From assembly GCF_015353075.1 (NCBI RefSeq), contig NZ_CP064188.1, forward strand, positions 1,860,001 through 1,924,000: a DNA stretch of 64,000 bases, read 5' to 3'. Of the stretch, positions 1 through 64,000 are shown in pieces (the stretch's first letter is position 1; each line of letters opens with the position of its first letter). The notes below the pieces were generated by a model. The model was not told the origin of the DNA and ran no database searches. It saw nothing but the letters and a program-made list of their open reading frames with translations. The DNA is from Rhizobium sp. 007 (GTDB taxonomy: Bacteria; Pseudomonadota; Alphaproteobacteria; Rhizobiales; Rhizobiaceae). The translations under genes and the position numbers were made by a program.

Positions 1-81
1 TGGCGGTACGAAATAGCCGAAGTCCGCCTCTTCGTCGACCGCGACGTCACCTGTCGCTGGCGGCCCGGCGCGAAGGCTTGA
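1..81 (+). CDS. C-terminal end of an unidentified protein (partial)
   Basis: An open frame runs from the left edge to a TGA at 79-81 and gives 26 residues ending in RWRPGAKA. It could be the end of a gene lying mostly outside the window. No family can be recognised from so little sequence, and a chance open frame is possible. The bases after the stop are AT-rich and non-coding in appearance. Confidence 0.25.
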   Translation, partial: WRYEIAEVRLFVDRDVTCRWRPGAKA

Positions 82-540
82 GATAGAAACGGTGCGCTTT
101 TGCTCTGTACCCCCGTGTGATTGAAAAACGATTGCCATTGGCAACACCCTCCGTTTTCCAGCCCGCGGGATAATTCGTACAGCCAGAAGGCGAAGTCAAT
201 TAATCATATAGGGCTATTATTCGCCTTAAAGTTGGTAAACACAGTGTAAACTGGCGCACGTGGTGTTTGGATTCCGAGCACTTGTCAACGCGGCCATAAT
301 TGTCGTGAGCGCTAGCCCCTTAGGACACTCGGTCAACGCCAGCGCCGCAGTTCGTATACCTTGCACGTCGATCGCCAGAAACAACGCCGCCCACTTTCGA
401 GGCGGCGCTCAGGCATCGCTTGCCGTGAGCCAAGCACTCGTCAAAAGCGGAAAGACCGGCCAAAATCCGCGACCGAGCAAGGGTGGCGCTCATTACCGCC
501 AGTCGCACGGTTTTTTCGACCGACCGAAATGCCATACGCT
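82..540. other. Intergenic stretch without a supported gene
   Basis: Short open frames here overlap each other on both strands and show no recognisable domain. The part around 170-245 is AT-rich compared with the rest of the window. A GC-rich hairpin at 385-407 is listed separately as a possible terminator of the gene to the right. Confidence 0.5.
385..407 (-). terminator. Possible terminator downstream of the L,D-transpeptidase
   Basis: CGCCGCC at 385-391 pairs with GGCGGCG at 401-407 around a 9-nt loop. Read on the minus strand, the stem is followed by a partly T-rich run (TTGTTT). It lies about 135 bases past the stop of the minus-strand gene. The T run is interrupted, so efficiency is uncertain. 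Confidence 0.4.
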
Positions 541-1539
541 TCACTTAGGAGCGGCCGGACCTTGATTGACGAATTCCACCACGACTCCTGGCTTGACCAT
601 TCCGGCCAGCTCTTCGGCGTCCCAGTTCGTCAGACGCACGCAACCGTGCGATCCAACCTTGTCGATGAGTTTTGGTTCAGGCGTCCCATGTATTCCATAA
701 GTCGGCTCGGTCAGGTCGATCCAGACGCTGCCGACCGGACCGTTCGGCCCCTTTGGTATCGTCAAAACCTTGTTATTCTTCCCCTGCCTGAAGTTGAGCC
801 TTGGGTCGTACCTGTACGCTGGCATCCTCGCGACGCCTTTCACCTTGTGCTTGCCCGACGGGGCCGGATTGTCTTCGCTTCCGATCGTCGCAGGATAGAC
901 TGCAAGCAGCGATCCGCTTTCGGCATAGGCCAGGATCTGCCCTGTCTTCTTGTTGGCCTCGATCCTCTCGACCTTTCCTTCTTTCGGAGGGCCGGGCGTC
1001 ACGACCCAAACCGTGTCACCAGGAGCGAACCGCGAAGAGGGATTAAGCGCTTGCATAAGGCCGACGTCCATGTGAAACCGCTCGGAAAGCTTCTCGGCAA
1101 CACTGGTGTATCCAAGGCTCTGCATCTTCGCCTTCTCGTCGTAATCTTCAGGGATCTTGTCGACGAGGCCCGTGGCATCCTCTGCCGAGACGACGTAGCT
1201 CTCAACGATGGGCGAATTGCCTTCCAAGCGGGCGACCACCTCCGGATCCGGCTTACCATCGACAACAAGGCTGTTCATCATCTCGAACCCGGCCACGGCT
1301 TTGCGGACATTCTCGCCGTAGAAGCCGTCGATCACACCTGGAGACGAGCCCGCGCGGTCGAGCAGGACCTGAAGACGCACGACCGCTGGATCTGGATCGG
1401 TAGGCGCCTTAGTCGGCCTTTCTGCAACGATGGAAGCAATCGAAGCGGCATCGATGGCTTCGCGCCGAAGTTCCTGCGCGCCAACACCACCAACGGTGAA
1501 GACCAGAGCGAGCAGCGACATCGGCAGGGCTGTTTTCAT
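541..1539 (-). CDS. L,D-transpeptidase with peptidoglycan-binding domain
   Basis: Predicted periplasmic L,D-transpeptidase (YkuD/ErfK family) of 332 residues. It would form 3-3 peptidoglycan cross-links or attach proteins to the wall. A signal peptide (MKTALPMSLLALVFTVGG, then AQE) is followed by a peptidoglycan-binding-like segment (VIDGFYGENVRKAVAGFE) at about residues 70-90 and a LysM-like middle. The C-terminal catalytic domain carries HGTP and SHGCVRLTN, whose cysteine is the family nucleophile. The ATG at 1539 was chosen because it begins the signal peptide; an upstream start at 1575 would add 12 unlikely residues. No operon partner is visible. The family assignment is secure; the exact wall reaction is inferred. 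Confidence 0.9.
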   Translation of the reverse strand: MKTALPMSLLALVFTVGGVGAQELRREAIDAASIASIVAERPTKAPTDPDPAVVRLQVLLDRAGSSPGVIDGFYGENVRKAVAGFEMMNSLVVDGKPDPEVVARLEGNSPIVESYVVSAEDATGLVDKIPEDYDEKAKMQSLGYTSVAEKLSERFHMDVGLMQALNPSSRFAPGDTVWVVTPGPPKEGKVERIEANKKTGQILAYAESGSLLAVYPATIGSEDNPAPSGKHKVKGVARMPAYRYDPRLNFRQGKNNKVLTIPKGPNGPVGSVWIDLTEPTYGIHGTPEPKLIDKVGSHGCVRLTNWDAEELAGMVKPGVVVEFVNQGPAAPK

Positions 1540-1792
1540 GGACAACAAATGGCCGATACCGGCAACTTGTTCCACAACGCTGCAGGGCCTGGTGCCTTGA
1601 TAATGCTAAGAAAGCTGCCGAGCGGCATTGACTATCGATGGCTGTCTAGCTGCATGCAGGTTGTGAGGCCTGGAAAAGCGAGCGCTGGCAGTTCTCGCAT
1701 TTCGAAACCCAAGGTCGGCTGGTAGCTATTTCTATGAACGAAGCTCAGCCGCGGCGGTGTGCCGCTCGACATCGATACTTCCTTCCTCCGCT

Positions 1793-2130
1793 TTATGAAA
1801 AAAACGAGGAAAAGACGAGCCAGCCCCTCAGCGGTCTGAGAGGAGGACGCATGCGAGTAGGGAATTGGTAACGTGACAACACATGCAGCCAAAGGGGCGG
1901 ATCCGATGCAAGCTGGAACCAGAGGGCAAAGCTAGTGCCGGGACCGCTACGAGAATCATGGAGGAATAAGCTGGTCCATCCGCCGGGTCGGGGAAGGAAT
2001 AGTCGACCCCACACATCGCATTGGGGAGCAAGCTTTTAGCTCCCGAACAGGTGGCCTTGCCGCCGTTTCTGGGGCATCTTCCCTTGAAGCCAGTCAAATG
2101 GATTGGAGGTCGGCTGATGGTCGCCATCAT
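1793..2130 (-). pseudogene. Decayed DUF983 family gene
   Basis: Two overlapping minus-strand frames together match the intact DUF983 protein at 39701-40096. The first half (from 2130) reads TGFKGRCPR and YSFPDPADGPAY, matching TGLKGRCPR and YGFADPADGPAF. After a frameshift near 1930 the next frame reads PPLWLHVL and PPLRPLRGWLV, matching APLWVHLL and PPLRPLKGWLV. Both zinc-ribbon CxxC pairs are damaged (CPRCG has become CPRNG, and CEVCG has become NAMCG). With the frameshift and lost metal ligands this is almost certainly non-functional. DUF983 proteins are small membrane proteins of unknown role. Confidence 0.75.
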
Positions 2131-2374
2131 GTTTCATCGCGTCTCAACTCTGCATAAGCGCAGATGTTCCGCCACTGCACATGCATGCGGTCCGGCACCG
2201 GCAGATCGACCGCGCTATTCGCATCTTGCGTCTCGATGGAACCGACGCCGCGCCTATCCCCGCAGCAGGTTTTCCACGATCAGGAAGCCGGTTTTACAAA
2301 CCCGCAGGCGGGATAGGTCGTTTGCGGCACGGGCGAAGTCGCCAAAACTTGAGCGAGCTTGGTTGCTGGTCAAT

Positions 2375-3535
2375 CTAATATGGGAGGTTTTGACGGAAGC
2401 GCAGGTTCTGTCTTGTGAGCTGATCGACGGATGCGCACCCCATAAGCGTCATATCGCGCGCGATTTCGCTACGCATCAAATCCAGCGCGCGTTCGACGCC
2501 CGCTTGCCCCGCGGCGGCGAGCGGAAACAGGTAGTATCGACCTAGGCCGACAGCTTTCGCGCCCAATGACAATGCTTTGAGCACATGGGTGCCACGCTGA
2601 ACGCCGCCATCCATCATCACGTCGATCTTGTGGCCGACCGCGTCGACGATTTCGGCGAGTTGGTCGAATGCGCTACGCGAGCCGTCCAGCTGGCGGCCGC
2701 CATGGTTGGAGATCACGATGCCGGTACATCCTATCTCGGCTGCTCGCTGAGCATCCTGAACCGACATGATGCCTTTCAAGCAGAACTGTCCATCCCAATG
2801 CTGTACCATTTCGGCGACATCGGCCCATGAGATCGCAGGATCCAGCATTTCCGTGAAATAGCGGCTGATCGACATGGCGCCGCCGCTCATGTCGACGTGG
2901 CTGTCGAGTTGCGGCAGACGAAAACGTTCATGCATGAGATAGTTGATGGCCCAAGCCGGCCTGACCGCGAACTGGGTGAGGCCGGCGAGGTTCAGTTTAA
3001 ACGGAATCGAAAAGCCCGTGCGCTTGTCGCGTTCGCGATTGCCGCCGGTGATGCTGTCGACGGTCAGCATCATCACGTTTACACCGGCCTGCTTGGAGCG
3101 TGCCATCATTTCCCGGTTCAGGCCACGGTCCTTGTGGAAATAGAACTGATAGACTTGCGGCCCGTCGCTGATTTGACGTGCTTCTTCTAAACTGATAGTT
3201 CCCAGTGACGACACCCCGAACATAGTGCCGTATTTGGCTACTGCTGCCGCCACCGCCCTCTCGCCTTGATGATGAAACAGCCGCTGCAGCGCCGTCGGCG
3301 AGCAATAGACTGGCATTGCTAGTCTTTGGCCCATGATCGTCACCGACATGTCTACATCGCTCACGCCGCGCAATACGTTAGGCACCAGGTCGCAGTCACC
3401 GAAGGATGTCGTATTGCGACGATAGGTGACTTCGTCGTCAGCCGCACCGTCGATATAATTGAAGATGGGCCCGGGGAGGCGCCGCTTGGCCAATTGGCGG
3501 AAATCATGGAAATTGTGGCAGTTCTTCACATTCAT
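2375..3535 (-). CDS. lldD: FMN-dependent alpha-hydroxy-acid (L-lactate type) dehydrogenase
   Basis: A 386-residue member of the FMN-dependent alpha-hydroxy-acid dehydrogenase family, expected to oxidise L-lactate or a related 2-hydroxy acid at the membrane. The signature SNHGGRQLD lies at residues 276-284, with the catalytic His 278 and Arg 281. MDGGVQRGTHVLKAL follows as part of the FMN site. Length fits full-length LldD. No adjacent lactate permease or LldR-type regulator is seen, so the natural substrate could be another hydroxy acid such as glycolate or mandelate. The start at 3535 gives the usual N-terminus; its ribosome-binding site is weak. Confidence 0.88.
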   Translation of the reverse strand: MNVKNCHNFHDFRQLAKRRLPGPIFNYIDGAADDEVTYRRNTTSFGDCDLVPNVLRGVSDVDMSVTIMGQRLAMPVYCSPTALQRLFHHQGERAVAAAVAKYGTMFGVSSLGTISLEEARQISDGPQVYQFYFHKDRGLNREMMARSKQAGVNVMMLTVDSITGGNRERDKRTGFSIPFKLNLAGLTQFAVRPAWAINYLMHERFRLPQLDSHVDMSGGAMSISRYFTEMLDPAISWADVAEMVQHWDGQFCLKGIMSVQDAQRAAEIGCTGIVISNHGGRQLDGSRSAFDQLAEIVDAVGHKIDVMMDGGVQRGTHVLKALSLGAKAVGLGRYYLFPLAAAGQAGVERALDLMRSEIARDMTLMGCASVDQLTRQNLRFRQNLPY

Positions 3536-4057
3536 ATTCTAGCTCTGATATCTTGAATTACACTGACGACCGAGCTCTGATTTTCGCCCATTCAATCGTC
3601 GTCGGGATGTCTCGGTTCCATCCTCCACTAAGCCCAGGACGTTACATTGCCCTAGAGTTCGCCCTTGTGTCTCGATGAAGGGGTAGAGGGTGCCGCGTTC
3701 GATGGCAAGTTCCTGCAAAGATCGGAAACGGGATATGTCGCGTTGTGACATGGCGGCCTGGACAAGTCGTCCCTGTGCTTTGGATACCTACGGGGGAAAG
3801 ATAAGTCACCTATATTTGCGTCCGACGTTGTAGGTTGTAGACCGACAATCGTAGGTTCTCCGATGACTACACCTCCGGTGCTGCCTACCAACTCATCTTC
3901 CGCAAGCCTTTTCGTCAGTTCTTGCGTGCAGGCAGAGATGTGCGATTAAAGCGCTTTCACTGAAGAGTGCGCTTTACGTGATCGCGCGGGGCTGTCTGCC
4001 CGAAATTCCCGGGAGTTGAAGCACCGTTTGGATAGAAGGAAGACGGTAGCAGACTTA
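3536..4057. other. Gene-poor stretch upstream of the lactate-type dehydrogenase
   Basis: Only short overlapping frames without recognisable domains occur here. The minus-strand frames at 3539-3751 and 3652-3891 interrupt each other and could be remnants of a decayed gene, but no family can be assigned. The promoter of the minus-strand gene to the left should lie within the first 200 bases. Confidence 0.4.
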
Positions 4058-4294
4058 TCAGTATCCGCAAATGTCCGCGCAAGCCGCGCTCCCGTAGTAG
4101 TCACGGTAATGCTCAGAGAACGTCGCCTCTGGTGGTGCCGGAGGATCACGGGGGGCGTCGGCAATTACTTGATCCAGCGACTGCACGACAAGGTAATGCA
4201 ACATATCGGGTTCTGGCTCACCCGCCAGCTTTGCAGCGATCTTGCCGGAAGAGAAAGGGCGCTCCACGACTTCATGTCGGAGCGCCCGTAGCAT
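4058..4294 (-). CDS. Small hypothetical protein
   Basis: A 78-residue frame with protein-like composition (LRALRHEVVERPFSSGKIAA, then PDMLHYLVVQSLDQVIADAP). It is acidic, with no signal peptide or membrane segment. The open frame extends upstream of the ATG with equally protein-like residues (NVVDR), so the true start may lie further up or the gene may be truncated. No ribosome-binding site precedes the ATG at 4294. The family is not recognised. Confidence 0.4.
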   Translation of the reverse strand: MLRALRHEVVERPFSSGKIAAKLAGEPEPDMLHYLVVQSLDQVIADAPRDPPAPPEATFSEHYRDYYGSAACADICGY

Positions 4295-4413
4295 GCGGTC
4301 GACGACGTTTGCGGCGGAGGTCGACAGCAGGCACCGACAGGATGAAGAGATTCGGAACGGATAGGCAACATGGGATCGGATCTGGGGACCATATCATGCG
4401 CTGACTGATTGCG

Positions 4414-4444
4414 TTATCCACCGATTATCCACAGCTTGTCCACA
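4414..4444 (+). promoter_or_regulatory. Three tandem DnaA-box-like motifs
   Basis: TTATCCACC (4414), TTATCCACA (4425) and TTGTCCACA (4436) start exactly 11 bases apart, one helical turn. The middle one equals the classical DnaA-box consensus; the others differ at one or two positions. No replication gene lies nearby, so an origin role is unproven. A DnaA titration or regulatory site is equally possible. Confidence 0.45.
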
Positions 4445-4519
4445 GCAATGGCGACGACGACCGCAGCAACTTCAATGACATTTGCGTGACGGTAATCACA
4501 ACACACAATTGCTATGTGA

Positions 4520-4669
4520 CTGTTGGATGACACTATGCATTTGTTTGTCGGCTTCGATACAAACCGAGGCCCCGCTGAGATAGACTCAGCCTCTCTCTTG
4601 AGCGCGTGGCGGCGAACGCTCGGAGGCGGAGGGCGGTGGGCAAACATGAGGGCCTACCGCCTTCTTTTT
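4520..4669 (+). ncRNA. Candidate small RNA ending in an intrinsic terminator
   Basis: GGCGGTGGGC (4632-4641) pairs with GCCTACCGCC (4652-4661), ten pairs with one G-U, and is followed by TTCTTTTT. That is a convincing plus-strand terminator. Upstream, CTGAG ATAGA CTCAG forms a second small hairpin. There is no plus-strand protein gene for the terminator to serve, so an intergenic sRNA is a reasonable reading. The 5' end given is a guess. Confidence 0.35.
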
Positions 4670-4700
4670 GACGACGGCCCCTCGCCTGGATCCGCCCAGC

Positions 4701-5561
4701 TCACAGGGCGAGCCTGACAATTCCATATGGATTGAACTTGAACTCGTCCACGTCGTAAGTTGAATCAAAGGAAAGGGTTGCATGGCGTATCTTAAGTGTC
4801 GGCTCGAGCCCCCGCTTCGCGATCTCGTCAGCGACCGCATCCATCGTGGCGACAGCCTGCCTTTCAGAGCCAACCGGTTCCGGCACATACACTTCCGGAA
4901 GCCCCACGAGATGAAAACCGACACTCTCAAAATATCCCCGAGCTGATAGCGGGCGTTTCGCAAAAGCCAGGCGTCCGACCCGCTGTTGAGCCAAAAGGTC
5001 GCCGGCCTTGAGCGCTTCGGCTCCTTGGCGTATCAGTTCTCTCCATCGATCAAGCCCATGGGCGACGCCAGCGCTTTCTCCCTTTACGGCAACCGCCCCC
5101 GCGTCGATCAACCGTCCGACAAGGCGCAGGGCTGCCATCGAAACCTTCACCGTCTCCACCTGGGTCATGCTCGGCCCAAGGACATAGAGCACGGATTGGT
5201 GATTGGCGACGCCTTCCTCGTCTGCCGCGTTCCACGCTCTAGGTTCGACCCGATCCCAGCACACGGCGAATGACTGCTCCATACGATCATCCGGCTCGGC
5301 CTGAGAATAGTCCTCGTCGACGCTGAACCCCGTGGCGAAGTCGCGGATGGCCTGCGATGCCGCACCGGACAAAGGCGTCAGGTCGCGCTCCTTGCCGAGA
5401 AAACAGAGAACATGCCGGGGCGTTACTGACGATCCTTTCGCCTCGGTTTGCGTCGTTGTTTCCCCGTCAGACGAATCTCGACCGAATTCCTGCGCCAACG
5501 AAGGTTTCCAGCCGATCATGGTCCACATCGATCCCAAAAGCACGCGACGCATAAGATTCAA
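4701..5561 (-). CDS. Secreted protein of unknown function
   Basis: A 286-residue protein with an N-terminal signal peptide ending near PSLAQE, then a soluble acidic domain without a recognised signature. A TTG start at 5561 is preferred because AGGAGG lies eight bases upstream; the ATG three codons later is too far from it. The mid-region (VETVKVSMAALRLVGRLIDA) and the end (DVDEFKFNPYGIVRL) look like folded protein, and codon use resembles the neighbours. It stands alone, with 94 bases separating it from the next gene. A weak resemblance to DUF4261-type proteins cannot be confirmed by eye. Confidence 0.65.
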   Translation of the reverse strand: MNLMRRVLLGSMWTMIGWKPSLAQEFGRDSSDGETTTQTEAKGSSVTPRHVLCFLGKERDLTPLSGAASQAIRDFATGFSVDEDYSQAEPDDRMEQSFAVCWDRVEPRAWNAADEEGVANHQSVLYVLGPSMTQVETVKVSMAALRLVGRLIDAGAVAVKGESAGVAHGLDRWRELIRQGAEALKAGDLLAQQRVGRLAFAKRPLSARGYFESVGFHLVGLPEVYVPEPVGSERQAVATMDAVADEIAKRGLEPTLKIRHATLSFDSTYDVDEFKFNPYGIVRLAL

Positions 5562-5655
5562 GGTATATGCCTCCTGATCGGTCGTACACTCATCACAGCC
5601 TCGGCTTTGTAAACTTAGGAAACCTGCGACACAAACGCGGCTTTACAGCATTCGC

Positions 5656-6924
5656 TCATACAGATTCACCCGCCAGGGTCTGCTTAAGGCGATGGATATG
5701 CCTGGCACCAATGCCGCAACAACCGCCGATTATTGTTGCACCGGCCTCCGCCCAAGAGCAGGCAAAGCGCGAATAGCCATCATCGTTCAGATCGTTGCGG
5801 GTAGTATGGAGGCCTTCATTCGCGCCGGAATCATTTTGCTCCCCTTCGAAGGCATTGGCATAGACACCGATCTCTACCGTGGAGCCCCGAGTCTTAAATG
5901 CACGGGATGCTGTTTCAACCGCCGCCCGCATGACTTCTGGCTTGCTGCAGTTGAACAAGAGCGCCTGCGCGCCAGACGAGGCTGCCCAATTCGCCGCATC
6001 GTCGACCCGCTCGCCGGAACGCAGCTTCGGTTCACCTCCTTTTACTTGTACCTCGTCATCGGCCAGCGTGAATGAGATCCAGAACGGCTTCCCGTTTGCG
6101 GCGACTGCAGTGCGCACAGCCTCGCCCTCGGCGATCAGGCTGAGGGTTTCCCCGAGCCACAGGTCCACAAAGGGGCTGAGCTGTTCAACTAGCACCTTGA
6201 GATAGTCCTGGACCCGCAAAGGATCAAAGTTCTGGGGTTCGTAGGACCCGAAGATATTGGAGACGAGCGTGAGAGCGAGATAGAGAAGCGCAGATGCGAG
6301 GAAGAAGATGAAATAATGCTTGGTGCTCGCGCCAGCCAGGCGAGTGGCGAGCGCCAGTTCCTGATAGCCGACGACGGCAACCAGCGCGCTGTCCTTGGTG
6401 ACCGACATCCACAGATTGGCAAGGCCCGGCAGGGCATTTGGCAATAATGCCGGCAGGATGACTCGGCGGAAACGCAGCATCGGCCCCATGCCGAAGGCTT
6501 TCGCCGCGTCGATCTGACCAACGGGGATGGCGAGGATCGCGCCGCGCAGCACTTCCGTCATATAGGCACCCTGCACGAAGCCGAGCACGGCGACGGCGAC
6601 GACGAAGCCGTTCACTTCGATCGCAGGCAGATTGAGCCCGGCCAAAAGCCGGTTGAGGCCGTCCATTCCCGCATAATAGAGCCCGACGATCAAAATCAGT
6701 TCCGGAATGGCGCGGATAGCTGTCGTATAGACATTGAGCAGCAAGCCGAGCGGCCTGTTGCCGGAAAGCTTGCCAAGCGCGCCTCCCGTCCCGAGCAGAA
6801 TGCCGATCAGGAAAGCGCCGGCGGAGATGGCAATCGTGGAGGCGGCACCGACAAGCAGGGTTCCACCCCATCCGGGCGGATAGGGGGAAAGCAGGTCTAA
6901 TATGCCTCGTGGTTCGGTTGCCAT
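5656..6924 (-). CDS. Fusion of ABC amino-acid permease with C-terminal homocysteine S-methyltransferase
   Basis: The 422-residue frame joins two unrelated proteins. Residues 1 to about 223 are a polar-amino-acid ABC permease (HisM/ArtQ type) with several membrane segments and an EAA-like loop (YMTEVLRGAILAIPVGQIDA). From about residue 224 (IFGSYEPQNFD) to the end it is the C-terminal part of a homocysteine S-methyltransferase, keeping the zinc cysteines in FNCS and GGCCG but lacking the N-terminal third or more of that barrel. The junction lies near 6255. The permease has lost only its last few residues. A deletion in an operon of transporter plus methyltransferase would explain this and the absence of the second permease usual in such systems. 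The start at 6924 follows the binding-protein stop; an earlier in-frame start would overlap it. Confidence 0.85.
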   Translation of the reverse strand: MATEPRGILDLLSPYPPGWGGTLLVGAASTIAISAGAFLIGILLGTGGALGKLSGNRPLGLLLNVYTTAIRAIPELILIVGLYYAGMDGLNRLLAGLNLPAIEVNGFVVAVAVLGFVQGAYMTEVLRGAILAIPVGQIDAAKAFGMGPMLRFRRVILPALLPNALPGLANLWMSVTKDSALVAVVGYQELALATRLAGASTKHYFIFFLASALLYLALTLVSNIFGSYEPQNFDPLRVQDYLKVLVEQLSPFVDLWLGETLSLIAEGEAVRTAVAANGKPFWISFTLADDEVQVKGGEPKLRSGERVDDAANWAASSGAQALLFNCSKPEVMRAAVETASRAFKTRGSTVEIGVYANAFEGEQNDSGANEGLHTTRNDLNDDGYSRFACSWAEAGATIIGGCCGIGARHIHRLKQTLAGESV

Positions 6925-6949
6925 CGTCCGGCCGGATCCGGGATCGAGG

Positions 6950-7723
6950 TCAGTTCGTACCGTAGATGTCGAAGGCGAAATATTTCTTGGTGATTTCACC
7001 GTACTTGCCGCTGGCGCGCACGGCGGCGATCGCAGTATTCAGCTTTGCCTTGAGCTCGGAATCTTCCTTTCGCAGGCCGCCGGAAACGCCGGCTCCGAGA
7101 ATCTCCTCGTCGTCGGCGACGTCACCCATCTTGACGCAGCAATCCTTGCCGGCGTCGCTTTTCAGGAATGCATCAAGGGCAAGGGAATCCCCGAACACAT
7201 AGTCGATGCGGCCGGCGGCAAGATCCTGGAATGCCTCATCCAGGGTCTGATAGGTCTTCTCGTCAGCGACATCAGCGAAATACTTCTTGTAGTATTCCGA
7301 TTGAATGGTTGAGACCTGAATGCCGAGAGTCTTGTCCTTCACGTCATCGGCCGTCGCGCCCGGCTTCTGGTCTTTTGGGCCGATCAAGGTGCTCGGCGTG
7401 TTGTAATACTTGTCGGTGAAGTCGATGACCTTCGAGCGCTCTGCAGTGTTTGACATCGACGACCAGATGACGTCGAACTTCTTGCTCTGCAGCGCCGGAA
7501 TGAGCCCATCCCAGGAGACCTCGACAACTGAGCATTTCTCCTTCATCTGCTCGCACACGGCGTTCATCAGGTCGATTTCCCAGCCCTGCCACTCACCGGA
7601 GGCATCCTTGGCGAAAAAGGGAGGATACGATTCGTTCATGACGCCAAAACGGACTTCAGCCTGAGCCGTGATGGCAGAAATGGCAAACGTGGCGCCGGCG
7701 AGCAGCAGGGGGAGCAGTTTCAT
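6950..7723 (-). CDS. ABC transporter periplasmic binding protein, polar amino acid family
   Basis: A 257-residue family-3 solute-binding protein. The signal peptide (MKLLPLLLAGATFAISAITA) is followed by EVRFGVMNESYPPFFAKD, the typical start of the amino-acid-binding fold, and by GWEIDLMNAVCEQM. AGGAG precedes the ATG. It sits between the ATPase and the permease fusion in one minus-strand operon. Because that permease carries methyltransferase remains, S-methylmethionine or methionine is a reasonable ligand guess; the sequence itself does not show it. Confidence 0.88.
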   Translation of the reverse strand: MKLLPLLLAGATFAISAITAQAEVRFGVMNESYPPFFAKDASGEWQGWEIDLMNAVCEQMKEKCSVVEVSWDGLIPALQSKKFDVIWSSMSNTAERSKVIDFTDKYYNTPSTLIGPKDQKPGATADDVKDKTLGIQVSTIQSEYYKKYFADVADEKTYQTLDEAFQDLAAGRIDYVFGDSLALDAFLKSDAGKDCCVKMGDVADDEEILGAGVSGGLRKEDSELKAKLNTAIAAVRASGKYGEITKKYFAFDIYGTN

Positions 7724-7768
7724 TCGTGGATTTCTCCTGTTTGGGGGTATCTGTGACCAAGCAGCGGA

Positions 7769-8551
7769 TCAATGATGGGCGAGCATGCCGGTAAATTCCC
7801 GGCAGCGGGCACTGAGTGGGGCGTCGAAGATCTGCCGAGGCGATCCCTCCTCCTCGATCAGGCCCTGATGCAGGAAGAGAACGTGGCTTGAGACGTCGCG
7901 GGCAAAGCGCATCTCATGGGTGACAATCAGCATTGTGCGGCCCTCCTCGGCGAGCTCGCGGATCACCTTGAGCACCTCTCCGACCAGCTCGGGATCGAGC
8001 GCCGAGGTCGGCTCGTCGAACAGCATGACGGCCGGATCGACACAAAGCGCCCGGGCAATGGCCGCCCGTTGCTGCTGGCCGCCGGAAAGAAAGGCGGGGT
8101 ACGCGTCGCGCTTGTCGTAGAGCCCAACCTTATTGAGGAGAGCGTCCGCCTTCTCGATGGCCTCGCGGCGAGCATATCCCATGACCTGGACCGGTGCTTC
8201 GATGACGTTCTCAAGAACCGTTCGATGTGCCCAGAGATTGAAGTTCTGGAAAACCATGCCGAGGCCGGTCCGCAGCCGCTCGATCTGCCGCCAGTTCACC
8301 GGCTGCATCTGCCCGCTGCGGCTGTGTTTCAAAGCGATTTCCTCGCCGTTCACGACAATGCGGCCCCGATCCGGTATCTCCAGCAAATTGATGCAGCGCA
8401 GGAATGTACTCTTCCCGGAGCCCGACGAACCGATGATCGAAATCACGTCGCCTTTACGGGCCGTTGTCGAAATGCCCTTGAGGACTTCATGTGGGCCATA
8501 GCTCTTGTGAAGATCATCCACACGAAGTGCCTGGATAGACGGTTTTGTCAT
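7769..8551 (-). CDS. ABC transporter ATP-binding protein, polar amino acid family
   Basis: A 260-residue GlnQ/HisP-type ATPase. Walker A is GSSGSGKST, the Q-loop is MVFQNFNLWAH, the signature is LSGGQQQRAAIARAL, and Walker B is VMLFDEPTSALD, with the switch histidine in VTHEM. The ATG at 8551 (MTKPSIQ) matches family starts; the open frame extends to 8632 without a need for it. It is the first gene of the operon with the binding protein (45 bases downstream) and the permease fusion. The divergent Lrp-type regulator starts 172 bases away and probably controls it. Confidence 0.9.
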   Translation of the reverse strand: MTKPSIQALRVDDLHKSYGPHEVLKGISTTARKGDVISIIGSSGSGKSTFLRCINLLEIPDRGRIVVNGEEIALKHSRSGQMQPVNWRQIERLRTGLGMVFQNFNLWAHRTVLENVIEAPVQVMGYARREAIEKADALLNKVGLYDKRDAYPAFLSGGQQQRAAIARALCVDPAVMLFDEPTSALDPELVGEVLKVIRELAEEGRTMLIVTHEMRFARDVSSHVLFLHQGLIEEEGSPRQIFDAPLSARCREFTGMLAHH

Positions 8552-8723
8552 GCGCGGTACCGGTTCAAATAATGTTTGGAGAATATCGCGGATAGCTGCG
8601 GTTTTTGCGCGCAAATTCTGATTGTTTTGCATTTATTATGCAGAAATCTGTTTCTAATGCGTTTAATATGACAGAACACCGGTGTCGCCGGGTAATTTCG
8701 CCGTCGGAAGCGGAGGGAGCAGC
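8552..8723. promoter_or_regulatory. Divergent promoter region between ABC operon and Lrp-type regulator
   Basis: This 172-base gap separates two divergent genes and is AT-rich in its middle (TTTATTATGCAG, TTTAATATGACAG). Lrp/AsnC proteins commonly bind such intergenic regions and regulate both sides. No single perfect operator palindrome was identified by eye. Confidence 0.5.
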
Positions 8724-9209
8724 ATGGAAAGATTGGATGGCTTTGATCGCGATATTCTCGACATCATTCAGCGCAATTGTCAGCTGACGGCGGAAACCAT
8801 CGCCGAAAATGTCGGGCTTTCGACCTCGGCGGTGCAGAGGCGGCTGAAACGCCTGCGCGAGGACGGCATCATCAAGGCAGAAGTAGCCGTCGTCGATCGC
8901 AAGGCGACGGGCACACCGATGGTGTTCATCGCCGGATTGGAGATCGAGCGTGACAACTACGATGCGCTAGCGAAGTTCCGCCTTTGGGCGGAAAAGCAGG
9001 ATCACATCCAGCAAGTTTACTACGTTACCGGAGCGGTGGACTTGATCACCATTATCACGGCCCGCGACGTCGAACATTATGACGACATCGCGGCGCTGAT
9101 CATGAAAGAAAACCCGCAGATCCGGCGCATGCACACGAATGTAGTGCTGAGGGACGTCAAGTTAGGCCTATTGGTTCCGCTGAGCGCTGGCGAGGATCCC
9201 AGCAGATGA
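8724..9209 (+). CDS. Lrp/AsnC family transcriptional regulator
   Basis: A 161-residue Lrp/AsnC regulator. The N-terminal winged helix-turn-helix reads LDGFDRDILDIIQRN then LSTSAVQRRLKRL. The C-terminal RAM ligand domain follows (VYYVTGAVDLITIITARD). GGAGGG six bases upstream supports the ATG at 8724 over the in-frame start at 8682. These regulators usually respond to an amino acid, consistent with its divergent position beside an amino-acid ABC operon. Confidence 0.9.
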   Translation: MERLDGFDRDILDIIQRNCQLTAETIAENVGLSTSAVQRRLKRLREDGIIKAEVAVVDRKATGTPMVFIAGLEIERDNYDALAKFRLWAEKQDHIQQVYYVTGAVDLITIITARDVEHYDDIAALIMKENPQIRRMHTNVVLRDVKLGLLVPLSAGEDPSR

Positions 9210-9211
9210 GT

Positions 9212-9235
9212 GCGGACAATACTCTTTTCGTCCGC
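9212..9235. terminator. Possible shared terminator between convergent genes
   Basis: GCGGAC (9212-9217) pairs with GTCCGC (9230-9235) around a T-rich loop, in the 46 bases between the convergent lrp-type and pheC-like genes. The stem is only six pairs with no clear T run after it, so this is a weak call. Confidence 0.3.
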
Positions 9236-9255
9236 TATTACGCAGCAGAGATTCC

Positions 9256-10032
9256 TTACTGCATTGCCGCGTCGAGTTTCTCTTTCCACCCACCGCTTTC
9301 CAGTTGCTTGCGCATGAAAGCGTCCACCGCCGCCTTTAAGGCGGGGTCTTCGCGCAGCAGATAGGCATTCTGGAAATGCGTGAACGGCTCTTTGACGGCG
9401 ACCGGGCACAAGACGCTGGCATGCAGCTTGGACTGCAGGTCCACCTCCACGCCGTCCGTGACCATCACATCGGCCCTGCCCGACGCAATCTGGTCAAAAA
9501 TTGTCTTGTTGTCGGGAAACACCTCGATCGACGCCTCGTCGAAATGCTCGTGGGCGAACTTGTCGTTGGTCCCGCCCGGATTGACGATCACCCGCACGGA
9601 GGGTCGGTCGATCGCATCAAGCGTGGTGTATTTTTCCTTGTCCTCGCAGCGGGCAATCGGTCGCTTTCCGTCGGTCACATTGGGCACCGAGAAGTCGCCC
9701 ACTTCGTCACGAGCGGCGTTTACGGTAATGCCGCCGAGTGCGATGTCGAACTTGCCGGCCTTGAAATCGTCCAACATTGTTTTCCAGGTCGTGGTAACGA
9801 AGTCCGCCTTGACCCCGAGATCGGCGGCAAGATCCTTGGCCATGGCGATGTCGGCACCCGTGAGGGTGCCATCAGCAGCTTTGTAGCTGAAGGGCTTGTA
9901 GTCGCCCGTCGTGCCGATCTTGATCACGCCAGCCTTCTTGATTTCCGATAGAGCGTCGTCCGCCGCGAAGGTCAGTGCCGATGTCAGGCTCCACGCCACC
10001 ACCAACGTGGCCGCAAAACAGGTTCGCTTCAT
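9256..10032 (-). CDS. PheC-like periplasmic cyclohexadienyl dehydratase or binding protein
   Basis: A 258-residue exported protein of the solute-binding fold, closest in pattern to cyclohexadienyl dehydratase (PheC): GTTGDYKPFSYKAADG, KFDIALGGITVN, IVNPGGTNDKFAHEHF and DNKTIFDQIASGRADVMVTD match known PheC sequence features. PheC converts prephenate or arogenate to phenylpyruvate or phenylalanine in the periplasm. The signal peptide is MKRTCFAATLVVAWSLTSAL and GAGAGG precedes the start. It stands alone and convergent with the Lrp gene, so a plain amino-acid binding role remains possible. Confidence 0.75.
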   Translation of the reverse strand: MKRTCFAATLVVAWSLTSALTFAADDALSEIKKAGVIKIGTTGDYKPFSYKAADGTLTGADIAMAKDLAADLGVKADFVTTTWKTMLDDFKAGKFDIALGGITVNAARDEVGDFSVPNVTDGKRPIARCEDKEKYTTLDAIDRPSVRVIVNPGGTNDKFAHEHFDEASIEVFPDNKTIFDQIASGRADVMVTDGVEVDLQSKLHASVLCPVAVKEPFTHFQNAYLLREDPALKAAVDAFMRKQLESGGWKEKLDAAMQ

Positions 10033-10480
10033 GGTTCCTCTCTATAAACGTTGTTCGGTTGTTGCAGCGGGATTGCCGGCTAGTCGCGCGAGATTACTGA
10101 CGCAGCCAGGGTTTGTCACTCCCTGCGTCCACGAGCTGGCGCGACCAACAGCTGCAGTTTCACTGAGATATTGCGGCGGAAAAGTCCGCTTTGCCACCAA
10201 CAACCAACAATTCTTCGCCTGGAAAGGAGAAGCGCGGTGCAGCGAGCATTTATAGGGCTACTGCCTTCCTGGTCACTGCTCCGATCGGTTGAGCGCATGC
10301 GAAGATGGCTTCCCGCAAATATCATACTGATTGTGATATTGTTATTCCTGCTTGTTACATTCCTCCTCCTATGCCATTCTGCCCTTTACAAATTGGGCGC
10401 GCGAACAGCCAGCGCGCCGGGGCTCTACTTTCGACAGGATGGCGGCGTTCCGTTCGACCATCGATATGGGGAAATCTTGA
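10033..10480. other. Intergenic region upstream of the aldolase
   Basis: 448 bases between the divergent pheC-like and aldolase genes. No supported gene. An AT-rich part around 10318-10375 (TACTGATTGTGATATTGTTA) is the likeliest promoter region for the aldolase. Confidence 0.5.
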
Positions 10481-11545
10481 ATGGCACGCATCACGCTGAG
10501 GCAGCTGCTCGATCACGCTGCGGAGGAAGGCTACGGCGTTCCCGCTTTCAACATCAACAACATGGAGCAGGCACTCGCCATCATGGAGGCCGCGGACGCG
10601 TCTCGTGCACCGGTTATCATGCAGGCGTCGCGCGGAGCGCGCGCCTACGCCAACGACATCATGCTGAAGCACATGATGGATGCCGTCGTCGAGATCTATC
10701 CACATATTCCGGTCTGCGTTCATCTCGACCACGGCAACGATCCGTCGAGCTGCATGACGGCGATCCAGGCAGGCTTCACCTCGGTGATGATGGACGGTTC
10801 GCTAAAGGCGGATGCCAAGACACCGGCTGACTGGGCCTACAATGTCGGCGTCACCAAGATGGTGACGGACATGGCGCATTTCGGCGGCATCTCAGTCGAG
10901 GGCGAACTCGGCGTTCTCGGCTCGCTGGAAACCGGCATGGGCGAGGCCGAGGACGGCCACGGCGCCGAAGGCAAGCTGTCGCATGACCAGCTGCTGACAA
11001 ACCCCGACGAGGCCGTAAAGTTCGTGCGCGAAACCAAGGTCGATGCGCTGGCGATCGCCATGGGCACGTCCCATGGTGCCTACAAATTCACCCGCCAGCC
11101 GGACGGATCCGTGCTGGCGATGAGCGTCATCGAAGAGATCCACCGCAAACTGCCGAATACGCACCTCGTCATGCACGGCTCGTCGTCAGTCCCGATCGAA
11201 CTGCAGGAGATCATCAACAAGTACGGCGGCCAGATGAAGCCGACATGGGGCGTGCCGGTCGAAGAAATCCAGCGCGGCATCAAGAACGGCGTGCGCAAAG
11301 TGAACATCGATACCGATGGCAGGATGGCGATGACCGGCCAGATCCGCCGAGTGCTGCAGGAAGATCCGAGCGAATTCGACCCGCGCAAATATCTTAAGCC
11401 GGCGATGGCTGCGCTCAGCAAGCTCTGCAAGGAGCGCTTCGAACAGTTCGGCACGGCCGGAATGGCAAGCCGGATTACGCCGCTTCCTGTGTCGGAAATG
11501 GCCAAGCGCTACAAATCCGGTTCGCTCGATCCGGTCTTCTCTTGA
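10481..11545 (+). CDS. Class II fructose-bisphosphate aldolase family protein
   Basis: A 354-residue zinc-dependent class II aldolase of the Fba/CbbA subgroup. Zinc and phosphate site motifs are visible: [34 protein letters not shown] and [11 protein letters not shown]. It would cleave a ketose bisphosphate or ketose phosphate to dihydroxyacetone phosphate and an aldehyde. It is convergent with the GlpD-like gene, 8 bases away, within the polyol region. Its product could be glycolytic, or it could cleave the keto-phosphate made by the neighbouring kinase and dehydrogenase; the sequence does not decide. The start is preceded by GGGGA. Confidence 0.88.
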
Positions 11546-11553
11546 GCTGCAGC

Positions 11554-13299
11554 CTATGCTGACGCGGGGTGCTGTGCCTGCTTAGGCCCGGCGGCAGGCA
11601 TGCTGCTTGCGAGCGTCTGGCCATGGAAATTTTCAAGCTGGTTGACGACGTCCTCGATCTCGCCTGCAATGCGTTCGGCGTTCCAGCCGAGCGCAGCCCC
11701 GGCGACACCGGCGATTTCCCGCAAGCCTTCGAGCTTCAAGCGGCCTTCGATAGCAAGCGTCGTGCGCCGAAGGACGATATCTGAGAGGTGTACGACGAGT
11801 TCGTTTCGAGCAATCCAGTCGACTTCCTTGAAACTGTAGTGCCCCGCGCCCGTCAGCCGCTGTTCATCGGAATATGCCGACGAGAAAGAGAGCACGGCCG
11901 CAGCCGTCGTTCCGTAGCGGCCAAGCAGTTCGTCCACGCGCTCGACCGGCGCGTCGGTCCGCGCCGCGATTTCCTTGATCCAGACGCTTCGTTGCTGCAC
12001 ATCCATTGGGAAGGCCTTTCCGCCACCGATCGGCAGGTAGCGGGTCGACTGCTTGCGAACATGCTGCAGGCGCGCGAGAACGGAATCGGCAACTTCCTCG
12101 GCAAAACCGCGAAAAGTAGTCCACTTTCCGCCGACCAGCGAGATGATCGGAAACGGCCTGCCTTCTTCCGGCTCCTTCACTGGTGCGGAATGATCGCGAC
12201 TGATCAGCCCCGGGGCGGTCGCGTCGGAGGCCGGCAGCGGACGGATGCCGCTATAACTGTAGACGATCTGATCACGATCGAAGCGAAGCGTCGGTAGCAG
12301 CGAGCGGACGCTATCGAGAAAATATTCGGTTTCCGGTTCCTCGCAGCGGACATTATCCGGGTCGTCGGCAGGGATATCAGTGGAACCGATGAGCGCCATC
12401 CCGAGATAGCTGTAGACAAGGCAGATGCGCCCATCATCGGCCTCGAAATAGACCATGTGGCCGTTCAGGCTGCGAACCAGCTCAGGATGATCCAGCAGAA
12501 TGTGGGAACCCTTGGTACCGCCGATCATCCGAGAGGGAGCGCCGAGCGCCCCATTGACATGATCGATCCAGGGACCGGCGGCGTTCACCACCAGTTTGGG
12601 AGACACAGCAAATTCGCCGCCGTCCGGTTGCCTGAATGTCAGCCGCCCGCCGGAGACTGCCGCAAGCGTCGCGAAATTGGCGGCAAGGCTCTTCGCATTT
12701 GCCTCGAGCCCGTCCATGACGAGTTCGTAGACGAGCCGCTCGGGCCTGCTGATCTTGGCGTCGTAATAAATTCCGCCGGCAACGATTGCCGGGGTGAGGT
12801 GCGGCATTTCCTTGCGCGCCTTCTTTTTCAGGATCAGCCGATGGCGCGGCATGACCTGGTCGCGTGATCCAAAGAAATCGTAGAGCCTAAGCCCGATCTT
12901 GATGAGAACGGCCCCCCGGCTGCGTGGCGCAGTCTTGGAGCCAAGCAGCGTGCGCAGCGCTGCCCAAATACCCCGTGTCCAGGAGAATACCGGTATGAAA
13001 GTAGGCAATGGCTCGACGCAATGCGGAGCGTTCTTCAGCAGCAAATTGCGCTCCAACGTCGACTGGGCGACCAAGCCGAACTCGCCCGTCTCGAGATATT
13101 TCAGGCCACCGTGAATAAGGCGCGATGGCGCAGCACTCGTCCCGGAGCCGAAATCGGCCTTGTCGACGATCACGCAATTGACGCCTTGCGCCGAAAGGTC
13201 GCGAAACAGTCCGGCACCATTGATGCCCGCTCCGATGATCAGGACGTCGATGTCGCCCTCTCCAAGGTTCGAGAAGCGTTGCTGCATGTCGGGAGTCAT
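11554..13299 (-). CDS. GlpD-like FAD-dependent polyol-phosphate dehydrogenase
   Basis: A 581-residue glycerol-3-phosphate dehydrogenase homologue. The FAD-binding motif IIGAGINGAGLFRDLSAQG lies near residues 20-40, then SRLIHGGLKYLE and the substrate-site KGSHILLDHPE, with a C-terminal DAO_C-like extension (YSDEQRLTGAG onwards). It is clearly a paralogue of the EryB protein at 22684-24195. Placed 28 bases after an FGGY kinase, it would oxidise that kinase's product at the membrane and pass electrons to quinone. Glycerol 3-phosphate is one candidate substrate; a C4 or C5 polyol phosphate is another. Confidence 0.85.
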   Translation of the reverse strand: MTPDMQQRFSNLGEGDIDVLIIGAGINGAGLFRDLSAQGVNCVIVDKADFGSGTSAAPSRLIHGGLKYLETGEFGLVAQSTLERNLLLKNAPHCVEPLPTFIPVFSWTRGIWAALRTLLGSKTAPRSRGAVLIKIGLRLYDFFGSRDQVMPRHRLILKKKARKEMPHLTPAIVAGGIYYDAKISRPERLVYELVMDGLEANAKSLAANFATLAAVSGGRLTFRQPDGGEFAVSPKLVVNAAGPWIDHVNGALGAPSRMIGGTKGSHILLDHPELVRSLNGHMVYFEADDGRICLVYSYLGMALIGSTDIPADDPDNVRCEEPETEYFLDSVRSLLPTLRFDRDQIVYSYSGIRPLPASDATAPGLISRDHSAPVKEPEEGRPFPIISLVGGKWTTFRGFAEEVADSVLARLQHVRKQSTRYLPIGGGKAFPMDVQQRSVWIKEIAARTDAPVERVDELLGRYGTTAAAVLSFSSAYSDEQRLTGAGHYSFKEVDWIARNELVVHLSDIVLRRTTLAIEGRLKLEGLREIAGVAGAALGWNAERIAGEIEDVVNQLENFHGQTLASSMPAAGPKQAQHPASA

Positions 13300-13327
13300 G
13301 ATCTTGTCGTCCTAAATCGCCCACGCA

Positions 13328-14878
13328 TTAGTGCCGGGGTTCTGCCTCGTCGGTTACCGATTGCTCCGGCGCAAGGCCGGCGATTTTCGGCCAAAGGGGC
13401 GTCATAGCGTCGGCGATCTGGCGGAAGACCCGGTAGCGTTTGTCGTAGTCCGCGCTGCGTGCCGCATCCGGCTGGCACGTCTTCGCGATGCGGGAGATGT
13501 CGCGCGGATCGCTCTGCGGATCAGCATAAACGCCGGCGCCCGATCCGGCGCAAAGAGCAGCACCCCAGGCGGCGGCCTCATCCGTTTCGGTCACGGTCAC
13601 CGGTATGCCGAGCACATCGGCGAACATTTGAACGACCAGCGGATTGCGCGAGACACCCCCGGCAAGCCTTGCCTCTTCAAATTCAAAGCCGTCGCCAAGT
13701 GCATCGACATGGATGCGATGATTGAAAGCGATACCCTCAAGCACGGCCCGCAGCATGTCGCCGCGATCGTGCCAGCCGCCGAGGCCGAAGAAGCCGGCAC
13801 TTGCCAAAGCACCATAGGGCGAGCCGAACAGGTAGGGATGGAAGAGCGCCGTCGATGGCCGATCGAAAGCCGCATCGATTTCCGGCGCGAGCAACGCGTG
13901 AATGGAGCTGCCTTGCGCCTCGCCCTTCGTCCGCTCGCCGGCGCACAGCTTGTCGAGAAACCAGTCGTAATTCGCGGTCGATGCCGGCGAGATCGACATG
14001 TTATTCCAGATGCCGGGCGCGATGCCGTTGCGGCAGAACCAACGCCGGTCGACCCGCGGTTCCGACGATAGCGTCTCATTGATCGAATAGGTACCGGCAA
14101 TGACGGCGACGACGCCCTTGGCATAGCCGCCTGCCCCGAGCGCGGAGGCCGTGACGTCATGCAGCCCGGCAACGACCGGCGTTCCCTTGGCAAGGCCGGT
14201 CAGATGCGCCGCCTCACCTGTCACCCGCCCGATGATCTGATCGGAACGCGCGGCCGGCGGCAGAGCATGGACAAGTTTCTGCAACCCAAAGAGCCTCAGG
14301 GCCTCCTGGCTGTATTCCTGTGTCTTCACATCGGTAAAGGAGGTACTTGCCTCCGTGCGATCCGTACCGACGATGCCTGTCAGGCAAAACCGCAGCCAGT
14401 CCTTGCAGCTCAGGAAATGACCAATGCGTTTGAACCGCTCGGGTTCCATGTCGCGGATCCAGGCAAGCAGTGTCGATGGTGCGGAGACATGCGGGATCTG
14501 ACCCGTGAGCTCGATGGCTTGGTCGGCGACATCGCTTTCCATCCACCGATCGATGACGGCACCGGCCCGGCTGTCCAGGGACAGGATGGCCCGGCCCAAA
14601 GGTGTCCGTTCGTGGTTGAGCAGATAGATGCCATCCCCGTGGGCCGTTGCCGCGATGCCCTGGATGTCGCTTGCCGGCCGATTGCTGAGGGTGATCGCCT
14701 CCCGAATCGCGTCAACCGTCGCGCTCCACAATTCGTCCATGTCCCGTTCGATATGGCGGGCATTTGGGATAAACTGCGTGACGCGGCGCCGGGCGACTGC
14801 GAGCGGCGTGCCGTCAATATCGAAGATGACGGCCTTGGTGACCGTCAGGCCACTATCGATCCCGAGCAGACTCGGCAT
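13328..14878 (-). CDS. FGGY family carbohydrate kinase (second polyol kinase)
   Basis: A 516-residue FGGY kinase. The N-terminal phosphate loop is GIDSGLTVTKAVIFD, the conserved ATAHGDGIYLL lies near residue 90, and the C-terminal ATP-binding part reads ARLAGGVSRNPLVVQMFADV. Overall pattern is nearer to L-xylulose/erythritol-type kinases than to glycerol kinase. It lies between a DeoR regulator (37 bases upstream) and a GlpD-like dehydrogenase, the classic kinase-dehydrogenase pair of polyol catabolism. It differs strongly from EryA at 21071-22645, so a different substrate is likely, for instance threitol, ribitol, arabitol or glycerol. Confidence 0.85.
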   Translation of the reverse strand: MPSLLGIDSGLTVTKAVIFDIDGTPLAVARRRVTQFIPNARHIERDMDELWSATVDAIREAITLSNRPASDIQGIAATAHGDGIYLLNHERTPLGRAILSLDSRAGAVIDRWMESDVADQAIELTGQIPHVSAPSTLLAWIRDMEPERFKRIGHFLSCKDWLRFCLTGIVGTDRTEASTSFTDVKTQEYSQEALRLFGLQKLVHALPPAARSDQIIGRVTGEAAHLTGLAKGTPVVAGLHDVTASALGAGGYAKGVVAVIAGTYSINETLSSEPRVDRRWFCRNGIAPGIWNNMSISPASTANYDWFLDKLCAGERTKGEAQGSSIHALLAPEIDAAFDRPSTALFHPYLFGSPYGALASAGFFGLGGWHDRGDMLRAVLEGIAFNHRIHVDALGDGFEFEEARLAGGVSRNPLVVQMFADVLGIPVTVTETDEAAAWGAALCAGSGAGVYADPQSDPRDISRIAKTCQPDAARSADYDKRYRVFRQIADAMTPLWPKIAGLAPEQSVTDEAEPRH

Positions 14879-14915
14879 TCGCTTTTACCTCGCTATCAGC
14901 AACGGGCTTGTCCGG

Positions 14916-15758
14916 TCACGAGCGCCCTCCGGCGCCCTTGGCGATGACAACGTTGATATCTCTGGACCGCATGCGGTCGATGTGCACCGGCTGCGTCTTG
15001 TCGTCGACGATGACGACGTCGAACTCGTCCAGTGCCGCGAAACTGTGAAGCGCCCGCTGCTCGAACTTCGTGTGATCGGCAAGCAGGATGCGCTTGACGG
15101 AACAGTCGAACATGGCACGCTTGGTATCGACCGTCTCCGGGGATTGGTGCAGAACCGTGCCGTCGCTGATCGCCGACATGGAGATGAACGCGACATCGGC
15201 CCTGAGACCTCTGATCTCGTTTATGGTCATGCGACCCATGAAGGCGTTACACCAGTTGTAATACTGTCCACCGAGTGCGAGCAGCGTCACGTCGTGCATG
15301 CCCTTCAGCGCGTTCATGAGCGTCAGCGAATTGGTGATGGCCGTGACCGGTACCTTCGACGGCAGATGCGCCGCCATCTGTAGTACCGTGGTCGAATCAT
15401 CGAAAAAAATGGCCTGCCCCGGCTCAACGAACTGCATCGCCGCTTCGGCGATCAGCTTCTTCTCCGCCGACTGGCGGTTCGAGCGATAGACCTCGCTTGA
15501 TTCTATGAGATTGGTGGCAGCCGCAGTGACGATGCCGCGCGTCTTCCTGAAGAGACCGCGGCTGACAAGTTCGTCCACGTCGCGATGAGCAGTCATCAGG
15601 CTGATCCCGAAACGGTCGGTGAGGTCTTCTATCCGCATCGAGCCTTCATTCATGACGGCCTCGGCAATCATCCGCCGGCGAGCGATCTGGCGCGTCTGGC
15701 GGCTGTCGCTCGTAAGCTGGTCCAACAGATCGTCGCCCTGGCTCGTCTTCTGTGTCAC
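14916..15758 (-). CDS. DeoR family transcriptional regulator
   Basis: A 280-residue DeoR-type repressor: N-terminal helix-turn-helix (MRIEDLTDRFGISLMTAHRD), then the sugar-phosphate-sensing domain with FFDDSTTVLQMAAHLP, TNSLTLMNAL and LADHTKFEQRAL. It starts with GTG at 15758 after AAGGGTG. It is the first gene of the kinase/dehydrogenase operon, so autoregulation and control of those two genes by a phosphorylated sugar are likely. A terminator separates it from the eryEFG operon upstream. Confidence 0.88.
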   Translation of the reverse strand: MTQKTSQGDDLLDQLTSDSRQTRQIARRRMIAEAVMNEGSMRIEDLTDRFGISLMTAHRDVDELVSRGLFRKTRGIVTAAATNLIESSEVYRSNRQSAEKKLIAEAAMQFVEPGQAIFFDDSTTVLQMAAHLPSKVPVTAITNSLTLMNALKGMHDVTLLALGGQYYNWCNAFMGRMTINEIRGLRADVAFISMSAISDGTVLHQSPETVDTKRAMFDCSVKRILLADHTKFEQRALHSFAALDEFDVVIVDDKTQPVHIDRMRSRDINVVIAKGAGGRS

Positions 15759-15908
15759 GGGTCACCCTTGTCGCTGAACTCTGGATCCCAGCTTCGTACA
15801 GTGATTGCCGTTCCAAGGCAAAAAGGCGACATGGAACGGGCGGTTGCGGCCCACAAGTTAGCGTTTCCGGCATCCGAAGAGCCGAGCAGCCTGTGCCGCC
15901 GTCGCTGA

Positions 15909-15934
15909 AAGGGGCGCCTTTTCGAGCGCCCCTT
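15909..15934 (-). terminator. Terminator after the sugar-binding protein gene
   Basis: AAGGGGCGC (15909-15917) and GCGCCCCTT (15926-15934) form a perfect nine-pair stem with an eight-base loop. It lies six bases past the stop of the eryG-type gene, and a short T run follows on the minus strand. It should limit read-through from the transporter operon into the DeoR-kinase operon. Confidence 0.7.
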
Positions 15935-15940
15935 CGACAA

Positions 15941-16888
15941 TTACTGCGACAGGACGAACGGACCCGTGTACTTATCCACATTGTCCTTGGTGATCAGCAG
16001 GCAATCGAAGAGCTGTTTCTCGCTCTTGGCACCGGTGTTGCCAGTCTTGATGATGCTGTCTGCCTGCTTCACCGCTTCTTCGGAGAACACGGCAACCGGC
16101 TGCAGGACGGTGTACTGGAGTTCACCTGCCTTGATGGCCGCAACAGCATCCGGAGAACCGTCAAAACCGCCGACCTTGATGTTGGCGAGCTTGCCGGCTT
16201 CCTTGAGAGCGGCGATGGCGCCCAGCGCCATTTCGTCGTTGCCAGAGATGACGCCGACGATGTCCGGGTTTGCCTGCAGCATGGACTGCATCTTGTTATG
16301 GCCCTGAGTACGGTCCCAGTTGGCGACTTCCTTGGCAGCCTTCTTCAGGTCCGGATACTGCGAAAGCACGGTCTCATAGCCGTTGGAGCGCGTCGCGGCA
16401 TTGTTGTCCGACGGTGCGCCGAAGAGTTCGGCATAGTTGCCCTTGTCGCCGATAGCTTCGACCCACTGCTGGGCACCGAGTGCTGCACCCTGGGCGTTGT
16501 TGGAAACGAGCTGCGCCTTCGCCAGGCCTTCCTGGTTGATTTCCGCGTTGACGAGGATAACCGGAATGCCTGCGGCAACGGCCTTCTTCACCGCACCGAC
16601 GGAACCGTCAGCATTCGCCGGATCAAGGATAATCGCAACCGACTTGTTGGTGATGGCCGTATCGATCAGGTTGCTTTCGGTGTTGGTGTCACCCTTGTGC
16701 GCGCTGACCGAGGCGGTATAGCCAAGCTTTTCGGCGGCGGCTTTGGCAACGTTGCCTTCCGTCAGCCAGTACGGGTTCGACGGGTCGTTGACGATGATCG
16801 TCATCATCCCGGCCGCCCAGGCCGAGCTTGCAAGAAGCGGCGCCACAGTCGCGGCGGCAAAAAGAATGCGCATGCCTTTTTTAAACAT
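15941..16888 (-). CDS. eryG: Erythritol-type ABC transporter sugar-binding protein
   Basis: A 315-residue periplasmic binding protein of the ribose (RbsB) family, with a signal peptide ending at SSAWA. The type I fold motifs include NDPSNPYWLTEGNVAKAAAE, IILDPANADG and VGVISGNDEMALGAIAALKE. It is last in the operon DUF2291-ATPase-permease-binding protein, divergent from eryABCD. That arrangement matches the erythritol transporter EryEFG of Rhizobium leguminosarum, which is the basis for the name. The start follows GGGAGAGAG. Erythritol as ligand is inferred from context. Confidence 0.85.
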   Translation of the reverse strand: MFKKGMRILFAAATVAPLLASSAWAAGMMTIIVNDPSNPYWLTEGNVAKAAAEKLGYTASVSAHKGDTNTESNLIDTAITNKSVAIILDPANADGSVGAVKKAVAAGIPVILVNAEINQEGLAKAQLVSNNAQGAALGAQQWVEAIGDKGNYAELFGAPSDNNAATRSNGYETVLSQYPDLKKAAKEVANWDRTQGHNKMQSMLQANPDIVGVISGNDEMALGAIAALKEAGKLANIKVGGFDGSPDAVAAIKAGELQYTVLQPVAVFSEEAVKQADSIIKTGNTGAKSEKQLFDCLLITKDNVDKYTGPFVLSQ

Positions 16889-16999
16889 AGTCTCTCTCCC
16901 ATTAGTGAGCTCAGTTATTGCCGGAGACCCGGCGGTGCTTTCCCCAATCGGCCTTCATGGAATCCAGCCTGCCGTCGCGGATAAGTTCAGTTGAAGCCG

Positions 17000-18052
17000 T
17001 CAGGACGATTTGACCCGGCGGCCGTATTGGATGCTGTTCATGAGGACGGCGAGAACGATCACCGCGCCGGTGAAGACGGTCTGCCAGTAGGCTGAGACGC
17101 CGATGATTACGAGGCCGTCAGAGAGGAAGCCGATGACGAAGGCCCCGAGCATGGTGCCGCGAACCGTACCGCGGCCGCCGGTCAGCGCTGCACCACCGAT
17201 GACGACGGCTGCGATCGCCGTCAGTTCGTACGTGGTGCCGGCAGTCGGACCGGCGGAGGTCAGCTGCGACGACAGCACCAGGCCGGCGATCGCGGCACAG
17301 GCACTCGACAGCACATAGACGACGATCTTGACGCGCTTGACGGGAACGCCCGAAAGGTCGGCCGCACGTTCGTTACCACCCGAGGCATAGAGCCAACGGC
17401 CGAAGGCCGTTCGGCTCAGCACGATGCCGCAGACGATTGCCAGAACCGCAAGCACGATCACGCCGATCGGGATGCCTCCGAGCCGGTTGAAGCCGAGCCA
17501 ATCGAACCCGGTATTGCCGAGCTCCGGGCGGCCGCCGAGATTGTTGTAGGTCAGGCCATTGGTCATCAATAGCGCAATACCGCGGGCTACATAAAGCACA
17601 CCCAGCGAAGCGACGAAGGCCGGCACCTTGAGGTAAGCGATCAGCACGCCGTTGACGGCACCCACCAAAGCACCAAGCGCACATGTGATGATGACGACGG
17701 CCCAGACCGGCGGATAGAGGATGACGCCGAAATAGTTGAGCGTGACGCCTTGCATCATGAAGCCGGCGATGCAGCCTGCGAGCCCCAGCGTCGACCCCAC
17801 CGACAGGTCGATGCCGCCGTTCAGGATCACCAGCAGCATGCCGATTGCCAAAATGCCAAAGATCGCGACGTGCGACGCCATGATTAGGAAGTTGTTCAGC
17901 GTAAAATAGTAGGGTGACAGGAACGAGAAGACTGCGATGATGACGATCAGCGCAAAGAATGCCCGGCCTTCCAGGATGAGACGCACGACGTTGGTATTGC
18001 GTTTCTGCCCGGTGGAAACTGACTTCTTCTCGACGATGTTTGTGACTGACAT
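17000..18052 (-). CDS. eryF: Erythritol-type ABC transporter permease
   Basis: A 350-residue RbsC-type permease with eight to ten hydrophobic segments and the family loop LNGGIDLSVGSTLGLAG, plus AFVASLGVLYVARGIALLMT. The ATG at 18052 (MSVTNIVEKK) is the natural start; the upstream extension of the frame reads through the end of the ATPase gene and is not protein-like. It lies between the ATPase (23 bases) and the binding protein (110 bases). Only one permease gene is present, as is usual for this family, where it acts as a homodimer. Confidence 0.88.
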   Translation of the reverse strand: MSVTNIVEKKSVSTGQKRNTNVVRLILEGRAFFALIVIIAVFSFLSPYYFTLNNFLIMASHVAIFGILAIGMLLVILNGGIDLSVGSTLGLAGCIAGFMMQGVTLNYFGVILYPPVWAVVIITCALGALVGAVNGVLIAYLKVPAFVASLGVLYVARGIALLMTNGLTYNNLGGRPELGNTGFDWLGFNRLGGIPIGVIVLAVLAIVCGIVLSRTAFGRWLYASGGNERAADLSGVPVKRVKIVVYVLSSACAAIAGLVLSSQLTSAGPTAGTTYELTAIAAVVIGGAALTGGRGTVRGTMLGAFVIGFLSDGLVIIGVSAYWQTVFTGAVIVLAVLMNSIQYGRRVKSS

Positions 18053-18075
18053 ACTCAGCGCTCCATAGTTCCAGG

Positions 18076-19620
18076 CTAGTGCGCGACCACGGCTTCGCCG
18101 GAGGCTGCCATGATCTTTTCCTTGGTGACGTCCGAGCCAAACTCGGCCGATATCCTGCCGCGGTGCATAACGACGATGCGGTGCGCGATGCTCAGGCATT
18201 CATTGACTTCGGATGTCGAATAGATGACCGCCAGTCCCTGCTTGGCGCGCTCCGCGAGCAGCTTGAACACTTCGGCCTTGGCGCCGATATCGATCCCGCG
18301 GCTCGGCTCGTCGAGCAGGATCACCTTCGGCTGGGTTGCCAGCATCTTGCCGATGACGACCTTCTGCTGGTTGCCGCCGGACAGCGAACCGATAGCTGCC
18401 GCGCCGCCATCGGTCTTCACATGCACCCGGCGGATCGCATCGTTGACGAGATCGCGCTCCCGGTGGCCGGAGGTGAACAGCCCCTTCGTAAAGGCGCCGA
18501 TGCTCGCAAGCGACAGATTGGATCCGACCGTCATCGTCTGGACCAGGCCATCGCGCTGGCGATCTTCGGGTACAAGGACGAGACCGCCGGCGATGCGTCC
18601 GGCGATGCTGAGCCCGCCGACGTCCTGTCCTTCGAGCAGAACCTTGCCGCCGTTCGAACGCAGGCGACCGGCGATGCATTCAAGGAGTTCGGTCCGCCCG
18701 GCCCCCATCAGCCCGTATATGCAGACGACCTCGCCGGTGCGCACCTGCAGCGATAGGCGGTCGACCGCATTATAGGCAGCGCCGGAAGGACCGGGAACAC
18801 TCAGGTTTTCGATGGAAAGCGCCACTGCGCCGAACTGATGGCCTTGCGGTGGATTGCCAAGGTCAAAGTTATCGCCGACCATGTTGCGGACGATCCATTC
18901 GAGGTCGATATCCTTGCGCTCCGCATAGGCCGTCATGTTCCCGTCGCGGAGGACAACGGCGTGGTGGGTGATCTGCAGGGCCTCTTCCAGATGATGCGAG
19001 ATGTAGACGATCGAGACGCCGCGGCTGGTTAGGTCGTGGATGACCTTGAAGAGCACTTCCACTTCGGTGGCACTCAAAGCCGAAGTCGGTTCGTCCATGA
19101 TGAGGATACGCGAATTGATAGAAAGGGCGCGCGCGATCTCGACGATCTGCTGCTGGCCGAGGCGGAGATCCTCGACACGCGTCAGCGGATCGATGTCTTC
19201 CTCGAGCTCTTCCATGAGCGCACGTGTCTGGCGCTCTTCCTCGGCGAAGTCGACAACCCCACCCTTGATGATCTCTCGACCCATGAAGATGTTGTCACGG
19301 ACGCTGAGATTGGGTGCCAGGCTGAGCTCCTGGTGAATGATAGAAATCCCGCACCCGCGCGCATGGGTCGACGATGCAAAGCTGACAGGCGAGCCGTCGA
19401 GGATGATCTCGCCGGAACTCGGCTGCACGACCCCCGAAAGGATTTTCATCAAAGTCGACTTGCCCGCGCCGTTCTCTCCGAACAGAGTCGTGACCTGGCC
19501 GCGGTGGATGTCAAAGTTCACTCCTTTCAGGGCGTGAACATTGCCATAGGACTTGGCGATGTTGCGAGCGGCAAGAACGACCTCGCCCCGGCTTCCGGAG
19601 TTGCATAGCGGCTGGCTCAT
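18076..19620 (-). CDS. eryE: Erythritol-type ABC transporter ATP-binding protein
   Basis: A 514-residue double ATPase of the RbsA/MglA family. The first half has Walker A GENGAGKST at residues 48-56, signature LRLGQQQIVEIARAL and Walker B ILIMDEPTSALS. The second half has the degenerate GLMGAGRTEL, signature LSGGNQQKVVIGKML and Walker B VILLDEPSRGIDIG. It starts at 19620 with an ATGA overlap with the DUF2291 gene upstream, so the two are translationally coupled. Confidence 0.9.
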   Translation of the reverse strand: MSQPLCNSGSRGEVVLAARNIAKSYGNVHALKGVNFDIHRGQVTTLFGENGAGKSTLMKILSGVVQPSSGEIILDGSPVSFASSTHARGCGISIIHQELSLAPNLSVRDNIFMGREIIKGGVVDFAEEERQTRALMEELEEDIDPLTRVEDLRLGQQQIVEIARALSINSRILIMDEPTSALSATEVEVLFKVIHDLTSRGVSIVYISHHLEEALQITHHAVVLRDGNMTAYAERKDIDLEWIVRNMVGDNFDLGNPPQGHQFGAVALSIENLSVPGPSGAAYNAVDRLSLQVRTGEVVCIYGLMGAGRTELLECIAGRLRSNGGKVLLEGQDVGGLSIAGRIAGGLVLVPEDRQRDGLVQTMTVGSNLSLASIGAFTKGLFTSGHRERDLVNDAIRRVHVKTDGGAAAIGSLSGGNQQKVVIGKMLATQPKVILLDEPSRGIDIGAKAEVFKLLAERAKQGLAVIYSTSEVNECLSIAHRIVVMHRGRISAEFGSDVTKEKIMAASGEAVVAH

Positions 19621-20273
19621 TTGACCTCGACCTTCACCGGCGTGACGAGCCAGTTCTTCGGGTTGATGAGCTTGAAGACACCCACCACGGTCGCCGTCTT
19701 TCCATCCAGCGTGTCAGGATCGAGGCCTGCAAAGACCGTCTTCTTCATCTCGTTGTTGATGGCCGAACCGGCATCCTGATACTGGATCTGGTTGGTAAAC
19801 TGCCCGAATTCGATGGTTCCGGTCGCGTCACGGAGGTCCGTGCCATTGACCGCAGGACCGGTCTGGACACGGACCACCGTCTCGGGAGGCAACCCATCGA
19901 CTTTTATCTCGCTAATATTCGCCTTGCGGGCGCCGAAGACACCCGTCAGCGTAACCGGAATCACCGGTCCGGTGCTCGTCGCAGTGCCGTATTTTTCGGC
20001 GGCTGCCTTCTTGTCGGCAGCGATTGCGGCCGCAAGCTCGGCGACCGCAACGGCCCGATCCTCGACATTCGCCTTAATTTTCGGGAACTGGTCCGCGCCG
20101 AAAGTCTCCGCGGAAAATGCCTGTTGGCGGACATCGTTGGCGGAGCCGATCTTGACGACCGTGGTATCGAGCGCAATCGCTCCAACGACGATGACGGCAA
20201 GCGCCGCGCTTGCGATGAGCTTGAAATTGCCGCTGCTCGGCTTTGATGCTGCATAATCAGGCGGTGTACTCAT
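19617..20273 (-). CDS. DUF2291 family membrane-anchored periplasmic protein
   Basis: A 218-residue protein with one N-terminal membrane anchor (FKLIASAALAVIVVGAIAL) and a periplasmic domain typical of DUF2291: AFSAETFGADQFPKIKANV, TLTGVFGARKANISEIKV and IEFGQFTNQIQYQDAGSAIN. The family is known mainly as companions of ribose-type transporters, without a demonstrated function. It is the first gene of the eryEFG operon and overlaps eryE by four bases. An accessory role in uptake, such as helping binding-protein docking, is an inference. The ATG at 20273 is chosen because the upstream extension is not protein-like. Confidence 0.85.
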   Translation of the reverse strand: MSTPPDYAASKPSSGNFKLIASAALAVIVVGAIALDTTVVKIGSANDVRQQAFSAETFGADQFPKIKANVEDRAVAVAELAAAIAADKKAAAEKYGTATSTGPVIPVTLTGVFGARKANISEIKVDGLPPETVVRVQTGPAVNGTDLRDATGTIEFGQFTNQIQYQDAGSAINNEMKKTVFAGLDPDTLDGKTATVVGVFKLINPKNWLVTPVKVEVK

Positions 20274-21009
20274 GTCCGGACGGCCTTTGACTTGAATGGC
20301 GAGGAAAGAAGGGCGAGCGCGGCAGCAATCGCAGACCGGCGGACCCGTTGTGCCGCACCAGAGCAAAAAATCGGCGGATCACCGGCAGGACCGCAACCGT
20401 GGACAAAAATCCTCATTGGGAAGCCTCCTCAGCAAGACCGGCGACTGTCTCCTCCAACCACCTGGACCTGCAGCTCTCGATCCGGAAGCGCACCTCCGTG
20501 ATAGCACTATGTTATTTACGTCGCAAACGATGTTATAAATTTCGACACATGTCAACGGCCACTTGATGAGAACCTGAGCAAAAACGCGTGACTTCGCGTT
20601 CAGTTTTTCCCGCTGCAGCGCGGAATAATTGGAAGCAAACGCACAAACTTTCCTCTACGCTTCGTACCCGGCAGAGGCATATAACTCGCTGTACAGATTG
20701 CGTATTATTCAGATCCGGCGCGGCGGAGACTGGCGATGATGACGTTGCGGCCCATCACTTCGCAAGCGGCTTTCTACACTCTTATGCGATTTATTCTAGC
20801 TGAAAAAAATTTCAATGCCAGCAAAATCTTACTAGCCTTATGGTATCTTTATGTTATGTTTCGCAACGAGGGCCTGTCGGAGGTTCGGCCACATATTCCA
20901 TCCAGGATTTTCAAAAGGCAGAGCAGCTTGCCGCAGGCCAGAAGGACCGAAGTAGTTGGCAGCCGGATGCCGAATCCCCAACGAATCTTGCCGATCGGGA
21001 GGACTTCAG
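20274..21009. promoter_or_regulatory. Divergent control region of the erythritol operons
   Basis: About 740 bases separate the divergent eryEFG and eryABCD operons. The stretches 20505-20545 and 20790-20870 are AT-rich. The heptamer ATGTTAT occurs at 20509, 20530 (exactly 21 bases later) and 20851; the first and third are each followed within 15 bases by CGCAA. These are plausible sites for EryD or a DeoR protein, and the AT-rich parts probably hold the promoters. No protein gene is supported here. Confidence 0.5.
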
Positions 21010-21084
21010 ATGAATTGGACGCGCATAACAGCCGCCGAGGCGCTCGCAATAGAGGCGGGATGGTCCTGCGATGACATCGACTGA
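21010..21084 (+). CDS. Possible short leader ORF overlapping the eryA start
   Basis: A 24-codon frame starts at 21010 behind a good ribosome-binding site (GGGAGGA at 20998-21004) and ends at 21084, 14 bases inside eryA in another frame. The peptide begins MNWTRIT and ends DDID. EryA's own ribosome-binding site is weak by comparison, so translation of this frame could feed ribosomes to eryA. It may instead be the remnant of a larger gene. Confidence 0.4.
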   Translation: MNWTRITAAEALAIEAGWSCDDID

Positions 21085-22645
21085 GAAGATCATCATCGGG
21101 ATAGATGCCGGTACCTCCGTCATCAAGGCGGTGGCCTTTGATCTGTCCGGACGCCAGATCGCCACGGCCTCCGTACGCAACAGATACACGACGGGAGACG
21201 ACGGCTCCGCAACGCAGTCGCTGGGTCAGACTTGGCTTGATTGCGCCAGTGCATTACGTGGCCTCGGAGAAAAAATACCCAATCTCGCATCACGCACCGC
21301 AGCCGTCGCGGTCACCGGCCAGGGCGACGGCACCTGGCTCGTCGGCCGCGGCAATACGCCGGTCGCTGATGCCTGGCTATGGCTCGATGCGCGCGCCGCA
21401 CCGACCGTCACGTCGCTTGCCGGCGGAAATGAGAACCGTGCCCGCTTCGAGGCAACGGGCACCGGCCTCAACACTTGCCAGCAGGGTGCGCAACTCGCCC
21501 ATATGGATCGCTTCACACCGGACCTTCTCGACCGAGCGGAGACGGCGTTGCACTGCAAGGACTGGCTTTATCTCAACCTGACAACCGTGCGAGCGACCGA
21601 TCCGTCCGAAGCGAGCTTTACCTTCGGCAACTTCCGGACGCGGCAATATGATGCGGTGGTGATCGATGCGCTCGGCCTGAGCCATAGACGGGCGCTTCTG
21701 CCTGAAATCATCGACGGCACCTCGATCAGTCACCCGCTGACGTCCGAGGCGGCGAGGGCCTGCGGACTTCTTGCCGGTACGCCGGTCTGCCTTGGTTATG
21801 TGGACATGGCGATGACGGCGCTCGGTGCAGGCGTGCGCAGCGGCGCTCGCAATGCCGCCTGCTCGACGATCGGCTCGACGGGCGTGCACATGCGTGCCAA
21901 GCCCGTTGCTGACGTTCAGCTCAATCATGAGGGAACGGGCTATGTGATCGCCCTGCCCATCCCCGGTATCGTCACCCAGGTCCAGACCAACATGGGCGCT
22001 ACGATCAACATCGACTGGATCCTGGACGTCGCCGCCTACTTGATGGCCGAGGCGGGCAAGCCTGCTTCGCATGCAGACCTGATTGCGCGCATCGACGGCT
22101 GGTTTGCGGAAAGCCGGCCGGGTTCGGTGCTTTACCATCCCTACATCTCCGAAGCTGGGGAACGTGGGCCCTTCGTCAACGCCAATGCGCGCGCGGGCTT
22201 CACGGGGCTTTCTACGCGCCACGGCTTCCCCGACCTGCTGCGCAGTGTGGTCGAAGGGTTGGGGCTTGCCACCCGCGATTGCTACGCGGCAATGGGCGCG
22301 ATGCCCGAAGAGTTGCGGGTCACGGGCGGCGCAACACGCTCGCTCGCCCTTCGCCGTTCACTCTCGGCCGCCGTTAACGCACCGATCCGCCAGTCGCGCC
22401 GCGATGAGACGGGGGCCGCCGGCGTGGCGATGATGGCCGCGGTGGCCGTCGGCGTCTATTCCAGCATGGACGAATGCATTGCCGACTGGGTGACGCCGCT
22501 GCTCGGCGACGCGGAGATTCCGGATGTAAACGAGGCTGCCCGGTTCGACCGGCTATTTTCCGCCTACACCGATGTGCGCCAGGCAATGGCGCCTGCGTGG
22601 GGCAAGCTCGCCCGAGCCGCAACGACATCGCCGGTAGGCGAGTAA
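21071..22645 (+). CDS. eryA: Erythritol kinase
   Basis: A 524-residue FGGY-family kinase, expected to phosphorylate erythritol to L-erythritol 4-phosphate as the first step of catabolism. The N-terminal loop is GIDAGTSVIKAVAFD. VAVTGQGDGTWL lies near residue 80 and the C-terminal ATP-site motif is ELRVTGGATRSLALRRSL. It is followed by eryB, eryC and eryD in the order known from Brucella and rhizobia, and it is divergent from the eryEFG transporter. Length agrees with EryA. An overlapping short leader frame precedes it. Confidence 0.92.
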   Translation: MTSTEKIIIGIDAGTSVIKAVAFDLSGRQIATASVRNRYTTGDDGSATQSLGQTWLDCASALRGLGEKIPNLASRTAAVAVTGQGDGTWLVGRGNTPVADAWLWLDARAAPTVTSLAGGNENRARFEATGTGLNTCQQGAQLAHMDRFTPDLLDRAETALHCKDWLYLNLTTVRATDPSEASFTFGNFRTRQYDAVVIDALGLSHRRALLPEIIDGTSISHPLTSEAARACGLLAGTPVCLGYVDMAMTALGAGVRSGARNAACSTIGSTGVHMRAKPVADVQLNHEGTGYVIALPIPGIVTQVQTNMGATINIDWILDVAAYLMAEAGKPASHADLIARIDGWFAESRPGSVLYHPYISEAGERGPFVNANARAGFTGLSTRHGFPDLLRSVVEGLGLATRDCYAAMGAMPEELRVTGGATRSLALRRSLSAAVNAPIRQSRRDETGAAGVAMMAAVAVGVYSSMDECIADWVTPLLGDAEIPDVNEAARFDRLFSAYTDVRQAMAPAWGKLARAATTSPVGE

Positions 22646-22683
22646 ATCAAGTTTTGATGCAGCAGGCATCGAAGGAGCATGAC

Positions 22684-24195
22684 ATGACTGAACCCGACCT
22701 CCTGGATCTCTTCGTCATCGGCGGAGGCATCAATGGCGCGGGAATCGCACGCGATGCTGCGGGCCGCGGGCTGAAAGTCGCGCTGTGCGATAAGGACGAT
22801 TTGGCACAGGGAACCTCGTCTCGTTCGGGCAAACTGGTGCATGGCGGTCTGCGTTATCTCGAATACTACGAATTCCGCCTGGTGCGCGAGGCGCTGATCG
22901 AGCGTGAAGTGTTGCTCAATGCCGCGCCGCATATCATCTGGCCGATGCGCTTCGTCCTGCCGCACAGCCCGCAGGATCGTCCGGCGTGGCTCGTGCGGCT
23001 CGGCCTGTTCCTTTACGATCACCTTGGCGGCCGCAAAAAGCTGCCGGGGACACGCACGCTCAATCTGCTGCGCGATCCGGAGGGAACCCCGATCCTCGAT
23101 CAATACACGCGCGGCTTCGAGTATTCCGATTGCTGGGTCGATGACGCCCGCCTCGTGATCCTGAATGCGGTCAGCGCGGCGGAAAAGGGCGCTACTATTC
23201 TCACTCGATCGGCAGCAATCTCGGCGCGTCGTGAGAGCGGCAGCTGGATCGTTACGACGAAAAACAGCCTCACCGGAGAGACGCGAACCTTCCGCGCAAA
23301 ATGTCTCGTCAACTGCGCCGGCCCCTGGGTGATGGACATCATCAATCGTGTCACCGGCTCGAACTCCGGCCGCAACGTCCGTCTCGTGAAGGGTAGCCAT
23401 ATCATCGTGCCGAAGTTCTGGGCCGGCTCCAATGCCTATCTGGTCCAGAACCACGACAAGCGCGTCATTTTCATCAACCCCTATGAGGGCGACAAGGCGC
23501 TGATCGGGACGACCGATATCGCCTATGAAGGCCGCGCCGAGGATGTGTCCGCCGACGATGCGGAAATCGAGTATCTGCTGAAGGCGGTCAATCGCTACTT
23601 CAAGGAGAAGCTACGCCGGGAGGATGTGCTGCATAGCTTCTCCGGCGTTCGTCCACTTTTCGACGACGGCAAGGGCAATCCGTCCGCCGTTACCCGCGAC
23701 TATGTCTTCGATCTCGACGAGACGGGCGGCGCTCCTCTGCTCAACGTCTTCGGTGGTAAGATCACCACATTCCGTGAACTTGCCGAACGGGGCATGCAAC
23801 GTCTCAGGCATATTTTTCCGAACATGGGCGGAGACTGGACGGAGAAGGCGCCGTTGCCCGGCGGCGAAATTCCGAATGCCGACTACGAGACCTTCGCCAA
23901 CAGCCTGCGCGATGCCTATCCATGGATGCCGCGCAAGCTCGTGCATCACTACGGCCGTCTCTATGGCGCCCGCACGAAGAATGTGATTGCGGGTGCGACT
24001 GGCATCCAAGGGCTCGGGCGGCATTTCGGCGGGCAGCTTTATGAGGCCGAGGCCCGCTATCTCGTTGCGACGGAATGGGCCGCGACGGCCGAAGACATCC
24101 TCTACCGCCGCACCAAGCATTACCTGCATCTGAGCGAAGCGGAACGTGCAGCCTTTGACGAGTGGTTTGCTTCAATCCGCCTTGCCGCAGCTTGA
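22684..24195 (+). CDS. eryB: Erythritol-phosphate dehydrogenase
   Basis: A 503-residue GlpD-family flavoprotein that oxidises L-erythritol 4-phosphate. The FAD motif is VIGGGINGAGIARDAAGRG near residue 13, followed by SGKLVHGGLRYLE, CLVNCAGPWV and VKGSHIIVPKFW. AAGGAG precedes the ATG at 22684; longer in-frame extensions overlap eryA and are not protein-like. It is 38 bases after eryA and is shorter than the second GlpD-like protein of this window (581 residues), mainly at the C-terminus. Confidence 0.92.
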   Translation: MTEPDLLDLFVIGGGINGAGIARDAAGRGLKVALCDKDDLAQGTSSRSGKLVHGGLRYLEYYEFRLVREALIEREVLLNAAPHIIWPMRFVLPHSPQDRPAWLVRLGLFLYDHLGGRKKLPGTRTLNLLRDPEGTPILDQYTRGFEYSDCWVDDARLVILNAVSAAEKGATILTRSAAISARRESGSWIVTTKNSLTGETRTFRAKCLVNCAGPWVMDIINRVTGSNSGRNVRLVKGSHIIVPKFWAGSNAYLVQNHDKRVIFINPYEGDKALIGTTDIAYEGRAEDVSADDAEIEYLLKAVNRYFKEKLRREDVLHSFSGVRPLFDDGKGNPSAVTRDYVFDLDETGGAPLLNVFGGKITTFRELAERGMQRLRHIFPNMGGDWTEKAPLPGGEIPNADYETFANSLRDAYPWMPRKLVHHYGRLYGARTKNVIAGATGIQGLGRHFGGQLYEAEARYLVATEWAATAEDILYRRTKHYLHLSEAERAAFDEWFASIRLAAA

Positions 24196-24206
24196 AGGAT
24201 ATTGCC

Positions 24207-25139
24207 ATGCCGCTGACCCTTTCGCTCAATACCAATCCACTCGTGAACCGCTTCGCAGACCCCGACGACCTCATCGAGACGGTCGCGCGAGACTTGAGGA
24301 TCCGCGACCTCCAGCTGACCCACGAATTCATCAATCCGAGCTGGCAGGCGCCCGTGATCCGCCGTCTGGCGCGCACGATGAACGCCGCGCTGAAGCGCAC
24401 GGGTGTGCGGATCACATCAGGCATGACGGGGCCCTATGGTCGCCTCAACCACTTCGGACATCCAGATGCCGATGTGCGCCGCTATTACATTGAATGGTTC
24501 AAGACTTTTGCCGACATCACCGCCGATCTCGGCGGCCACTCCGTCGGAACGCAGTTTGCAATCTTCACCTACAAGGACTTCGACGATCCGGTCAGACGCG
24601 AGGAACTGGTCAAGATCGCGATCGACTGCTGGGCCGAGATAGCCGACCACGCACGCGCCGCAGGCCTTTCCTGCATCTTCTGGGAACCGATGAGCATCGG
24701 TCGCGAGTTCGGAGAGACGATTGCCGCATGCCTGTCGCTGCAAAAGCGGCTGGCAGCCGCCGGATTGGCCATCCCGATGTGGATGATGGCGGATATCGAT
24801 CATGGCGACATCACCTCCCCCAACCCCGATGACTACAACCCCTATGCCTGGGCACGCGCCGTCCCGCCGGTATCGCCGATCATCCACATCAAGCAGAGCC
24901 TGATGGACAAGGGCGGACACCGGCCCTTTACTGCAGAATTCAATGCTAAGGGCCGCATTCAGCCCGCGCCTCTGCTCCAGGCACTTGCCGAAGGTGGGGC
25001 GAAGGACAATGAAATTTGCCTGGAACTCTCCTTCAAGGAACGCGAGCCGAACGATCGTCAGGTCATCCCGCAGATCGCCGAAAGCGTCGCCTTCTGGGCG
25101 CCGCATATCGATACTGGCGTCGCCGACTTGAACATCTAA
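24207..25139 (+). CDS. eryC: Tetrulose-phosphate isomerase EryC
   Basis: A 310-residue TIM-barrel sugar-phosphate isomerase/epimerase. In Brucella, EryC, EryH and EryI together convert the oxidation product of erythritol phosphate to D-erythrose 4-phosphate; this protein matches EryC in length and position. Visible barrel motifs include NHFGHPDADVRRYYIEWFK, SCIFWEPMSIGREFG, WMMADIDHGD and EICLELSFKE, which supply acidic metal ligands. The ATG at 24207 is preceded by GAAGGAT. Eleven bases separate it from eryB. Confidence 0.88.
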   Translation: MPLTLSLNTNPLVNRFADPDDLIETVARDLRIRDLQLTHEFINPSWQAPVIRRLARTMNAALKRTGVRITSGMTGPYGRLNHFGHPDADVRRYYIEWFKTFADITADLGGHSVGTQFAIFTYKDFDDPVRREELVKIAIDCWAEIADHARAAGLSCIFWEPMSIGREFGETIAACLSLQKRLAAAGLAIPMWMMADIDHGDITSPNPDDYNPYAWARAVPPVSPIIHIKQSLMDKGGHRPFTAEFNAKGRIQPAPLLQALAEGGAKDNEICLELSFKEREPNDRQVIPQIAESVAFWAPHIDTGVADLNI

Positions 25140-25211
25140 GGCGGGCATCTTTAAAAGGCAGCACTGCGATGCGGCGGAATCGCCGCCTGTGACATTCGAA
25201 AGGGAACCGTG

Positions 25212-26147
25212 ATGACGGACGCCGATGATACGCTGGCCGTGCGTGCTGCCTGGCTTCACTATGCGGGCGGGCTAACGCAGTCCGACGTCGCCCGGCGCCT
25301 CGGCGTGCCATCGGTAAAGGCGCATCGCCTGATCGCGAGAGCGGTTGCCGATGGCGTCGTCAAAGTCACCATCGACGGGGATATCGTCGAATGCGTCGAG
25401 CTGGAGATGCGGCTTTCCGAACGGTTCGGGCTCCAATATTGCGAGGTCGCACCCGATCTCGGCGAGGAAGGCTTACCGCTTCGCGCTCTCGGCCATGCAG
25501 GCGCCGGCTATCTCAAGCGCGAGATCGAGCGCGGCGACAATACGGTCATCGGCCTTGGTCACGGCCGCACGCTTTCCGCCGCCGTCCAGTATATGCCGAG
25601 GGTGAACGCGAAGAGCCTGCGCTTCGTCTCGTTGCTTGGCGGCCTGACACGAAACTACGGCGCCAATCCCTATGACGTGATGCACCGTATCGCCGAAAAG
25701 ACCGGTACCCATGCCTATGTCATGCCGGTTCCCTTCTTCGCCAATACCGGCGAGGACCGCGAAGTGTTGAAGGCGCAGCGTGCCGTCAAAGAAGTCTTCG
25801 ATCTGGCCAACAACGCCGATCTGAAGCTCGTTGGCCTGGGGACTGTCGATGCAGAGGCGCAGCTTGTTTTGTCCGGTGTGGTTGAGCCCCGTGAAATGGA
25901 GGACATTGCCGCCGCAGGCGGTGTGGGCGAAATCCTCGGGCACTTTTTCGACGCCGACGGCCACATCCTTGAGACGACGCTAACAGCGCGCACGCTCTCC
26001 GCGTCATTCCCCAAAACCACGAGCGAGCGGCTTGTGGCGCTGGCGGGTGGACAGGCGAAGGTGCCGGCCATCCGGGCAATTCTCAACAGCCGCCGCCTTT
26101 TCGGGCTTATAACGGACGAGCGAACCGCGCAGGCACTGTTGGAGTAG
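25212..26147 (+). CDS. eryD: SorC-family erythritol regulator EryD
   Basis: A 311-residue SorC/DeoR-superfamily regulator. The N-terminal helix-turn-helix reads LTQSDVARRLGVPSVKAHRL. The large C-terminal sugar-binding domain follows (DNTVIGLGHGRTLSAAVQYM, RFVSLLGGLTRN, ADLKLVGLGTVDAEAQL). In Brucella EryD represses the ery operon and is relieved by erythritol. An adjacent GTG at 25209 could also serve; AAAGGGA upstream fits either. It is the last gene of the eryABCD operon, 72 bases after eryC. Confidence 0.9.
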   Translation: MTDADDTLAVRAAWLHYAGGLTQSDVARRLGVPSVKAHRLIARAVADGVVKVTIDGDIVECVELEMRLSERFGLQYCEVAPDLGEEGLPLRALGHAGAGYLKREIERGDNTVIGLGHGRTLSAAVQYMPRVNAKSLRFVSLLGGLTRNYGANPYDVMHRIAEKTGTHAYVMPVPFFANTGEDREVLKAQRAVKEVFDLANNADLKLVGLGTVDAEAQLVLSGVVEPREMEDIAAAGGVGEILGHFFDADGHILETTLTARTLSASFPKTTSERLVALAGGQAKVPAIRAILNSRRLFGLITDERTAQALLE

Positions 26148-26194
26148 CATATCAAGACAACAAGTTTTCATCGCAAAATAACACAAGTAGTGTT

Positions 26195-26212
26195 GATTAT
26201 CACGAGATAATC
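26195..26212. promoter_or_regulatory. Inverted repeat upstream of the DeoR-tpiB-rpiB operon
   Basis: GATTATC (26195-26201) and GATAATC (26206-26212) are perfect inverted arms around ACGA, in the AT-rich 99-base gap between eryD and the downstream deoR. The site lies 35 bases before the deoR start, well placed for an operator. The binding protein could be the DeoR protein itself or EryD. Confidence 0.5.
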
Positions 26213-26246
26213 GTTATTTTGATATCAAACGAGGGCGGAGACCGGG

Positions 26247-27023
26247 ATGAGGCGGGAAGAGCGGCAGCAGTTGATCGTCAACCTGCTCGTCGAAAACAAG
26301 ACCGTCGATCTCGACGACCTTGCCGATCGCTTCGCCGTGTCGAAGATGACGATCCATCGCGATCTCGACGATCTCGAGCAGGAGGGTGTCCTGCGCAAGG
26401 TTCGGGGGGGCGCGACCATCGATGCCGGAATGCAGTTCGAAAGCGACTTTCGCATTCGCGAGCGCCAGGGCACCGAGGCCAAGCTCGCAATGGCGCAGAC
26501 CGCGCTGGAACTGGTCGAGCCGGGAATGACCGTGATGGTAAACGATGGCTCAATGGCGGCCGTGCTCGGGGAAATGTTGCTGCAGAAGCGTCCGCTGACG
26601 TTGATCACCAACAACGCGGCGATCATGGAGCGGCTGAAAGGCGAAAACGGCATCACGCTGATCGCGCTCGGGGGCATCTATTCGGCGAAGTTCAACGCCT
26701 ATCTCGGCGTCGTCACCGAAGAGGCACTGTCGCGACTAAGGGCCGACATCGGCTTCATTTCCACACCGGCCGTCAGCGGCAGGCTCGCCTACCACATGGA
26801 CGACAACGTCGTGCGCGCCAAGCGGGCGATGATCGCGTCGTCGGCCAGGACCTGCCTCCTGGTCAACCACCAGCGCATTGGCCATACCGCACTGCATGTC
26901 ATGGCGGATCTCGCCGATTTCGACGCCGTTATAACCGACATCGCACCGGATGCTGCTTTCCTGGCGGAATTCGAGCAGGCGGGCATTACGCTCACCATCG
27001 CATCAACGCAGGATCCGACATGA
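26247..27023 (+). CDS. DeoR family regulator of the erythritol locus
   Basis: A 258-residue DeoR-type regulator: helix-turn-helix VDLDDLADRFAVSKMTIHRD, then LRKVRGGATI and a sugar-phosphate sensor domain (MTVMVNDGSMAAVLGEMLL, LITNNAAIMERL). It overlaps the triose-phosphate isomerase start by four bases (ATGA), so it is translationally coupled to tpiB and rpiB. The same deoR-tpi-rpiB order accompanies ery genes in Brucella and rhizobia. The inverted repeat at 26195-26212 is a candidate autoregulatory site. Confidence 0.9.
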   Translation: MRREERQQLIVNLLVENKTVDLDDLADRFAVSKMTIHRDLDDLEQEGVLRKVRGGATIDAGMQFESDFRIRERQGTEAKLAMAQTALELVEPGMTVMVNDGSMAAVLGEMLLQKRPLTLITNNAAIMERLKGENGITLIALGGIYSAKFNAYLGVVTEEALSRLRADIGFISTPAVSGRLAYHMDDNVVRAKRAMIASSARTCLLVNHQRIGHTALHVMADLADFDAVITDIAPDAAFLAEFEQAGITLTIASTQDPT

Positions 27024-27790
27024 CCGAAAAACCGCGCTTCTGGATTGGCACCAGCTGGAAGATGAACAAGACGCTTGCGCAAGCTCAACATTTCGCGCGC
27101 GGCCTCGAAGCCGCGGATGCCGCGCGCGACCCGCGCATCCAGCGCTTCGTGATTCCGCCCTTCACGGCGGTACGCGAGGTCAAGGCGATGCTTGCCAAGA
27201 CGTCCGTGAAGGTCGGCGCGCAGAACATGCACTGGGCCGAAGAGGGAGCCTGGACGGGCGAAGTCTCGCCGGTGATGCTGAAGGACTGCGATCTCGATCT
27301 CGTCGAGCTCGGCCATTCAGAGCGGCGCGAACATTTTGGAGAGACCGACGAGACAGTTGGCCTGAAGACCGAAGCGGCCGTTCGCCACGGTCTCATTCCG
27401 TTGATCTGTATTGGCGAGACGCTCTCCGACCGTGAAAGCGGGAAGGCTGCCGAAATCCTAGCGGCCCAGGTGCGTGTTGCACTTTCGAAACTTTCGAGCG
27501 GCCAGAAGAGCGCCGAGATCCTGCTGGCATACGAGCCCGTCTGGGCGATCGGCGAAAACGGCATTCCGGCGACTGCGGATTACGCAGATGCCCGCCAGTC
27601 TGAAATAATCGCCGTTGCCGAAGCTGTGCTCGGCCGGAAGATCCCCTGCCTTTATGGCGGGTCAGTCAACCCACAGAACTGCGAAGAACTGATCGTGAGC
27701 CCGCATATCGACGGGCTCTTCATCGGCCGTTCGGCCTGGAATGTCGAAGGCTACCTCGACATCCTGACAAAATGCGCCGCCAAACTCTGA
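27020..27790 (+). CDS. tpiB: Triose-phosphate isomerase paralogue of the erythritol pathway
   Basis: A 256-residue triose-phosphate isomerase fold with all catalytic residues: lysine in SWKMNK, histidine in LGHSERRE and glutamate in AYEPVWAIG, plus the phosphate loop YGGSVNP. Context marks it as the erythritol-pathway enzyme (EryH/TpiA2 in Brucella, TpiB in rhizobia), acting on a tetrulose phosphate rather than in central glycolysis. It starts at 27020 inside the deoR stop and is followed by rpiB after 12 bases. Confidence 0.9.
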   Translation: MTEKPRFWIGTSWKMNKTLAQAQHFARGLEAADAARDPRIQRFVIPPFTAVREVKAMLAKTSVKVGAQNMHWAEEGAWTGEVSPVMLKDCDLDLVELGHSERREHFGETDETVGLKTEAAVRHGLIPLICIGETLSDRESGKAAEILAAQVRVALSKLSSGQKSAEILLAYEPVWAIGENGIPATADYADARQSEIIAVAEAVLGRKIPCLYGGSVNPQNCEELIVSPHIDGLFIGRSAWNVEGYLDILTKCAAKL

Positions 27791-27802
27791 GGAGAAAGAA
27801 GC

Positions 27803-28258
27803 ATGAAGCTTGCCATTGCAGGAGACAGCGCCGGCGAAGGCCTCGCCAAAGTACTGGCCGACCATCTAAAAGACCGCTTCGAAGTGCACGAAGTCTCGCA
27901 CACCAGCGCCGGTGCCGATCCTTTCTACGCCAACCTCTCGGACCGCGTCGCCTCAGGCGTCATCGACGGCACCTACCACAAAGCGATCCTCGTTTGCGGC
28001 ACCGGCATCGGCGTCTGCATCTCGGCCAACAAAGTTCCGGGCATCCGCGCCGCCCTGACGCACGACACCTATTCTGCCGAGCGCGCCGCGCTTTCCAATA
28101 ATGCGCAGATTATCACGATGGGAGCTCGCGTCATCGGAACGGAGCTTGCAAAGTCGATCGCTGATGCGTTTCTTGCCCATACCTTCGACGAGAACGGTCG
28201 GTCTGCCGGTAATGTGAAAGCCATGGATGATCTCGACGCGAAGTACAAGGCCCGTTAA
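27803..28258 (+). CDS. rpiB: RpiB-type sugar-phosphate isomerase
   Basis: A 151-residue RpiB/LacAB-family isomerase, with the anion-hole region [20 protein letters not shown] and [16 protein letters not shown]. In the erythritol pathway this enzyme (EryI) makes D-erythrose 4-phosphate from erythrulose 4-phosphate. A strong ribosome-binding site (GAGGAGAAAG) precedes the ATG. It is the last gene of the deoR-tpiB-rpiB operon; no clear terminator follows within 100 bases. Confidence 0.9.
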
Positions 28259-28519
28259 TCCATGCAGACGATGGAGCCGGATCCGGAGATTGCCCAATGC
28301 CACGATCGTCAGAGCGGCACGGGTGCGCCATGGGCATGCTACGACGATCGGGAAGCCCCGCTTTCCACTTCCACATCCGCCTGACCGACGATCGTTGCAG
28401 ACAATTTCAGAAGCAGCTCACAGGCCGCGTGGCCGGCGCGGCCTGAAGAGGATGACATTAGCTCGTTTGCTCCCGGACTGCTCACGGCAGAGCCGGCTGG
28501 AGATTGCCAGCAGCTGTTG

Positions 28520-28795
28520 TCATGCCCGATCATATGTAAACGAGGTCAGCAGGGTCGTAACGAAATTACTCGCCCTTTCCTTGACCAGGACTTCCGTCCA
28601 TTCATCTGTCCCCCGCAGCCTCAGGTCCGTGTAAATGCTTTCCACGGCTGCCTCTTCGATACGCTTGATATGCGTCTTGAATGAAGCCTCGCCGCCGCCG
28701 TGATACATGTCTCTGATAACCATGCGCAGAATTTCCTGGATAGCGATCTGCCAGGCCGTATTGATCGACTGAAGTTCCTTCGTATCCTGTGCCAT
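28520..28795 (-). CDS. Small hypothetical protein
   Basis: A 91-residue cytoplasmic protein with helical, charged character (IAIQEILRMVIRDMYHGGGE, RIEEAAVESIYTDLRLRG). AAGGAAG lies just before the ATG at 28795, which is preferred over the longer frame. No domain is recognised. It stands alone, with a 261-base gap to rpiB. Confidence 0.6.
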   Translation of the reverse strand: MAQDTKELQSINTAWQIAIQEILRMVIRDMYHGGGEASFKTHIKRIEEAAVESIYTDLRLRGTDEWTEVLVKERASNFVTTLLTSFTYDRA

Positions 28796-28954
28796 TGAAG
28801 CTTCCTTTGGTGTGAGTGAACTGTCAGCAAGCCTCTGGCCAATGCAGTTGGTGCCCCCCCAACCGCACAAGTGCATCTCCAGGGTGCTTCACGTTCAAGA
28901 CAGTGCGATGCGGGGAAGTCTCAGCGAGGGCGATCTCCGAGCGCCGCCGATCAA

Positions 28955-29259
28955 CTACGCTTGTTTTGCCTTGCGGTTGGCATACCTGCGATGCGAACCT
29001 TTTCGGCTCTCCCGGGTATGATTTTCGGCTAGCGCAGCAGCCAGTTGCTTCCATCTCAGGCGGCTCCGCTCATCGAGCTTCAGTCGCGTGCGCTCGAGGC
29101 GTCGAGCATCCCGCGCCGCAGCAACCGTCGTGCGCTCGGCCTTGCCTTGCCACCCCGATCGGGCTCGGCCACAGTCGTTGCGACACGATATGCGTTAAGC
29201 TGAGCTGACTTGGCCCCCGCAGCTTCGGCGCGCCGGTCTGAAAGCTCGTTATTTTTCAT
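28955..29259 (-). pseudogene. Frameshifted DUF6481-like small basic protein
   Basis: From an ATG at 29259 the frame reads MKNNELSDRRAEAAGAKSAQ, typical of small rhizobial coiled-coil proteins of the DUF6481 type. Near 29138-29155 a one-base change in a repeated GGCAAGGCAAGGCC context breaks the frame. A different frame then continues convincingly with TVAAARDARRLER and ends RYANRKAKQA at 28955. If the base is real, the gene is broken; a sequencing error or slippage in the repeat is an alternative. Confidence 0.6.
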
Positions 29260-29281
29260 CCAAATGGGGGTGTGATAGCGG

Positions 29282-29506
29282 TCATCTGGCCTTGGCGCGT
29301 TTTGCAAGCAGGGCGGAGGTTGCCAACACGGGGTCATTGAGTTCCCTTGCAAGGCGCGCCTCACGAAGCCGTAAGGTCTTCGCCTCTCGGGACTTGGCAA
29401 CGGAGTCGAGCTCTTCGACCGCCTTGTTCTTTGCGAAGAACTGCGTCTGGATACTGCCGAAGGCAATCTCCGCCTGTTGGCGAGATTTGCTGTAGGTCTC
29501 TGTCAT
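29282..29506 (-). CDS. Small basic hypothetical protein downstream of cspA
   Basis: A 74-residue lysine/arginine-rich protein (SKSRQQAEIAFGSIQTQFFA, then TLRLREARLARELN), probably helical and cytoplasmic. GGAG precedes the ATG at 29506. It follows the cold-shock gene and its terminator on the same strand and precedes the frameshifted DUF6481-like gene. The function is unknown. Confidence 0.65.
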   Translation of the reverse strand: MTETYSKSRQQAEIAFGSIQTQFFAKNKAVEELDSVAKSREAKTLRLREARLARELNDPVLATSALLAKRAKAR

Positions 29507-29546
29507 CTTGGCTCCGATAGGGCAGGCTCGACGCGCGAGCGAAAGC

Positions 29547-29572
29547 AAAAAGGCCAGGCAAATCGCCTGGCC
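29547..29572 (-). terminator. Intrinsic terminator of the cold-shock gene
   Basis: GGCCAGGC (29552-29559) pairs perfectly with GCCTGGCC (29565-29572) around a five-base loop. On the minus strand the stem is followed by TTTTTGC. It lies 66 bases past the cspA stop and 41 bases before the next gene. Confidence 0.8.
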
Positions 29573-29637
29573 CCGAATTGATAACCTGCTTCCGGCAGTG
29601 CCAGTACATCCGTGGTCAAAGGAAAGCAGATATCGAT

Positions 29638-29847
29638 TTAAGCGTTCTGAAGATTGCAGGCCGACATCTTGCCCGACTTGTTGTCGCGCTCGAGATCGAA
29701 ACCAATCTTCTGGCCCTCGACGAGTTCGCGCATTCCGGCACGCTCGACGGCAGAGATGTGAACGAAGGCGTCAGCGCCGCCGTTGTCCGGCTGAATGAAG
29801 CCGAAGCCCTTGGTGGAATTGAACCATTTAACTGTGCCAGTGGTCAT
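29638..29847 (-). CDS. cspA: Cold-shock protein, CspA family
   Basis: A 69-residue single cold-shock domain with both RNA-binding motifs (KGFGFIQ and DAFVHIS) and the start [12 protein letters not shown]. Such proteins bind single-stranded RNA and melt structure during cold or stress. The ATG at 29847 follows AAGGG. About 200 bases of AT-rich sequence upstream could hold the long 5' leader common for these genes. A terminator follows at 29547-29572. Confidence 0.93.
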
Positions 29848-30050
29848 GATGAACCCTTTCATAGCAATATTGAAGAACCGCAGCGCCAAGCGATGCGGAC
29901 GGGATAGCGATTTTTGAAAGGAAGTTCGTTCAGGCCGCGGTGCCAATCGCGCGATAACCAAGCTAGCAAGCAAAATTCGACAATCAGTCATATAACTGAC
30001 CTAAGCCGCGTCGTCAACTATTAGTTTGTCGTTGATGTACACGTCATCTT

Positions 30051-30302
30051 TTAGTTGTTCTCGCCACCCCCTACACGTGATAGGGCGACCTTCTCGGAGA
30101 ACATCGTGCTGTGAACTGCCGAAGGGCGTTCAGGAAGCAGGCCAGGGCTCAGGCAATCGTCGCAGATTCCGCAGCCGTCCGGGTCCATAAGCTGGCTTCG
30201 GCGGCAACACAGACAGATAAAGGAGCTCTGCGACGGCCCGCATCGTTGCGGCGGCAATATCTCGATTTCGTAACAGGAAGGTTCAACTGATGACGGGGCC
30301 AT
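30051..30302 (-). CDS. Small cysteine-rich protein, possible zinc ribbon
   Basis: An 83-residue protein with two cysteine pairs (CLCC and CGICDDCL) in the stretch FICLCCRRSQLMDPDGCGIC, suggesting zinc binding. The ATG at 30302 was chosen; a longer frame reaches 30380 without supporting features. No partner genes are evident. The family is not recognised beyond looking like other small rhizobial proteins. Confidence 0.55.
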   Translation of the reverse strand: MAPSSVEPSCYEIEILPPQRCGPSQSSFICLCCRRSQLMDPDGCGICDDCLSPGLLPERPSAVHSTMFSEKVALSRVGGGENN

Positions 30303-31061
30303 TTTTTTCACTCCTCTTACGCTCCCGCAATTGAGATAGGAACGGCAGTCCGCTCCTGCAAGCACCCAATGGAGCCGCACGAGCGGATGCCATAGTTCCT
30401 GCTAGTCTCGCGGTCAGGTCATGTGCCGGCGGGTGATGCCGGGATCGAGGCCGTCGCAGACGAGGGTGACGACGATCCGCGATCCGTCTGGAATATGCGG
30501 AGAGCGGCGGCTTCGACTCGCCGGGCGTGATCCCGCGGCGGTCACGAAGCGGCTGCCATAGTGCCGCGCCGCCTCGATTTCGGTAAGACGTGAGCTGCCG
30601 ACGCACCAGATGGCGCCCGATAAACTGAAGATCAATGTCGATCAGCGTCAATTGCTGGTCGACACGAGCAACCGCGACGGTCTCGTCAAGGCCGGCGATA
30701 CCGTCGAACCACTCGAACTGATTAAGGTCGGCCGAGATTGGCGAGCGCCACAAGTTCGATTTTCCGAACGCCAGCGATACGGACAATAGGCTTGGTCACC
30801 GCTTCGGTATCATCTACACTCTCGACGAACCAGCGAAGCGGTCTTCGATCGCCAGTGGTTCTCCGATCGGCGAGGTGAACGGTGTACCGGCACTGGGAAC
30901 TGCCGATGCAGGCGACCATTGTTGTCGATCAGATGTCAGACCCGGCCGGCTGGTCCGCACCGAGCCTGCCGATGTCATCGACGCTGTTCGCAAACTCAAC
31001 CTACGGGAGGCCGCCTGACCGAGCAAACCAGATCCCAAAACAGACGAGAATCGAGAATAGA
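30303..31061. other. Stretch without a confident gene, possibly decayed coding sequence
   Basis: About 760 bases with overlapping frames on both strands. On the plus strand, a frame from 30612 (KLKINVDQRQLLVDTSNRDG) runs to a stop near 30789, and another frame continues with HRFGIIYTLDEPAKRSSIAS and ends with DVIDAVRKLNLREAA before 31020. This looks like a gene broken by frameshifts, but no family could be named. Confidence 0.35.
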
Positions 31062-31559
31062 GTGACTCACGACCACAATCACGACGACGACCAGCACCAT
31101 CATGCGCAAGACCATTGGCGCGAGAATGGTGTCAAAGTCATTCCCGGCAATTCGCTCGATCCGAATACGGCGCAGACACCTGGCATGAACCGCGCCACCG
31201 CCGTCAGCAAGGCGCGCGCCGGAGCGGAGAAGATCTGGGCCGGCACCGTGACGATCCATGCCAATGCCAAGACCGGCGCTCACCATCATGGCGATCTCGA
31301 AAGCATCATCTACGTGGTCAAGGGCAAAGCCCGGATGCGGTGGGGAGAGGAGCTTCAGTATACGGCTGAAGCTGGTCCTGGCGATTTCATCTACGTGCCG
31401 CCATTCGTTCCCCATCAAGAAATCAACGCCAGTCGGGACGAGACCCTGGAATGCGTCCTCGTCCGCTCGGGCCAGGAACCGGTGGTCGTCAACCTTGATA
31501 TCGAACCGGTCGAAAAGCCGGAAGAGGTCCGCTGGATTGATCCAATCCACCGCGAGTGA
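31062..31559 (+). CDS. Cupin domain protein
   Basis: A 165-residue single-domain cupin. The metal-site motif is HHHGDLESIIYVVKGKARMRWG, seen as GAHHHGDLES near residue 83, and the second motif is GDFIYVPPFVPHQEIN. A histidine-rich N-terminus (HDHNHDDDQHHH) could bind metal. The GTG at 31062 is chosen because the upstream frame lacks protein character. It may be an oxygenase, isomerase or sensor; the fold does not show which. Confidence 0.75.
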   Translation: MTHDHNHDDDQHHHAQDHWRENGVKVIPGNSLDPNTAQTPGMNRATAVSKARAGAEKIWAGTVTIHANAKTGAHHHGDLESIIYVVKGKARMRWGEELQYTAEAGPGDFIYVPPFVPHQEINASRDETLECVLVRSGQEPVVVNLDIEPVEKPEEVRWIDPIHRE

Positions 31560-31935
31560 TTGATCGGTAACGCGCATGGACGGAATAATGTCGAGGAGTT
31601 TCGCTTTGTTCGGTCATCCGCGCGCTTAAGACGCATCTCCAAGCTGACGTCAGTCTGCTCAGTCGAATCCGGCGATTCACTTGCGATCCATGGTGCTTTC
31701 GTACCTGATTTTGGTCAGCAACTCTCTGATTCCATCGCAATTTAAGTCCAACGCGTCTCTGCTTGCCTGCGAACAAGAGCTGATGATCGGCAGGAATAGA
31801 TATTGCTTGGCAGCCTGGGTAGCGCTCAAATCGTTGCTTGACGCGAGGGACCTGAGGAGTAGTTAGGTCCTCATGCAATAGCCCGTCATCGCTGCCAAGC
31901 CCCTCACGGCCCCCCTTTTTTCTGAAGAGCCATCT
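31560..31935. other. Intergenic stretch upstream of the MFS transporter
   Basis: 376 bases without a supported gene; the short frames here do not resemble proteins. The promoter of the plus-strand transporter gene is expected in it. Confidence 0.5.
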
Positions 31936-33402
31936 ATGCCTGAAAAAACTTCCCATCGCGGGCTCGTTGTGGTCGCGATCATGGCAAGCATGGCGATGAT
32001 TGCCATCGAAGCAACGATCGTTTCGACGGCGATGCCGCAAATCGCCGCCCAGCTGGGGCAGATCAACCTCTATTCCTGGGTTTTCTCGTCATTCCTGCTG
32101 ACGCAGACGGCGACAACCGTTGTATTCGGCAAGCTCGCGGATATTTATGGCCGCAAACCGATGATCCTCCTGGGTATCGGATTGTTCCTGTTCGCATCCG
32201 TGCTTGCCGGCTTCGCATGGTCGATGCCGTCGATGATTGCTTTTCGGCTGCTCCAGGGTATTGGTGCAGGATCGATTCAGCCCGTCGCCATGACGGTAGT
32301 TGCCGATCTTTTTCCCGGAAACCAGCGCGGCAAGGTCCAAGGCTACCTCGCAAGCGTGTGGGCGCTGTCGGCCGTCGTCGGCCCGCTCCTCGGCAGCCTG
32401 ATCATTCACAATCTCCCATGGGCCTGGGTATTCTGGATCAACGTGCCGGTCGGACTTCTCGCCGCATTGGGGTTCATACTGTTTTTGCACGAGGAGAAGC
32501 GGAGCCGAGTGGTCTCTGTCGATGTGCTCGGCGCCGCACTTTTCGCCGTTTCGATTTCCTCACTGATGATTGCTTTGACGGAAATGGAAAGTGCCGTTTC
32601 CGGCCAAGCCATCGCTGCCCTCGTCGTCTTTATCGTCACTCTGGCCGCTTTCATCTGGCAGGAGCGTCGTGCCGAGGCGCCCATGGTCGCTCCGGACCTG
32701 TGGCTGAAACGGCCGATAGCGTTCGCAAATCTGGCGGTCTTTTTCGCAAGTATGTCGATCATGGGTCTGACGACCTTCCTTCCGATGTACGTGCAGACGG
32801 TTCTCAACCGCTCGCCTCTCGTGGCAGGTTTCGCGTTGACCATGTTGCTGCTGGGTTGGCCCTGCGGTGCAACGATCGCATCCCGTCAGTTTGCCCGCTT
32901 CGGTTTGCGACCCATCATGATCGCCGGCAGCGTCTGCATTCCGGCGGGCACGTGCCTGCTGGTTCTGCTGACGCCCTCGAGTTCGGCTGTCCTGGCTGGC
33001 ACTGGGTCATTGGTGATGGGTTTCGGCATGGGATTGCTCAACATCTGTGCCTTGATCCTCACTCAGGAAAGCGTGAACTGGTCTGAGCGCGGCAGTGCTA
33101 CCGCCTCGAACGTCTTCTCGCGCAACCTCGGTAGCACGCTCGGCGCAGCCGTGCTCGGTGCAGTACTGACATATGGCCTGGCGCACACCGCCAGCGGCCA
33201 GGCGATAACGCCGGAGCAACTGCGGGCGCTCTTGAATGGCACGGGTGCCGTCGTCGCTAGTGCAGAAGAGCTCCGGCTCGTCCTTCAGCATGCACTACAT
33301 TCTACCTTCTTGGTCATGCTGGTGACTGCCTTATTGATCGTTCCAGCCTGCCTGTTTGTTCCGCGACCCTTGGAACGTCGGGAAATGCAGCAAGAGACCT
33401 GA
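31936..33402 (+). CDS. MFS drug:H+ antiporter, EmrB/QacA type
   Basis: A 488-residue inner-membrane transporter of the 14-helix DHA2 family. Motif A appears as GKLADIYGRKPMILLG, and the antiporter motif C region is WALSAVVGPLLGSLI. The N-terminus has MASMAMIAIEATIVSTAMPQ, the typical D/E-containing first helix. It probably exports a toxic compound; there is no adjacent membrane-fusion protein or TetR regulator, so the substrate is unknown. It is convergent with the pirin gene, 19 bases apart. Confidence 0.88.
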   Translation: MPEKTSHRGLVVVAIMASMAMIAIEATIVSTAMPQIAAQLGQINLYSWVFSSFLLTQTATTVVFGKLADIYGRKPMILLGIGLFLFASVLAGFAWSMPSMIAFRLLQGIGAGSIQPVAMTVVADLFPGNQRGKVQGYLASVWALSAVVGPLLGSLIIHNLPWAWVFWINVPVGLLAALGFILFLHEEKRSRVVSVDVLGAALFAVSISSLMIALTEMESAVSGQAIAALVVFIVTLAAFIWQERRAEAPMVAPDLWLKRPIAFANLAVFFASMSIMGLTTFLPMYVQTVLNRSPLVAGFALTMLLLGWPCGATIASRQFARFGLRPIMIAGSVCIPAGTCLLVLLTPSSSAVLAGTGSLVMGFGMGLLNICALILTQESVNWSERGSATASNVFSRNLGSTLGAAVLGAVLTYGLAHTASGQAITPEQLRALLNGTGAVVASAEELRLVLQHALHSTFLVMLVTALLIVPACLFVPRPLERREMQQET

Positions 33403-33421
33403 GGCAGCGATCTCCGGTCGA

Positions 33422-34237
33422 TCACGATCCGAAAAGACGCCACCTGTGGCGAAGTTTCCGCCATCGCAGGAACGCCCGAATGACGATTGACGACGGGATC
33501 TTCTTATGGTCGCCAACAGTCCCGCGCTTCGTGACCGGTGCGTTCGAATCCAGAAGAAAGGCGACCAACTTGCTTGAAGCCTTCGCCTCTAATTCGGGGT
33601 TATCATCAGATGAAAGAAGCCCCTGCTCTCCTCCGGCAAAGGTCTGCGTATCGACGACCACGGAACCGCTGAAGACGTAAAAATAGAGGTCCCGGCCTTG
33701 CTTTTGCGGGAACTTCACCCGTGCGCCCGAATCCAGCCGCACGTCGAAGAAGTCGATCGCGTTACGGACATAAAATGGCGCCTCCTCCCCTTCCGGACCG
33801 ACCAGGTGCCGCCAGGAGTTTGCCGCCGTCACCGGGATCGGTCCGTGCTGGATCTTCGGCTCGAGATCGGCCGCCCGAGGGCGAACAAATATCTGCAGCA
33901 TCCGCAGAGGTGGATCGGATGCCAGCGTCTCTTCGGAATGCCAAAAGCTTACTCCGGCATTCATCACCATGAGATGATCGCGATCGATTACCAGTCGGCC
34001 ACCGGCCTTGTCGTTGTGACGCATGACGCCTTCGGGCACCCAGGAAATGATTTCGTCGTTCTTATGCTCGTGCATCTCGATCAGGCGACCAGGATCGAGG
34101 ATGGATTCAACGACCATGGCGAGAGGGCCTTGGCCATGATCGGTCGGCTTCGGATTCAGCCACCCCGGCATGTTGAGGTGCGCGACGAAACCTCCCGTTT
34201 CCCGTACCACGAACGTCCGTTCGCCCTTGCGCAGCAT
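33422..34237 (-). CDS. Pirin family bicupin protein
   Basis: A 271-residue pirin-like protein: N-terminal cupin with MHEHKNDEIISWVPEGVMRH and AGVSFWHSEE, then a second cupin ending near QTFAGGEQGLLSS. Bacterial pirins are iron-binding proteins, some with quercetinase activity. GGAGG six bases upstream supports the ATG at 34237. The last 25 residues (AFLRWRKLRHRWRLFGS) are unusually basic and may be read-through after a damaged stop. Confidence 0.8.
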   Translation of the reverse strand: MLRKGERTFVVRETGGFVAHLNMPGWLNPKPTDHGQGPLAMVVESILDPGRLIEMHEHKNDEIISWVPEGVMRHNDKAGGRLVIDRDHLMVMNAGVSFWHSEETLASDPPLRMLQIFVRPRAADLEPKIQHGPIPVTAANSWRHLVGPEGEEAPFYVRNAIDFFDVRLDSGARVKFPQKQGRDLYFYVFSGSVVVDTQTFAGGEQGLLSSDDNPELEAKASSKLVAFLLDSNAPVTKRGTVGDHKKIPSSIVIRAFLRWRKLRHRWRLFGS

Positions 34238-34393
34238 CGCATCCTCCATGCCTGTAAGGCAGTGACGGCACAGGTCCACTAGCTATCCACCAAAGGAGGT
34301 CGATGTCTACGATCCATGGGGACCTCTGCGAACAGCAAACTTTCGGAGGGTTGGCGCGTTAACATCGCGCATTGCGACGGACAGGGAACGCCG

Positions 34394-35215
34394 ATGACCA
34401 AAGAATTTCGATTTGATGTACTTGCCAAAGGCGGGTATGCGGCGCGCGGCGTGGTCTTTCTCCTTGTGGCAGGGCTCGCCCTCTTCTCCGGCATGGAGGG
34501 GGGCCGACCAGAAACGAAGTCCGCGCTTTCAACGCTCCTTGGCCAGCCGCTCGGCCGCGTCTGGGTCGGATTGATTGGCCTCGGTCTGCTAGGATTTGTT
34601 GCCTGGAGGTTGGCCCAGTCCCTAGCGGATAGCGACGGCCACGGGAGGGACGGAAAGGCTTTGGCGATCCGGGCCGCGCTCCTCGGCAGCGCCATCACCT
34701 ATCTCGGGCTAGCCGGATACGCACTTGGGAATGCCTTGTTCCTGGGAGGAGGTAGCGAGGGTTCCGGTGAGAAGGGTCTGGCAGGATGGATTATGTCGCA
34801 GCCGTTCGGTTCCTACTTTGCGATCGCCGTTGGGGCTGGCTTGGTCATCGGCGGGATCGTGACGGCTGTGAAGGGCATCACCAGGAAGTTCGAGCGCTAC
34901 GTTCAGATACCTGATAGCAAGCGTATCGTGACATTGGTATGCATCTACGGTCTCGTCGCTCGCGGCGTAGTGTTTGTGGTTACCGGCGTACTTTTCGCAT
35001 ATGCAGGTTTCCGAGTGGATCCGGGACAAGCCGGAAGCATGGGTGATGCCCTGGAATGGCTCCTCCAGCTTCCGTTAGGATCCTTCCTCTACATCGCCGT
35101 CGCCTTTGGGTTGGCAGCTTTCGGAATATACAATCTTGTGGAGGCACGGTACCGCGTCATTTCTGGTCTATCGTTGGCGGACGCTAAGCGTTCGATCTCG
35201 ATTGCGGGCTCCTGA
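34394..35215 (+). CDS. DUF1206 family membrane protein
   Basis: A 273-residue inner-membrane protein with about six hydrophobic segments in three repeated pairs, each starting with an R-G-V-V-F-type motif (AARGVVFLLVAG, VARGVVFVVTG). This threefold repeat is characteristic of DUF1206, a family of unknown function. The ATG at 34394 (MTKEFRFDVLAKGGYA) is preferred over the earlier frame start at 34316. No operon partner is seen. Confidence 0.82.
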   Translation: MTKEFRFDVLAKGGYAARGVVFLLVAGLALFSGMEGGRPETKSALSTLLGQPLGRVWVGLIGLGLLGFVAWRLAQSLADSDGHGRDGKALAIRAALLGSAITYLGLAGYALGNALFLGGGSEGSGEKGLAGWIMSQPFGSYFAIAVGAGLVIGGIVTAVKGITRKFERYVQIPDSKRIVTLVCIYGLVARGVVFVVTGVLFAYAGFRVDPGQAGSMGDALEWLLQLPLGSFLYIAVAFGLAAFGIYNLVEARYRVISGLSLADAKRSISIAGS

Positions 35216-35279
35216 TAGTACTTTCCCGGAGGTCGGCTCCCATAACTTTGTCCATAGTTATTCTTCCTTGCCGCAGTCG

Positions 35280-35420
35280 GAGTGTGTTTCGGCATAGCGT
35301 TTGACCCCACCGTATGAATTGGACATTGACCCCGACAGCCCGCTTAAATCTGCAATCGAACAAATGAGATATCCTACTTCCGCCAGGGTCAATGTTCTGG
35401 GCCGAAAGGGGTCAAACTTC
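35280..35420. repeat. Dispersed repeat, copy A
   Basis: About 141 bases that recur at 43034-43169 in the same orientation with roughly 80% identity, starting GAGTGTGTTTCGGCATAG and ending AAAGGGGTCAAACTTC. Copy A has two nested inverted repeats: GTTTGACCCC (35299) with GGGGTCAAAC (35408), and ATTGACCC (35325) with GGGTCAAT (35386). Such ends resemble those of IS21-type elements, but no transposase is present. Differences between copies do not favour codon third positions, so it is probably not coding. Confidence 0.65.
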
Positions 35421-35615
35421 TGGGAAAATTCACAAGCAAGCATGTGACGAAGAGGAGCATACGGCTGCAGGAATCTAGGAAGATTTCATCGAGATGGAGA
35501 GTGGCGGTCGACCCGGCGCGGGCGAGAGAACGTTTTAAGGAGGCCTGTACGGGCGCACCTATGTCGGATGCAAGTGCGCCAAGCTTCACAGCGCTATACC
35601 GTTCCGGCGCCCTGC
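35421..35615. other. Intergenic stretch between the repeat and the small HTH-like gene
   Basis: Contains only short frames on both strands without recognisable features. No terminator or promoter is evident by eye. Confidence 0.4.
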
Positions 35616-35834
35616 TTATAACTGAGACCTCTTGCCGCGATATGTCTTTGGTGGCGGCAGAGCTTCGTGTGCTTGCGCCAGCGTCTCCAACCAAGCTGCC
35701 AGACCCTCTGGAATTTCCTCGTTTCCCGCTTCAAGCGCCTCGATCCATGACAACTCGCATTGAAGCGCGGACGCAATGTTGATCGGCGTCCAACGGATGT
35801 GCAGAAGGCATTCGGAAAATCGTTCGGGTGTCAT
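35616..35834 (-). CDS. Small helical protein, possible HTH-like
   Basis: A 72-residue acidic protein, MTPERFSECLLHIRWTPIN then CELSWIEALEAGNEEIPEGL. The pattern of short helices followed by WLETLAQAHEALPPPKTYRG resembles small rhizobial XRE-like proteins, but the recognition helix is not obvious. An ATG four codons earlier (35846) is an alternative start; neither has a clear ribosome-binding site. Confidence 0.55.
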   Translation of the reverse strand: MTPERFSECLLHIRWTPINIASALQCELSWIEALEAGNEEIPEGLAAWLETLAQAHEALPPPKTYRGKRSQL

Positions 35835-36432
35835 GGTTGCGGACATTTTCTGGCAAGTGATTCCGGTTCGCGCACAGTCGCACAAAGGTTGTCGGAGTCA
35901 ATCGCGCATCATCTAAGAGCGAAGTTACCTCACGCGGCGCAGATTGCCCTTGTTTCACGCAACCCCTAATCCAAACCGGAACTCAATGCCCCTCACCGGC
36001 TTCAGCTCGAAGGCCCGGTTCGGCGGGCCTTCGGTCCATTCGGCGCCGCGGAACGGGAACTCGTGGCTGCCAGCCTTGGCCAACTCTCGAGACGGTACTT
36101 TCTGAAGACAAGCTCCTGGGCGGTGGGCATAGGCGAGATTGTGGCAACGTGTCCGGCGGCTCGGCTTCGCGTCCTAGCGAGGGCGCATGCGTCCGCGTCC
36201 GAGATGATACGACGTGCGCCTCGCGACATTCCATTCCGCCATAGAGTCGCTGAAAGCCGTTGCTCGGCGAAGTCCACAACGACTGCCGGCGGGTATCATT
36301 ATATTATCGGCTGCGGCCGACGCTTTGCAGACCCTCGGCAACGTTCTAAAATCCCGGTAAAAGCCCGAGACGATCGAGATCGGCCATCGCCTCATGGGGT
36401 TCGCCAGTTGCCGCCGATATCACGGAGACCGG
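35835..36432. other. Possible decayed gene between the small HTH-like gene and the aldo/keto reductase
   Basis: About 600 bases. On the minus strand a frame ending at 35968 reads FPFRGAEWTEGPPNRAFELK, like the C-terminus of a real protein. Further up, protein-like segments (SIVSGFYRDFRTLPRVCKAS) occur in other frames. The pieces cannot be joined without frameshifts, so this looks like the remains of a gene; the family was not identified. Confidence 0.35.
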
Positions 36433-37353
36433 ATGCTGACGACACGTCGAATGCTGGTGCAGGCCTCCCTAGCTGTGATGGCCGCAATAAATTTCCCGCC
36501 GCTCTTGGCACATTCCCAGGATCAGCGGCCTGTCGCGCGCCGCATCCCTTCGACGGGCGAGGCGATTCCGGCCGTCGGACTTGGGACTTGGATCACCTTC
36601 AATGTCGGCGACGATCCGACGCTTAGGGACGAATGCGCGGACGTCATCGCAGCCTTCTTCGAGGCTGGCGGACGCATGATCGACTCTTCGCCCATGTACG
36701 GATCATCGCAGCCAGTCATCGGCCATGGCCTGCAAAAGCTCGGGCAACCGGCGGCGCTTTTTTCCGCGGAGAAGGTCTGGACGTCCGCGGGCGCTGACGG
36801 TCCAAGCCAGATCGAGCAATCCCGCCGTCTCTGGGATGTGCCGCGCTTCGACCTCATTCAGGTCCACAACCTCCTTGCCTGGGAGGCGCATCTGCAAACC
36901 CTGTTCGCAATGAAGGCGGCTGGCTCCGTGCGCTATGTCGGGATTACGACCTCCGAAGGGCGCCGTCATGATCTTGTTGAACAGATCATGCGGCACGAAG
37001 CCATCGATTTTGTGCAACTCTCCTATAATATCATCGATCGCGAGGCGGAAGAGCGGATCCTGCCGCTGGCGGCCGAACGTGGAATTGCCGTGATCATCAA
37101 CCGGCCCTTCCGGCAAGGCGCGCTGACTAGCCGGCTCGACGGCGAACCTATGCCCGAATGGGCGGCCGAACTAGGTGTATCGAGTTGGGCTCAGTTTCTC
37201 CTGAAATTCATTCTCTCCCACCCGGCCGTCACCGTCGCGATCCCAGCAACGACCCGTGCCGACCATGTGCGTGAGAACGTCGCGGCGGCGACAGGCCCCT
37301 TGCCAGATGCCGCCACTCGCGAGCGCATGGTTGCCCATGTGCAGGATCTTTGA
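36433..37353 (+). CDS. Exported aldo/keto reductase
   Basis: A 306-residue aldo/keto reductase with an N-terminal export signal (TRRMLVQASLAVMAA, Tat-like twin arginine). The catalytic tetrad is visible: Asp and Tyr in IDSSPMYGSS, Lys in SAEKVW and His in LIQVHNL. The late segment HPAVTVAIPATTRADHVREN binds the nicotinamide cofactor in this family. Tat export would allow folding with NADP(H) before transport. The stop overlaps the next gene by one base (TGATG), so it forms an operon with the DUF6064 protein. Confidence 0.87.
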   Translation: MLTTRRMLVQASLAVMAAINFPPLLAHSQDQRPVARRIPSTGEAIPAVGLGTWITFNVGDDPTLRDECADVIAAFFEAGGRMIDSSPMYGSSQPVIGHGLQKLGQPAALFSAEKVWTSAGADGPSQIEQSRRLWDVPRFDLIQVHNLLAWEAHLQTLFAMKAAGSVRYVGITTSEGRRHDLVEQIMRHEAIDFVQLSYNIIDREAEERILPLAAERGIAVIINRPFRQGALTSRLDGEPMPEWAAELGVSSWAQFLLKFILSHPAVTVAIPATTRADHVRENVAAATGPLPDAATRERMVAHVQDL

Positions 37354-38033
37354 TGTCGGAATGGTGGACCTACAGCCTTGAGGATTTTCTGCTCTTTTCG
37401 CCACGCGTCTACTGGCGGATGTTCGAGTTGCACAATGCGATCCTATGGCCGCTACAGGTGCTCACACTGGCTTCCGGCTTTGCAATGGTTACCCTTATCG
37501 TGCGACAGTCTTCTGCCTCCGGGCGCTTCGTCGCGCTCGTTCTCGCGATCCTTTGGGCCCTCGTCGGATGGTCTTTTCTATGGAACCGTTACGCGACCAT
37601 AAACTGGACCGCCGCCTACGTCGCACCCGCATTTGCCGTTGAGGCCCTCCTGCTCTTCGTCATCGGCACGCTGCTTAACGGTCTTGTCTTTTGCCGGCGC
37701 GGACCCGCCGCCTGGACGGGATATGCGCTTCTCGCCTTCGCGCTCGCCGGGCAGCCGCTGCTTGCGCCGCTGCAGGGACGGGTCTGGACCTCGTCCGAGA
37801 TCTTTGGCGTCGCGCCCGATCCGACAGCGATCGGAACGTTGGGCTTTCTGCTTCTCGCCCGCAGCAAGTTCTTACCTCTGCTCCTTCCGATCCCCCTCCT
37901 CTGGTGCTTCTTGAGCGGCCTAACCCTCTGGAGCATGGGAGCGCCGGAGGCATGGGCATCTTTTGCGGCCGTAGCGCTCACGCTTGCAGCCTGCATCGGA
38001 GCGATCATCGACCAGCGACAACCGACCGCGTGA
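37353..38033 (+). CDS. DUF6064-like integral membrane protein
   Basis: A 226-residue membrane protein with six or so hydrophobic helices, beginning MSEWWTYSLEDFLLFSPRVY and with WNRYATINWTAAYVAPAF in the middle. These features match the DUF6064 family, whose function is unknown. It starts one base inside the aldo/keto reductase stop codon, so the two are co-translated. A strong hairpin follows it. Confidence 0.75.
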   Translation: MSEWWTYSLEDFLLFSPRVYWRMFELHNAILWPLQVLTLASGFAMVTLIVRQSSASGRFVALVLAILWALVGWSFLWNRYATINWTAAYVAPAFAVEALLLFVIGTLLNGLVFCRRGPAAWTGYALLAFALAGQPLLAPLQGRVWTSSEIFGVAPDPTAIGTLGFLLLARSKFLPLLLPIPLLWCFLSGLTLWSMGAPEAWASFAAVALTLAACIGAIIDQRQPTA

Positions 38034-38058
38034 TTATTGCGATGCCGCTGCGTGAAGG

Positions 38059-38098
38059 AAGGCGCTCTCCGGCACCGCCCGCCAGTGGAGAGCGCCTT
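38059..38098 (+). terminator. Strong hairpin after the reductase-DUF6064 operon
   Basis: AAGGCGCTCTCC (38059-38070) and GGAGAGCGCCTT (38087-38098) form a perfect twelve-pair stem with a sixteen-base loop, 25 bases past the operon stop. Only a short pyrimidine run follows, so it may be a terminator or an mRNA-stabilising structure. Confidence 0.6.
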
Positions 38099-38230
38099 CT
38101 GCAAGCCACTGCCGCGACAGCTATGCGGAGATGTTGGCGTGATCCTCTCGGAGCGCGGATCGTCGATAGTGATATCTCTGCCATCCAGGCCACCCGGTTT
38201 GTCCGGGCAACCGCCAGGAGATAGGTAGGC

Positions 38231-38842
38231 TCACGATCCGTCGAATCGCTCAAGCATCCTTACAAGCTGAACATTCTGCAAATGCAGCTTTTGCGCTAAT
38301 TGGATTCTCAGTTGCGTGATCTCCTCGTCCAGGCTTGCCACCTCATCGAAGAAAGCCTCTCGAGGGGACGAGGATTGCGCGCTTTGATCACTGTTTGCGA
38401 TGGTAGCGCTCCCCGAAACCATGTCGGCGCGGGTTCTCTTCGGGCGGCGTTCTGGCCGCTTTGTCCGCGGTTTTCGTGGAGATTTTTTACTTGGCTTGCT
38501 TTCCGGCACCAACGCATGCGCATCGGCACCGGGTCGGCTAATCTCATGACGAGTGGGCCTCTGGACCTCTTCCCCATCGTTTGGCGGCGAGATTGCCTGG
38601 GGAACATCGAGATCGCTGTCGGGTTCATCTGAAGTCGTCGTTGCCACTAGATCAACAGCAGGATTCTCATTGTGGTCAGGACGAACAGATACTTCCGTTG
38701 AGTCTGACGAAAGCGCCGAGGCGTGTCGTACGCCGCTTTCGCTCGCCTCGGTATCAGCATCATTCCCAACCGAACTCTCTCGTGTTTCTGTCGGCCGTCT
38801 TCGCGACGCTAATTGAGCAAGGAATTTCCATGGTGTTTTCAT
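38231..38842 (-). CDS. SyrB-like protein with disordered basic middle
   Basis: A 203-residue protein. It begins MKTPWKFLAQLASRRRP, continues with a long low-complexity acidic then basic region (KSPRKPRTKRPERRPKRTR), and ends in a short coiled coil (SLDEEITQLRIQLAQKLHLQ). That coil resembles the C-terminal helix of SyrB. It lies 119 bases downstream of a SyrB-family gene on the same strand. Nucleic-acid binding is plausible from composition; regulation of symbiotic or surface genes is only suggested by the family name. Confidence 0.65.
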   Translation of the reverse strand: MKTPWKFLAQLASRRRPTETRESSVGNDADTEASESGVRHASALSSDSTEVSVRPDHNENPAVDLVATTTSDEPDSDLDVPQAISPPNDGEEVQRPTRHEISRPGADAHALVPESKPSKKSPRKPRTKRPERRPKRTRADMVSGSATIANSDQSAQSSSPREAFFDEVASLDEEITQLRIQLAQKLHLQNVQLVRMLERFDGS

Positions 38843-38961
38843 AGTGCTTCAACCTCGAGCAATCCGCAGCAGGGCGTTGCCGCAGCTTTAGATCCGGGCT
38901 CGCGACTGGGGCCGGCGAGTTTTTCTACCGTCGATCGCCCAATCGCTCCCACCCTAGTCGA

Positions 38962-39393
38962 TCAGACGAGCCCGAGCCGCTTGCGCAGATCGGTATTTTC
39001 CGCGCGAAGCTTATCTGCCAGGGTTTTGCGAAGCCTTTTATTCTCTTCTTCAAGCTGAGTAAGATCTGCCATCTCATCGAGAGCTGGTAGCGGCGTCTTG
39101 GCTGTTTGCGCGATTTGCTTTGGCGTCCGCTTTCTACCGGTGTCCTTGATGGCGTCCTTGCTCGTGCTCTTGCCAGTGATTTGCGTTTCTTGGGGCGTCA
39201 GCTTTGCCTGCCCGGCACGCTTCCTGCGACCACTCGGCAGCTGCGCAGTCTTCCCAAGTGATGCAGCTACCGTTGCTCCGGCAGAGGCCTTCTGGTCCCG
39301 TGGTGCGCGCGGCTTTTTAGGCGCCGGCACTTTTGCCGTTGCATCCTTCTCTGCGACTTCGGTAATGGAGCCCGTATTGTTCTCGTCAGCCAT
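38962..39393 (-). CDS. SyrB-family regulator
   Basis: A 143-residue protein of the rhizobial SyrB family. The start MADENNTG, the basic middle and the C-terminal coil LEEENKRLRKTLADKLRAEN with LRKRLGL all match SyrB. SyrB is known from Sinorhizobium meliloti as a regulator connected with syrM. The usual central helix-turn-helix segment looks shortened here (TSKDAIKDTGRKRTPKQI), so DNA binding may be altered. GGGAG precedes the start. Confidence 0.8.
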   Translation of the reverse strand: MADENNTGSITEVAEKDATAKVPAPKKPRAPRDQKASAGATVAASLGKTAQLPSGRRKRAGQAKLTPQETQITGKSTSKDAIKDTGRKRTPKQIAQTAKTPLPALDEMADLTQLEEENKRLRKTLADKLRAENTDLRKRLGLV

Positions 39394-39700
39394 CAGTTAT
39401 CTCCCTCTGTAGGCAAGAGTTCTTTTGAGCTGAGTGAAAGACGGAGTCAACATGAGCGCGCCATGGATAGCTCACGCTGAGACGCGGCGCCAACGCTCGT
39501 ATAAGAAGATTGGCGAAGCAGCTAACGCTCCCGCGCTCGCCTTGAGCGTATTCGAACCACGGGCAGCGATCTGAATTGAGCTTGAGTAACGCCGCCGATT
39601 TATGCGCGTTGCTCTCAAGTAGCTTGATCGAGGTTTCGAATTCAGTGTGCCCGGCTGCCAATAGCATGAGCCAGTTTTGCGTATGCGGCGGGAACGGGGC
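39394..39700. other. Intergenic stretch between SyrB-like and DUF983 genes
   Basis: About 307 bases. A minus-strand frame (39386-39667) overlaps the SyrB start and has protein-like stretches (FETSIKLLESNAHKSAALLK), but lacks a good ribosome-binding site and a recognisable family. It may be a remnant; it is not called as a gene. Confidence 0.4.
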
Positions 39701-40096
39701 TTAAACCTCTTTCGACGCAGGAGAGGTGCGGGCTAGCTTGCCCTCTTCCGCCTTGTAGAAATATTGGCTGGCGACCAACCATCCCTTCAGCGGCCGCAAG
39801 GGCGGGATACAAGTAGCCAGCATAAAGGGACCGGTGACCAGCAGATGGACCCACAAGGGCGCGCTGTACTGGATCTCGAGCCACACGCCGAGCAGGACAC
39901 TTGGCACGCAAGCGAAGCAGATGACGAAAAATGCGGGACCATCCGCCGGATCGGCGAAACCGTAGTCGAGGCCGCAGACTTCGCATTCGGGCCTAATTTT
40001 CAGAAAGCCGTTGAAAATGTGCCCCTGGCCACAGCGCGGGCATCGTCCTTTGAGCCCGGTTGTCGTCGGCGGAATTGGTGGCCACTCCGTTTGCAT
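39701..40096 (-). CDS. DUF983 family protein
   Basis: A 131-residue protein: an N-terminal zinc ribbon (CPRCG and CEVCG) followed by YGFADPADGPAF and two membrane helices (FVICFACVPSVLLGVWLEI and LWVHLLVTGPFMLATCIP). The family is widespread in alphaproteobacteria without a known role. AAGGAT precedes the ATG at 40096. A palindrome and direct repeats lie just upstream (40119-40156). A decayed paralogue is at 1793-2130. Confidence 0.85.
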   Translation of the reverse strand: MQTEWPPIPPTTTGLKGRCPRCGQGHIFNGFLKIRPECEVCGLDYGFADPADGPAFFVICFACVPSVLLGVWLEIQYSAPLWVHLLVTGPFMLATCIPPLRPLKGWLVASQYFYKAEEGKLARTSPASKEV

Positions 40097-40118
40097 GACG
40101 AACGATCCTTATACAGTG

Positions 40119-40156
40119 CATGCACGTATGCATGTATTGACTGAATTCATTGACTG
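40119..40156. promoter_or_regulatory. Palindrome and direct repeats upstream of DUF983
   Basis: CATGCA-CGTA-TGCATG (40119-40134) is followed by two copies of ATTGACTG (40136 and 40149) thirteen bases apart. The same octamer occurs once at 41680, just upstream of the MocR-type regulator. MocR/PdxR proteins often bind direct repeats, so this may be its operator. Confidence 0.45.
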
Positions 40157-40245
40157 CATTCAAAATAAGTACATTTCTCCAATTGGTGCGATATGGCATA
40201 TTGCCGCGGTGCTCTCACTTCGGATCAATTGACATGCGGAACAAC

Positions 40246-41649
40246 CTAGAAGAAGGACGCCGCGAGTTCAGGCGAGCCTTCGAGTGCGTGCCCCATGAAT
40301 TCAAGACTACCCCGCAGCTTTTCGCGGTCGATAGGGCCACCAAGGCAGACGCGCACCGCTTCCAGCGCCTGACCTTCGACCGTAAATGCATCGCTGGCAA
40401 CGACGCCAATGCCCGAGGCGCGCATGTGGCTACCGAAGGTCGACCGCGTCCAGCCGTTCGTCAGCGGCAGCCAGATGTTGAAGCTGATGGGATCGCCACG
40501 ATAGCTACCGGGCGGAAGGATGGCTGCGACCAGTTCCTGGCGTGCCGCTGCCTCCTTGCGGATGAATCGAAGGATGGCATCGGCGGTGCCATCCTCGATC
40601 CACCGCGTGGCAAGCGCCATGTTGAGCGGCGACGCCATGACATTGTTGGCACGCATGGCACTGACGAAGGGCCAGATCGCCTTGGTATCCGGTGCAACGA
40701 CATAGGCCAGCCGGAGCCCGGCGCCGATGCATTTCGCCAAGCCGCCGATATGCCAGGTGAGGTCCGGCGCCATTGCTGCAAACGGCGGCGGCGCATGCAG
40801 CGGAATGAAGCCATAGGCGTCATCCTCGATGATCGGGACGTGATATTTGCGCGCCACCGCGCAAATCTCTTCGCGCCGCCGCTCTGGGATAGTCAGGGTA
40901 AGCGGATTCTGCAGGGTCGGGTTGAGATAGAGCCCCTTGGGTTTCATTCTCTCGCAGGCTTCGGCAAAGGCGTCGGGCAAAATGCCGTCAGCGTCCATCG
41001 GCAAACCCGAAAGATTGAGACGCAGTTGCGCCGCAATCGAGCGGATGCCGGGATAGGTGATGCATTCCGACAGGATGGTTTCAGAGGGCTTTGCCAGCAG
41101 GCCGCAAATCGCCAGCAGCGCCGGGTGAGCGCCGGGCGTCACGAAAATACGCTCCTGCGAAGGGACAAGGCCGCGACGGCTGAGCCAGGCGGCTGCAGCC
41201 TCCTTGTCCATGCCCGAGCCGCCAAATCCCTGATAGCGCAGAAGCGGGATAAGGCTGGAAGTCACCGCCGAGATGCACTCGCGCATCCGCGTGATCAATT
41301 CCGGATCGGTTGGCTCCGGCGGCATATTCATCGAAAGGTCGATTGCAGACGTACGGCGCGGATCCGGGGCGGTGTCGGACCCAAAGCCCCGGCGCTCCTT
41401 GTCGGCCCCGCCAGTGACGAACGTGCCGCGGCCAACGTGCGAATCCACCAGGCCGCGCTTCTGCGCCTCGGCATAACCACGCGCGACGGTGGTGAAATCG
41501 ATATGCAGATGTTTCGCCAACTCGCGCTGCGGCGGCAGACGATCACCGATGGCCAGATGACCGCTGCGCAAATCCCTCTCGATAAGGTCGGCGATGGCCA
41601 TGTAGCGGGGGCTGTTGCTGCGGCTGAGGTCGGGTCGCCAGTCTTTCAT
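40246..41649 (-). CDS. MocR/PdxR-type GntR regulator with aminotransferase domain
   Basis: A 467-residue fusion regulator: N-terminal GntR winged helix (IADLIERDLRSGHLAIGDRL, LPPQRELAKHLHIDFTTVAR) and a fold-type I aminotransferase-like domain. The PLP lysine is in GGLAKCIGAGLRLAYV and the cofactor aspartate region is PIIEDDAYGF. Such proteins sense PLP or amino-acid-derived ligands. The ATG at 41649 (MKDWRPDLSRS) is preferred; a TTG-initiated longer form reaches 41700. It precedes DUF983 on the same strand with a 150-base gap containing possible operator repeats. Confidence 0.87.
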   Translation of the reverse strand: MKDWRPDLSRSNSPRYMAIADLIERDLRSGHLAIGDRLPPQRELAKHLHIDFTTVARGYAEAQKRGLVDSHVGRGTFVTGGADKERRGFGSDTAPDPRRTSAIDLSMNMPPEPTDPELITRMRECISAVTSSLIPLLRYQGFGGSGMDKEAAAAWLSRRGLVPSQERIFVTPGAHPALLAICGLLAKPSETILSECITYPGIRSIAAQLRLNLSGLPMDADGILPDAFAEACERMKPKGLYLNPTLQNPLTLTIPERRREEICAVARKYHVPIIEDDAYGFIPLHAPPPFAAMAPDLTWHIGGLAKCIGAGLRLAYVVAPDTKAIWPFVSAMRANNVMASPLNMALATRWIEDGTADAILRFIRKEAAARQELVAAILPPGSYRGDPISFNIWLPLTNGWTRSTFGSHMRASGIGVVASDAFTVEGQALEAVRVCLGGPIDREKLRGSLEFMGHALEGSPELAASFF

Positions 41650-41679
41650 CGGAATATCGCCATGTCCTTCTTCATCGAC

Positions 41680-41687
41680 ATTGACTG
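41680..41687. promoter_or_regulatory. Copy of the ATTGACTG motif upstream of the MocR-type gene
   Basis: ATTGACTG sits 31 bases before the regulator start, within an AT-rich stretch (TATATTGTTGCAA). It repeats the octamer found twice upstream of DUF983, with an extra shared base (CATTGACTG) at one of those. A role in autoregulation is a guess from this match. Confidence 0.35.
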
Positions 41688-41895
41688 TATATTGTTGCAA
41701 CTTCCCTCTGTCACGAAGAATGTCTCAAACTCCGATGCGAATGTCGGCCAGTTCAGCCCACTCAAGCGATTGGCAGCCGAGACGCAGAGCCACCCGCCGC
41801 CACGGCTTGCAAAAATTGGCCGCTTGCTGAGCGCGGCCACGATCGGCGCCGGCCACATCTGACCTTGCCAGTTCAAAACACTTATAAGGAAGAGA

Positions 41896-41919
41896 AAAGC
41901 CGCCCAGAGGAGCGGCTTT
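41896..41919 (-). terminator. Hairpin after the periplasmic hypothetical gene
   Basis: AAAGCCGC (41896-41903) pairs with GCGGCTTT (41912-41919) around an eight-base loop, 20 bases beyond the minus-strand stop at 41940. On the minus strand the stem ends in TTT followed by TCTCTTCC, a plausible intrinsic terminator. Confidence 0.6.
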
Positions 41920-41939
41920 CAGGTGCGCGATGATAGCGG

Positions 41940-42386
41940 TCAGGCGTGGCGGGCCTCGCGTGAAATCGCTCCATCGAGATTGGCGATCTGATGCTCTATC
42001 ACGTGATAATGAAACGGGGATATCATGCCGTCGCTCAGAGCCATCTGGATGGCTTGCCTGTGGATCGCGGCTTCTTCCGAACGGAGATCACGAACTTCAG
42101 CGGCGCTGAGCAGCCTTCGGCCCCTGTCAGCCGCGATACGGCCGTCGGCGGCACGGATCTCAGCAAGTATGGTGTGCAATCGGCTGTCGGGGATGAACAT
42201 CGGCATTGGATCCACCAGCGGGTCATCGTCGCCGGGCTCGGTCCGAACCCAATGATCGCGACGATCATGCTCGCCGGCGCGCACACCGTGCGAATTACGG
42301 GAAGCATGGGACGCAGCGAAGGCGGTTGCTAGTGGGACAGATATAAGGATGGCGGTGAGCGCCGTCTTGACGATCAAAGAGCGCAT
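41940..42386 (-). CDS. Periplasmic protein of unknown function
   Basis: A 148-residue exported protein. The signal peptide (MRSLIVKTALTAILISVPLA, cleavage near AFAASH) is followed by a histidine/aspartate-rich linker and a helical domain (RLHTILAEIRAADGRIAADR, EEAAIHRQAIQMALSDG). GGGAG precedes the ATG at 42386, which begins the signal peptide; the longer frame to 42542 is unlikely. A metal-binding or stress role is possible from composition only. Confidence 0.65.
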   Translation of the reverse strand: MRSLIVKTALTAILISVPLATAFAASHASRNSHGVRAGEHDRRDHWVRTEPGDDDPLVDPMPMFIPDSRLHTILAEIRAADGRIAADRGRRLLSAAEVRDLRSEEAAIHRQAIQMALSDGMISPFHYHVIEHQIANLDGAISREARHA

Positions 42387-42659
42387 TTTGCATCTCCCGA
42401 ATTTGGAGGACGATTGTCTTTTCATCCTCCCGTCTGCAGTGTCGTCCAGTTCCGTCGTGTCGCGGTGGTCACTCATCGCCGGCGGTTCTCGACCTGCAGC
42501 GAGACAGGATAGAACCTTGTCAGCGAGACCTGTAATTAACAAAAGATAATTTTTGCCGCTTCTGGACGTTCCGCAATCCAGCCTACCTTTGCGTCATGGC
42601 GGTGGAATAGTGGCGGAGAGTGGCGAAGGCTCTGCCCGCCATGACAGAAATGACCAAGA

Positions 42660-43020
42660 AGTGCCCCCCTGACACGGACTCGTCGCGCACAGTGCCCGAC
42701 CTCGACCGGCACTCGCGCCAGTATTTCGATGTCCATCAGATCTGGACTCATGCCGACTATGGTGTCGCAACGGCTTCAAAGCGCGAGCTCGCCGAGGCGA
42801 GCCGACAGCACAAGGAGCTAAAGTTTCGGGCGCCCGATCATCGATACGACCGGCCATGCCTGCAACCTATCGGCTGGTGCCGAGCGCCGACGTGCACAAG
42901 CGGCTGGAGGCGGACTACGAGCGCATGTCTGCCATGATTTTGAAACTCCGCCCACGTCCGACGAGGTGTTTTCGAGCATTCAAGAGCTGGAGAAACGCCT
43001 GAATGACGGCTCCGCCGCGA
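42660..43020 (+). pseudogene. Decayed AbiEii-like nucleotidyltransferase toxin gene, C-terminal part
   Basis: Three successive plus-strand frames together resemble the C-terminal end of AbiEii/AbiGii-type nucleotidyltransferases. The first reads RHSRQYFDVHQIWTHADYG (about 42695-42750) and ELAEASRQHKELKFRAPDHR. A second frame gives YRLVPSADVHKRLEADYERM (42866 on). A third gives PPTSDEVFSSIQELEKRLND (42952 on). No N-terminal nucleotidyltransferase motif and no AbiEi-type antitoxin are present, so this is a non-functional remnant. Confidence 0.55.
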
Positions 43021-43033
43021 AGGCATGGTTGAC

Positions 43034-43169
43034 GAGTGTGTTTCGGCATAGACGTTCGCCGTCTGCATTGAACATTGACCCCAACAGCCCGCTAAATTCA
43101 GCAATCGAAGAAATGAGATACCCTGCCTCCGCAAGGGTCAATATTCTGCGCCGAAAGGGGTCAAACTTC
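43034..43169. repeat. Dispersed repeat, copy B
   Basis: Second copy of the repeat at 35280-35420, same orientation. It keeps the inner inverted repeat ATTGACCC (43074) with GGGTCAAT (43135) and the right outer arm GGGGTCAAAC (43157), but the left outer arm has changed to ACGTTCGCC. It directly follows the decayed AbiEii-like gene. Confidence 0.65.
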
Positions 43170-43312
43170 CGAGCATTTTTCTCATGCGAGGCATACAATT
43201 GGGGAAAAGTATCGAGTGCAGTGGCGGTGGATCCATTTGGTCAGCCATGTTCTCTCGGCCATTTCCGCAGGGATCACGAATCTGGGGAACTCGTAGAGCA
43301 ACGGACTCATGG

Positions 43313-44191
43313 TTAAGTGCATCGCCTCATTTCCTCGCCGATCCATGATCGGAAATGCTTCACCTGGATCTTAGTGGCACTAGAGGAGGCAGTCAGCACC
43401 CTGTAGCAGTAGGACGACGGAACGAACAGATCGGCAGCCATAACAAGTCTGCCCGCCAAAATGTCGTCAGACGCGATCGCTGCAGATACCAGTGCCACCC
43501 CGTCACCCGAAACCGCCGCCTGGACGAGCAACCCAGCATGGCTAAAGGCTCGGGTGAAAGACAATGTCTTCCCAAGCATGCCCCGCGCTTCCAGCAATAG
43601 CATCCAAGGGTGCGTTGAACCTTCATAGATTATTGGAAGGCCATCTATGTCATCGATCAAGAGGTCCGGGCGCCCTGTCCTTTCAAGAAGGCTTGGGCTC
43701 GCGACCATCACGAAGCGATCCGGGAACGTCAGGTCGTCTGCCGCGTGCGGTTCATACCTGGCATGTCGTACCACGACGTCACATTTGCCCGAGTTCAACG
43801 GTACCGGTTCATCTGTCGCCTCCAGCCTAAAGTCGACCTCTGGATAGGCGAGGTTGAAGCGCGGAAGTCTTGGGATGAGCCATTTCATTGCGAATGAATG
43901 AGTCGTCGAAACCCGTAGCACCCGGTCGCCGCCGCCATCAGCAAGGTCGTTTATTTTCTGGTCGAGTAGCAGAACTGCCTTGGCAACAGTCTCGGCAAGT
44001 TCTTTGCCCTTATCGGTAATCGTCACGCCGCGCGGGTGCCGCTCGAACAGGGGGAAGCCCAGCGTTTGTTCAAGAGTCTTGATCTGCTGGCTCACGGCAG
44101 CCGGCGTCTTATGAAGTTCAAGCGACGCAAGCTTGAAGCTCTGCCAGCGCGCGGCGCATTCGAAGTCAATAAGTCCCGCCAGGCTGCGCAT
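43313..44191 (-). CDS. LysR family transcriptional regulator
   Basis: A 292-residue LysR regulator of the GcvA-like subgroup. The N-terminal helix-turn-helix reads SFKLASLELHKTPAAVSQQI then LEQTLGFPLFERHPRGVTIT. The effector domain follows (VLRVSTTHSFAMKWLIPRL, CDVVVRHARYEPH). It starts 111 bases from the divergent epimerase-like gene and probably controls that gene and the LysE exporter behind it. Confidence 0.88.
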   Translation of the reverse strand: MRSLAGLIDFECAARWQSFKLASLELHKTPAAVSQQIKTLEQTLGFPLFERHPRGVTITDKGKELAETVAKAVLLLDQKINDLADGGGDRVLRVSTTHSFAMKWLIPRLPRFNLAYPEVDFRLEATDEPVPLNSGKCDVVVRHARYEPHAADDLTFPDRFVMVASPSLLERTGRPDLLIDDIDGLPIIYEGSTHPWMLLLEARGMLGKTLSFTRAFSHAGLLVQAAVSGDGVALVSAAIASDDILAGRLVMAADLFVPSSYCYRVLTASSSATKIQVKHFRSWIGEEMRRCT

Positions 44192-44301
44192 TTGTCAGTC
44201 CATAAAGACATAGAAATTCTTATTCATTGGCTTAGTATTTGTCGGTTGCGCAGTCAACAGATGCATGGGAATCAAGGATTAATTCAGGAGCTACAACCAC
44301 C

Positions 44302-45231
44302 ATGCAAAAAAATGCCTTAGTCATTGGCGGAACCCGTTTTTTCGGCCGGCTGTTGGTAAGGCGGCTTCTCGAAGCTGGCCTCAACGTAACCGTGGCGACC
44401 CGGGGGATCACCTCGGACGACTTCGGGTCTACCGTTAGCCGCGTCACGGTGGACCGGCGCGACGAAGATGCCATGGACCGTGCTTTCGCTGGAAGAGGAG
44501 ACTATGACGTCATCTTCGACCAGATGTGCTACAGTCCGCTCGACGCTCGGATATCGGAATCTGTCTTCGCCGGGAGAGTGGGCCGTTACATCATGGCGTC
44601 GACCATCGAGGTCTATGCGCAATTGCTCTGGGCCAAAAAAGCGCCGTTCGACGAAGATCTCATCGATCTAAGCAACGAGCGCACAAATCCCGATTTTCCC
44701 TGGCGCGACGAGACATACTCCGAAAGCCTCTACGGGGAGGCCAAACGCGCTGCTGAGGTTTGGTTTCATCAGTCTGGCATATTGCCGGTGGTCAGCGTTC
44801 GGATCGGGCATATTCTGTCTGGGCCGGACGATTTCACCGGCCGGCTTCGAAGCTATGTTGATCGGGTATCCAGCGGCCGGCCGCTCTTCTATTCGATCAA
44901 CAAGGGCAAGAGTTCGTTTTTCAATCCCGCCGGAATTGCCGACTTTCTTTACTGGGCTGGGCAGCAGACCTTTACTGGTGCGATCAATGCATGCGCGAAC
45001 GGCACGTTGACGGCTCTGGAGATACATCAAGCCGTCGCATCAGTCATGGGAAGAGAGGCTCAATCGGAGTCCATGACCGGGATTAGCCGCGCCGCAGTAC
45101 TCAGTCCATATGACTTCCCGGCCGATTACGCGATGTCGAGCGCGAGGGCTATTTCTCTCGGCTACAAAGCGCCAGATGTTTCCCAGTGGTTGCCCGGTGT
45201 TATTGCCGCACAGCTCGAGCACGGACGGTAG
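44302..45231 (+). CDS. NAD-dependent epimerase/dehydratase family protein
   Basis: A 309-residue Rossmann-fold protein of the extended SDR type. The nucleotide motif is VIGGTRFFGRLLVRRLLEAG; the catalytic YxxxK appears as YGEAKRAAE near residue 148. GTRFFG in place of the usual GxxGxxG last glycine spacing is typical of the atypical RNA-binding/epimerase subgroup. The ATG at 44302 follows AGGAG. It is divergent from a LysR gene and 7 bases ahead of a LysE-type exporter, suggesting modification and export of a small metabolite. Confidence 0.8.
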   Translation: MQKNALVIGGTRFFGRLLVRRLLEAGLNVTVATRGITSDDFGSTVSRVTVDRRDEDAMDRAFAGRGDYDVIFDQMCYSPLDARISESVFAGRVGRYIMASTIEVYAQLLWAKKAPFDEDLIDLSNERTNPDFPWRDETYSESLYGEAKRAAEVWFHQSGILPVVSVRIGHILSGPDDFTGRLRSYVDRVSSGRPLFYSINKGKSSFFNPAGIADFLYWAGQQTFTGAINACANGTLTALEIHQAVASVMGREAQSESMTGISRAAVLSPYDFPADYAMSSARAISLGYKAPDVSQWLPGVIAAQLEHGR

Positions 45232-45238
45232 GCCCAGC

Positions 45239-45868
45239 ATGTTCGCAATGGAAACGATCGCTTCGTTCGTGCTTGCCTCTAGCCTCGTAATCCTCGTGCC
45301 AGGCCCAGCAACCTTCTATGTGATGGGACAGGCCGGACGGGGCATTGCCGCCGCCGCCGGAGGCATTGCGGGAATTGTCGTTGGCGACATAGTCCTTATT
45401 ACATGTGCAGGCCTAGGTTTTGCGGCCCTCGTCGCCCAATGGCCTTTTCTAATTGATGCAATCAAGGTCCTTGGATCAGCTTATGTAGCCTACATCGGAA
45501 TAGGGCTGATCAGGCAGGCGTTGAGTTCCCAGGGCAGCATGGACAAACGCGGTCAAGTTGTTCCGCCTCGGCACCAATTTGCCAAGGGAATTGCGCTGAC
45601 GCTTTCCAATCCCAAACCGATTATATTTTTCGCAGGCTTCTTTCCCGCATTTCTACCGCTCGGCCACCAGCCAACCTTACTGGGATTCTATGCGTTGGGC
45701 GCGATTTTTCAGATAGTTAATTTATGCTACTTTGCTGCGTTGACGCTCTTGGTCCGGCTCTTCAGCCGGAGCCTCTCAAGGGCCGTTTTCCAGGGAGCGA
45801 CCCTCAATCTGCTGAGCGGCATCGCCTTGCTAATTTGCAGTGGCATCCTCCTCGCTACCCTTCTGTGA
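45239..45868 (+). CDS. LysE/RhtB family amino-acid exporter
   Basis: A 209-residue exporter with six hydrophobic segments. The family N-terminus is SSLVILVPGPATFYVMGQAG; the central loop and IALTLSNPKPIIFFAGFFPA are diagnostic of LysE/RhtB. These proteins export amino acids such as homoserine, threonine or lysine. The ATG at 45239 lies 7 bases after the epimerase stop, so the two genes form an operon. Confidence 0.88.
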   Translation: MFAMETIASFVLASSLVILVPGPATFYVMGQAGRGIAAAAGGIAGIVVGDIVLITCAGLGFAALVAQWPFLIDAIKVLGSAYVAYIGIGLIRQALSSQGSMDKRGQVVPPRHQFAKGIALTLSNPKPIIFFAGFFPAFLPLGHQPTLLGFYALGAIFQIVNLCYFAALTLLVRLFSRSLSRAVFQGATLNLLSGIALLICSGILLATLL

Positions 45869-46091
45869 GCTGAAGCAAGTTGGACGAAGTGAGAGATCCG
45901 ATGCGCCGAATGCGATCACAGCCTAGTGGAACACCGCGAGACTTGCGTAATTGCATTTCAGCGAGGCTGTATGTGCAGATGAACGCTTCGAACCTGTCGC
46001 CTGGGAGGGTGGGGCGCTTCGACGCTATCTCGACGTCTCCGGCCCGAGGCGCGACATAAAGTTCGGCCGCGCATATCGCGGCCGATCATCG

Positions 46092-47165
46092 TTAGTATCC
46101 CGTCATTTCCAAATAGCCATGCCCCCCAGCACTTCCGTTGAATGAAATTGGACCTTCCCAATAGGGCGTGGTAGTCGCCATCCATGCATGGTCGTTCAAA
46201 GGGCTAGTCGTGACGTCGAAGCCGCGCTCGGGGATCCGGACGCGCCATGCAACCGGGACATCCCGGTCGCCGACGCGTGCTGTTCGCAAAGGGGTTATCT
46301 GCAGAGATCCAGGCGGCAGAGGGGTAGGCTTGCCATCCGACGAAATCCAGTTCGCCGACGTGTAGCCGCCGCGGCCGTCGCGGAGCCGAAACGCCATGAC
46401 CTTTTCGCCGGAATCCAGGTGGAGCGAAAACCACTCCCATCCGGTCTGATCCTTAGCGAGGGGCTGCGAAGACCATTCCCGATCAAGCCATGCCTTGCCG
46501 CTGACCCGGACGGTCTTGCCGGCAATGTCGAGAGAACCCGACACCTCATAGAATGGCTGCGAGTAGTAGTAGCTCGCCTGCCTTTCGGCCGACTTCACCG
46601 AATAGCCTTGGTCTCCCTGCAGCACGAGAGGACCGCTGGCCCAGAGTTCGAGCGTGTAGGCGAAATCTTTTCCGGTTGCGTGCAGGCTAACCTTGTCTAG
46701 CTGGTCGGCGCCCGGTTTGGGCAGGCCTTTCATTTCCCAATCATCGATCCAGGCAGAAAAGGGTACGGCCACGACACCTGCTTGGCCGACCCCTCCGCGG
46801 GCGAGTTTTTCAGCCAAGAGATGCCGATCTTTCGCGGTGATCGCGGCATGGCCCATCCAGACTTGAGGATCGGACCAGCCGCCCTCGGTCTTCGGCGCCA
46901 GGGCGGCGCGGAAAAGCGTCCATTGTACGCCGTACTGCGTCCCGTCCTCACTCTCAAGGTTTGCAGTAATGTACCACCATTCGATGCGGAATTCAGGATG
47001 GGGGCCGTGATCTGCCGGAAAGCGGAGTTGTATGCCGGGGCGTGGAACAGCGAAGCCCTCGGCGGTCGAGCCCAGTCCGGCAAACCCTTGCGAAATAGCG
47101 GCGGCAGGAACGGAGATTGCCGTGGCTACGAAAACAAAGGCGGCCAGAAGACCTCTAGCGTTCAT
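46092..47165 (-). CDS. AttH/CrtC-like lipocalin-domain protein
   Basis: A 357-residue exported protein with a signal peptide (FVFVATAISVPAAAISQG) and the double lipocalin-like fold of AttH/CrtC-type proteins: EFRIEWWYITANLES, ASYYYSQPFYEVSG, GKAWLDREWSSQ and GWEWFSLHLDSG. Carotenoid hydratase CrtC shares the fold, but this context (downstream of an FtsX-like permease and LolD-type ATPase) points to the AttH-type partner of an export ABC system. It overlaps the permease end by 11 bases. The substrate is unknown. Confidence 0.82.
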   Translation of the reverse strand: MNARGLLAAFVFVATAISVPAAAISQGFAGLGSTAEGFAVPRPGIQLRFPADHGPHPEFRIEWWYITANLESEDGTQYGVQWTLFRAALAPKTEGGWSDPQVWMGHAAITAKDRHLLAEKLARGGVGQAGVVAVPFSAWIDDWEMKGLPKPGADQLDKVSLHATGKDFAYTLELWASGPLVLQGDQGYSVKSAERQASYYYSQPFYEVSGSLDIAGKTVRVSGKAWLDREWSSQPLAKDQTGWEWFSLHLDSGEKVMAFRLRDGRGGYTSANWISSDGKPTPLPPGSLQITPLRTARVGDRDVPVAWRVRIPERGFDVTTSPLNDHAWMATTTPYWEGPISFNGSAGGHGYLEMTGY

Positions 47166-49566
47166 TGGCAAATACCCTCAGCAAATCCGATGGCGCGACC
47201 GTCGCCAGCCGTCGGAGTGGAATAAAGACAGACAGGATCGCCGCAGCCAGCGCCACCAACCCTAGGACGAGCCAGTCCATCGGAAAAATCCGCAACGGCA
47301 GCCGCCAGCCGAAAGCCTCGACATTGACAATCGACAGCAGCACCCAGGCAAGCGCAAGGCCGACGGGGACCGCGGCAACGAAGGTCGCGAGCCACAACGC
47401 CAGAGTGCGCAGCACTTCGAGCAAGGCAAGATCGCGCCGCCTGATCCCCATCGCCCAGACAGGTGCAAGCTGCGGCAGCCGAATGCCCGACAAGGTCAGC
47501 AGGCTGGAGAACATCGCAAAACCTGCAACGCCGAGGGTGAAGAGATTGAGCATGCCAGTCACGGCAAACGTCTGGTCGAAGACCGCCTGAGATTGCCGCT
47601 TTAGGGAAGCCTGGTCGATGATGTTTTCAGAAGGCAGACCGAATTCGGTCGTCAGGCGTTCCTTCAGCGCCGGGGCGTCGACCGGCGGAACACGCACGCC
47701 ATACCTCAGCTTTGGAACGTCAGTGTAATGTGCCGCCAGGGCTTCGACGCCGACGATGACCTGTCCTTTTGGATTGCCGTAGTCGGAATAGACCCCGACG
47801 ACCGGGAGTTTCCATTCGCCGGGTAAGACCAGACTATCGCCAATTGCGAGCCCCTTGCGACGCCAGAGCTGCTCGTTGATGAGCGCCCCTTGCCCTGCGG
47901 CGACCTGGTCCCAGACATTGATCGTGCCCGACAGGAGCGGCCAGTTGTTGCGATAGGTCGGATCGCCTGCTGCCGCGCCGAAGATCTGCAGCCTGTCTCC
48001 AAGCACCTCACCCTCGACGCTCCAGATGGGAAGAACCGACGTCGAATGGTCCAGCAGCCATGTCCGCAAGCGCATCGCTTCGTTCTCCTCTCGCGCCGTG
48101 ACGTAAAGCTCGGCCGCCAGCCGTTGGTCGAGCCAGCCGATGAAAGTCAGGCGGAAGCTGGAGACCATCGTGCCGACACCGACATTGGCGGCGAGCGCCA
48201 AAAGCAGCGCCATCAGGGCCAGGCTAAGCCCAGGCAGCTGTTGCCGCGTATCGGCCCAGAACCACGTGACGAGCACGCGTGACGAGTTTCTCTGCATGAT
48301 AGCAAGAAACGCCGACAGCATGCCCGGCAGCATCAGGGACGCTCCGAGCAAGAGGCAAGCCAGGACCGCGAAGCCCGCGATCAGCCCGTGTCCGACACTC
48401 GCCAAAGTGGCCGATGTGATCAGCAGAGCCAACCCGCCCAAAAGCTGCAATCGGATACCGATTGCCGTCGCACGGGCCCAGGCACGAGGCTGCGCTGCAG
48501 CCAGCAACGGCATGCGCCGGACCCGCCAGAGGCTTTGGGCCGACGACACGATCGTTCCGCCGATCGCTATTCCCAGCCCTGTTGCCCACCATTCCGGCCG
48601 GATGGTCAGCGCACCCGGGACGCTCGCCCCATACAGCCCCTTAAGGGTTGCCGCTACACCGGGGAGCAACAGGGAGGCCACGAAATATCCGATCACGACG
48701 CCGATAAGCCCGGAAAGGAAGGCCAGCGTCAGAAGCTCCGTCATCAGCAGGAGGTTTAGCGACGACATGGAAAGCCCGAGAGAGCGCAAGGTCCGAAAGG
48801 TCGCTCTGCGCTGCTCGAACGCCAGGCCGATCGTCGCGTAGACGATGAACAGACCGACGGCAAACGCGAGGAAACCGAATGCCGTGAGGTTGAGGTGGAA
48901 GCTGTCGGTGAGCTGGGCGACATCCGGCCGGTCGCCCGGTGGCTTGACTGCGACCTCGGGTGCGAGAGTGTCAAGCGAAGGCAGATTCGGTCGCTGTTCC
49001 GGCGCAACGACGAGACGACTCAACTCACCGTGTCTTTCGAGAACCTGCTCGGCGACGGCGATATCGGTGAACGCGGCTCCGTCCGGCAGGTCCGGCGACA
49101 CCTCGACCTGCATCTGCGTTTGCCCCTCGAGCTTCAGGGCGGTCGCCTTGGAAACCACGAGGGTACCCGGATCCACCATGGAGGCAGCCAGGTCATTCCA
49201 TTCCCCGGTTTTAAAGCCCCGCGCCTGCGCTGGCATCGTCAACGGATCACTGCCGATAAGCCGCACACGGACATTTCCGAAGCGATGGTCGCCTTCGATA
49301 ATGGGCGAGACATTCCAGCCTGCCCTTCTCAATTTGGAATACGTGCTTAGGGGAACGGAATGGCCGTTACTCGGTACGAGTTGCGTCAGTTCATTCTGGT
49401 CGAGCACGGAGGCTGCCCGGGCATAACTCGCCCGTGCCTCTGCGTTGATCGCCTGGACACCCGACCAAAGCGCGGTTGCCAATGAAAGACCGAGGATAAG
49501 CGTAACAAGCTGAAGAGGCCGACGCCGCCAATGCGAAACGAGAGCCGTTGCGGCGGTCCAGAGCAT
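47155..49566 (-). CDS. FtsX-like ABC permease
   Basis: An 803-residue MacB/LolE-type permease. One N-terminal membrane helix (LQLVTLILGLSLATALW) precedes a periplasmic domain; a first FtsX block of helices sits near residues 240-360, a central set near 370-480, and a second FtsX domain is C-terminal (LNLFTLGVAGFAMFSSLLTL and after). Its start overlaps the ATPase stop (TGATG). With the ATPase and the AttH-like protein it forms a complete three-gene system for moving a lipid or envelope molecule rather than importing a nutrient. Confidence 0.87.
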   Translation of the reverse strand: MLWTAATALVSHWRRRPLQLVTLILGLSLATALWSGVQAINAEARASYARAASVLDQNELTQLVPSNGHSVPLSTYSKLRRAGWNVSPIIEGDHRFGNVRVRLIGSDPLTMPAQARGFKTGEWNDLAASMVDPGTLVVSKATALKLEGQTQMQVEVSPDLPDGAAFTDIAVAEQVLERHGELSRLVVAPEQRPNLPSLDTLAPEVAVKPPGDRPDVAQLTDSFHLNLTAFGFLAFAVGLFIVYATIGLAFEQRRATFRTLRSLGLSMSSLNLLLMTELLTLAFLSGLIGVVIGYFVASLLLPGVAATLKGLYGASVPGALTIRPEWWATGLGIAIGGTIVSSAQSLWRVRRMPLLAAAQPRAWARATAIGIRLQLLGGLALLITSATLASVGHGLIAGFAVLACLLLGASLMLPGMLSAFLAIMQRNSSRVLVTWFWADTRQQLPGLSLALMALLLALAANVGVGTMVSSFRLTFIGWLDQRLAAELYVTAREENEAMRLRTWLLDHSTSVLPIWSVEGEVLGDRLQIFGAAAGDPTYRNNWPLLSGTINVWDQVAAGQGALINEQLWRRKGLAIGDSLVLPGEWKLPVVGVYSDYGNPKGQVIVGVEALAAHYTDVPKLRYGVRVPPVDAPALKERLTTEFGLPSENIIDQASLKRQSQAVFDQTFAVTGMLNLFTLGVAGFAMFSSLLTLSGIRLPQLAPVWAMGIRRRDLALLEVLRTLALWLATFVAAVPVGLALAWVLLSIVNVEAFGWRLPLRIFPMDWLVLGLVALAAAILSVFIPLRRLATVAPSDLLRVFANER

Positions 49567-50222
49567 CAGGCGATCCTTCCGCCACTGAGATGAACGCTGC
49601 GGTCGAGCACCTGTGCCAGCCTCGAAGAATGCGTCACCATCAACAGCGCAGCACCTGCACTCTTCGTCAGCGACAGCATGATGCCGAGCACCGCGTCCCC
49701 GGTCGCTTCGTCGAGATTGCCGGTCGGTTCGTCGGCGAGAACCAGGGGCGGCCGCGCGGCAAGCGTTCTGCCGATCGCCACCCTCTGCTGCTGGCCGCTG
49801 GAAAGCTGCTCGGGGTATCGGGCGAGAAGTGCCTCGATGCCAAGATTTTCTACGAGCTGCCGCTCCCAGGTAGGATTGTGCCGGCCAGCAAGCTTTGCAT
49901 GAAAGGAAATGTTGGCCGCGACATCGAGCGACGGAATCAGGTTGAACTGCTGAAACACCAACCCGACCGCCGAACGTCGATACTGGGCCCTTTCCCGATC
50001 ATCCAGAGCGGCAATATCTCGGCCCGCTGAAAGGATCTGTCCGACATCGGGATAGTCAAGCCCGCCGACAAGGTGAAGCAGGGTGCTCTTTCCGCTTCCG
50101 GACTCCCCGGTCAACGCGACGCTTTCGCCAGCATTGAGATCGAAATCGATGCCTTTCAGGATCTCAAGAGGTCCTTCTGCGGTCACATAGGATTTTCTGA
50201 CATTGCGGAGTGAGAGCAGCAT
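49566..50222 (-). CDS. LolD/MacB-type ABC ATPase
   Basis: A 218-residue ATPase of the lipoprotein/macrolide-export family. Walker A is GESGSGKST, the Q-loop is GLVFQQFNLIPSLD, the signature is LSSGQQQRVAIGRTL and Walker B is LVLADEPTGNLD. It is the first gene of the operon with the FtsX-like permease and AttH-like protein. Confidence 0.9.
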   Translation of the reverse strand: MLLSLRNVRKSYVTAEGPLEILKGIDFDLNAGESVALTGESGSGKSTLLHLVGGLDYPDVGQILSAGRDIAALDDRERAQYRRSAVGLVFQQFNLIPSLDVAANISFHAKLAGRHNPTWERQLVENLGIEALLARYPEQLSSGQQQRVAIGRTLAARPPLVLADEPTGNLDEATGDAVLGIMLSLTKSAGAALLMVTHSSRLAQVLDRSVHLSGGRIA

Positions 50223-50572
50223 CTGAGTTCGGGATCGATGAAGATGTCAGAGTATTTAGGCATAACCGTCGGCTTTGTAACCGTTCTTGCATGGCGATTT
50301 TGGGAAGGCAGCATCAATACTCCGCGCCGGCGCATACATCCCCATTTCCGCACACCGCGAAAGAGGTTGACGATCGACATGCGAAGTGAAGTGTCTACCA
50401 TTAAGACCGGCCCATCGGCGACGATCAGCTTCGGTTCGGAATGAGGGCTCGCGCGACGGAGACAGCGTCGTAGCGGCCGACAGCGTGCGCGGAAGCGCTC
50501 GCAAGATCGCGAGCTTATGCTACCACGGCCCATCGCGAGCGGCACGCGCCAGCCGCTTCAGGTCGTCCGGGT
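50223..50572. other. Gap between the LolD-type ATPase and the ExoD-like gene
   Basis: 350 bases with overlapping short frames on both strands, none with a convincing ribosome-binding site or family match. Minus-strand residues just left of 50572 (VNPDDLKRLARAARDGPW) look protein-like and may be the original end of the ExoD-like gene in another frame. Confidence 0.4.
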
Positions 50573-50917
50573 TCACCGATCACCTCTTCGGACCATAAGA
50601 TCAAGCGTCGCGAACGAAACCTGACGGTTTCTGACGATGGCAGGCAACCACACCGTCCGACGGACCGCGCTAATCTGGAGCGAGACCAGAGCAAGCGTCG
50701 TGCCGAACACCATGCCGAACGGGCCAGGTATCGGCGTCAGGGCCGGGATTGCCAGAAACAGGACCGTGAAAGCGATGCCGGCCGGCCCCATGGATTCCAA
50801 AACCTCGCCGATGGAGAGGCCGCCTTTCGCCCTGGCGAGTTCCAGCATCTTCCTCAGTTGCGCGGAGGCCACTCCGCGCGACTGTTTGTGCCCGTCTTGT
50901 TCGAACATCTTACTCAA
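50573..50917 (-). CDS. Shortened ExoD-family membrane protein
   Basis: A 114-residue protein matching the N-terminal half of ExoD-family proteins (exopolysaccharide-synthesis related): LSIGEVLESMGPAGIAFTVL, then IPALTPIPGPFGMVFGTTL and VRRTVWLPAIVRNRQVSF. Family members are about 200 residues, so the C-terminal membrane half is missing. The next frame carries more protein-like sequence, suggesting a frameshifted or truncated gene. Confidence 0.6.
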   Translation of the reverse strand: MSKMFEQDGHKQSRGVASAQLRKMLELARAKGGLSIGEVLESMGPAGIAFTVLFLAIPALTPIPGPFGMVFGTTLALVSLQISAVRRTVWLPAIVRNRQVSFATLDLMVRRGDR

Positions 50918-50941
50918 GCCATTTCAAACCCGAACCGCGCA

Positions 50942-51244
50942 TTACGCATCCTCGCCGGCACCCCCCAAAACGCGAAGGAGGGCTGCGCATTGCGGGTCTT
51001 GGTTATCGAGAAGCTCCGCCGGCGATGTACGGCCGATCGCAATGTTGACGACAGTAGCCGCCGCCCAGCCGTAGTCGCCGGCGGCACGATCGATCAGCTG
51101 CGGGCCTTGAGACGCGAGGCAGGATTGGGACTGACGAACGATCTCCACGGGAAGCTTCGCGCGCTCGGCTTGTTCCACTATCTGAGCCTGCAGCGGATCG
51201 ACCACGAGAACGGCAAAAATCCAGCCGATGAAATCCGAGAACAT
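50942..51244 (-). CDS. Small exported or membrane-anchored hypothetical protein
   Basis: A 100-residue protein with an N-terminal hydrophobic segment (FIGWIFAVLVVDPL) and a mixed soluble remainder (AERAKLPVEIVRQSQ, NIAIGRTSPAELLDNQ). GGAAGG precedes the ATG at 51244. No family is recognised. It lies 24 bases before the ExoD-like gene on the same strand and may be co-transcribed. Confidence 0.55.
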   Translation of the reverse strand: MFSDFIGWIFAVLVVDPLQAQIVEQAERAKLPVEIVRQSQSCLASQGPQLIDRAAGDYGWAAATVVNIAIGRTSPAELLDNQDPQCAALLRVLGGAGEDA

Positions 51245-51296
51245 ATCTATTTCCTTCCGGTTCGGTAGCTAACGGTGTTCCTATGAGCAGCGCCGA

Positions 51297-51602
51297 TCAT
51301 GCAAGCTGCTGCTGATCCCGCGTCTTGAGGAGGCTCCAGACCACCCCGGCGACGATGATGGCGAAGGTGATGCCGAGCGACACCGCGGCCGGGAACGTTT
51401 CAAGAGCGAGAAGATCGGCGACGAAGATCTTCGAGCCGATGAAGATCAGGACGACGGCAAGCGCAGGCTTCAGATAACGGAAGCGATGGATCATCGCCGC
51501 GAGGGCGAAATAGAGGGTTCGGAGTCCGAGGATCGCGAATACATTCGCGGCGTTCCCAGCCACTCGACAAGCAAAAACGAGAGATCCAAAGATAACCCCC
51601 AA
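51297..51602 (-). pseudogene. Truncated TerC-family membrane protein gene
   Basis: The 101-residue frame matches the last third of TerC/Alx proteins: ANVFAILGLRTLYFALAAMI, HRFRYLKPALAVVLIFIGSK and TFAIIVAGVVWSLLKTR. TerC proteins are about 300 residues with seven or more helices, so the N-terminal two thirds, including the conserved acidic residues for metal transport, are missing. Upstream sequence switches to unrelated DNA containing a dinB remnant on the other strand. Confidence 0.75.
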
Positions 51603-51699
51603 TCGGCACTGGTTGTCGGAAAACGGTCCGACATCGCAAGAGTGCCGAGGCTCTCGCCAGAGGGGCCCGGACCAACGGGTTAGCCCGCAGATGGGGATT

Positions 51700-52065
51700 C
51701 ACTTTTCTGCCGTCAAGGGCAGCCTGAACTCGCCTCCTCCATCGGAATGCGACGGCGAGCCGATCCGAAAATCTCTGAGCGCCGAGGATACCTTCGTCCA
51801 GGATATTGACGAATTCGACGTTGCAACGGCGGAGCTGAAGCCGCTTACCGAAGGTCTGAGGCACCTGCGAGGCGCAGAGATCAGCGGCAAGACGGTGACC
51901 GTGAAAATCAAGTATTCGGATTTTACCGGGCGACACGCAGTCGAACAGGCGCGGGTGGCCTTCGCAAACATGACAGATATTTTTGACGCAGCGTCACGAC
52001 CGCTGACAACTTCGTCTATCCGTTCAAGTGATCCTTGCGTTTGTTGGTTGCAACCTCCTAAGTAA
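51700..52065 (+). pseudogene. Remnant of DNA polymerase IV gene, C-terminal domain
   Basis: The plus-strand frame reads PIRKSLSAEDTFVQDIDEFD, then LKPLTEGLRHLRGAEISGKT and VTVKIKYSDFTGRHAVEQAR. This is the little-finger domain pattern of DinB-type polymerases (SxGxExTF ... GRTVTVKIKYxDF). The catalytic palm and fingers are absent, and the end (SSDPCVCWLQPPK) seems shifted. It abuts the truncated TerC fragment, so a deletion probably joined two broken genes. Confidence 0.7.
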
Positions 52066-52200
52066 CGATAAAACGAAACAGATACAGAACAGCCGAAACT
52101 CGACCACGGCCTGTTAGCAGGAACGGAGTTTTCTGTTGTGGCCAATTCAAAATCTGATTTACTGACACTTCGCTGTTTGGCTTTGAGGGGGATATGGCCG

Positions 52201-52875
52201 ATGGTGTGGACCCGCAGGGATGTGTTACTTGGTGGTTTGGCTTTACTTGGCACCGGCGCGGTGCAAAAACCGGCATTCGCCCAGGCGTCTTCCTATTTTG
52301 CCGGAACCGCCGTCGACAATGGCGTGACGTTCCGAAAGACCAACTTCGCCAAGATCGATAAGCGGTGGCACCGCCAGGTTGTCAAATATTTCAGCAGCGA
52401 GCCGATCGGCACCGTTGTTGTCGATACAAGGCACCATTTTCTCTATGTGATCATGGAGAACAAGACAGCCATCCGCTACGGCGTCGGCGTCGGCCGCGAG
52501 GGCTTCAAATGGTTTGGCCGCGCCACGATTGATCGTAAGTCGCTTTGGCCGCGCTGGACACCGCCGCCGGAGATGCGCAAGCGCCATCCCGAACTGCCCG
52601 AATTCGTGGCGGGAGGATCACCGAAGAATCCACTTGGCCCCCGCGCCATGTACCTGCTTCGCGACGGCGTCGACACCGGTTATCGCTTCCACGGGACGCT
52701 GGAGCCGGCGAGCATCGGCAAGGATGCCTCCAGCGGCTGTATTCGCATGTTCAACGAAGACGCCATCGATCTTTACCAGCGTTGCCCCGTCGGCACCGCT
52801 GTGCAGGTTCTGCCGCATATTGCCGACCAGGCTGAAAATGCCGCTCAGGTTGGCGAAATAGCCCCGGTCCAATGA
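52201..52875 (+). CDS. L,D-transpeptidase with Tat-type signal
   Basis: A 224-residue L,D-transpeptidase. A twin-arginine signal (WTRRDVLLGGLALLGTGAV) precedes the YkuD domain: EPIGTVVVDTRHHFLYVIME, then RFHGTLEPASIGKDASSGC with IRMFN, where the cysteine is the nucleophile. GAGGGGG upstream supports the ATG at 52201. It overlaps the following OmpA-domain lipoprotein by four bases (ATGA), suggesting the two act together at the wall and outer membrane. A second such enzyme sits at 541-1539. Confidence 0.9.
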   Translation: MVWTRRDVLLGGLALLGTGAVQKPAFAQASSYFAGTAVDNGVTFRKTNFAKIDKRWHRQVVKYFSSEPIGTVVVDTRHHFLYVIMENKTAIRYGVGVGREGFKWFGRATIDRKSLWPRWTPPPEMRKRHPELPEFVAGGSPKNPLGPRAMYLLRDGVDTGYRFHGTLEPASIGKDASSGCIRMFNEDAIDLYQRCPVGTAVQVLPHIADQAENAAQVGEIAPVQ

Positions 52876-53432
52876 GGAATATCATCCAGATGTCTGCTAC
52901 CATCGGATACACGAGGAGCGTTGTTGCCGCGGCCATGCTCTTGATGCTCGCCGCCTGCACCACCACCGATATCGCCTCCATGGAAGAACCTGCCGCGGCG
53001 CCGATGACCGGTCAGACCAACGATCCCGCGCCAGGTTTCGAGAACATCACGGCTGGCAGCGAAGAGGATTTTATCCTCAATGCCGGTCGACGGATCTACT
53101 TCACGCAGGACTCCGCCACGCTCGATTCCGTCGCCATGGCGACGTTGGATAACCAAGCCACTTGGCTCAACAAGAACCCGAATTGGCTGGTCAAATTGCA
53201 GGGTTTTGCCGACGATTCCGGTTCCGCGTCCAAAATGGTGGCGCTGTCGCAGAAGCGCGCCGATGCGGCAATGGCCTATCTCGCCTCGAAGGGCGTGGAC
53301 GCCAGACGCATGTGGGCCAAGGGTTACGGCAAGGACCGCGAAGTCCGCGATTGCGCGGAGCGCTCGTGCAAGGTGCAGAACCGGCGCGTTGTCTCCAATC
53401 TGCGCACCCAGCGCGATGATGAAGGAGCTTGA
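52872..53432 (+). CDS. Pal-like OmpA-domain lipoprotein
   Basis: A 186-residue predicted outer-membrane lipoprotein. The lipobox is LMLAAC near residue 29; the C-terminal OmpA domain binds peptidoglycan (YFTQDSATLDSVAMATLDNQ, KLQGFADDSGSASKMVALSQ, RADAAMAYLASKGVDARRM, QNRRVV). The conserved Asp and Arg that hold diaminopimelate are present. A cysteine pair sits in the last loop (RDCAERSCK). Translational coupling with the L,D-transpeptidase points to joint work on envelope attachment. Confidence 0.88.
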   Translation: MRNIIQMSATIGYTRSVVAAAMLLMLAACTTTDIASMEEPAAAPMTGQTNDPAPGFENITAGSEEDFILNAGRRIYFTQDSATLDSVAMATLDNQATWLNKNPNWLVKLQGFADDSGSASKMVALSQKRADAAMAYLASKGVDARRMWAKGYGKDREVRDCAERSCKVQNRRVVSNLRTQRDDEGA

Positions 53433-53921
53433 CAACGGACCGGGCCTTTTGGCTTCTCACCTGCTCCGTGGCGTGATCGCAAAAGAACGACCGGCCGTGG
53501 CCAGCAAGTCGAAATACCGTTCTGGATGGGCGGGTCGTCCCGGCGGACCGGATATCCTTTGAAACGAAGCCAATCCGAGGTCGTTTTCGAACCAACAGCG
53601 CGAATATGCTGCGAGACCGTCGCCTGTGGTCGTCATGCATTCCAAAGTGTGTTCGCGCCTGCGGCGCCGAACAATTCAAAAGGCTGACTGTTTTCAGATT
53701 GCCGCCAGAACACGATTTGAGACGGTCAATTATCCACCGCCCGCGGGTCCTGGCGGAGCGACCACGCCGTAAACTGCAGACATGGGCAGCTTTAGCCCGC
53801 CGGGGTAGTATTTGGATCGACAGTTCAATCAGGAGAGCGGCAACGGGGTCGCCGGGAATTCTTCTCGAAACTCGTGCGAACCATCAGCGGTCGACCATAA
53901 TGGTCGATAGCTACCGCGAGT
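53433..53921. other. Intergenic stretch between the lipoprotein and response-regulator genes
   Basis: About 490 bases between convergent genes. Short frames on both strands lack supporting features. It ends with a perfect palindrome (53891-53907) just beyond the response-regulator stop. Confidence 0.45.
53891..53907. promoter_or_regulatory. Perfect palindrome downstream of the response regulator
   Basis: TCGACCAT-A-ATGGTCGA is a seventeen-base perfect palindrome, 15 bases beyond the minus-strand stop at 53922. There is no T run after it. It could be a protein-binding site or the stem of a weak terminator. Confidence 0.4.
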
Positions 53922-54686
53922 TCAGGTTCGAGCCCGCCTGCGATGCCTGTCGCGCGGGCTTTCATGCAATCCATCAAGCCACTCCTGCACCTCTGCCTCA
54001 GCCCGCTCGAGAGCGCTGTAGTTCAGGAGTTTGCGCAGGAAAGCGACCGCAACGGCGCGGGCGCGGAGATTGAAGCGGCCGTCCTCGTGGTCGTCGCCGG
54101 CGGTCTGGTAGACGTCCAGCTTGTCGTAGAGCTGCTGCAAGCGGTTCTGCACGCTGCGCAACGAGAGGCCCCGACGCTTGGCGATGGCCCGGTCCGTGAG
54201 GCCCAGCGCGATGTCGACGAGGATCTCGTATTCGGAATCGGTGAAGCCGTTCGTCTGGCCGAGGCTCTTCTGCTGCAGGCCCCGCACCTCGCGGTCGATG
54301 ACGCACTGGCTCTCGATGAAGATCGAGCGTAGCGCAAGCTTCAGCCGCTCGTCGGAGGCGGATTTGAGCACATAGCCATAGGCGGCGCCGTCCGGCACGA
54401 TGCGGGAGACGCCGCGCACATAGGCCTCGTCCGAGTAATTCGACCAGAACAGGATGCGGGTCTCCGGCCGCTCCTTCCAGATCGTGCGCGCCGCCTCGAT
54501 GCCGTTGCGGCTCGCCATCTGCAAGTCCATGACGATATGTGCCGACTTGTGGTCGCGGGCGAGTTTCTCGCCGACGGTTCCGTTTTCCGCCTCGATCACC
54601 GTGTCGCATTCCGGCAGGGCCGCGTTGACCGCCTCGTGCAGATAGGACCGGTGCAGCGGGTCGTCCTCGACGATCAGAACCTTCAT
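53922..54686 (-). CDS. NarL/LuxR-type response regulator
   Basis: A 254-residue response regulator. The receiver begins MKVLIVEDDPLHRSYLHEAV; the phosphoacceptor aspartate is in HIVMDLQMASRNG and the conserved lysine in YGYVLKSAS. The C-terminal LuxR helix-turn-helix reads LTDRAIAKRRGLSLRSVQNR. A basic and disordered tail (SPRDRHRRRART) ends the protein. It starts 13 bases after the histidine kinase. It probably controls the divergent sugar ABC operon. Confidence 0.88.
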   Translation of the reverse strand: MKVLIVEDDPLHRSYLHEAVNAALPECDTVIEAENGTVGEKLARDHKSAHIVMDLQMASRNGIEAARTIWKERPETRILFWSNYSDEAYVRGVSRIVPDGAAYGYVLKSASDERLKLALRSIFIESQCVIDREVRGLQQKSLGQTNGFTDSEYEILVDIALGLTDRAIAKRRGLSLRSVQNRLQQLYDKLDVYQTAGDDHEDGRFNLRARAVAVAFLRKLLNYSALERAEAEVQEWLDGLHESPRDRHRRRART

Positions 54687-54699
54687 CGTGCCCTTCTCC

Positions 54700-55944
54700 T
54701 CAGTTTGACCCGCTCGCCGGGTCGTGCGGCACGAGCGGCAGCACGACGCGCACCACAGTCCCGCGATTGTTGTGGCCAGGCCCGGTCGTGAAGCGCGCCG
54801 AGATGAGCCGCGCACGGGTCTTCATGTTGTCGATGCCTCCGCCGATCCGTCCCCGCGTCTTGGCGAGCCCGCTCCCGTCGTCGGAGATTTCGATCGACAG
54901 CCGGTCGTCGTCGGCCTCGAGCCGAACCATGACGGCCAGCGGGGCGGCATGGCGCACCGCATTGTTGATCGCCTCCTGCGCGATACGGAACAGCGCGACG
55001 CTGACAGTCGGTTCCAGTCGCTCCAGTGCGCCGTGCGTCTCGTCGACGAGGCCCCATTCGATGCCCGATCCCGTGTCGCGGGTCGATCGGTCCAGATGAT
55101 GCTCGATCGCTTGGGCGAGGCCGAAGAGCTGGAGCACGGAGGGTTTTGCCTGCTCGATGATTTGCCGCAGATCCTGCATGCAATGCTGGAGGGAACGGGA
55201 GATGGGCTCCAGCGCCTCGGGCGCCACCTCGGCGTTGCGCGACAGCCGATCGATCCGGCGGGCGAGCCGCGTCAGGTCGGCGAGCGTCTGGTCGTGCAGG
55301 TCCATGCCGATCCGCTGGCGTTCCTGCTCCAGTGCTTCGGTCAGCTTCAGCGCGCCTTGTCGCAACCCCTCCTCGCGGGCGCGGGCTTCCGCCTCCACGA
55401 TGGCCGAGCGCTGCGCCTGCTCGGCCGCCTGCAGCGCGAAGAAATAGGGCGTCAGCAGGTCGGCGATGATGCGGGCGCGTTCGATATCCTCCATCGTATA
55501 GACATCTGCCTTTTGCGACGAACAGGAGAGCGCCGCGATGATCGTGCCCTGCACCTTCATCGGTACATGCAAGCGGCTCCTCAGCGACTGTTCGACGATC
55601 GGCCGCTTGAACGCGCCCTCGAAATGGAAACGCGGGTCCGTCATGGCGTCGTCCGCCAGGAGAAAGTCCACCTCGCCCCAGAGCAGCGAGCGGATGGGGC
55701 TGTTGACCACCGGCGCGCCGGCAAGGTCGCCCCAGGCAGTCTCGATGCCCGTCTCGTAGGCCGTGTGGTAGTTGCCGCCCTCAAGGAGCACACAGACATC
55801 GAGATGATCGTGCGGGATGATATGGGCGACCTCGGCCGCGACTGAACGGATGGCCGAGCGGAAGTCGAGCTGGCCCGCGAGCAGCCGGGAAATGCCGAGA
55901 TAGTGGTCGAACATGGCTGCGGGTGCGAGATGCAGCATTGTCAT
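54700..55944 (-). CDS. Soluble GAF-domain histidine kinase (NarX/DegS type)
   Basis: A 414-residue kinase with no membrane segment. A GAF-like sensor occupies roughly residues 20-170, a coiled coil follows, then the HisKA_3 dimerisation region with the phosphorylated histidine in QRIGMDLHDQTLADLTRLA (around residue 220). The ATP domain is C-terminal (QEAINNAVRHAAP, ISDDGSGLAKTRGRIGGGID). GGGAGGAA precedes the start. It senses a cytoplasmic signal and passes phosphate to the regulator behind it. Divergent placement to a sugar transporter suggests a sugar or its metabolite as signal. Confidence 0.88.
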   Translation of the reverse strand: MTMLHLAPAAMFDHYLGISRLLAGQLDFRSAIRSVAAEVAHIIPHDHLDVCVLLEGGNYHTAYETGIETAWGDLAGAPVVNSPIRSLLWGEVDFLLADDAMTDPRFHFEGAFKRPIVEQSLRSRLHVPMKVQGTIIAALSCSSQKADVYTMEDIERARIIADLLTPYFFALQAAEQAQRSAIVEAEARAREEGLRQGALKLTEALEQERQRIGMDLHDQTLADLTRLARRIDRLSRNAEVAPEALEPISRSLQHCMQDLRQIIEQAKPSVLQLFGLAQAIEHHLDRSTRDTGSGIEWGLVDETHGALERLEPTVSVALFRIAQEAINNAVRHAAPLAVMVRLEADDDRLSIEISDDGSGLAKTRGRIGGGIDNMKTRARLISARFTTGPGHNNRGTVVRVVLPLVPHDPASGSN

Positions 55945-56220
55945 TTCCTCCCCGAGACGGCAGCAGGCTCCTCAACCCGCCGCGATCGCTTCGCAGTAAG
56001 CGCCCGCGGAAGCGCCGCCGTCTTGCGGAAACCCGCAGCTTGTTGCGCAAAACCCGCAAACGACTTGCCGCCTTGCCCCTATACAGGCCGGTCGATCTCC
56101 CGCATCCTGCCCTTACTGAGAGGAGGATGCTCAGTGCAAGAACAATTTTCACTCGAACCCATTTTGGGCAGGCAGGAGTGAAGCGATCCGCTGACCGGCG
56201 CGATCATGAGGGAGAGAGAC
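55945..56220. promoter_or_regulatory. Divergent control region of the two-component and sugar ABC operons
   Basis: Two related motifs lie here: TTGCGGAAACCCGCA (56023-56037) and TTGCGCAAAACCCGCA (56043-56058), with AAACCCGCA starting at 56029 and 56050, 21 bases apart. Each has inverted arms (TGCGG...CCGCA and TGCG...CGCA). They suit binding of the NarL-type regulator on one face of the helix. A further inverted repeat, GCATCCT (56102) with AGGATGC (56124), lies nearer the binding-protein gene. Confidence 0.5.
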
Positions 56221-57237
56221 ATGACAATCCGTAAGATGCTTCTGGCATCGGCCGCTATAGCTTGCGCCGCGATGCCCGTTTCCGCCTTTGCCGAGACTTC
56301 GGCAAAGAAGATCGCCCTGTCCAACAACTATGCCGGCAACTCGTGGCGCCAAGCCATGCTGACGAGTTGGGGAAAGGTGACGGGCGAGGCCGTGAAGACT
56401 GGCGTCGTTGCCGCAGCCGACGCTTTCACCACCGCCGAGAACCAGGCGACGGAACAGGCCGCGCAGATCCAGAACATGATCCTGCAGGGCTATGACGCGA
56501 TCGTGCTGAACGCCGCCTCGCCGACGGCGCTAAACGGCGCGGTCAAGGAAGCCTGCGACGCCGGCATCACCGTCGTTTCCTTCGACGGCATCGTCACCGA
56601 ACCCTGTGCCTGGCGCATCGCCGTCGACTTCAAGGAAATGGGCCGCAGCCAGGTGGAGTACTTGTCTAAGAAGCTCCCAGACGGCGGAAACTTGCTCGAG
56701 ATCCGCGGCCTTGCCGGTGTCTTCGTCGACGACGAGATTTCGGCGGGCATCCACGAGGGCGCCAAGCAGTTTCCGCAGTTCAAGGTAGTCGGCTCCGTTC
56801 ACGGAGACTGGGCGCAGGACGTGGCGCAGAAGGCTGTTGCCGGCATCCTGCCAAGCCTGCCCGACATCGTCGGCGTGGTGACGCAGGGCGGCGACGGCTA
56901 TGGCGCGGCCCAGGCGATTGCCGCGACCGACCGGAAGATGCCGATCATTGTTATGGGCAACCGCGAAGACGAACTGAAGTGGTGGAAGGAGCAGAAGGAC
57001 GCGAAGGGCTACGAGACCATGTCCGTATCCATTGCGCCGGGCGTCTCCACGCTTGCCTTCTGGGTCGCCCAGCAGATCCTCGACGGCAAGGAGGTCAAGA
57101 AGGACCTCGTCGTGCCCTTCCTGCGCATCGACCAGGACAATCTCGAAACGAACCTCGCCAATACCCAGGCCGGCGGCGTCGCCAACGTCGAATACACGCA
57201 GGAAGATGCAGTCAAGGTCATCGAGTCGGCAAAGTAA
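56221..57237 (+). CDS. Sugar ABC transporter binding protein
   Basis: A 338-residue periplasmic binding protein of the ribose family (peripla_BP_4). The signal peptide is RKMLLASAAIACAAMPVSAF; the domain begins KKIALSNNYAGNSWRQAMLT and includes MILQGYDAIVLNAASPTALN and VTQGGDGYGAAQAIAATDRK. The ATG at 56221 follows GGGAGAGAG. It heads an operon with an ATPase, two permeases and a lactonase-like gene. The ligand is unknown; the lactonase suggests a sugar that is oxidised to a lactone. Confidence 0.87.
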   Translation: MTIRKMLLASAAIACAAMPVSAFAETSAKKIALSNNYAGNSWRQAMLTSWGKVTGEAVKTGVVAAADAFTTAENQATEQAAQIQNMILQGYDAIVLNAASPTALNGAVKEACDAGITVVSFDGIVTEPCAWRIAVDFKEMGRSQVEYLSKKLPDGGNLLEIRGLAGVFVDDEISAGIHEGAKQFPQFKVVGSVHGDWAQDVAQKAVAGILPSLPDIVGVVTQGGDGYGAAQAIAATDRKMPIIVMGNREDELKWWKEQKDAKGYETMSVSIAPGVSTLAFWVAQQILDGKEVKKDLVVPFLRIDQDNLETNLANTQAGGVANVEYTQEDAVKVIESAK

Positions 57238-57251
57238 ATCTCCCGGCGACT

Positions 57252-57279
57252 GCCGCGCGGCCGCAAATGGCCGCGTGGC
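57252..57279 (+). terminator. Intercistronic hairpin between binding protein and ATPase genes
   Basis: GCCGCGCGGCC (57252-57262) pairs with GGCCGCGTGGC (57269-57279), eleven pairs including one G-T, followed by ATTCTTT. In ABC operons such hairpins let the binding protein be made in excess over the membrane parts by partial termination or mRNA protection. Confidence 0.6.
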
Positions 57280-57303
57280 ATTCTTTGCGAGCAGGCGGGC
57301 AGC

Positions 57304-58755
57304 ATGAATGACGTATTGAAGGCCGTGATCGCAGTCGATGGCGCCAAGGTGAGCTTCGGCGCGGTCAGGGCACTCGACGGCGTGACGCTCCATGTCATGC
57401 CGGGCGAATGCGTCGGGCTCGTCGGACATAATGGAGCTGGCAAGTCCACGATCGTCAGCGTGATCAACGGCGGCCTCACACCGCACGAAGGAATCGTCGC
57501 GAGCGACGGCGAGCGGCTGGAGCGCTATGGCATCAACGTCGCGCGTGCCCGCGGCGTGCGTTGCGTCTTCCAGGAACTTTCGCTCTGCCCCAACCTCTCC
57601 ATCGTCGAGAACGCGCGCATCATGCATCGCGATCTCGGTGGCTTTGGCTGGCGGAGGCGTGCCGCAAAAATCATTGAGAAGAGCCTCGACACCGTCTTTC
57701 CCGGCCATGGCATCGATAGCACCCGGACCGTGGGAGATCTCTCGATCGCCGAGCGGCAGATGGTCGAGATCGCCATGGCGTTTTCCGACGCCGGCATTCC
57801 GCCGCGGCTAGTGATCCTCGACGAACCGACCTCGTCGCTCGATGCAAGCCTTGCTCGCCAGATGCTCGACCATGTCCGCCGCTTCGTTGTCGCGGGCGGG
57901 TCCGTCATCTTCATCTCGCATATCCTGCACGAGATCCTCGAAACCTCCGACCGCATCGTCGTCATGAAGGACGGCCGCGTTGTCGCCGAACGTCCGGCGC
58001 ACGGCTTCGACCATCATGGCGTCGTGGAAGCCATGGGCACCGTTGCGAAAGAGGAGACCGGGCAGCGCTCGGCGCGCGAACAGTCCACCGCTCCGCTCAT
58101 TCTGTCTCATCAGGCAGCGGGTCTTTCCTTCATGGCGCGCAAGGGCGAGATCATTGGACTGGCGGGTCTGGCGGGCCACGGGCAGACCGAGCTCCTGCTC
58201 GCCCTGCATGCCTCCCAGTCCGGCAACTGGCTGCCTGAGCGTGATCCGCTCGTCACCTTCGTCGCCGGCGACCGCCGCCTCAACGGCGTCTTCGAGCTGT
58301 GGAGCATCCTGCGCAACTTCTCCATCGCATCGCTCGGCGACCTGTCCCGGCGCGGCCTCATCCTCACAAGCGAAGAGGGGACGAAAGGCGCCGACTGGAA
58401 GCGGCGGATCGAGATCCGCACGCCCGATATGAACAACCGCATCCTGTCGCTTTCCGGAGGCAACCAGCAGAAGGTACTCTTCGCGCGCGCGCTTGCGACG
58501 CGCGCTCCGATTGTCCTGATGGACGATCCGATGCGCGGCGTCGACATCGGGACCAAGCAGGAGGTCTACGCGATCATCCGCGAGGAAGCGGCGCACGGCC
58601 GCACCTTCATCTGGTACTCGACGGAGATGGACGAGGTCCGCCTCTGCGACCGCGTCTACGTCTTCCGCGAGGGCCGTATCGCGGCCGAACTCGCCGGCGA
58701 CGCCGTCAACGAGACGAACATTATCGCCGCCTCCTTCGAGGGGGTCGCCGCATGA
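57304..58755 (+). CDS. Sugar ABC transporter ATP-binding protein
   Basis: A 483-residue double ATPase of the RbsA family. The first half has Walker A GHNGAGKST, signature LSIAERQMVEIAMAF and Walker B VILDEPTSSLD. The second has GLAGHGQTEL in place of Walker A, signature LSGGNQQKVLFARAL and LMDDPMRGVDIG. The Asp-Asp in the second Walker B, where most have Asp-Glu, suggests that site is weakly catalytic, as often in this family. ATGA overlap couples it to the next gene. Confidence 0.88.
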   Translation: MNDVLKAVIAVDGAKVSFGAVRALDGVTLHVMPGECVGLVGHNGAGKSTIVSVINGGLTPHEGIVASDGERLERYGINVARARGVRCVFQELSLCPNLSIVENARIMHRDLGGFGWRRRAAKIIEKSLDTVFPGHGIDSTRTVGDLSIAERQMVEIAMAFSDAGIPPRLVILDEPTSSLDASLARQMLDHVRRFVVAGGSVIFISHILHEILETSDRIVVMKDGRVVAERPAHGFDHHGVVEAMGTVAKEETGQRSAREQSTAPLILSHQAAGLSFMARKGEIIGLAGLAGHGQTELLLALHASQSGNWLPERDPLVTFVAGDRRLNGVFELWSILRNFSIASLGDLSRRGLILTSEEGTKGADWKRRIEIRTPDMNNRILSLSGGNQQKVLFARALATRAPIVLMDDPMRGVDIGTKQEVYAIIREEAAHGRTFIWYSTEMDEVRLCDRVYVFREGRIAAELAGDAVNETNIIAASFEGVAA

Positions 58756-59699
58756 CGTTCCGGCTCTCGTCCGACGCCATGCGTCTTGCCATTCCCGCCC
58801 TGTCGCTGACGATGCTGCTCGCCGCCGTCTTCTGGCTGCAGCCCCGCGCCATGAGCTATGTCGGGCTCAACCTGCTATTCAACCTGGCTGTGCCCATCGC
58901 TCTCGCGACGATCGCCCAGATGCTGGTGATGGCCGTGAACGATCTCGATCTATCGATGGGCACCTTCGTCAGCTTCATCGCCTGCGTAACCGCGACCTTT
59001 CTGCGGGATGCCCCCGTGACCGGCGTTCTGATCCTTGCCGGCGCGATCGCGACCTATGCGGCGCTCGGCGTCGTCATCCATCTGCGCAACCTGCCGTCCA
59101 TTGTCGTGACCCTCGGCATGAGCTTCGTCTGGGGCGGCCTTGCAGTACTGCTGCTGCCGTCACCGGGCGGGCAGGCGCCGGACTGGGTGCGCTGGCTGAT
59201 GACCGTCAAGCCCCCGTTGGCGCCGATGGCTATCGTCGCCAGCATTGTCGTCGCCGCCGTCGCCCATCTCGTCGTCATGCGGTCCTCGCTCGGCGTGCTT
59301 ATCCGCGGCATCGGCGGCAACCAGCGCTCTGTCGAGCGCGCCGGCTGGTCGATTGTCGGGGCGCGCGCCGCCGCCTATGGCCTTGCCGGCTTTTTCGCGG
59401 TTCTTGCTGGCATTGCCCTCGTCGGCCTGACCACCTCAGCCGATGCTAATATCGCGCTGCGCTACACGCTGCTGTCGATCGCCGGCGTGATCCTCGGTGG
59501 CGGCGAGTTCATCGGCGGCCGCGTCTCCCCTATCGGTGCCGTAATCGGCGCGCTGACGCTGACGCTCGCCGGCTCGTTCTTGTCCTTCCTACGCATCTCG
59601 CCGGACTGGCAGATCGGGGCTCAGGGCGCGATCCTGATCATTGTGCTCGCGCTCCGCCTGATGCTGAACCGCCTCGAGAAGCGGGAGAAACGCCGATGA
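58752..59699 (+). CDS. Sugar ABC transporter permease 1
   Basis: A 315-residue RbsC-type permease. The family loop is VNDLDLSMGTFVSFIACVTA, followed by NLPSIVVTLGMSFVWGGLAV and a late RVSPIGAVIGALTLTLAGSF. The start at 58752 overlaps the ATPase stop by four bases. The operon has two different permeases, so a heterodimeric channel is likely. Confidence 0.87.
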   Translation: MTFRLSSDAMRLAIPALSLTMLLAAVFWLQPRAMSYVGLNLLFNLAVPIALATIAQMLVMAVNDLDLSMGTFVSFIACVTATFLRDAPVTGVLILAGAIATYAALGVVIHLRNLPSIVVTLGMSFVWGGLAVLLLPSPGGQAPDWVRWLMTVKPPLAPMAIVASIVVAAVAHLVVMRSSLGVLIRGIGGNQRSVERAGWSIVGARAAAYGLAGFFAVLAGIALVGLTTSADANIALRYTLLSIAGVILGGGEFIGGRVSPIGAVIGALTLTLAGSFLSFLRISPDWQIGAQGAILIIVLALRLMLNRLEKREKRR

Positions 59700-60646
59700 C
59701 CCCCCTCCTGCGCCTTTTCGGCAAACCCTGGATCTGGTCGTGGTTTGCCGCCTTTATCGTGTGGTTCCTGACGATCATGGTGACGCTCGGCGCCAGCACG
59801 CTCGGCCTATCGCAGGCCGCGCTCACCTTCGCGGCCTTCTCGGTCATCGTCGGGATCGGCCAGATGTTCGTCATCACGCTCGGTCCCGGCAACATCGATC
59901 TCTCGGTTCCCGCCACCATGACGCTTGCCGGCACGGTGGCGCTGAAGCTTATGAATGTCGAAAACGGCATGATCCTGCCCGGCCTTCTTGTTGTCATCGT
60001 CATCGGCCTGGTCGTCGGCCTCTGCAATTACGCGCTCATCAAGGCGCTGCGCATTCCGCCGATCATCGCGACGCTTTCCATGAGCTTCATCGTGCAGTCC
60101 GCCGCGATCTGGACGAATCGGGGATTGCGCATCAAGCCTCCGAGCGTGCTTGCGGAGTTCACCACGTCGAACACGCTCGGCGCGCCCAACGTGGCGATCG
60201 TCGCGCTCCTCATCTCGATCCTCGCCTGGTTCCTGCTCGAGAAGACGATCTACGGGCGCTGGATCTCAGCAATCGGCCAGAGCATGCCGGCCGCGCGCAT
60301 GGCGGGCATACCGGTCGACGGCACGCGCTTCGTAACCTACCTTTTCTGCGCCGTGCTCGCATCGGTCGCAGGTTATCTGCTCGCCTGCTTCTCCGGCGGC
60401 GCAGCGCTCAACATGGGCTCGGAATATCTCCTGATGTCGATCGCCGTCGTCGTCATCGGCGGCACGGCGGTCGCCGGCGGCGATTCCAACGTGCCGGGCA
60501 TCTGGGGCGCATCGCTTTTCATGTTCCTGGTCGTTTCCATGCTCAACACCTACGGGCTCGGCGCGGGCATCCGCCTCATCATGACCGGCCTCATCATCAT
60601 CAGCGTCATCATGCTCGCCGGCGGTCGCCGGCCTGGCATGCGATAA
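59696..60646 (+). CDS. Sugar ABC transporter permease 2
   Basis: A 316-residue RbsC-type permease with the loop LGPGNIDLSVPATMTLAGTV and IPPIIATLSMSFIVQSAAIW. It overlaps permease 1 by four bases. Sequence differs clearly from permease 1, supporting a heterodimer rather than a recent duplication. Confidence 0.87.
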   Translation: MTPLLRLFGKPWIWSWFAAFIVWFLTIMVTLGASTLGLSQAALTFAAFSVIVGIGQMFVITLGPGNIDLSVPATMTLAGTVALKLMNVENGMILPGLLVVIVIGLVVGLCNYALIKALRIPPIIATLSMSFIVQSAAIWTNRGLRIKPPSVLAEFTTSNTLGAPNVAIVALLISILAWFLLEKTIYGRWISAIGQSMPAARMAGIPVDGTRFVTYLFCAVLASVAGYLLACFSGGAALNMGSEYLLMSIAVVVIGGTAVAGGDSNVPGIWGASLFMFLVVSMLNTYGLGAGIRLIMTGLIIISVIMLAGGRRPGMR

Positions 60647-60660
60647 ACGGAAAGACCGCC

Positions 60661-61575
60661 ATGGCCGAGGCCGACATCTACGAAATCCACGACCCGCGCT
60701 TCCGGCAGATGATCGTGATGAGCGCCGGTCTCGACGAACTCTATTCCGGCTGCCGCTGGGCGGAGGGTCCCGTCTGGTTCAACGACGCGAACCAACTCCT
60801 GTGGAGCGACATTCCCAACCAGCGCATGTTGCGATGGACACCCGAGAGCGGCGTCTCCGTCTATCGGCAACCGTCCAACTTCACCAACGGCCATACGCGC
60901 GACAGGCAGGGACGGCTCATCTCCTGTGAGCATGGTACGCGCCGCGTCACACGCACCGAGGTCGACGGCTCGATCACCGTGCTCGCCGACCGTTTCGAGG
61001 GCGCACGGCTCAATTCGCCGAACGACGTGGTGGTGAAGTTCGACGGCACGATCTGGTTCACCGATCCCACCTACGGCATCATGTCGGACTACGAAGGCTA
61101 TCGCGCGGAGCCGGAGCAACCGACCCGCAACGTCTACCGGCTCGATCCGACGACCGGCGAGCTTGCGGCGGTCGTCACGGATTTCATCCAGCCGAACGGC
61201 CTTGCCTTCTCGCCCAACGAGACAATCCTCTACGTGGCGGATTCGGCAGCAAGCCATGACGAAAGCCTACCGCGTCACATCCGCGCTTTCGACGTGGTCG
61301 ATGGCAGTCGGCTCGCGAACGGCCGTGTCTTCTGCCTCATCGACAACGGCATTCCAGACGGCATCCGCACAGACGTGAACGGAAACCTCTGGTCGAGCGC
61401 CGGTGATGGCGTGCATTGCTTCGACCCGACGGGCAAACTGATCGGCAAGATCCGCGTACCGCAAACCGTCGCGAACCTCACCTTCGGCGGGCCCAAACGC
61501 AACCGGCTGTTCATCGCGGCCACCCGCTCGCTCTATGCACTTTACGTCGCTGTGACCGGCTCTCAGCTGCCATAG
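60661..61575 (+). CDS. SMP-30/gluconolactonase family protein
   Basis: A 304-residue six-bladed beta-propeller of the SMP-30 family, expected to open a sugar lactone in a metal-dependent way. Metal and active-site motifs include CRWAEGPVWFNDANQLLWSD (Glu), RLNSPNDVVVKFDGTIWFTD (Asn, Asp), QPNGLAFSPNETILYVADSA and IPDGIRTDVNGNLWS (Asp). It is the last gene of the sugar ABC operon, 14 bases after permease 2. It implies that the imported sugar is oxidised to a lactone, but no dehydrogenase for that step is in the window. Confidence 0.88.
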   Translation: MAEADIYEIHDPRFRQMIVMSAGLDELYSGCRWAEGPVWFNDANQLLWSDIPNQRMLRWTPESGVSVYRQPSNFTNGHTRDRQGRLISCEHGTRRVTRTEVDGSITVLADRFEGARLNSPNDVVVKFDGTIWFTDPTYGIMSDYEGYRAEPEQPTRNVYRLDPTTGELAAVVTDFIQPNGLAFSPNETILYVADSAASHDESLPRHIRAFDVVDGSRLANGRVFCLIDNGIPDGIRTDVNGNLWSSAGDGVHCFDPTGKLIGKIRVPQTVANLTFGGPKRNRLFIAATRSLYALYVAVTGSQLP

Positions 61576-61623
61576 GATCATGAATTGCCTTGACAGGATT
61601 TGAACTAAAGACCCGTCATTCCG

Positions 61624-62059
61624 ATGACGACGGCCGACCGGATCGTTGTAATGCGAGATGGTTACGTCGAACAGATTGGATCGCCGCTCGAGCTCTATGA
61701 CCGACCAGCAAACCTGTTCGTTGCCGGTTTCGTCGGTTCGCCTGGTATGAACTTTATCAAGGAACGATCAGCGCTTCGGGACCACTCGAATTCGTTGCCG
61801 ATGGAGGCGCAGGCGCCGGTTCTGGGAATGTGTCGATGGCGAGAGGAAAAGAAGTCATCTATGGCATCCGTCCAGACCGCCTGGCCAATCAGGGAGAAAC
61901 AAGCGCCAAGGTTCGGTGATCGAACCTCCAGGCGCCGAGACTCAATGGGCACGTTCGAGAGCGGCTTGACCTGCGAGCAGGCGATGTCATCGCCGTAAAA
62001 CCGATCTCACGAAAGTGCATCTTTTCGATGCGAAGACAAAGCGGCTATCAGCGAGCTAA
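61624..62059 (+). pseudogene. Decayed MalK/UgpC-type sugar ABC ATPase, C-terminal part
   Basis: The first frame reads [20 protein letters not shown] then [20 protein letters not shown], exactly the post-switch segment of MalK/UgpC ATPases. After frameshifts, further pieces of the regulatory domain appear in order: IYGIRPDRL near 61860, [12 protein letters not shown] near 61918, and LRAGDVIAV with VHLFDAKTKRL up to a stop at 62057-62059. Walker A, signature and Walker B are absent. It is a clear remnant. Confidence 0.75.
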
Positions 62060-62159
62060 TACGGCACGGGCTTAAGGCCGGCGGGTAGCACACGTCAAAT
62101 GAGATACAGTCATCGACTGGCGTAAACTTCGGCGGCAACTGCTACCTTACCCATCGACT

Positions 62160-63608
62160 TCAACCAGACATCACCTTGGGCAGAGAGACAGACGCCCGCA
62201 ACCCCGGCCACTTCTGCGCCGGCCGATTCTGGGAAAGTACGATATCTCCACCGTGGTGGCGGACGATGGCTCGGGCGATCGAAAGCCCCAGCCCGACGCC
62301 GCCAGTCTCGCGGCTGCGCGACTGCTCGAGGCGGAAGAAGGGCGCGAACACCTGTTCGGTTGCGTTTTGGGGAATCCCGGGGCCGTCGTCCTCGACGACG
62401 ATGTCGATCGTCGTAGGCGTATGAAAGAGATGGACCCTGGCCTCGCCGCCGTAACGGACCGCGTTTTCGACCAAGTTGCGGATGGCCCGGCGAAGGCCTT
62501 CGGGGCGGCAGCGATAGTTGATCTTCGCGCCTTCGGAAAATTCCACGTTCTGCCCTAGTTCCGCAAGGTCGTCACAAAGGCTTCCAACAAGCGCGTTGAG
62601 CTCGATCGTCCTGGTTTCCTCGACGGTCGCCTCCCCTCGTGCAAAGGCAAGCGTCGCCTCCGTCATCGTCTGGATTTCGTCAATCGTCGCCAGCATGCGT
62701 TGCTGTACGTCGGGATCCGAAACGAATTCGGCGCGCAGACGCAAGGATGTCAGCGGCGTGCGCAGGTCATGGCTGATCGCCGCAAGCATGCGCATCCGAT
62801 CCTCAACGAAACGATGCAGCCGCGACTGCATCCGATTGAACGCCTCCGCTGTCTGGCGGATGTCGTCGGGCCCGGATTCGGGCAGCTTCTCCACGGTCTC
62901 GCCCCGCCCAAGAGCCTCGGCGGCCGAGGCAAGCCCTCGCAGCGGCCGGGTAATGCGATTGGCAGTGAAGACACCGATGATCGAAAGAACAATCGCCGTT
63001 ATCCCGAGCGAGAACAGCGATTGCGAGTTCCAGAGCGTGCTCGGCATCACCTTGTGATAGGCGGAATTCAACCAGCTGCCGTCGCTGAGCCGGACGGCAA
63101 GCCCCATTCCGTTCGTTTGATCGAAATAGAGGAACTTCGCCGGATGCGGCAGGGACCATGGTCCAGACGCCAAGGTGGTCCAGTCATCCGAAGCGTTTGC
63201 AGCCGCGAAGAGGCCGGGTTCATAGCCAAGCTTCGCTGGCAGGTCCCTCGGCTGCACCTGCCAATTCCGACGTGAGTCGGGCAGGTTCGGCAATGGTTTT
63301 GCAAGCTGTGCTACTGCCACCGTCCGCCACTGGTCCGCATCGGCCGGATCGCCGGCGGAAATCCAGAAGCGCGAATAGCCTGTTCCACTGGCAAGCAGGA
63401 CGTCCTGGCGAAGGGGAACAGGCAGGGATTCGAGCAGCCTCGCAAGCGATGCGGTGCGGCTGAAGAACTCGCCCTTGGCGGCCGCCCGCAGGGCCTTGTC
63501 GCGCTCGTCCCAGGAGATAAGGAATGCAAGGGCCTGCGATATAACGAGCGCAAGCAGCATGAAGCCGATGAACTGGGCAGCAAGGCTCCTTTTCCACCAT
63601 CGCGTCAT
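62160..63608 (-). CDS. EnvZ-like membrane histidine kinase
   Basis: A 482-residue sensor kinase. Two membrane helices (AAQFIGFMLLALVISQALAFL near residue 10-30; LGITAIVLSIIGVFTA near 175-195) bracket a periplasmic sensor. A HAMP domain follows (NRITRPLRGLASAAEALGRG), then the H-box AAISHDLRTPLTSLRLRAEF, N-box NLVENAVRYGG, and G-boxes VEDDGPGIP and GLGLSIARAI. The start overlaps the response regulator stop by four bases. The signal is unknown. Confidence 0.9.
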   Translation of the reverse strand: MTRWWKRSLAAQFIGFMLLALVISQALAFLISWDERDKALRAAAKGEFFSRTASLARLLESLPVPLRQDVLLASGTGYSRFWISAGDPADADQWRTVAVAQLAKPLPNLPDSRRNWQVQPRDLPAKLGYEPGLFAAANASDDWTTLASGPWSLPHPAKFLYFDQTNGMGLAVRLSDGSWLNSAYHKVMPSTLWNSQSLFSLGITAIVLSIIGVFTANRITRPLRGLASAAEALGRGETVEKLPESGPDDIRQTAEAFNRMQSRLHRFVEDRMRMLAAISHDLRTPLTSLRLRAEFVSDPDVQQRMLATIDEIQTMTEATLAFARGEATVEETRTIELNALVGSLCDDLAELGQNVEFSEGAKINYRCRPEGLRRAIRNLVENAVRYGGEARVHLFHTPTTIDIVVEDDGPGIPQNATEQVFAPFFRLEQSRSRETGGVGLGLSIARAIVRHHGGDIVLSQNRPAQKWPGLRASVSLPKVMSG

Positions 63609-64000
63609 CCGGATGCCACCTCCGCAGAAAAGCTGTAGCCGCCACCCCAATGGGTCTTGATGATGGCGGGATTCTTCGGATCGAACTCGATCTTCTTGCG
63701 CAACCGGCTGACCTGGTTGTCGATGCTGCGATCGAAAAAATCAGCGGTGCGGCCGACGGTCAGATCGAGAAGCTGGTCGCGGCTGAGGACGAGGCCCGGA
63801 TGTTCCAGGAAGGCCTTTAGCAGGCGAAACTCCGCGGTGCTGAGCGCGATACCGACGCCGTCCTCGCCGATGAGTTCCCGGCGCCCGACATCGAGCCGCC
63901 ATTGATCGAAGGTCACGGTTTTCGCCTTGATCGTCTCGCGCTGCTGCGGCGGCAGGCTATTGACCCTGCGCAGCACCGCCCTGATGCGCGCCAGAAGCTC
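63605..64000 (-). CDS. OmpR-type response regulator (C-terminal part, runs off the window)
   Basis: The frame is open to the right edge and gives 131 residues. ELLARIRAVLRR marks the end of the receiver; the winged-helix DNA-binding domain follows with LSTAEFRLLKAFLEHPGLVL, SRDQLLDLTVGR, RSIDNQVSRLRKKIE and THWGGGYSFSAEV. The receiver with its aspartate lies beyond 64000. It is coupled to the histidine kinase by a four-base overlap. Confidence 0.9.
   Translation of the reverse strand, partial: ELLARIRAVLRRVNSLPPQQRETIKAKTVTFDQWRLDVGRRELIGEDGVGIALSTAEFRLLKAFLEHPGLVLSRDQLLDLTVGRTADFFDRSIDNQVSRLRKKIEFDPKNPAIIKTHWGGGYSFSAEVASG

Follow-up and report, generated by a model that had tools for sequence, protein, structure and literature searches.

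Homocysteine S-methyltransferase (HMT) genes have been described beside transporter genes in gammaproteobacteria, where the MHT1/dppABCD and MHT2/arcD clusters each combine an HMT gene with a transporter, and the authors suggest that a transporter is paired with its cognate enzyme (PMC3228920). In E. coli BW2952 a recent deletion removed the HMT gene mmuM and fused a fragment of the S-methylmethionine permease gene (mmuP) to the C-terminus of mhpD (PMC3228920). S-methylmethionine is made by plants and used by MmuM (PMC3228920; PMC12366255).

The locus described here, which lies in a 64,000-nucleotide stretch of DNA from Rhizobium sp. 007 (hereafter the window), can be compared with both. As in the gammaproteobacterial clusters, an HMT gene is paired with a transporter, which in one of those clusters is likewise an ABC importer; however, the transporters there are of the peptide-type ABC or APC family and the clusters are intact, whereas the rhizobial importer belongs to the PAAT type and has been hit by a deletion. 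The likeness to mmuP-mhpD is that a permease fragment has been joined to the C-terminus of another gene by an apparently recent deletion. The E. coli deletion is about 100 kb long and affects a permease resembling AroP and LysP, whereas here 1270 bp are missing and the permease is of the ABC type; and whereas mmuM was lost there, here the fusion partner is the HMT itself. The kind of event is ordinary, and mmuP-mhpD is a close published parallel and a direct precedent. A literature search by titles and abstract openings brought up no description of the rhizobial operon among the matches listed, and the part of PMC4239095 consulted does not mention it.

The fused open reading frame (window positions 5656..6924, minus strand) encodes 422 amino acids plus a stop and, as judged from the ORF call and Pfam, consists of a truncated PAAT ABC permease followed by a C-terminal HMT fragment. 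The permease part (6256..6924, minus strand) corresponds to residues 1-223 of a 241-aa HisQ-type permease on the basis of Pfam, NCBIfam and its relatives, and the HMT part (5659..6255, minus strand) to residues 107-305 of a 305-aa HMT on the basis of relatives, alignments and a structural model. The switch from permease to HMT falls at fused residue 223/224 (window 6255-6253). The original prediction had placed the end of the permease near residue 223, a boundary that can now be refined to codon 224 as the junction codon; residue 224 is Ile in both the fused frame and the intact permease, whose last 17 residues are gone. When the two halves were aligned separately with protein families, each recovered its own: BPD_transp_1 on fused residues 40-225 (61.1 bits, cut-off 26.4; profile positions 4-174 of 184, so that the last 10 are missing, whereas the intact permease P0001 reaches 184) and S-methyl_trans on fused residues 237-416 (106 bits, cut-off 22; profile positions 119-282 of 283). 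The nearest NCBIfam models are HisQ for the permease half, at 158.3 bits and under its cut-off of 319, and the MmuM-type homocysteine S-methyltransferase for the HMT half, at 54.2 bits and under its cut-off of 215.

The best single protein for the permease half is P0001 (241 aa; 99% identity over 53% of the query) and that for the HMT half is P0002 (305 aa; 100% identity over 47% of the query), both named from Rhizobium mongolense. As each half has a full-length counterpart of its own, at 99% and 100% identity respectively, we reject a chance match or a misread frame, and the in-frame permease-methyltransferase fusion that had been proposed for this interval is borne out by the ORF, by Pfam and by these separate homologues. 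The cysteines of the FNCS and GGCC motifs, HMT Cys209, Cys285 and Cys286, correspond to fused Cys326, Cys402 and Cys403; they are invariant in 14 aligned sequences (the window's among them) and coincide in alignment with the cysteines of the NC and GGCC motifs of E. coli MmuM (5dml). In this family such cysteines are zinc ligands, and the three had correctly been predicted to be still held by the fusion.

Upstream of the fused gene in the same operon lie two genes that are intact as judged by Pfam, NCBIfam and strain comparison: one for a periplasmic substrate-binding protein of the LAO/HisJ type (6950..7723, minus strand) and one for a HisP-like ATP-binding protein (7769..8632, minus strand). 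Beyond the ATP-binding protein gene lies a divergent gene for an Lrp/AsnC-family regulator (8682..9209, plus strand; Pfam); a regulator of this family also adjoins the operon on an annotated plasmid of R. leguminosarum.

To see what the locus may have looked like before the fusion, we turn to R. gallicum IE4872 (L117), relative to which 1270 bp are missing here between flanking blocks that are 99.2% and 99.1% identical. The deletion junction (6253..6255, minus strand), located by this alignment, is a 3-bp ATC common to both ancestral ends. When the 5.5-kb region was compared by blastn with ten loci (L009-L012, L088, L089 and L117-L120), two aligned blocks met at the junction with ~1.1-1.3 kb extra in the relative in all ten, the second block covering only part of the query in L011, L012, L088 and L089. 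As can be read from L117 and L119, the final codons of permease 1, all of the 229-aa permease 2, a spacer and codons 1-106 of the gene for the 305-aa HMT fall within the missing stretch. A single deletion running from the first permease through the second into the methyltransferase had been put forward in the original prediction, and the gene order of the relatives together with the 1270-bp gap agrees with it. We are highly confident that the fused gene is a recent deletion-fusion pseudogene produced by a single 1270-bp deletion, and that the operon is now a young pseudo-operon. In the history that we propose, one event in the lineage of this strain would have taken the end of permease 1, permease 2, the spacer and HMT codons 1-106 at once.

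For L117 and several further relatives, the two blastn blocks have 6 bases in common, but one of these is mismatched, and with L117 only 3 bases overlap exactly. Since at least 3 shared bases were obtained in 6.2% of 200,000 random breakpoint draws in the same two genes, the 3 bp are little evidence for any repair route, and a strong claim of microhomology is rejected. Involvement of an insertion sequence is likewise rejected, as the two matched halves abut at the junction without any intervening sequence. The deletion would best be described as illegitimate recombination involving little homology (3 bp) or none. Division of 1270 by 3 leaves a remainder of 1, and the permease 1 and HMT genes lie in frames differing by one, so the in-frame outcome needed only a one-in-three chance; it is presumably by this chance that the two remnants were left in one frame.

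The intact form of the operon is widespread in rhizobia, where it is paired with an HMT. We compared 79 related loci, taken as the best 80 of 198 stretches of genome contigs that encode a relative. Permease 2 directly adjoins permease 1 in 78 of the 79, the exception being L067, whose contig breaks off right behind permease 1; the operon thus indeed has one permease where two are usual, as had been supposed. A nearly full-length HMT, with a match that starts by residue 30 and lies no more than 1.5 kb after permease 1, is present in 67 of the 79 loci, and the remaining 12 are L067, L077 (no HMT in the stretch examined) and ten with an HMT ~2-4.7 kb away. The order ATPase-binding protein-permease-permease-HMT is annotated in R. 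leguminosarum 9B (pRL9b3), which matches 64% of the 5.5-kb query at 79.5% DNA identity; in R. etli 8C-3, 81% of the query is matched, in three pieces. The gene order and the Lrp/AsnC neighbour are common to the 9B operon and the one studied here, whereas the second permease and a full-length HMT are found only in the former. HMT rows in alignment A2 are 68-78% identical to P0002; two alignments of the fused protein (A1 and A3) were left unused, as permease and HMT rows looked misaligned against each other and the HMT rows of these loci had 28-31% identity to the fused protein in A3. In R. gallicum M101 (L118), the binding protein, the permease and a homologue of the dehydrogenase encoded at window 11554-13299 appear split or shortened, for which sequencing errors are a more likely explanation than decay.

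The fusion itself appears to be private to this strain, within the collections searched, some of which may leave out sister isolates. Its 32-base junction, with up to 3 mismatches allowed, occurs in one of 148 genomes of the genus, namely this one, and a 300-base query across the junction matches 172 plasmid records, none of which covers at least 80% of it in one place. Among the best 120 of 2807 protein matches (8000 scored candidates) there is no fused relative, and the window's own protein is also absent from these 120. Of 100 genomes sampled from the genus, this one included, 68 have a match at E <= 1e-60, and those in the other genomes are confined to either half, apart from short extensions across the junction; the longest extension, from residue 191, is in G045, a genome that has the permease separately. 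Relatives carrying the same fused gene, which would speak against a recent deletion, were thus looked for and not found in these collections, and we set aside an ancient or shared fusion, none having been found in the genus genomes, the plasmid records or the listed protein matches. As relatives keep intact, separate genes, the most likely course is a recent, ordinary loss of an operon and not the birth of a new kind of protein.

A junction confined to one assembly, together with the separate genes that relatives keep (10 of 10 aligned loci; second permease in 78 of 79), is also what one would expect if the genes were still separate in this strain and the assembler had skipped 1270 bp. We consider such an artefact improbable. 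The 3 identical bases at the join should be too short to collapse an assembly, the assembly consists of 5 contigs at 100% completeness, and the adjoining binding-protein and ATPase frames are gap-free against L117 and L119. Moreover, a 1266-base query of the deleted DNA found only six weak matches in the strain's own assembly, of which the best (76 bases, 76%) falls in the first permease itself and the longest covers 116 query bases at 71%; we discount all six as conserved parts of permease genes or brief chance similarities.

The preferred reading, a genuine deletion, also appears to be a recent one. Synonymous and non-synonymous codon differences number 1 and 2 in the permease part against both L117 and L119, 5 and 0 (L117) or 4 and 0 (L119) in the HMT part, 4 and 2 or 6 and 4 in the binding protein, and 1 and 3 or 4 and 2 in the ATPase; the counts are unpolarised, and the closest strains have diverged too little to allow a test of selection. 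None of the eight alignments contains a gap. That the binding protein and the ATPase are intact and that the HMT part has no amino acid difference from L117 or L119 suggests that the event is young, and at the level of sequence little decay looks to have built up; the binding protein and ATPase of the young pseudo-operon would simply not have decayed yet. Against more distant strains the HMT part has 14 synonymous and 5 non-synonymous differences (L120), 9 and 9 (L009) or 13 and 12 (L010), and its alignments with L120 and L009 each contain a gap of one base. These differences indicate that the HMT gene varies fairly freely in the group anyway. The translation of L118, which stands outside the codon counts, differs from the window in one HMT residue.

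Whether the fused product could work was considered with a model of the intact HMT (P0002; 14 sequences; mean pLDDT 82.9, pTM 0.86). Its modelled barrel strands comprise residues 5-7, 53-55, 99-104, 138-143, 164-170, 204-209, 234-239 and 281-284. As the fragment starts at residue 107, strands 1-3 of the predicted eight are gone and strands 4-8 are kept, and the fused frame does not encode a complete eight-stranded barrel with its N-terminal motif. The lost residues 1-106 include a DGGMSREL segment; Asp8 within it corresponds in the alignment to position 26 of BHMT (1lt7), presumably a homocysteine-binding residue. On the transport side, a permease domain, a binding protein and an ATPase of a PAAT importer are present and the second permease is absent. 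Both the transporter, having lost its partner permease, and the HMT, having lost three predicted strands and the N-terminal motif, would probably be non-functional, and a working tethered enzyme is very unlikely. The original prediction had left two outcomes standing, a dying operon and a methyltransferase tethered to the membrane; the former fits better because the fragment lacks the first three predicted barrel strands and the N-terminal motif. Two other PF02574 proteins are encoded in the genome, one in a 1299-aa frame (the size of a methionine synthase) and one of 317 aa, so methionine synthesis should not depend on the fused operon.

Neither remnant contains a stop and the fused frame is kept, as would also be the case for a selected fusion. 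One could imagine that the permease half serves as a membrane anchor, perhaps as a homodimer, where the HMT fragment works or regulates transport. The retained frame and cysteines and the lack of amino acid differences from L117 and L119 in the HMT part are compatible with this, as is the match of the permease half to the PAAT permease chain 4yms, which comes from an importer with a single, homodimeric permease. With an organisation of that kind, transport might survive the loss of the partner, although 78 of the 79 related loci keep two different permeases at this place. Nevertheless, with predicted strands 1-3 and the DGGMSREL segment gone, with an event too recent for conservation to mean selection, and with no relative in the searched collections sharing the fusion, we consider a new function very improbable. 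More improbable still is a specific form of it, in which the fusion is made and acts as a homodimer in the membrane with the operon's ATPase and binding protein, the cytoplasmic HMT remnant adding a new property such as altered gating or zinc/ligand sensing; were it true, a fusion would have been caught at birth. Taken as a recent deletion, the locus is a clean, young example of the death of an operon, in which half of the importer is lost and the enzyme that it would have fed is knocked out in one event, and the in-frame chimera left behind could pass for a fusion protein in annotation.

The intact operon is a sensible candidate for a sulfur-amino-acid uptake system. That an HMT gene stands next to an importer points to a methyl donor as the compound taken up, and, to go by gene content, uptake of a plant sulfur amino acid followed by methyl transfer to homocysteine is the probable function. 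S-methylmethionine is a plausible substrate and the natural guess, being made by plants and used by MmuM. Further hints come from the neighbours of permease 2. In 11 of the 79 loci (L039, L065, L070, L073, L077, L078, L079, L082, L083, L084 and L087), that is, the ten with a distant HMT and L077, it is followed by a PLP enzyme of Cys/Met metabolism, 410-426 aa long in the four copies measured; a twelfth match, in L024, is distant (35%) and lies elsewhere. For three copies the best NCBIfam models are methionine gamma-lyase and O-succinylhomoserine sulfhydrylase, all under their cut-offs. The HMT gene is preceded by an aspartate ammonia-lyase-like gene in L073 and by a homoserine-kinase-like gene in L079, and these neighbours, like the PLP enzyme, hint at the operon's substrate. 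A search for a riboswitch in window positions 4000-11000, around the operon, gave no Rfam family at or above its gathering score.

At its end, the gene for the Lrp/AsnC regulator aligns with gaps of one base (against L117 and L119) or two bases (against L009 and L010), and the C-terminal tail of the regulator seems to vary among close strains. Directly downstream of the fused gene lies a 286-aa ORF (4701-5561, minus strand) without a Pfam or NCBIfam match, which is present in L117-L119 and apparently broken up in L120. On the other side, beyond the regulator, a second family-3 solute-binding protein gene is found at 9256-10032 (minus strand).
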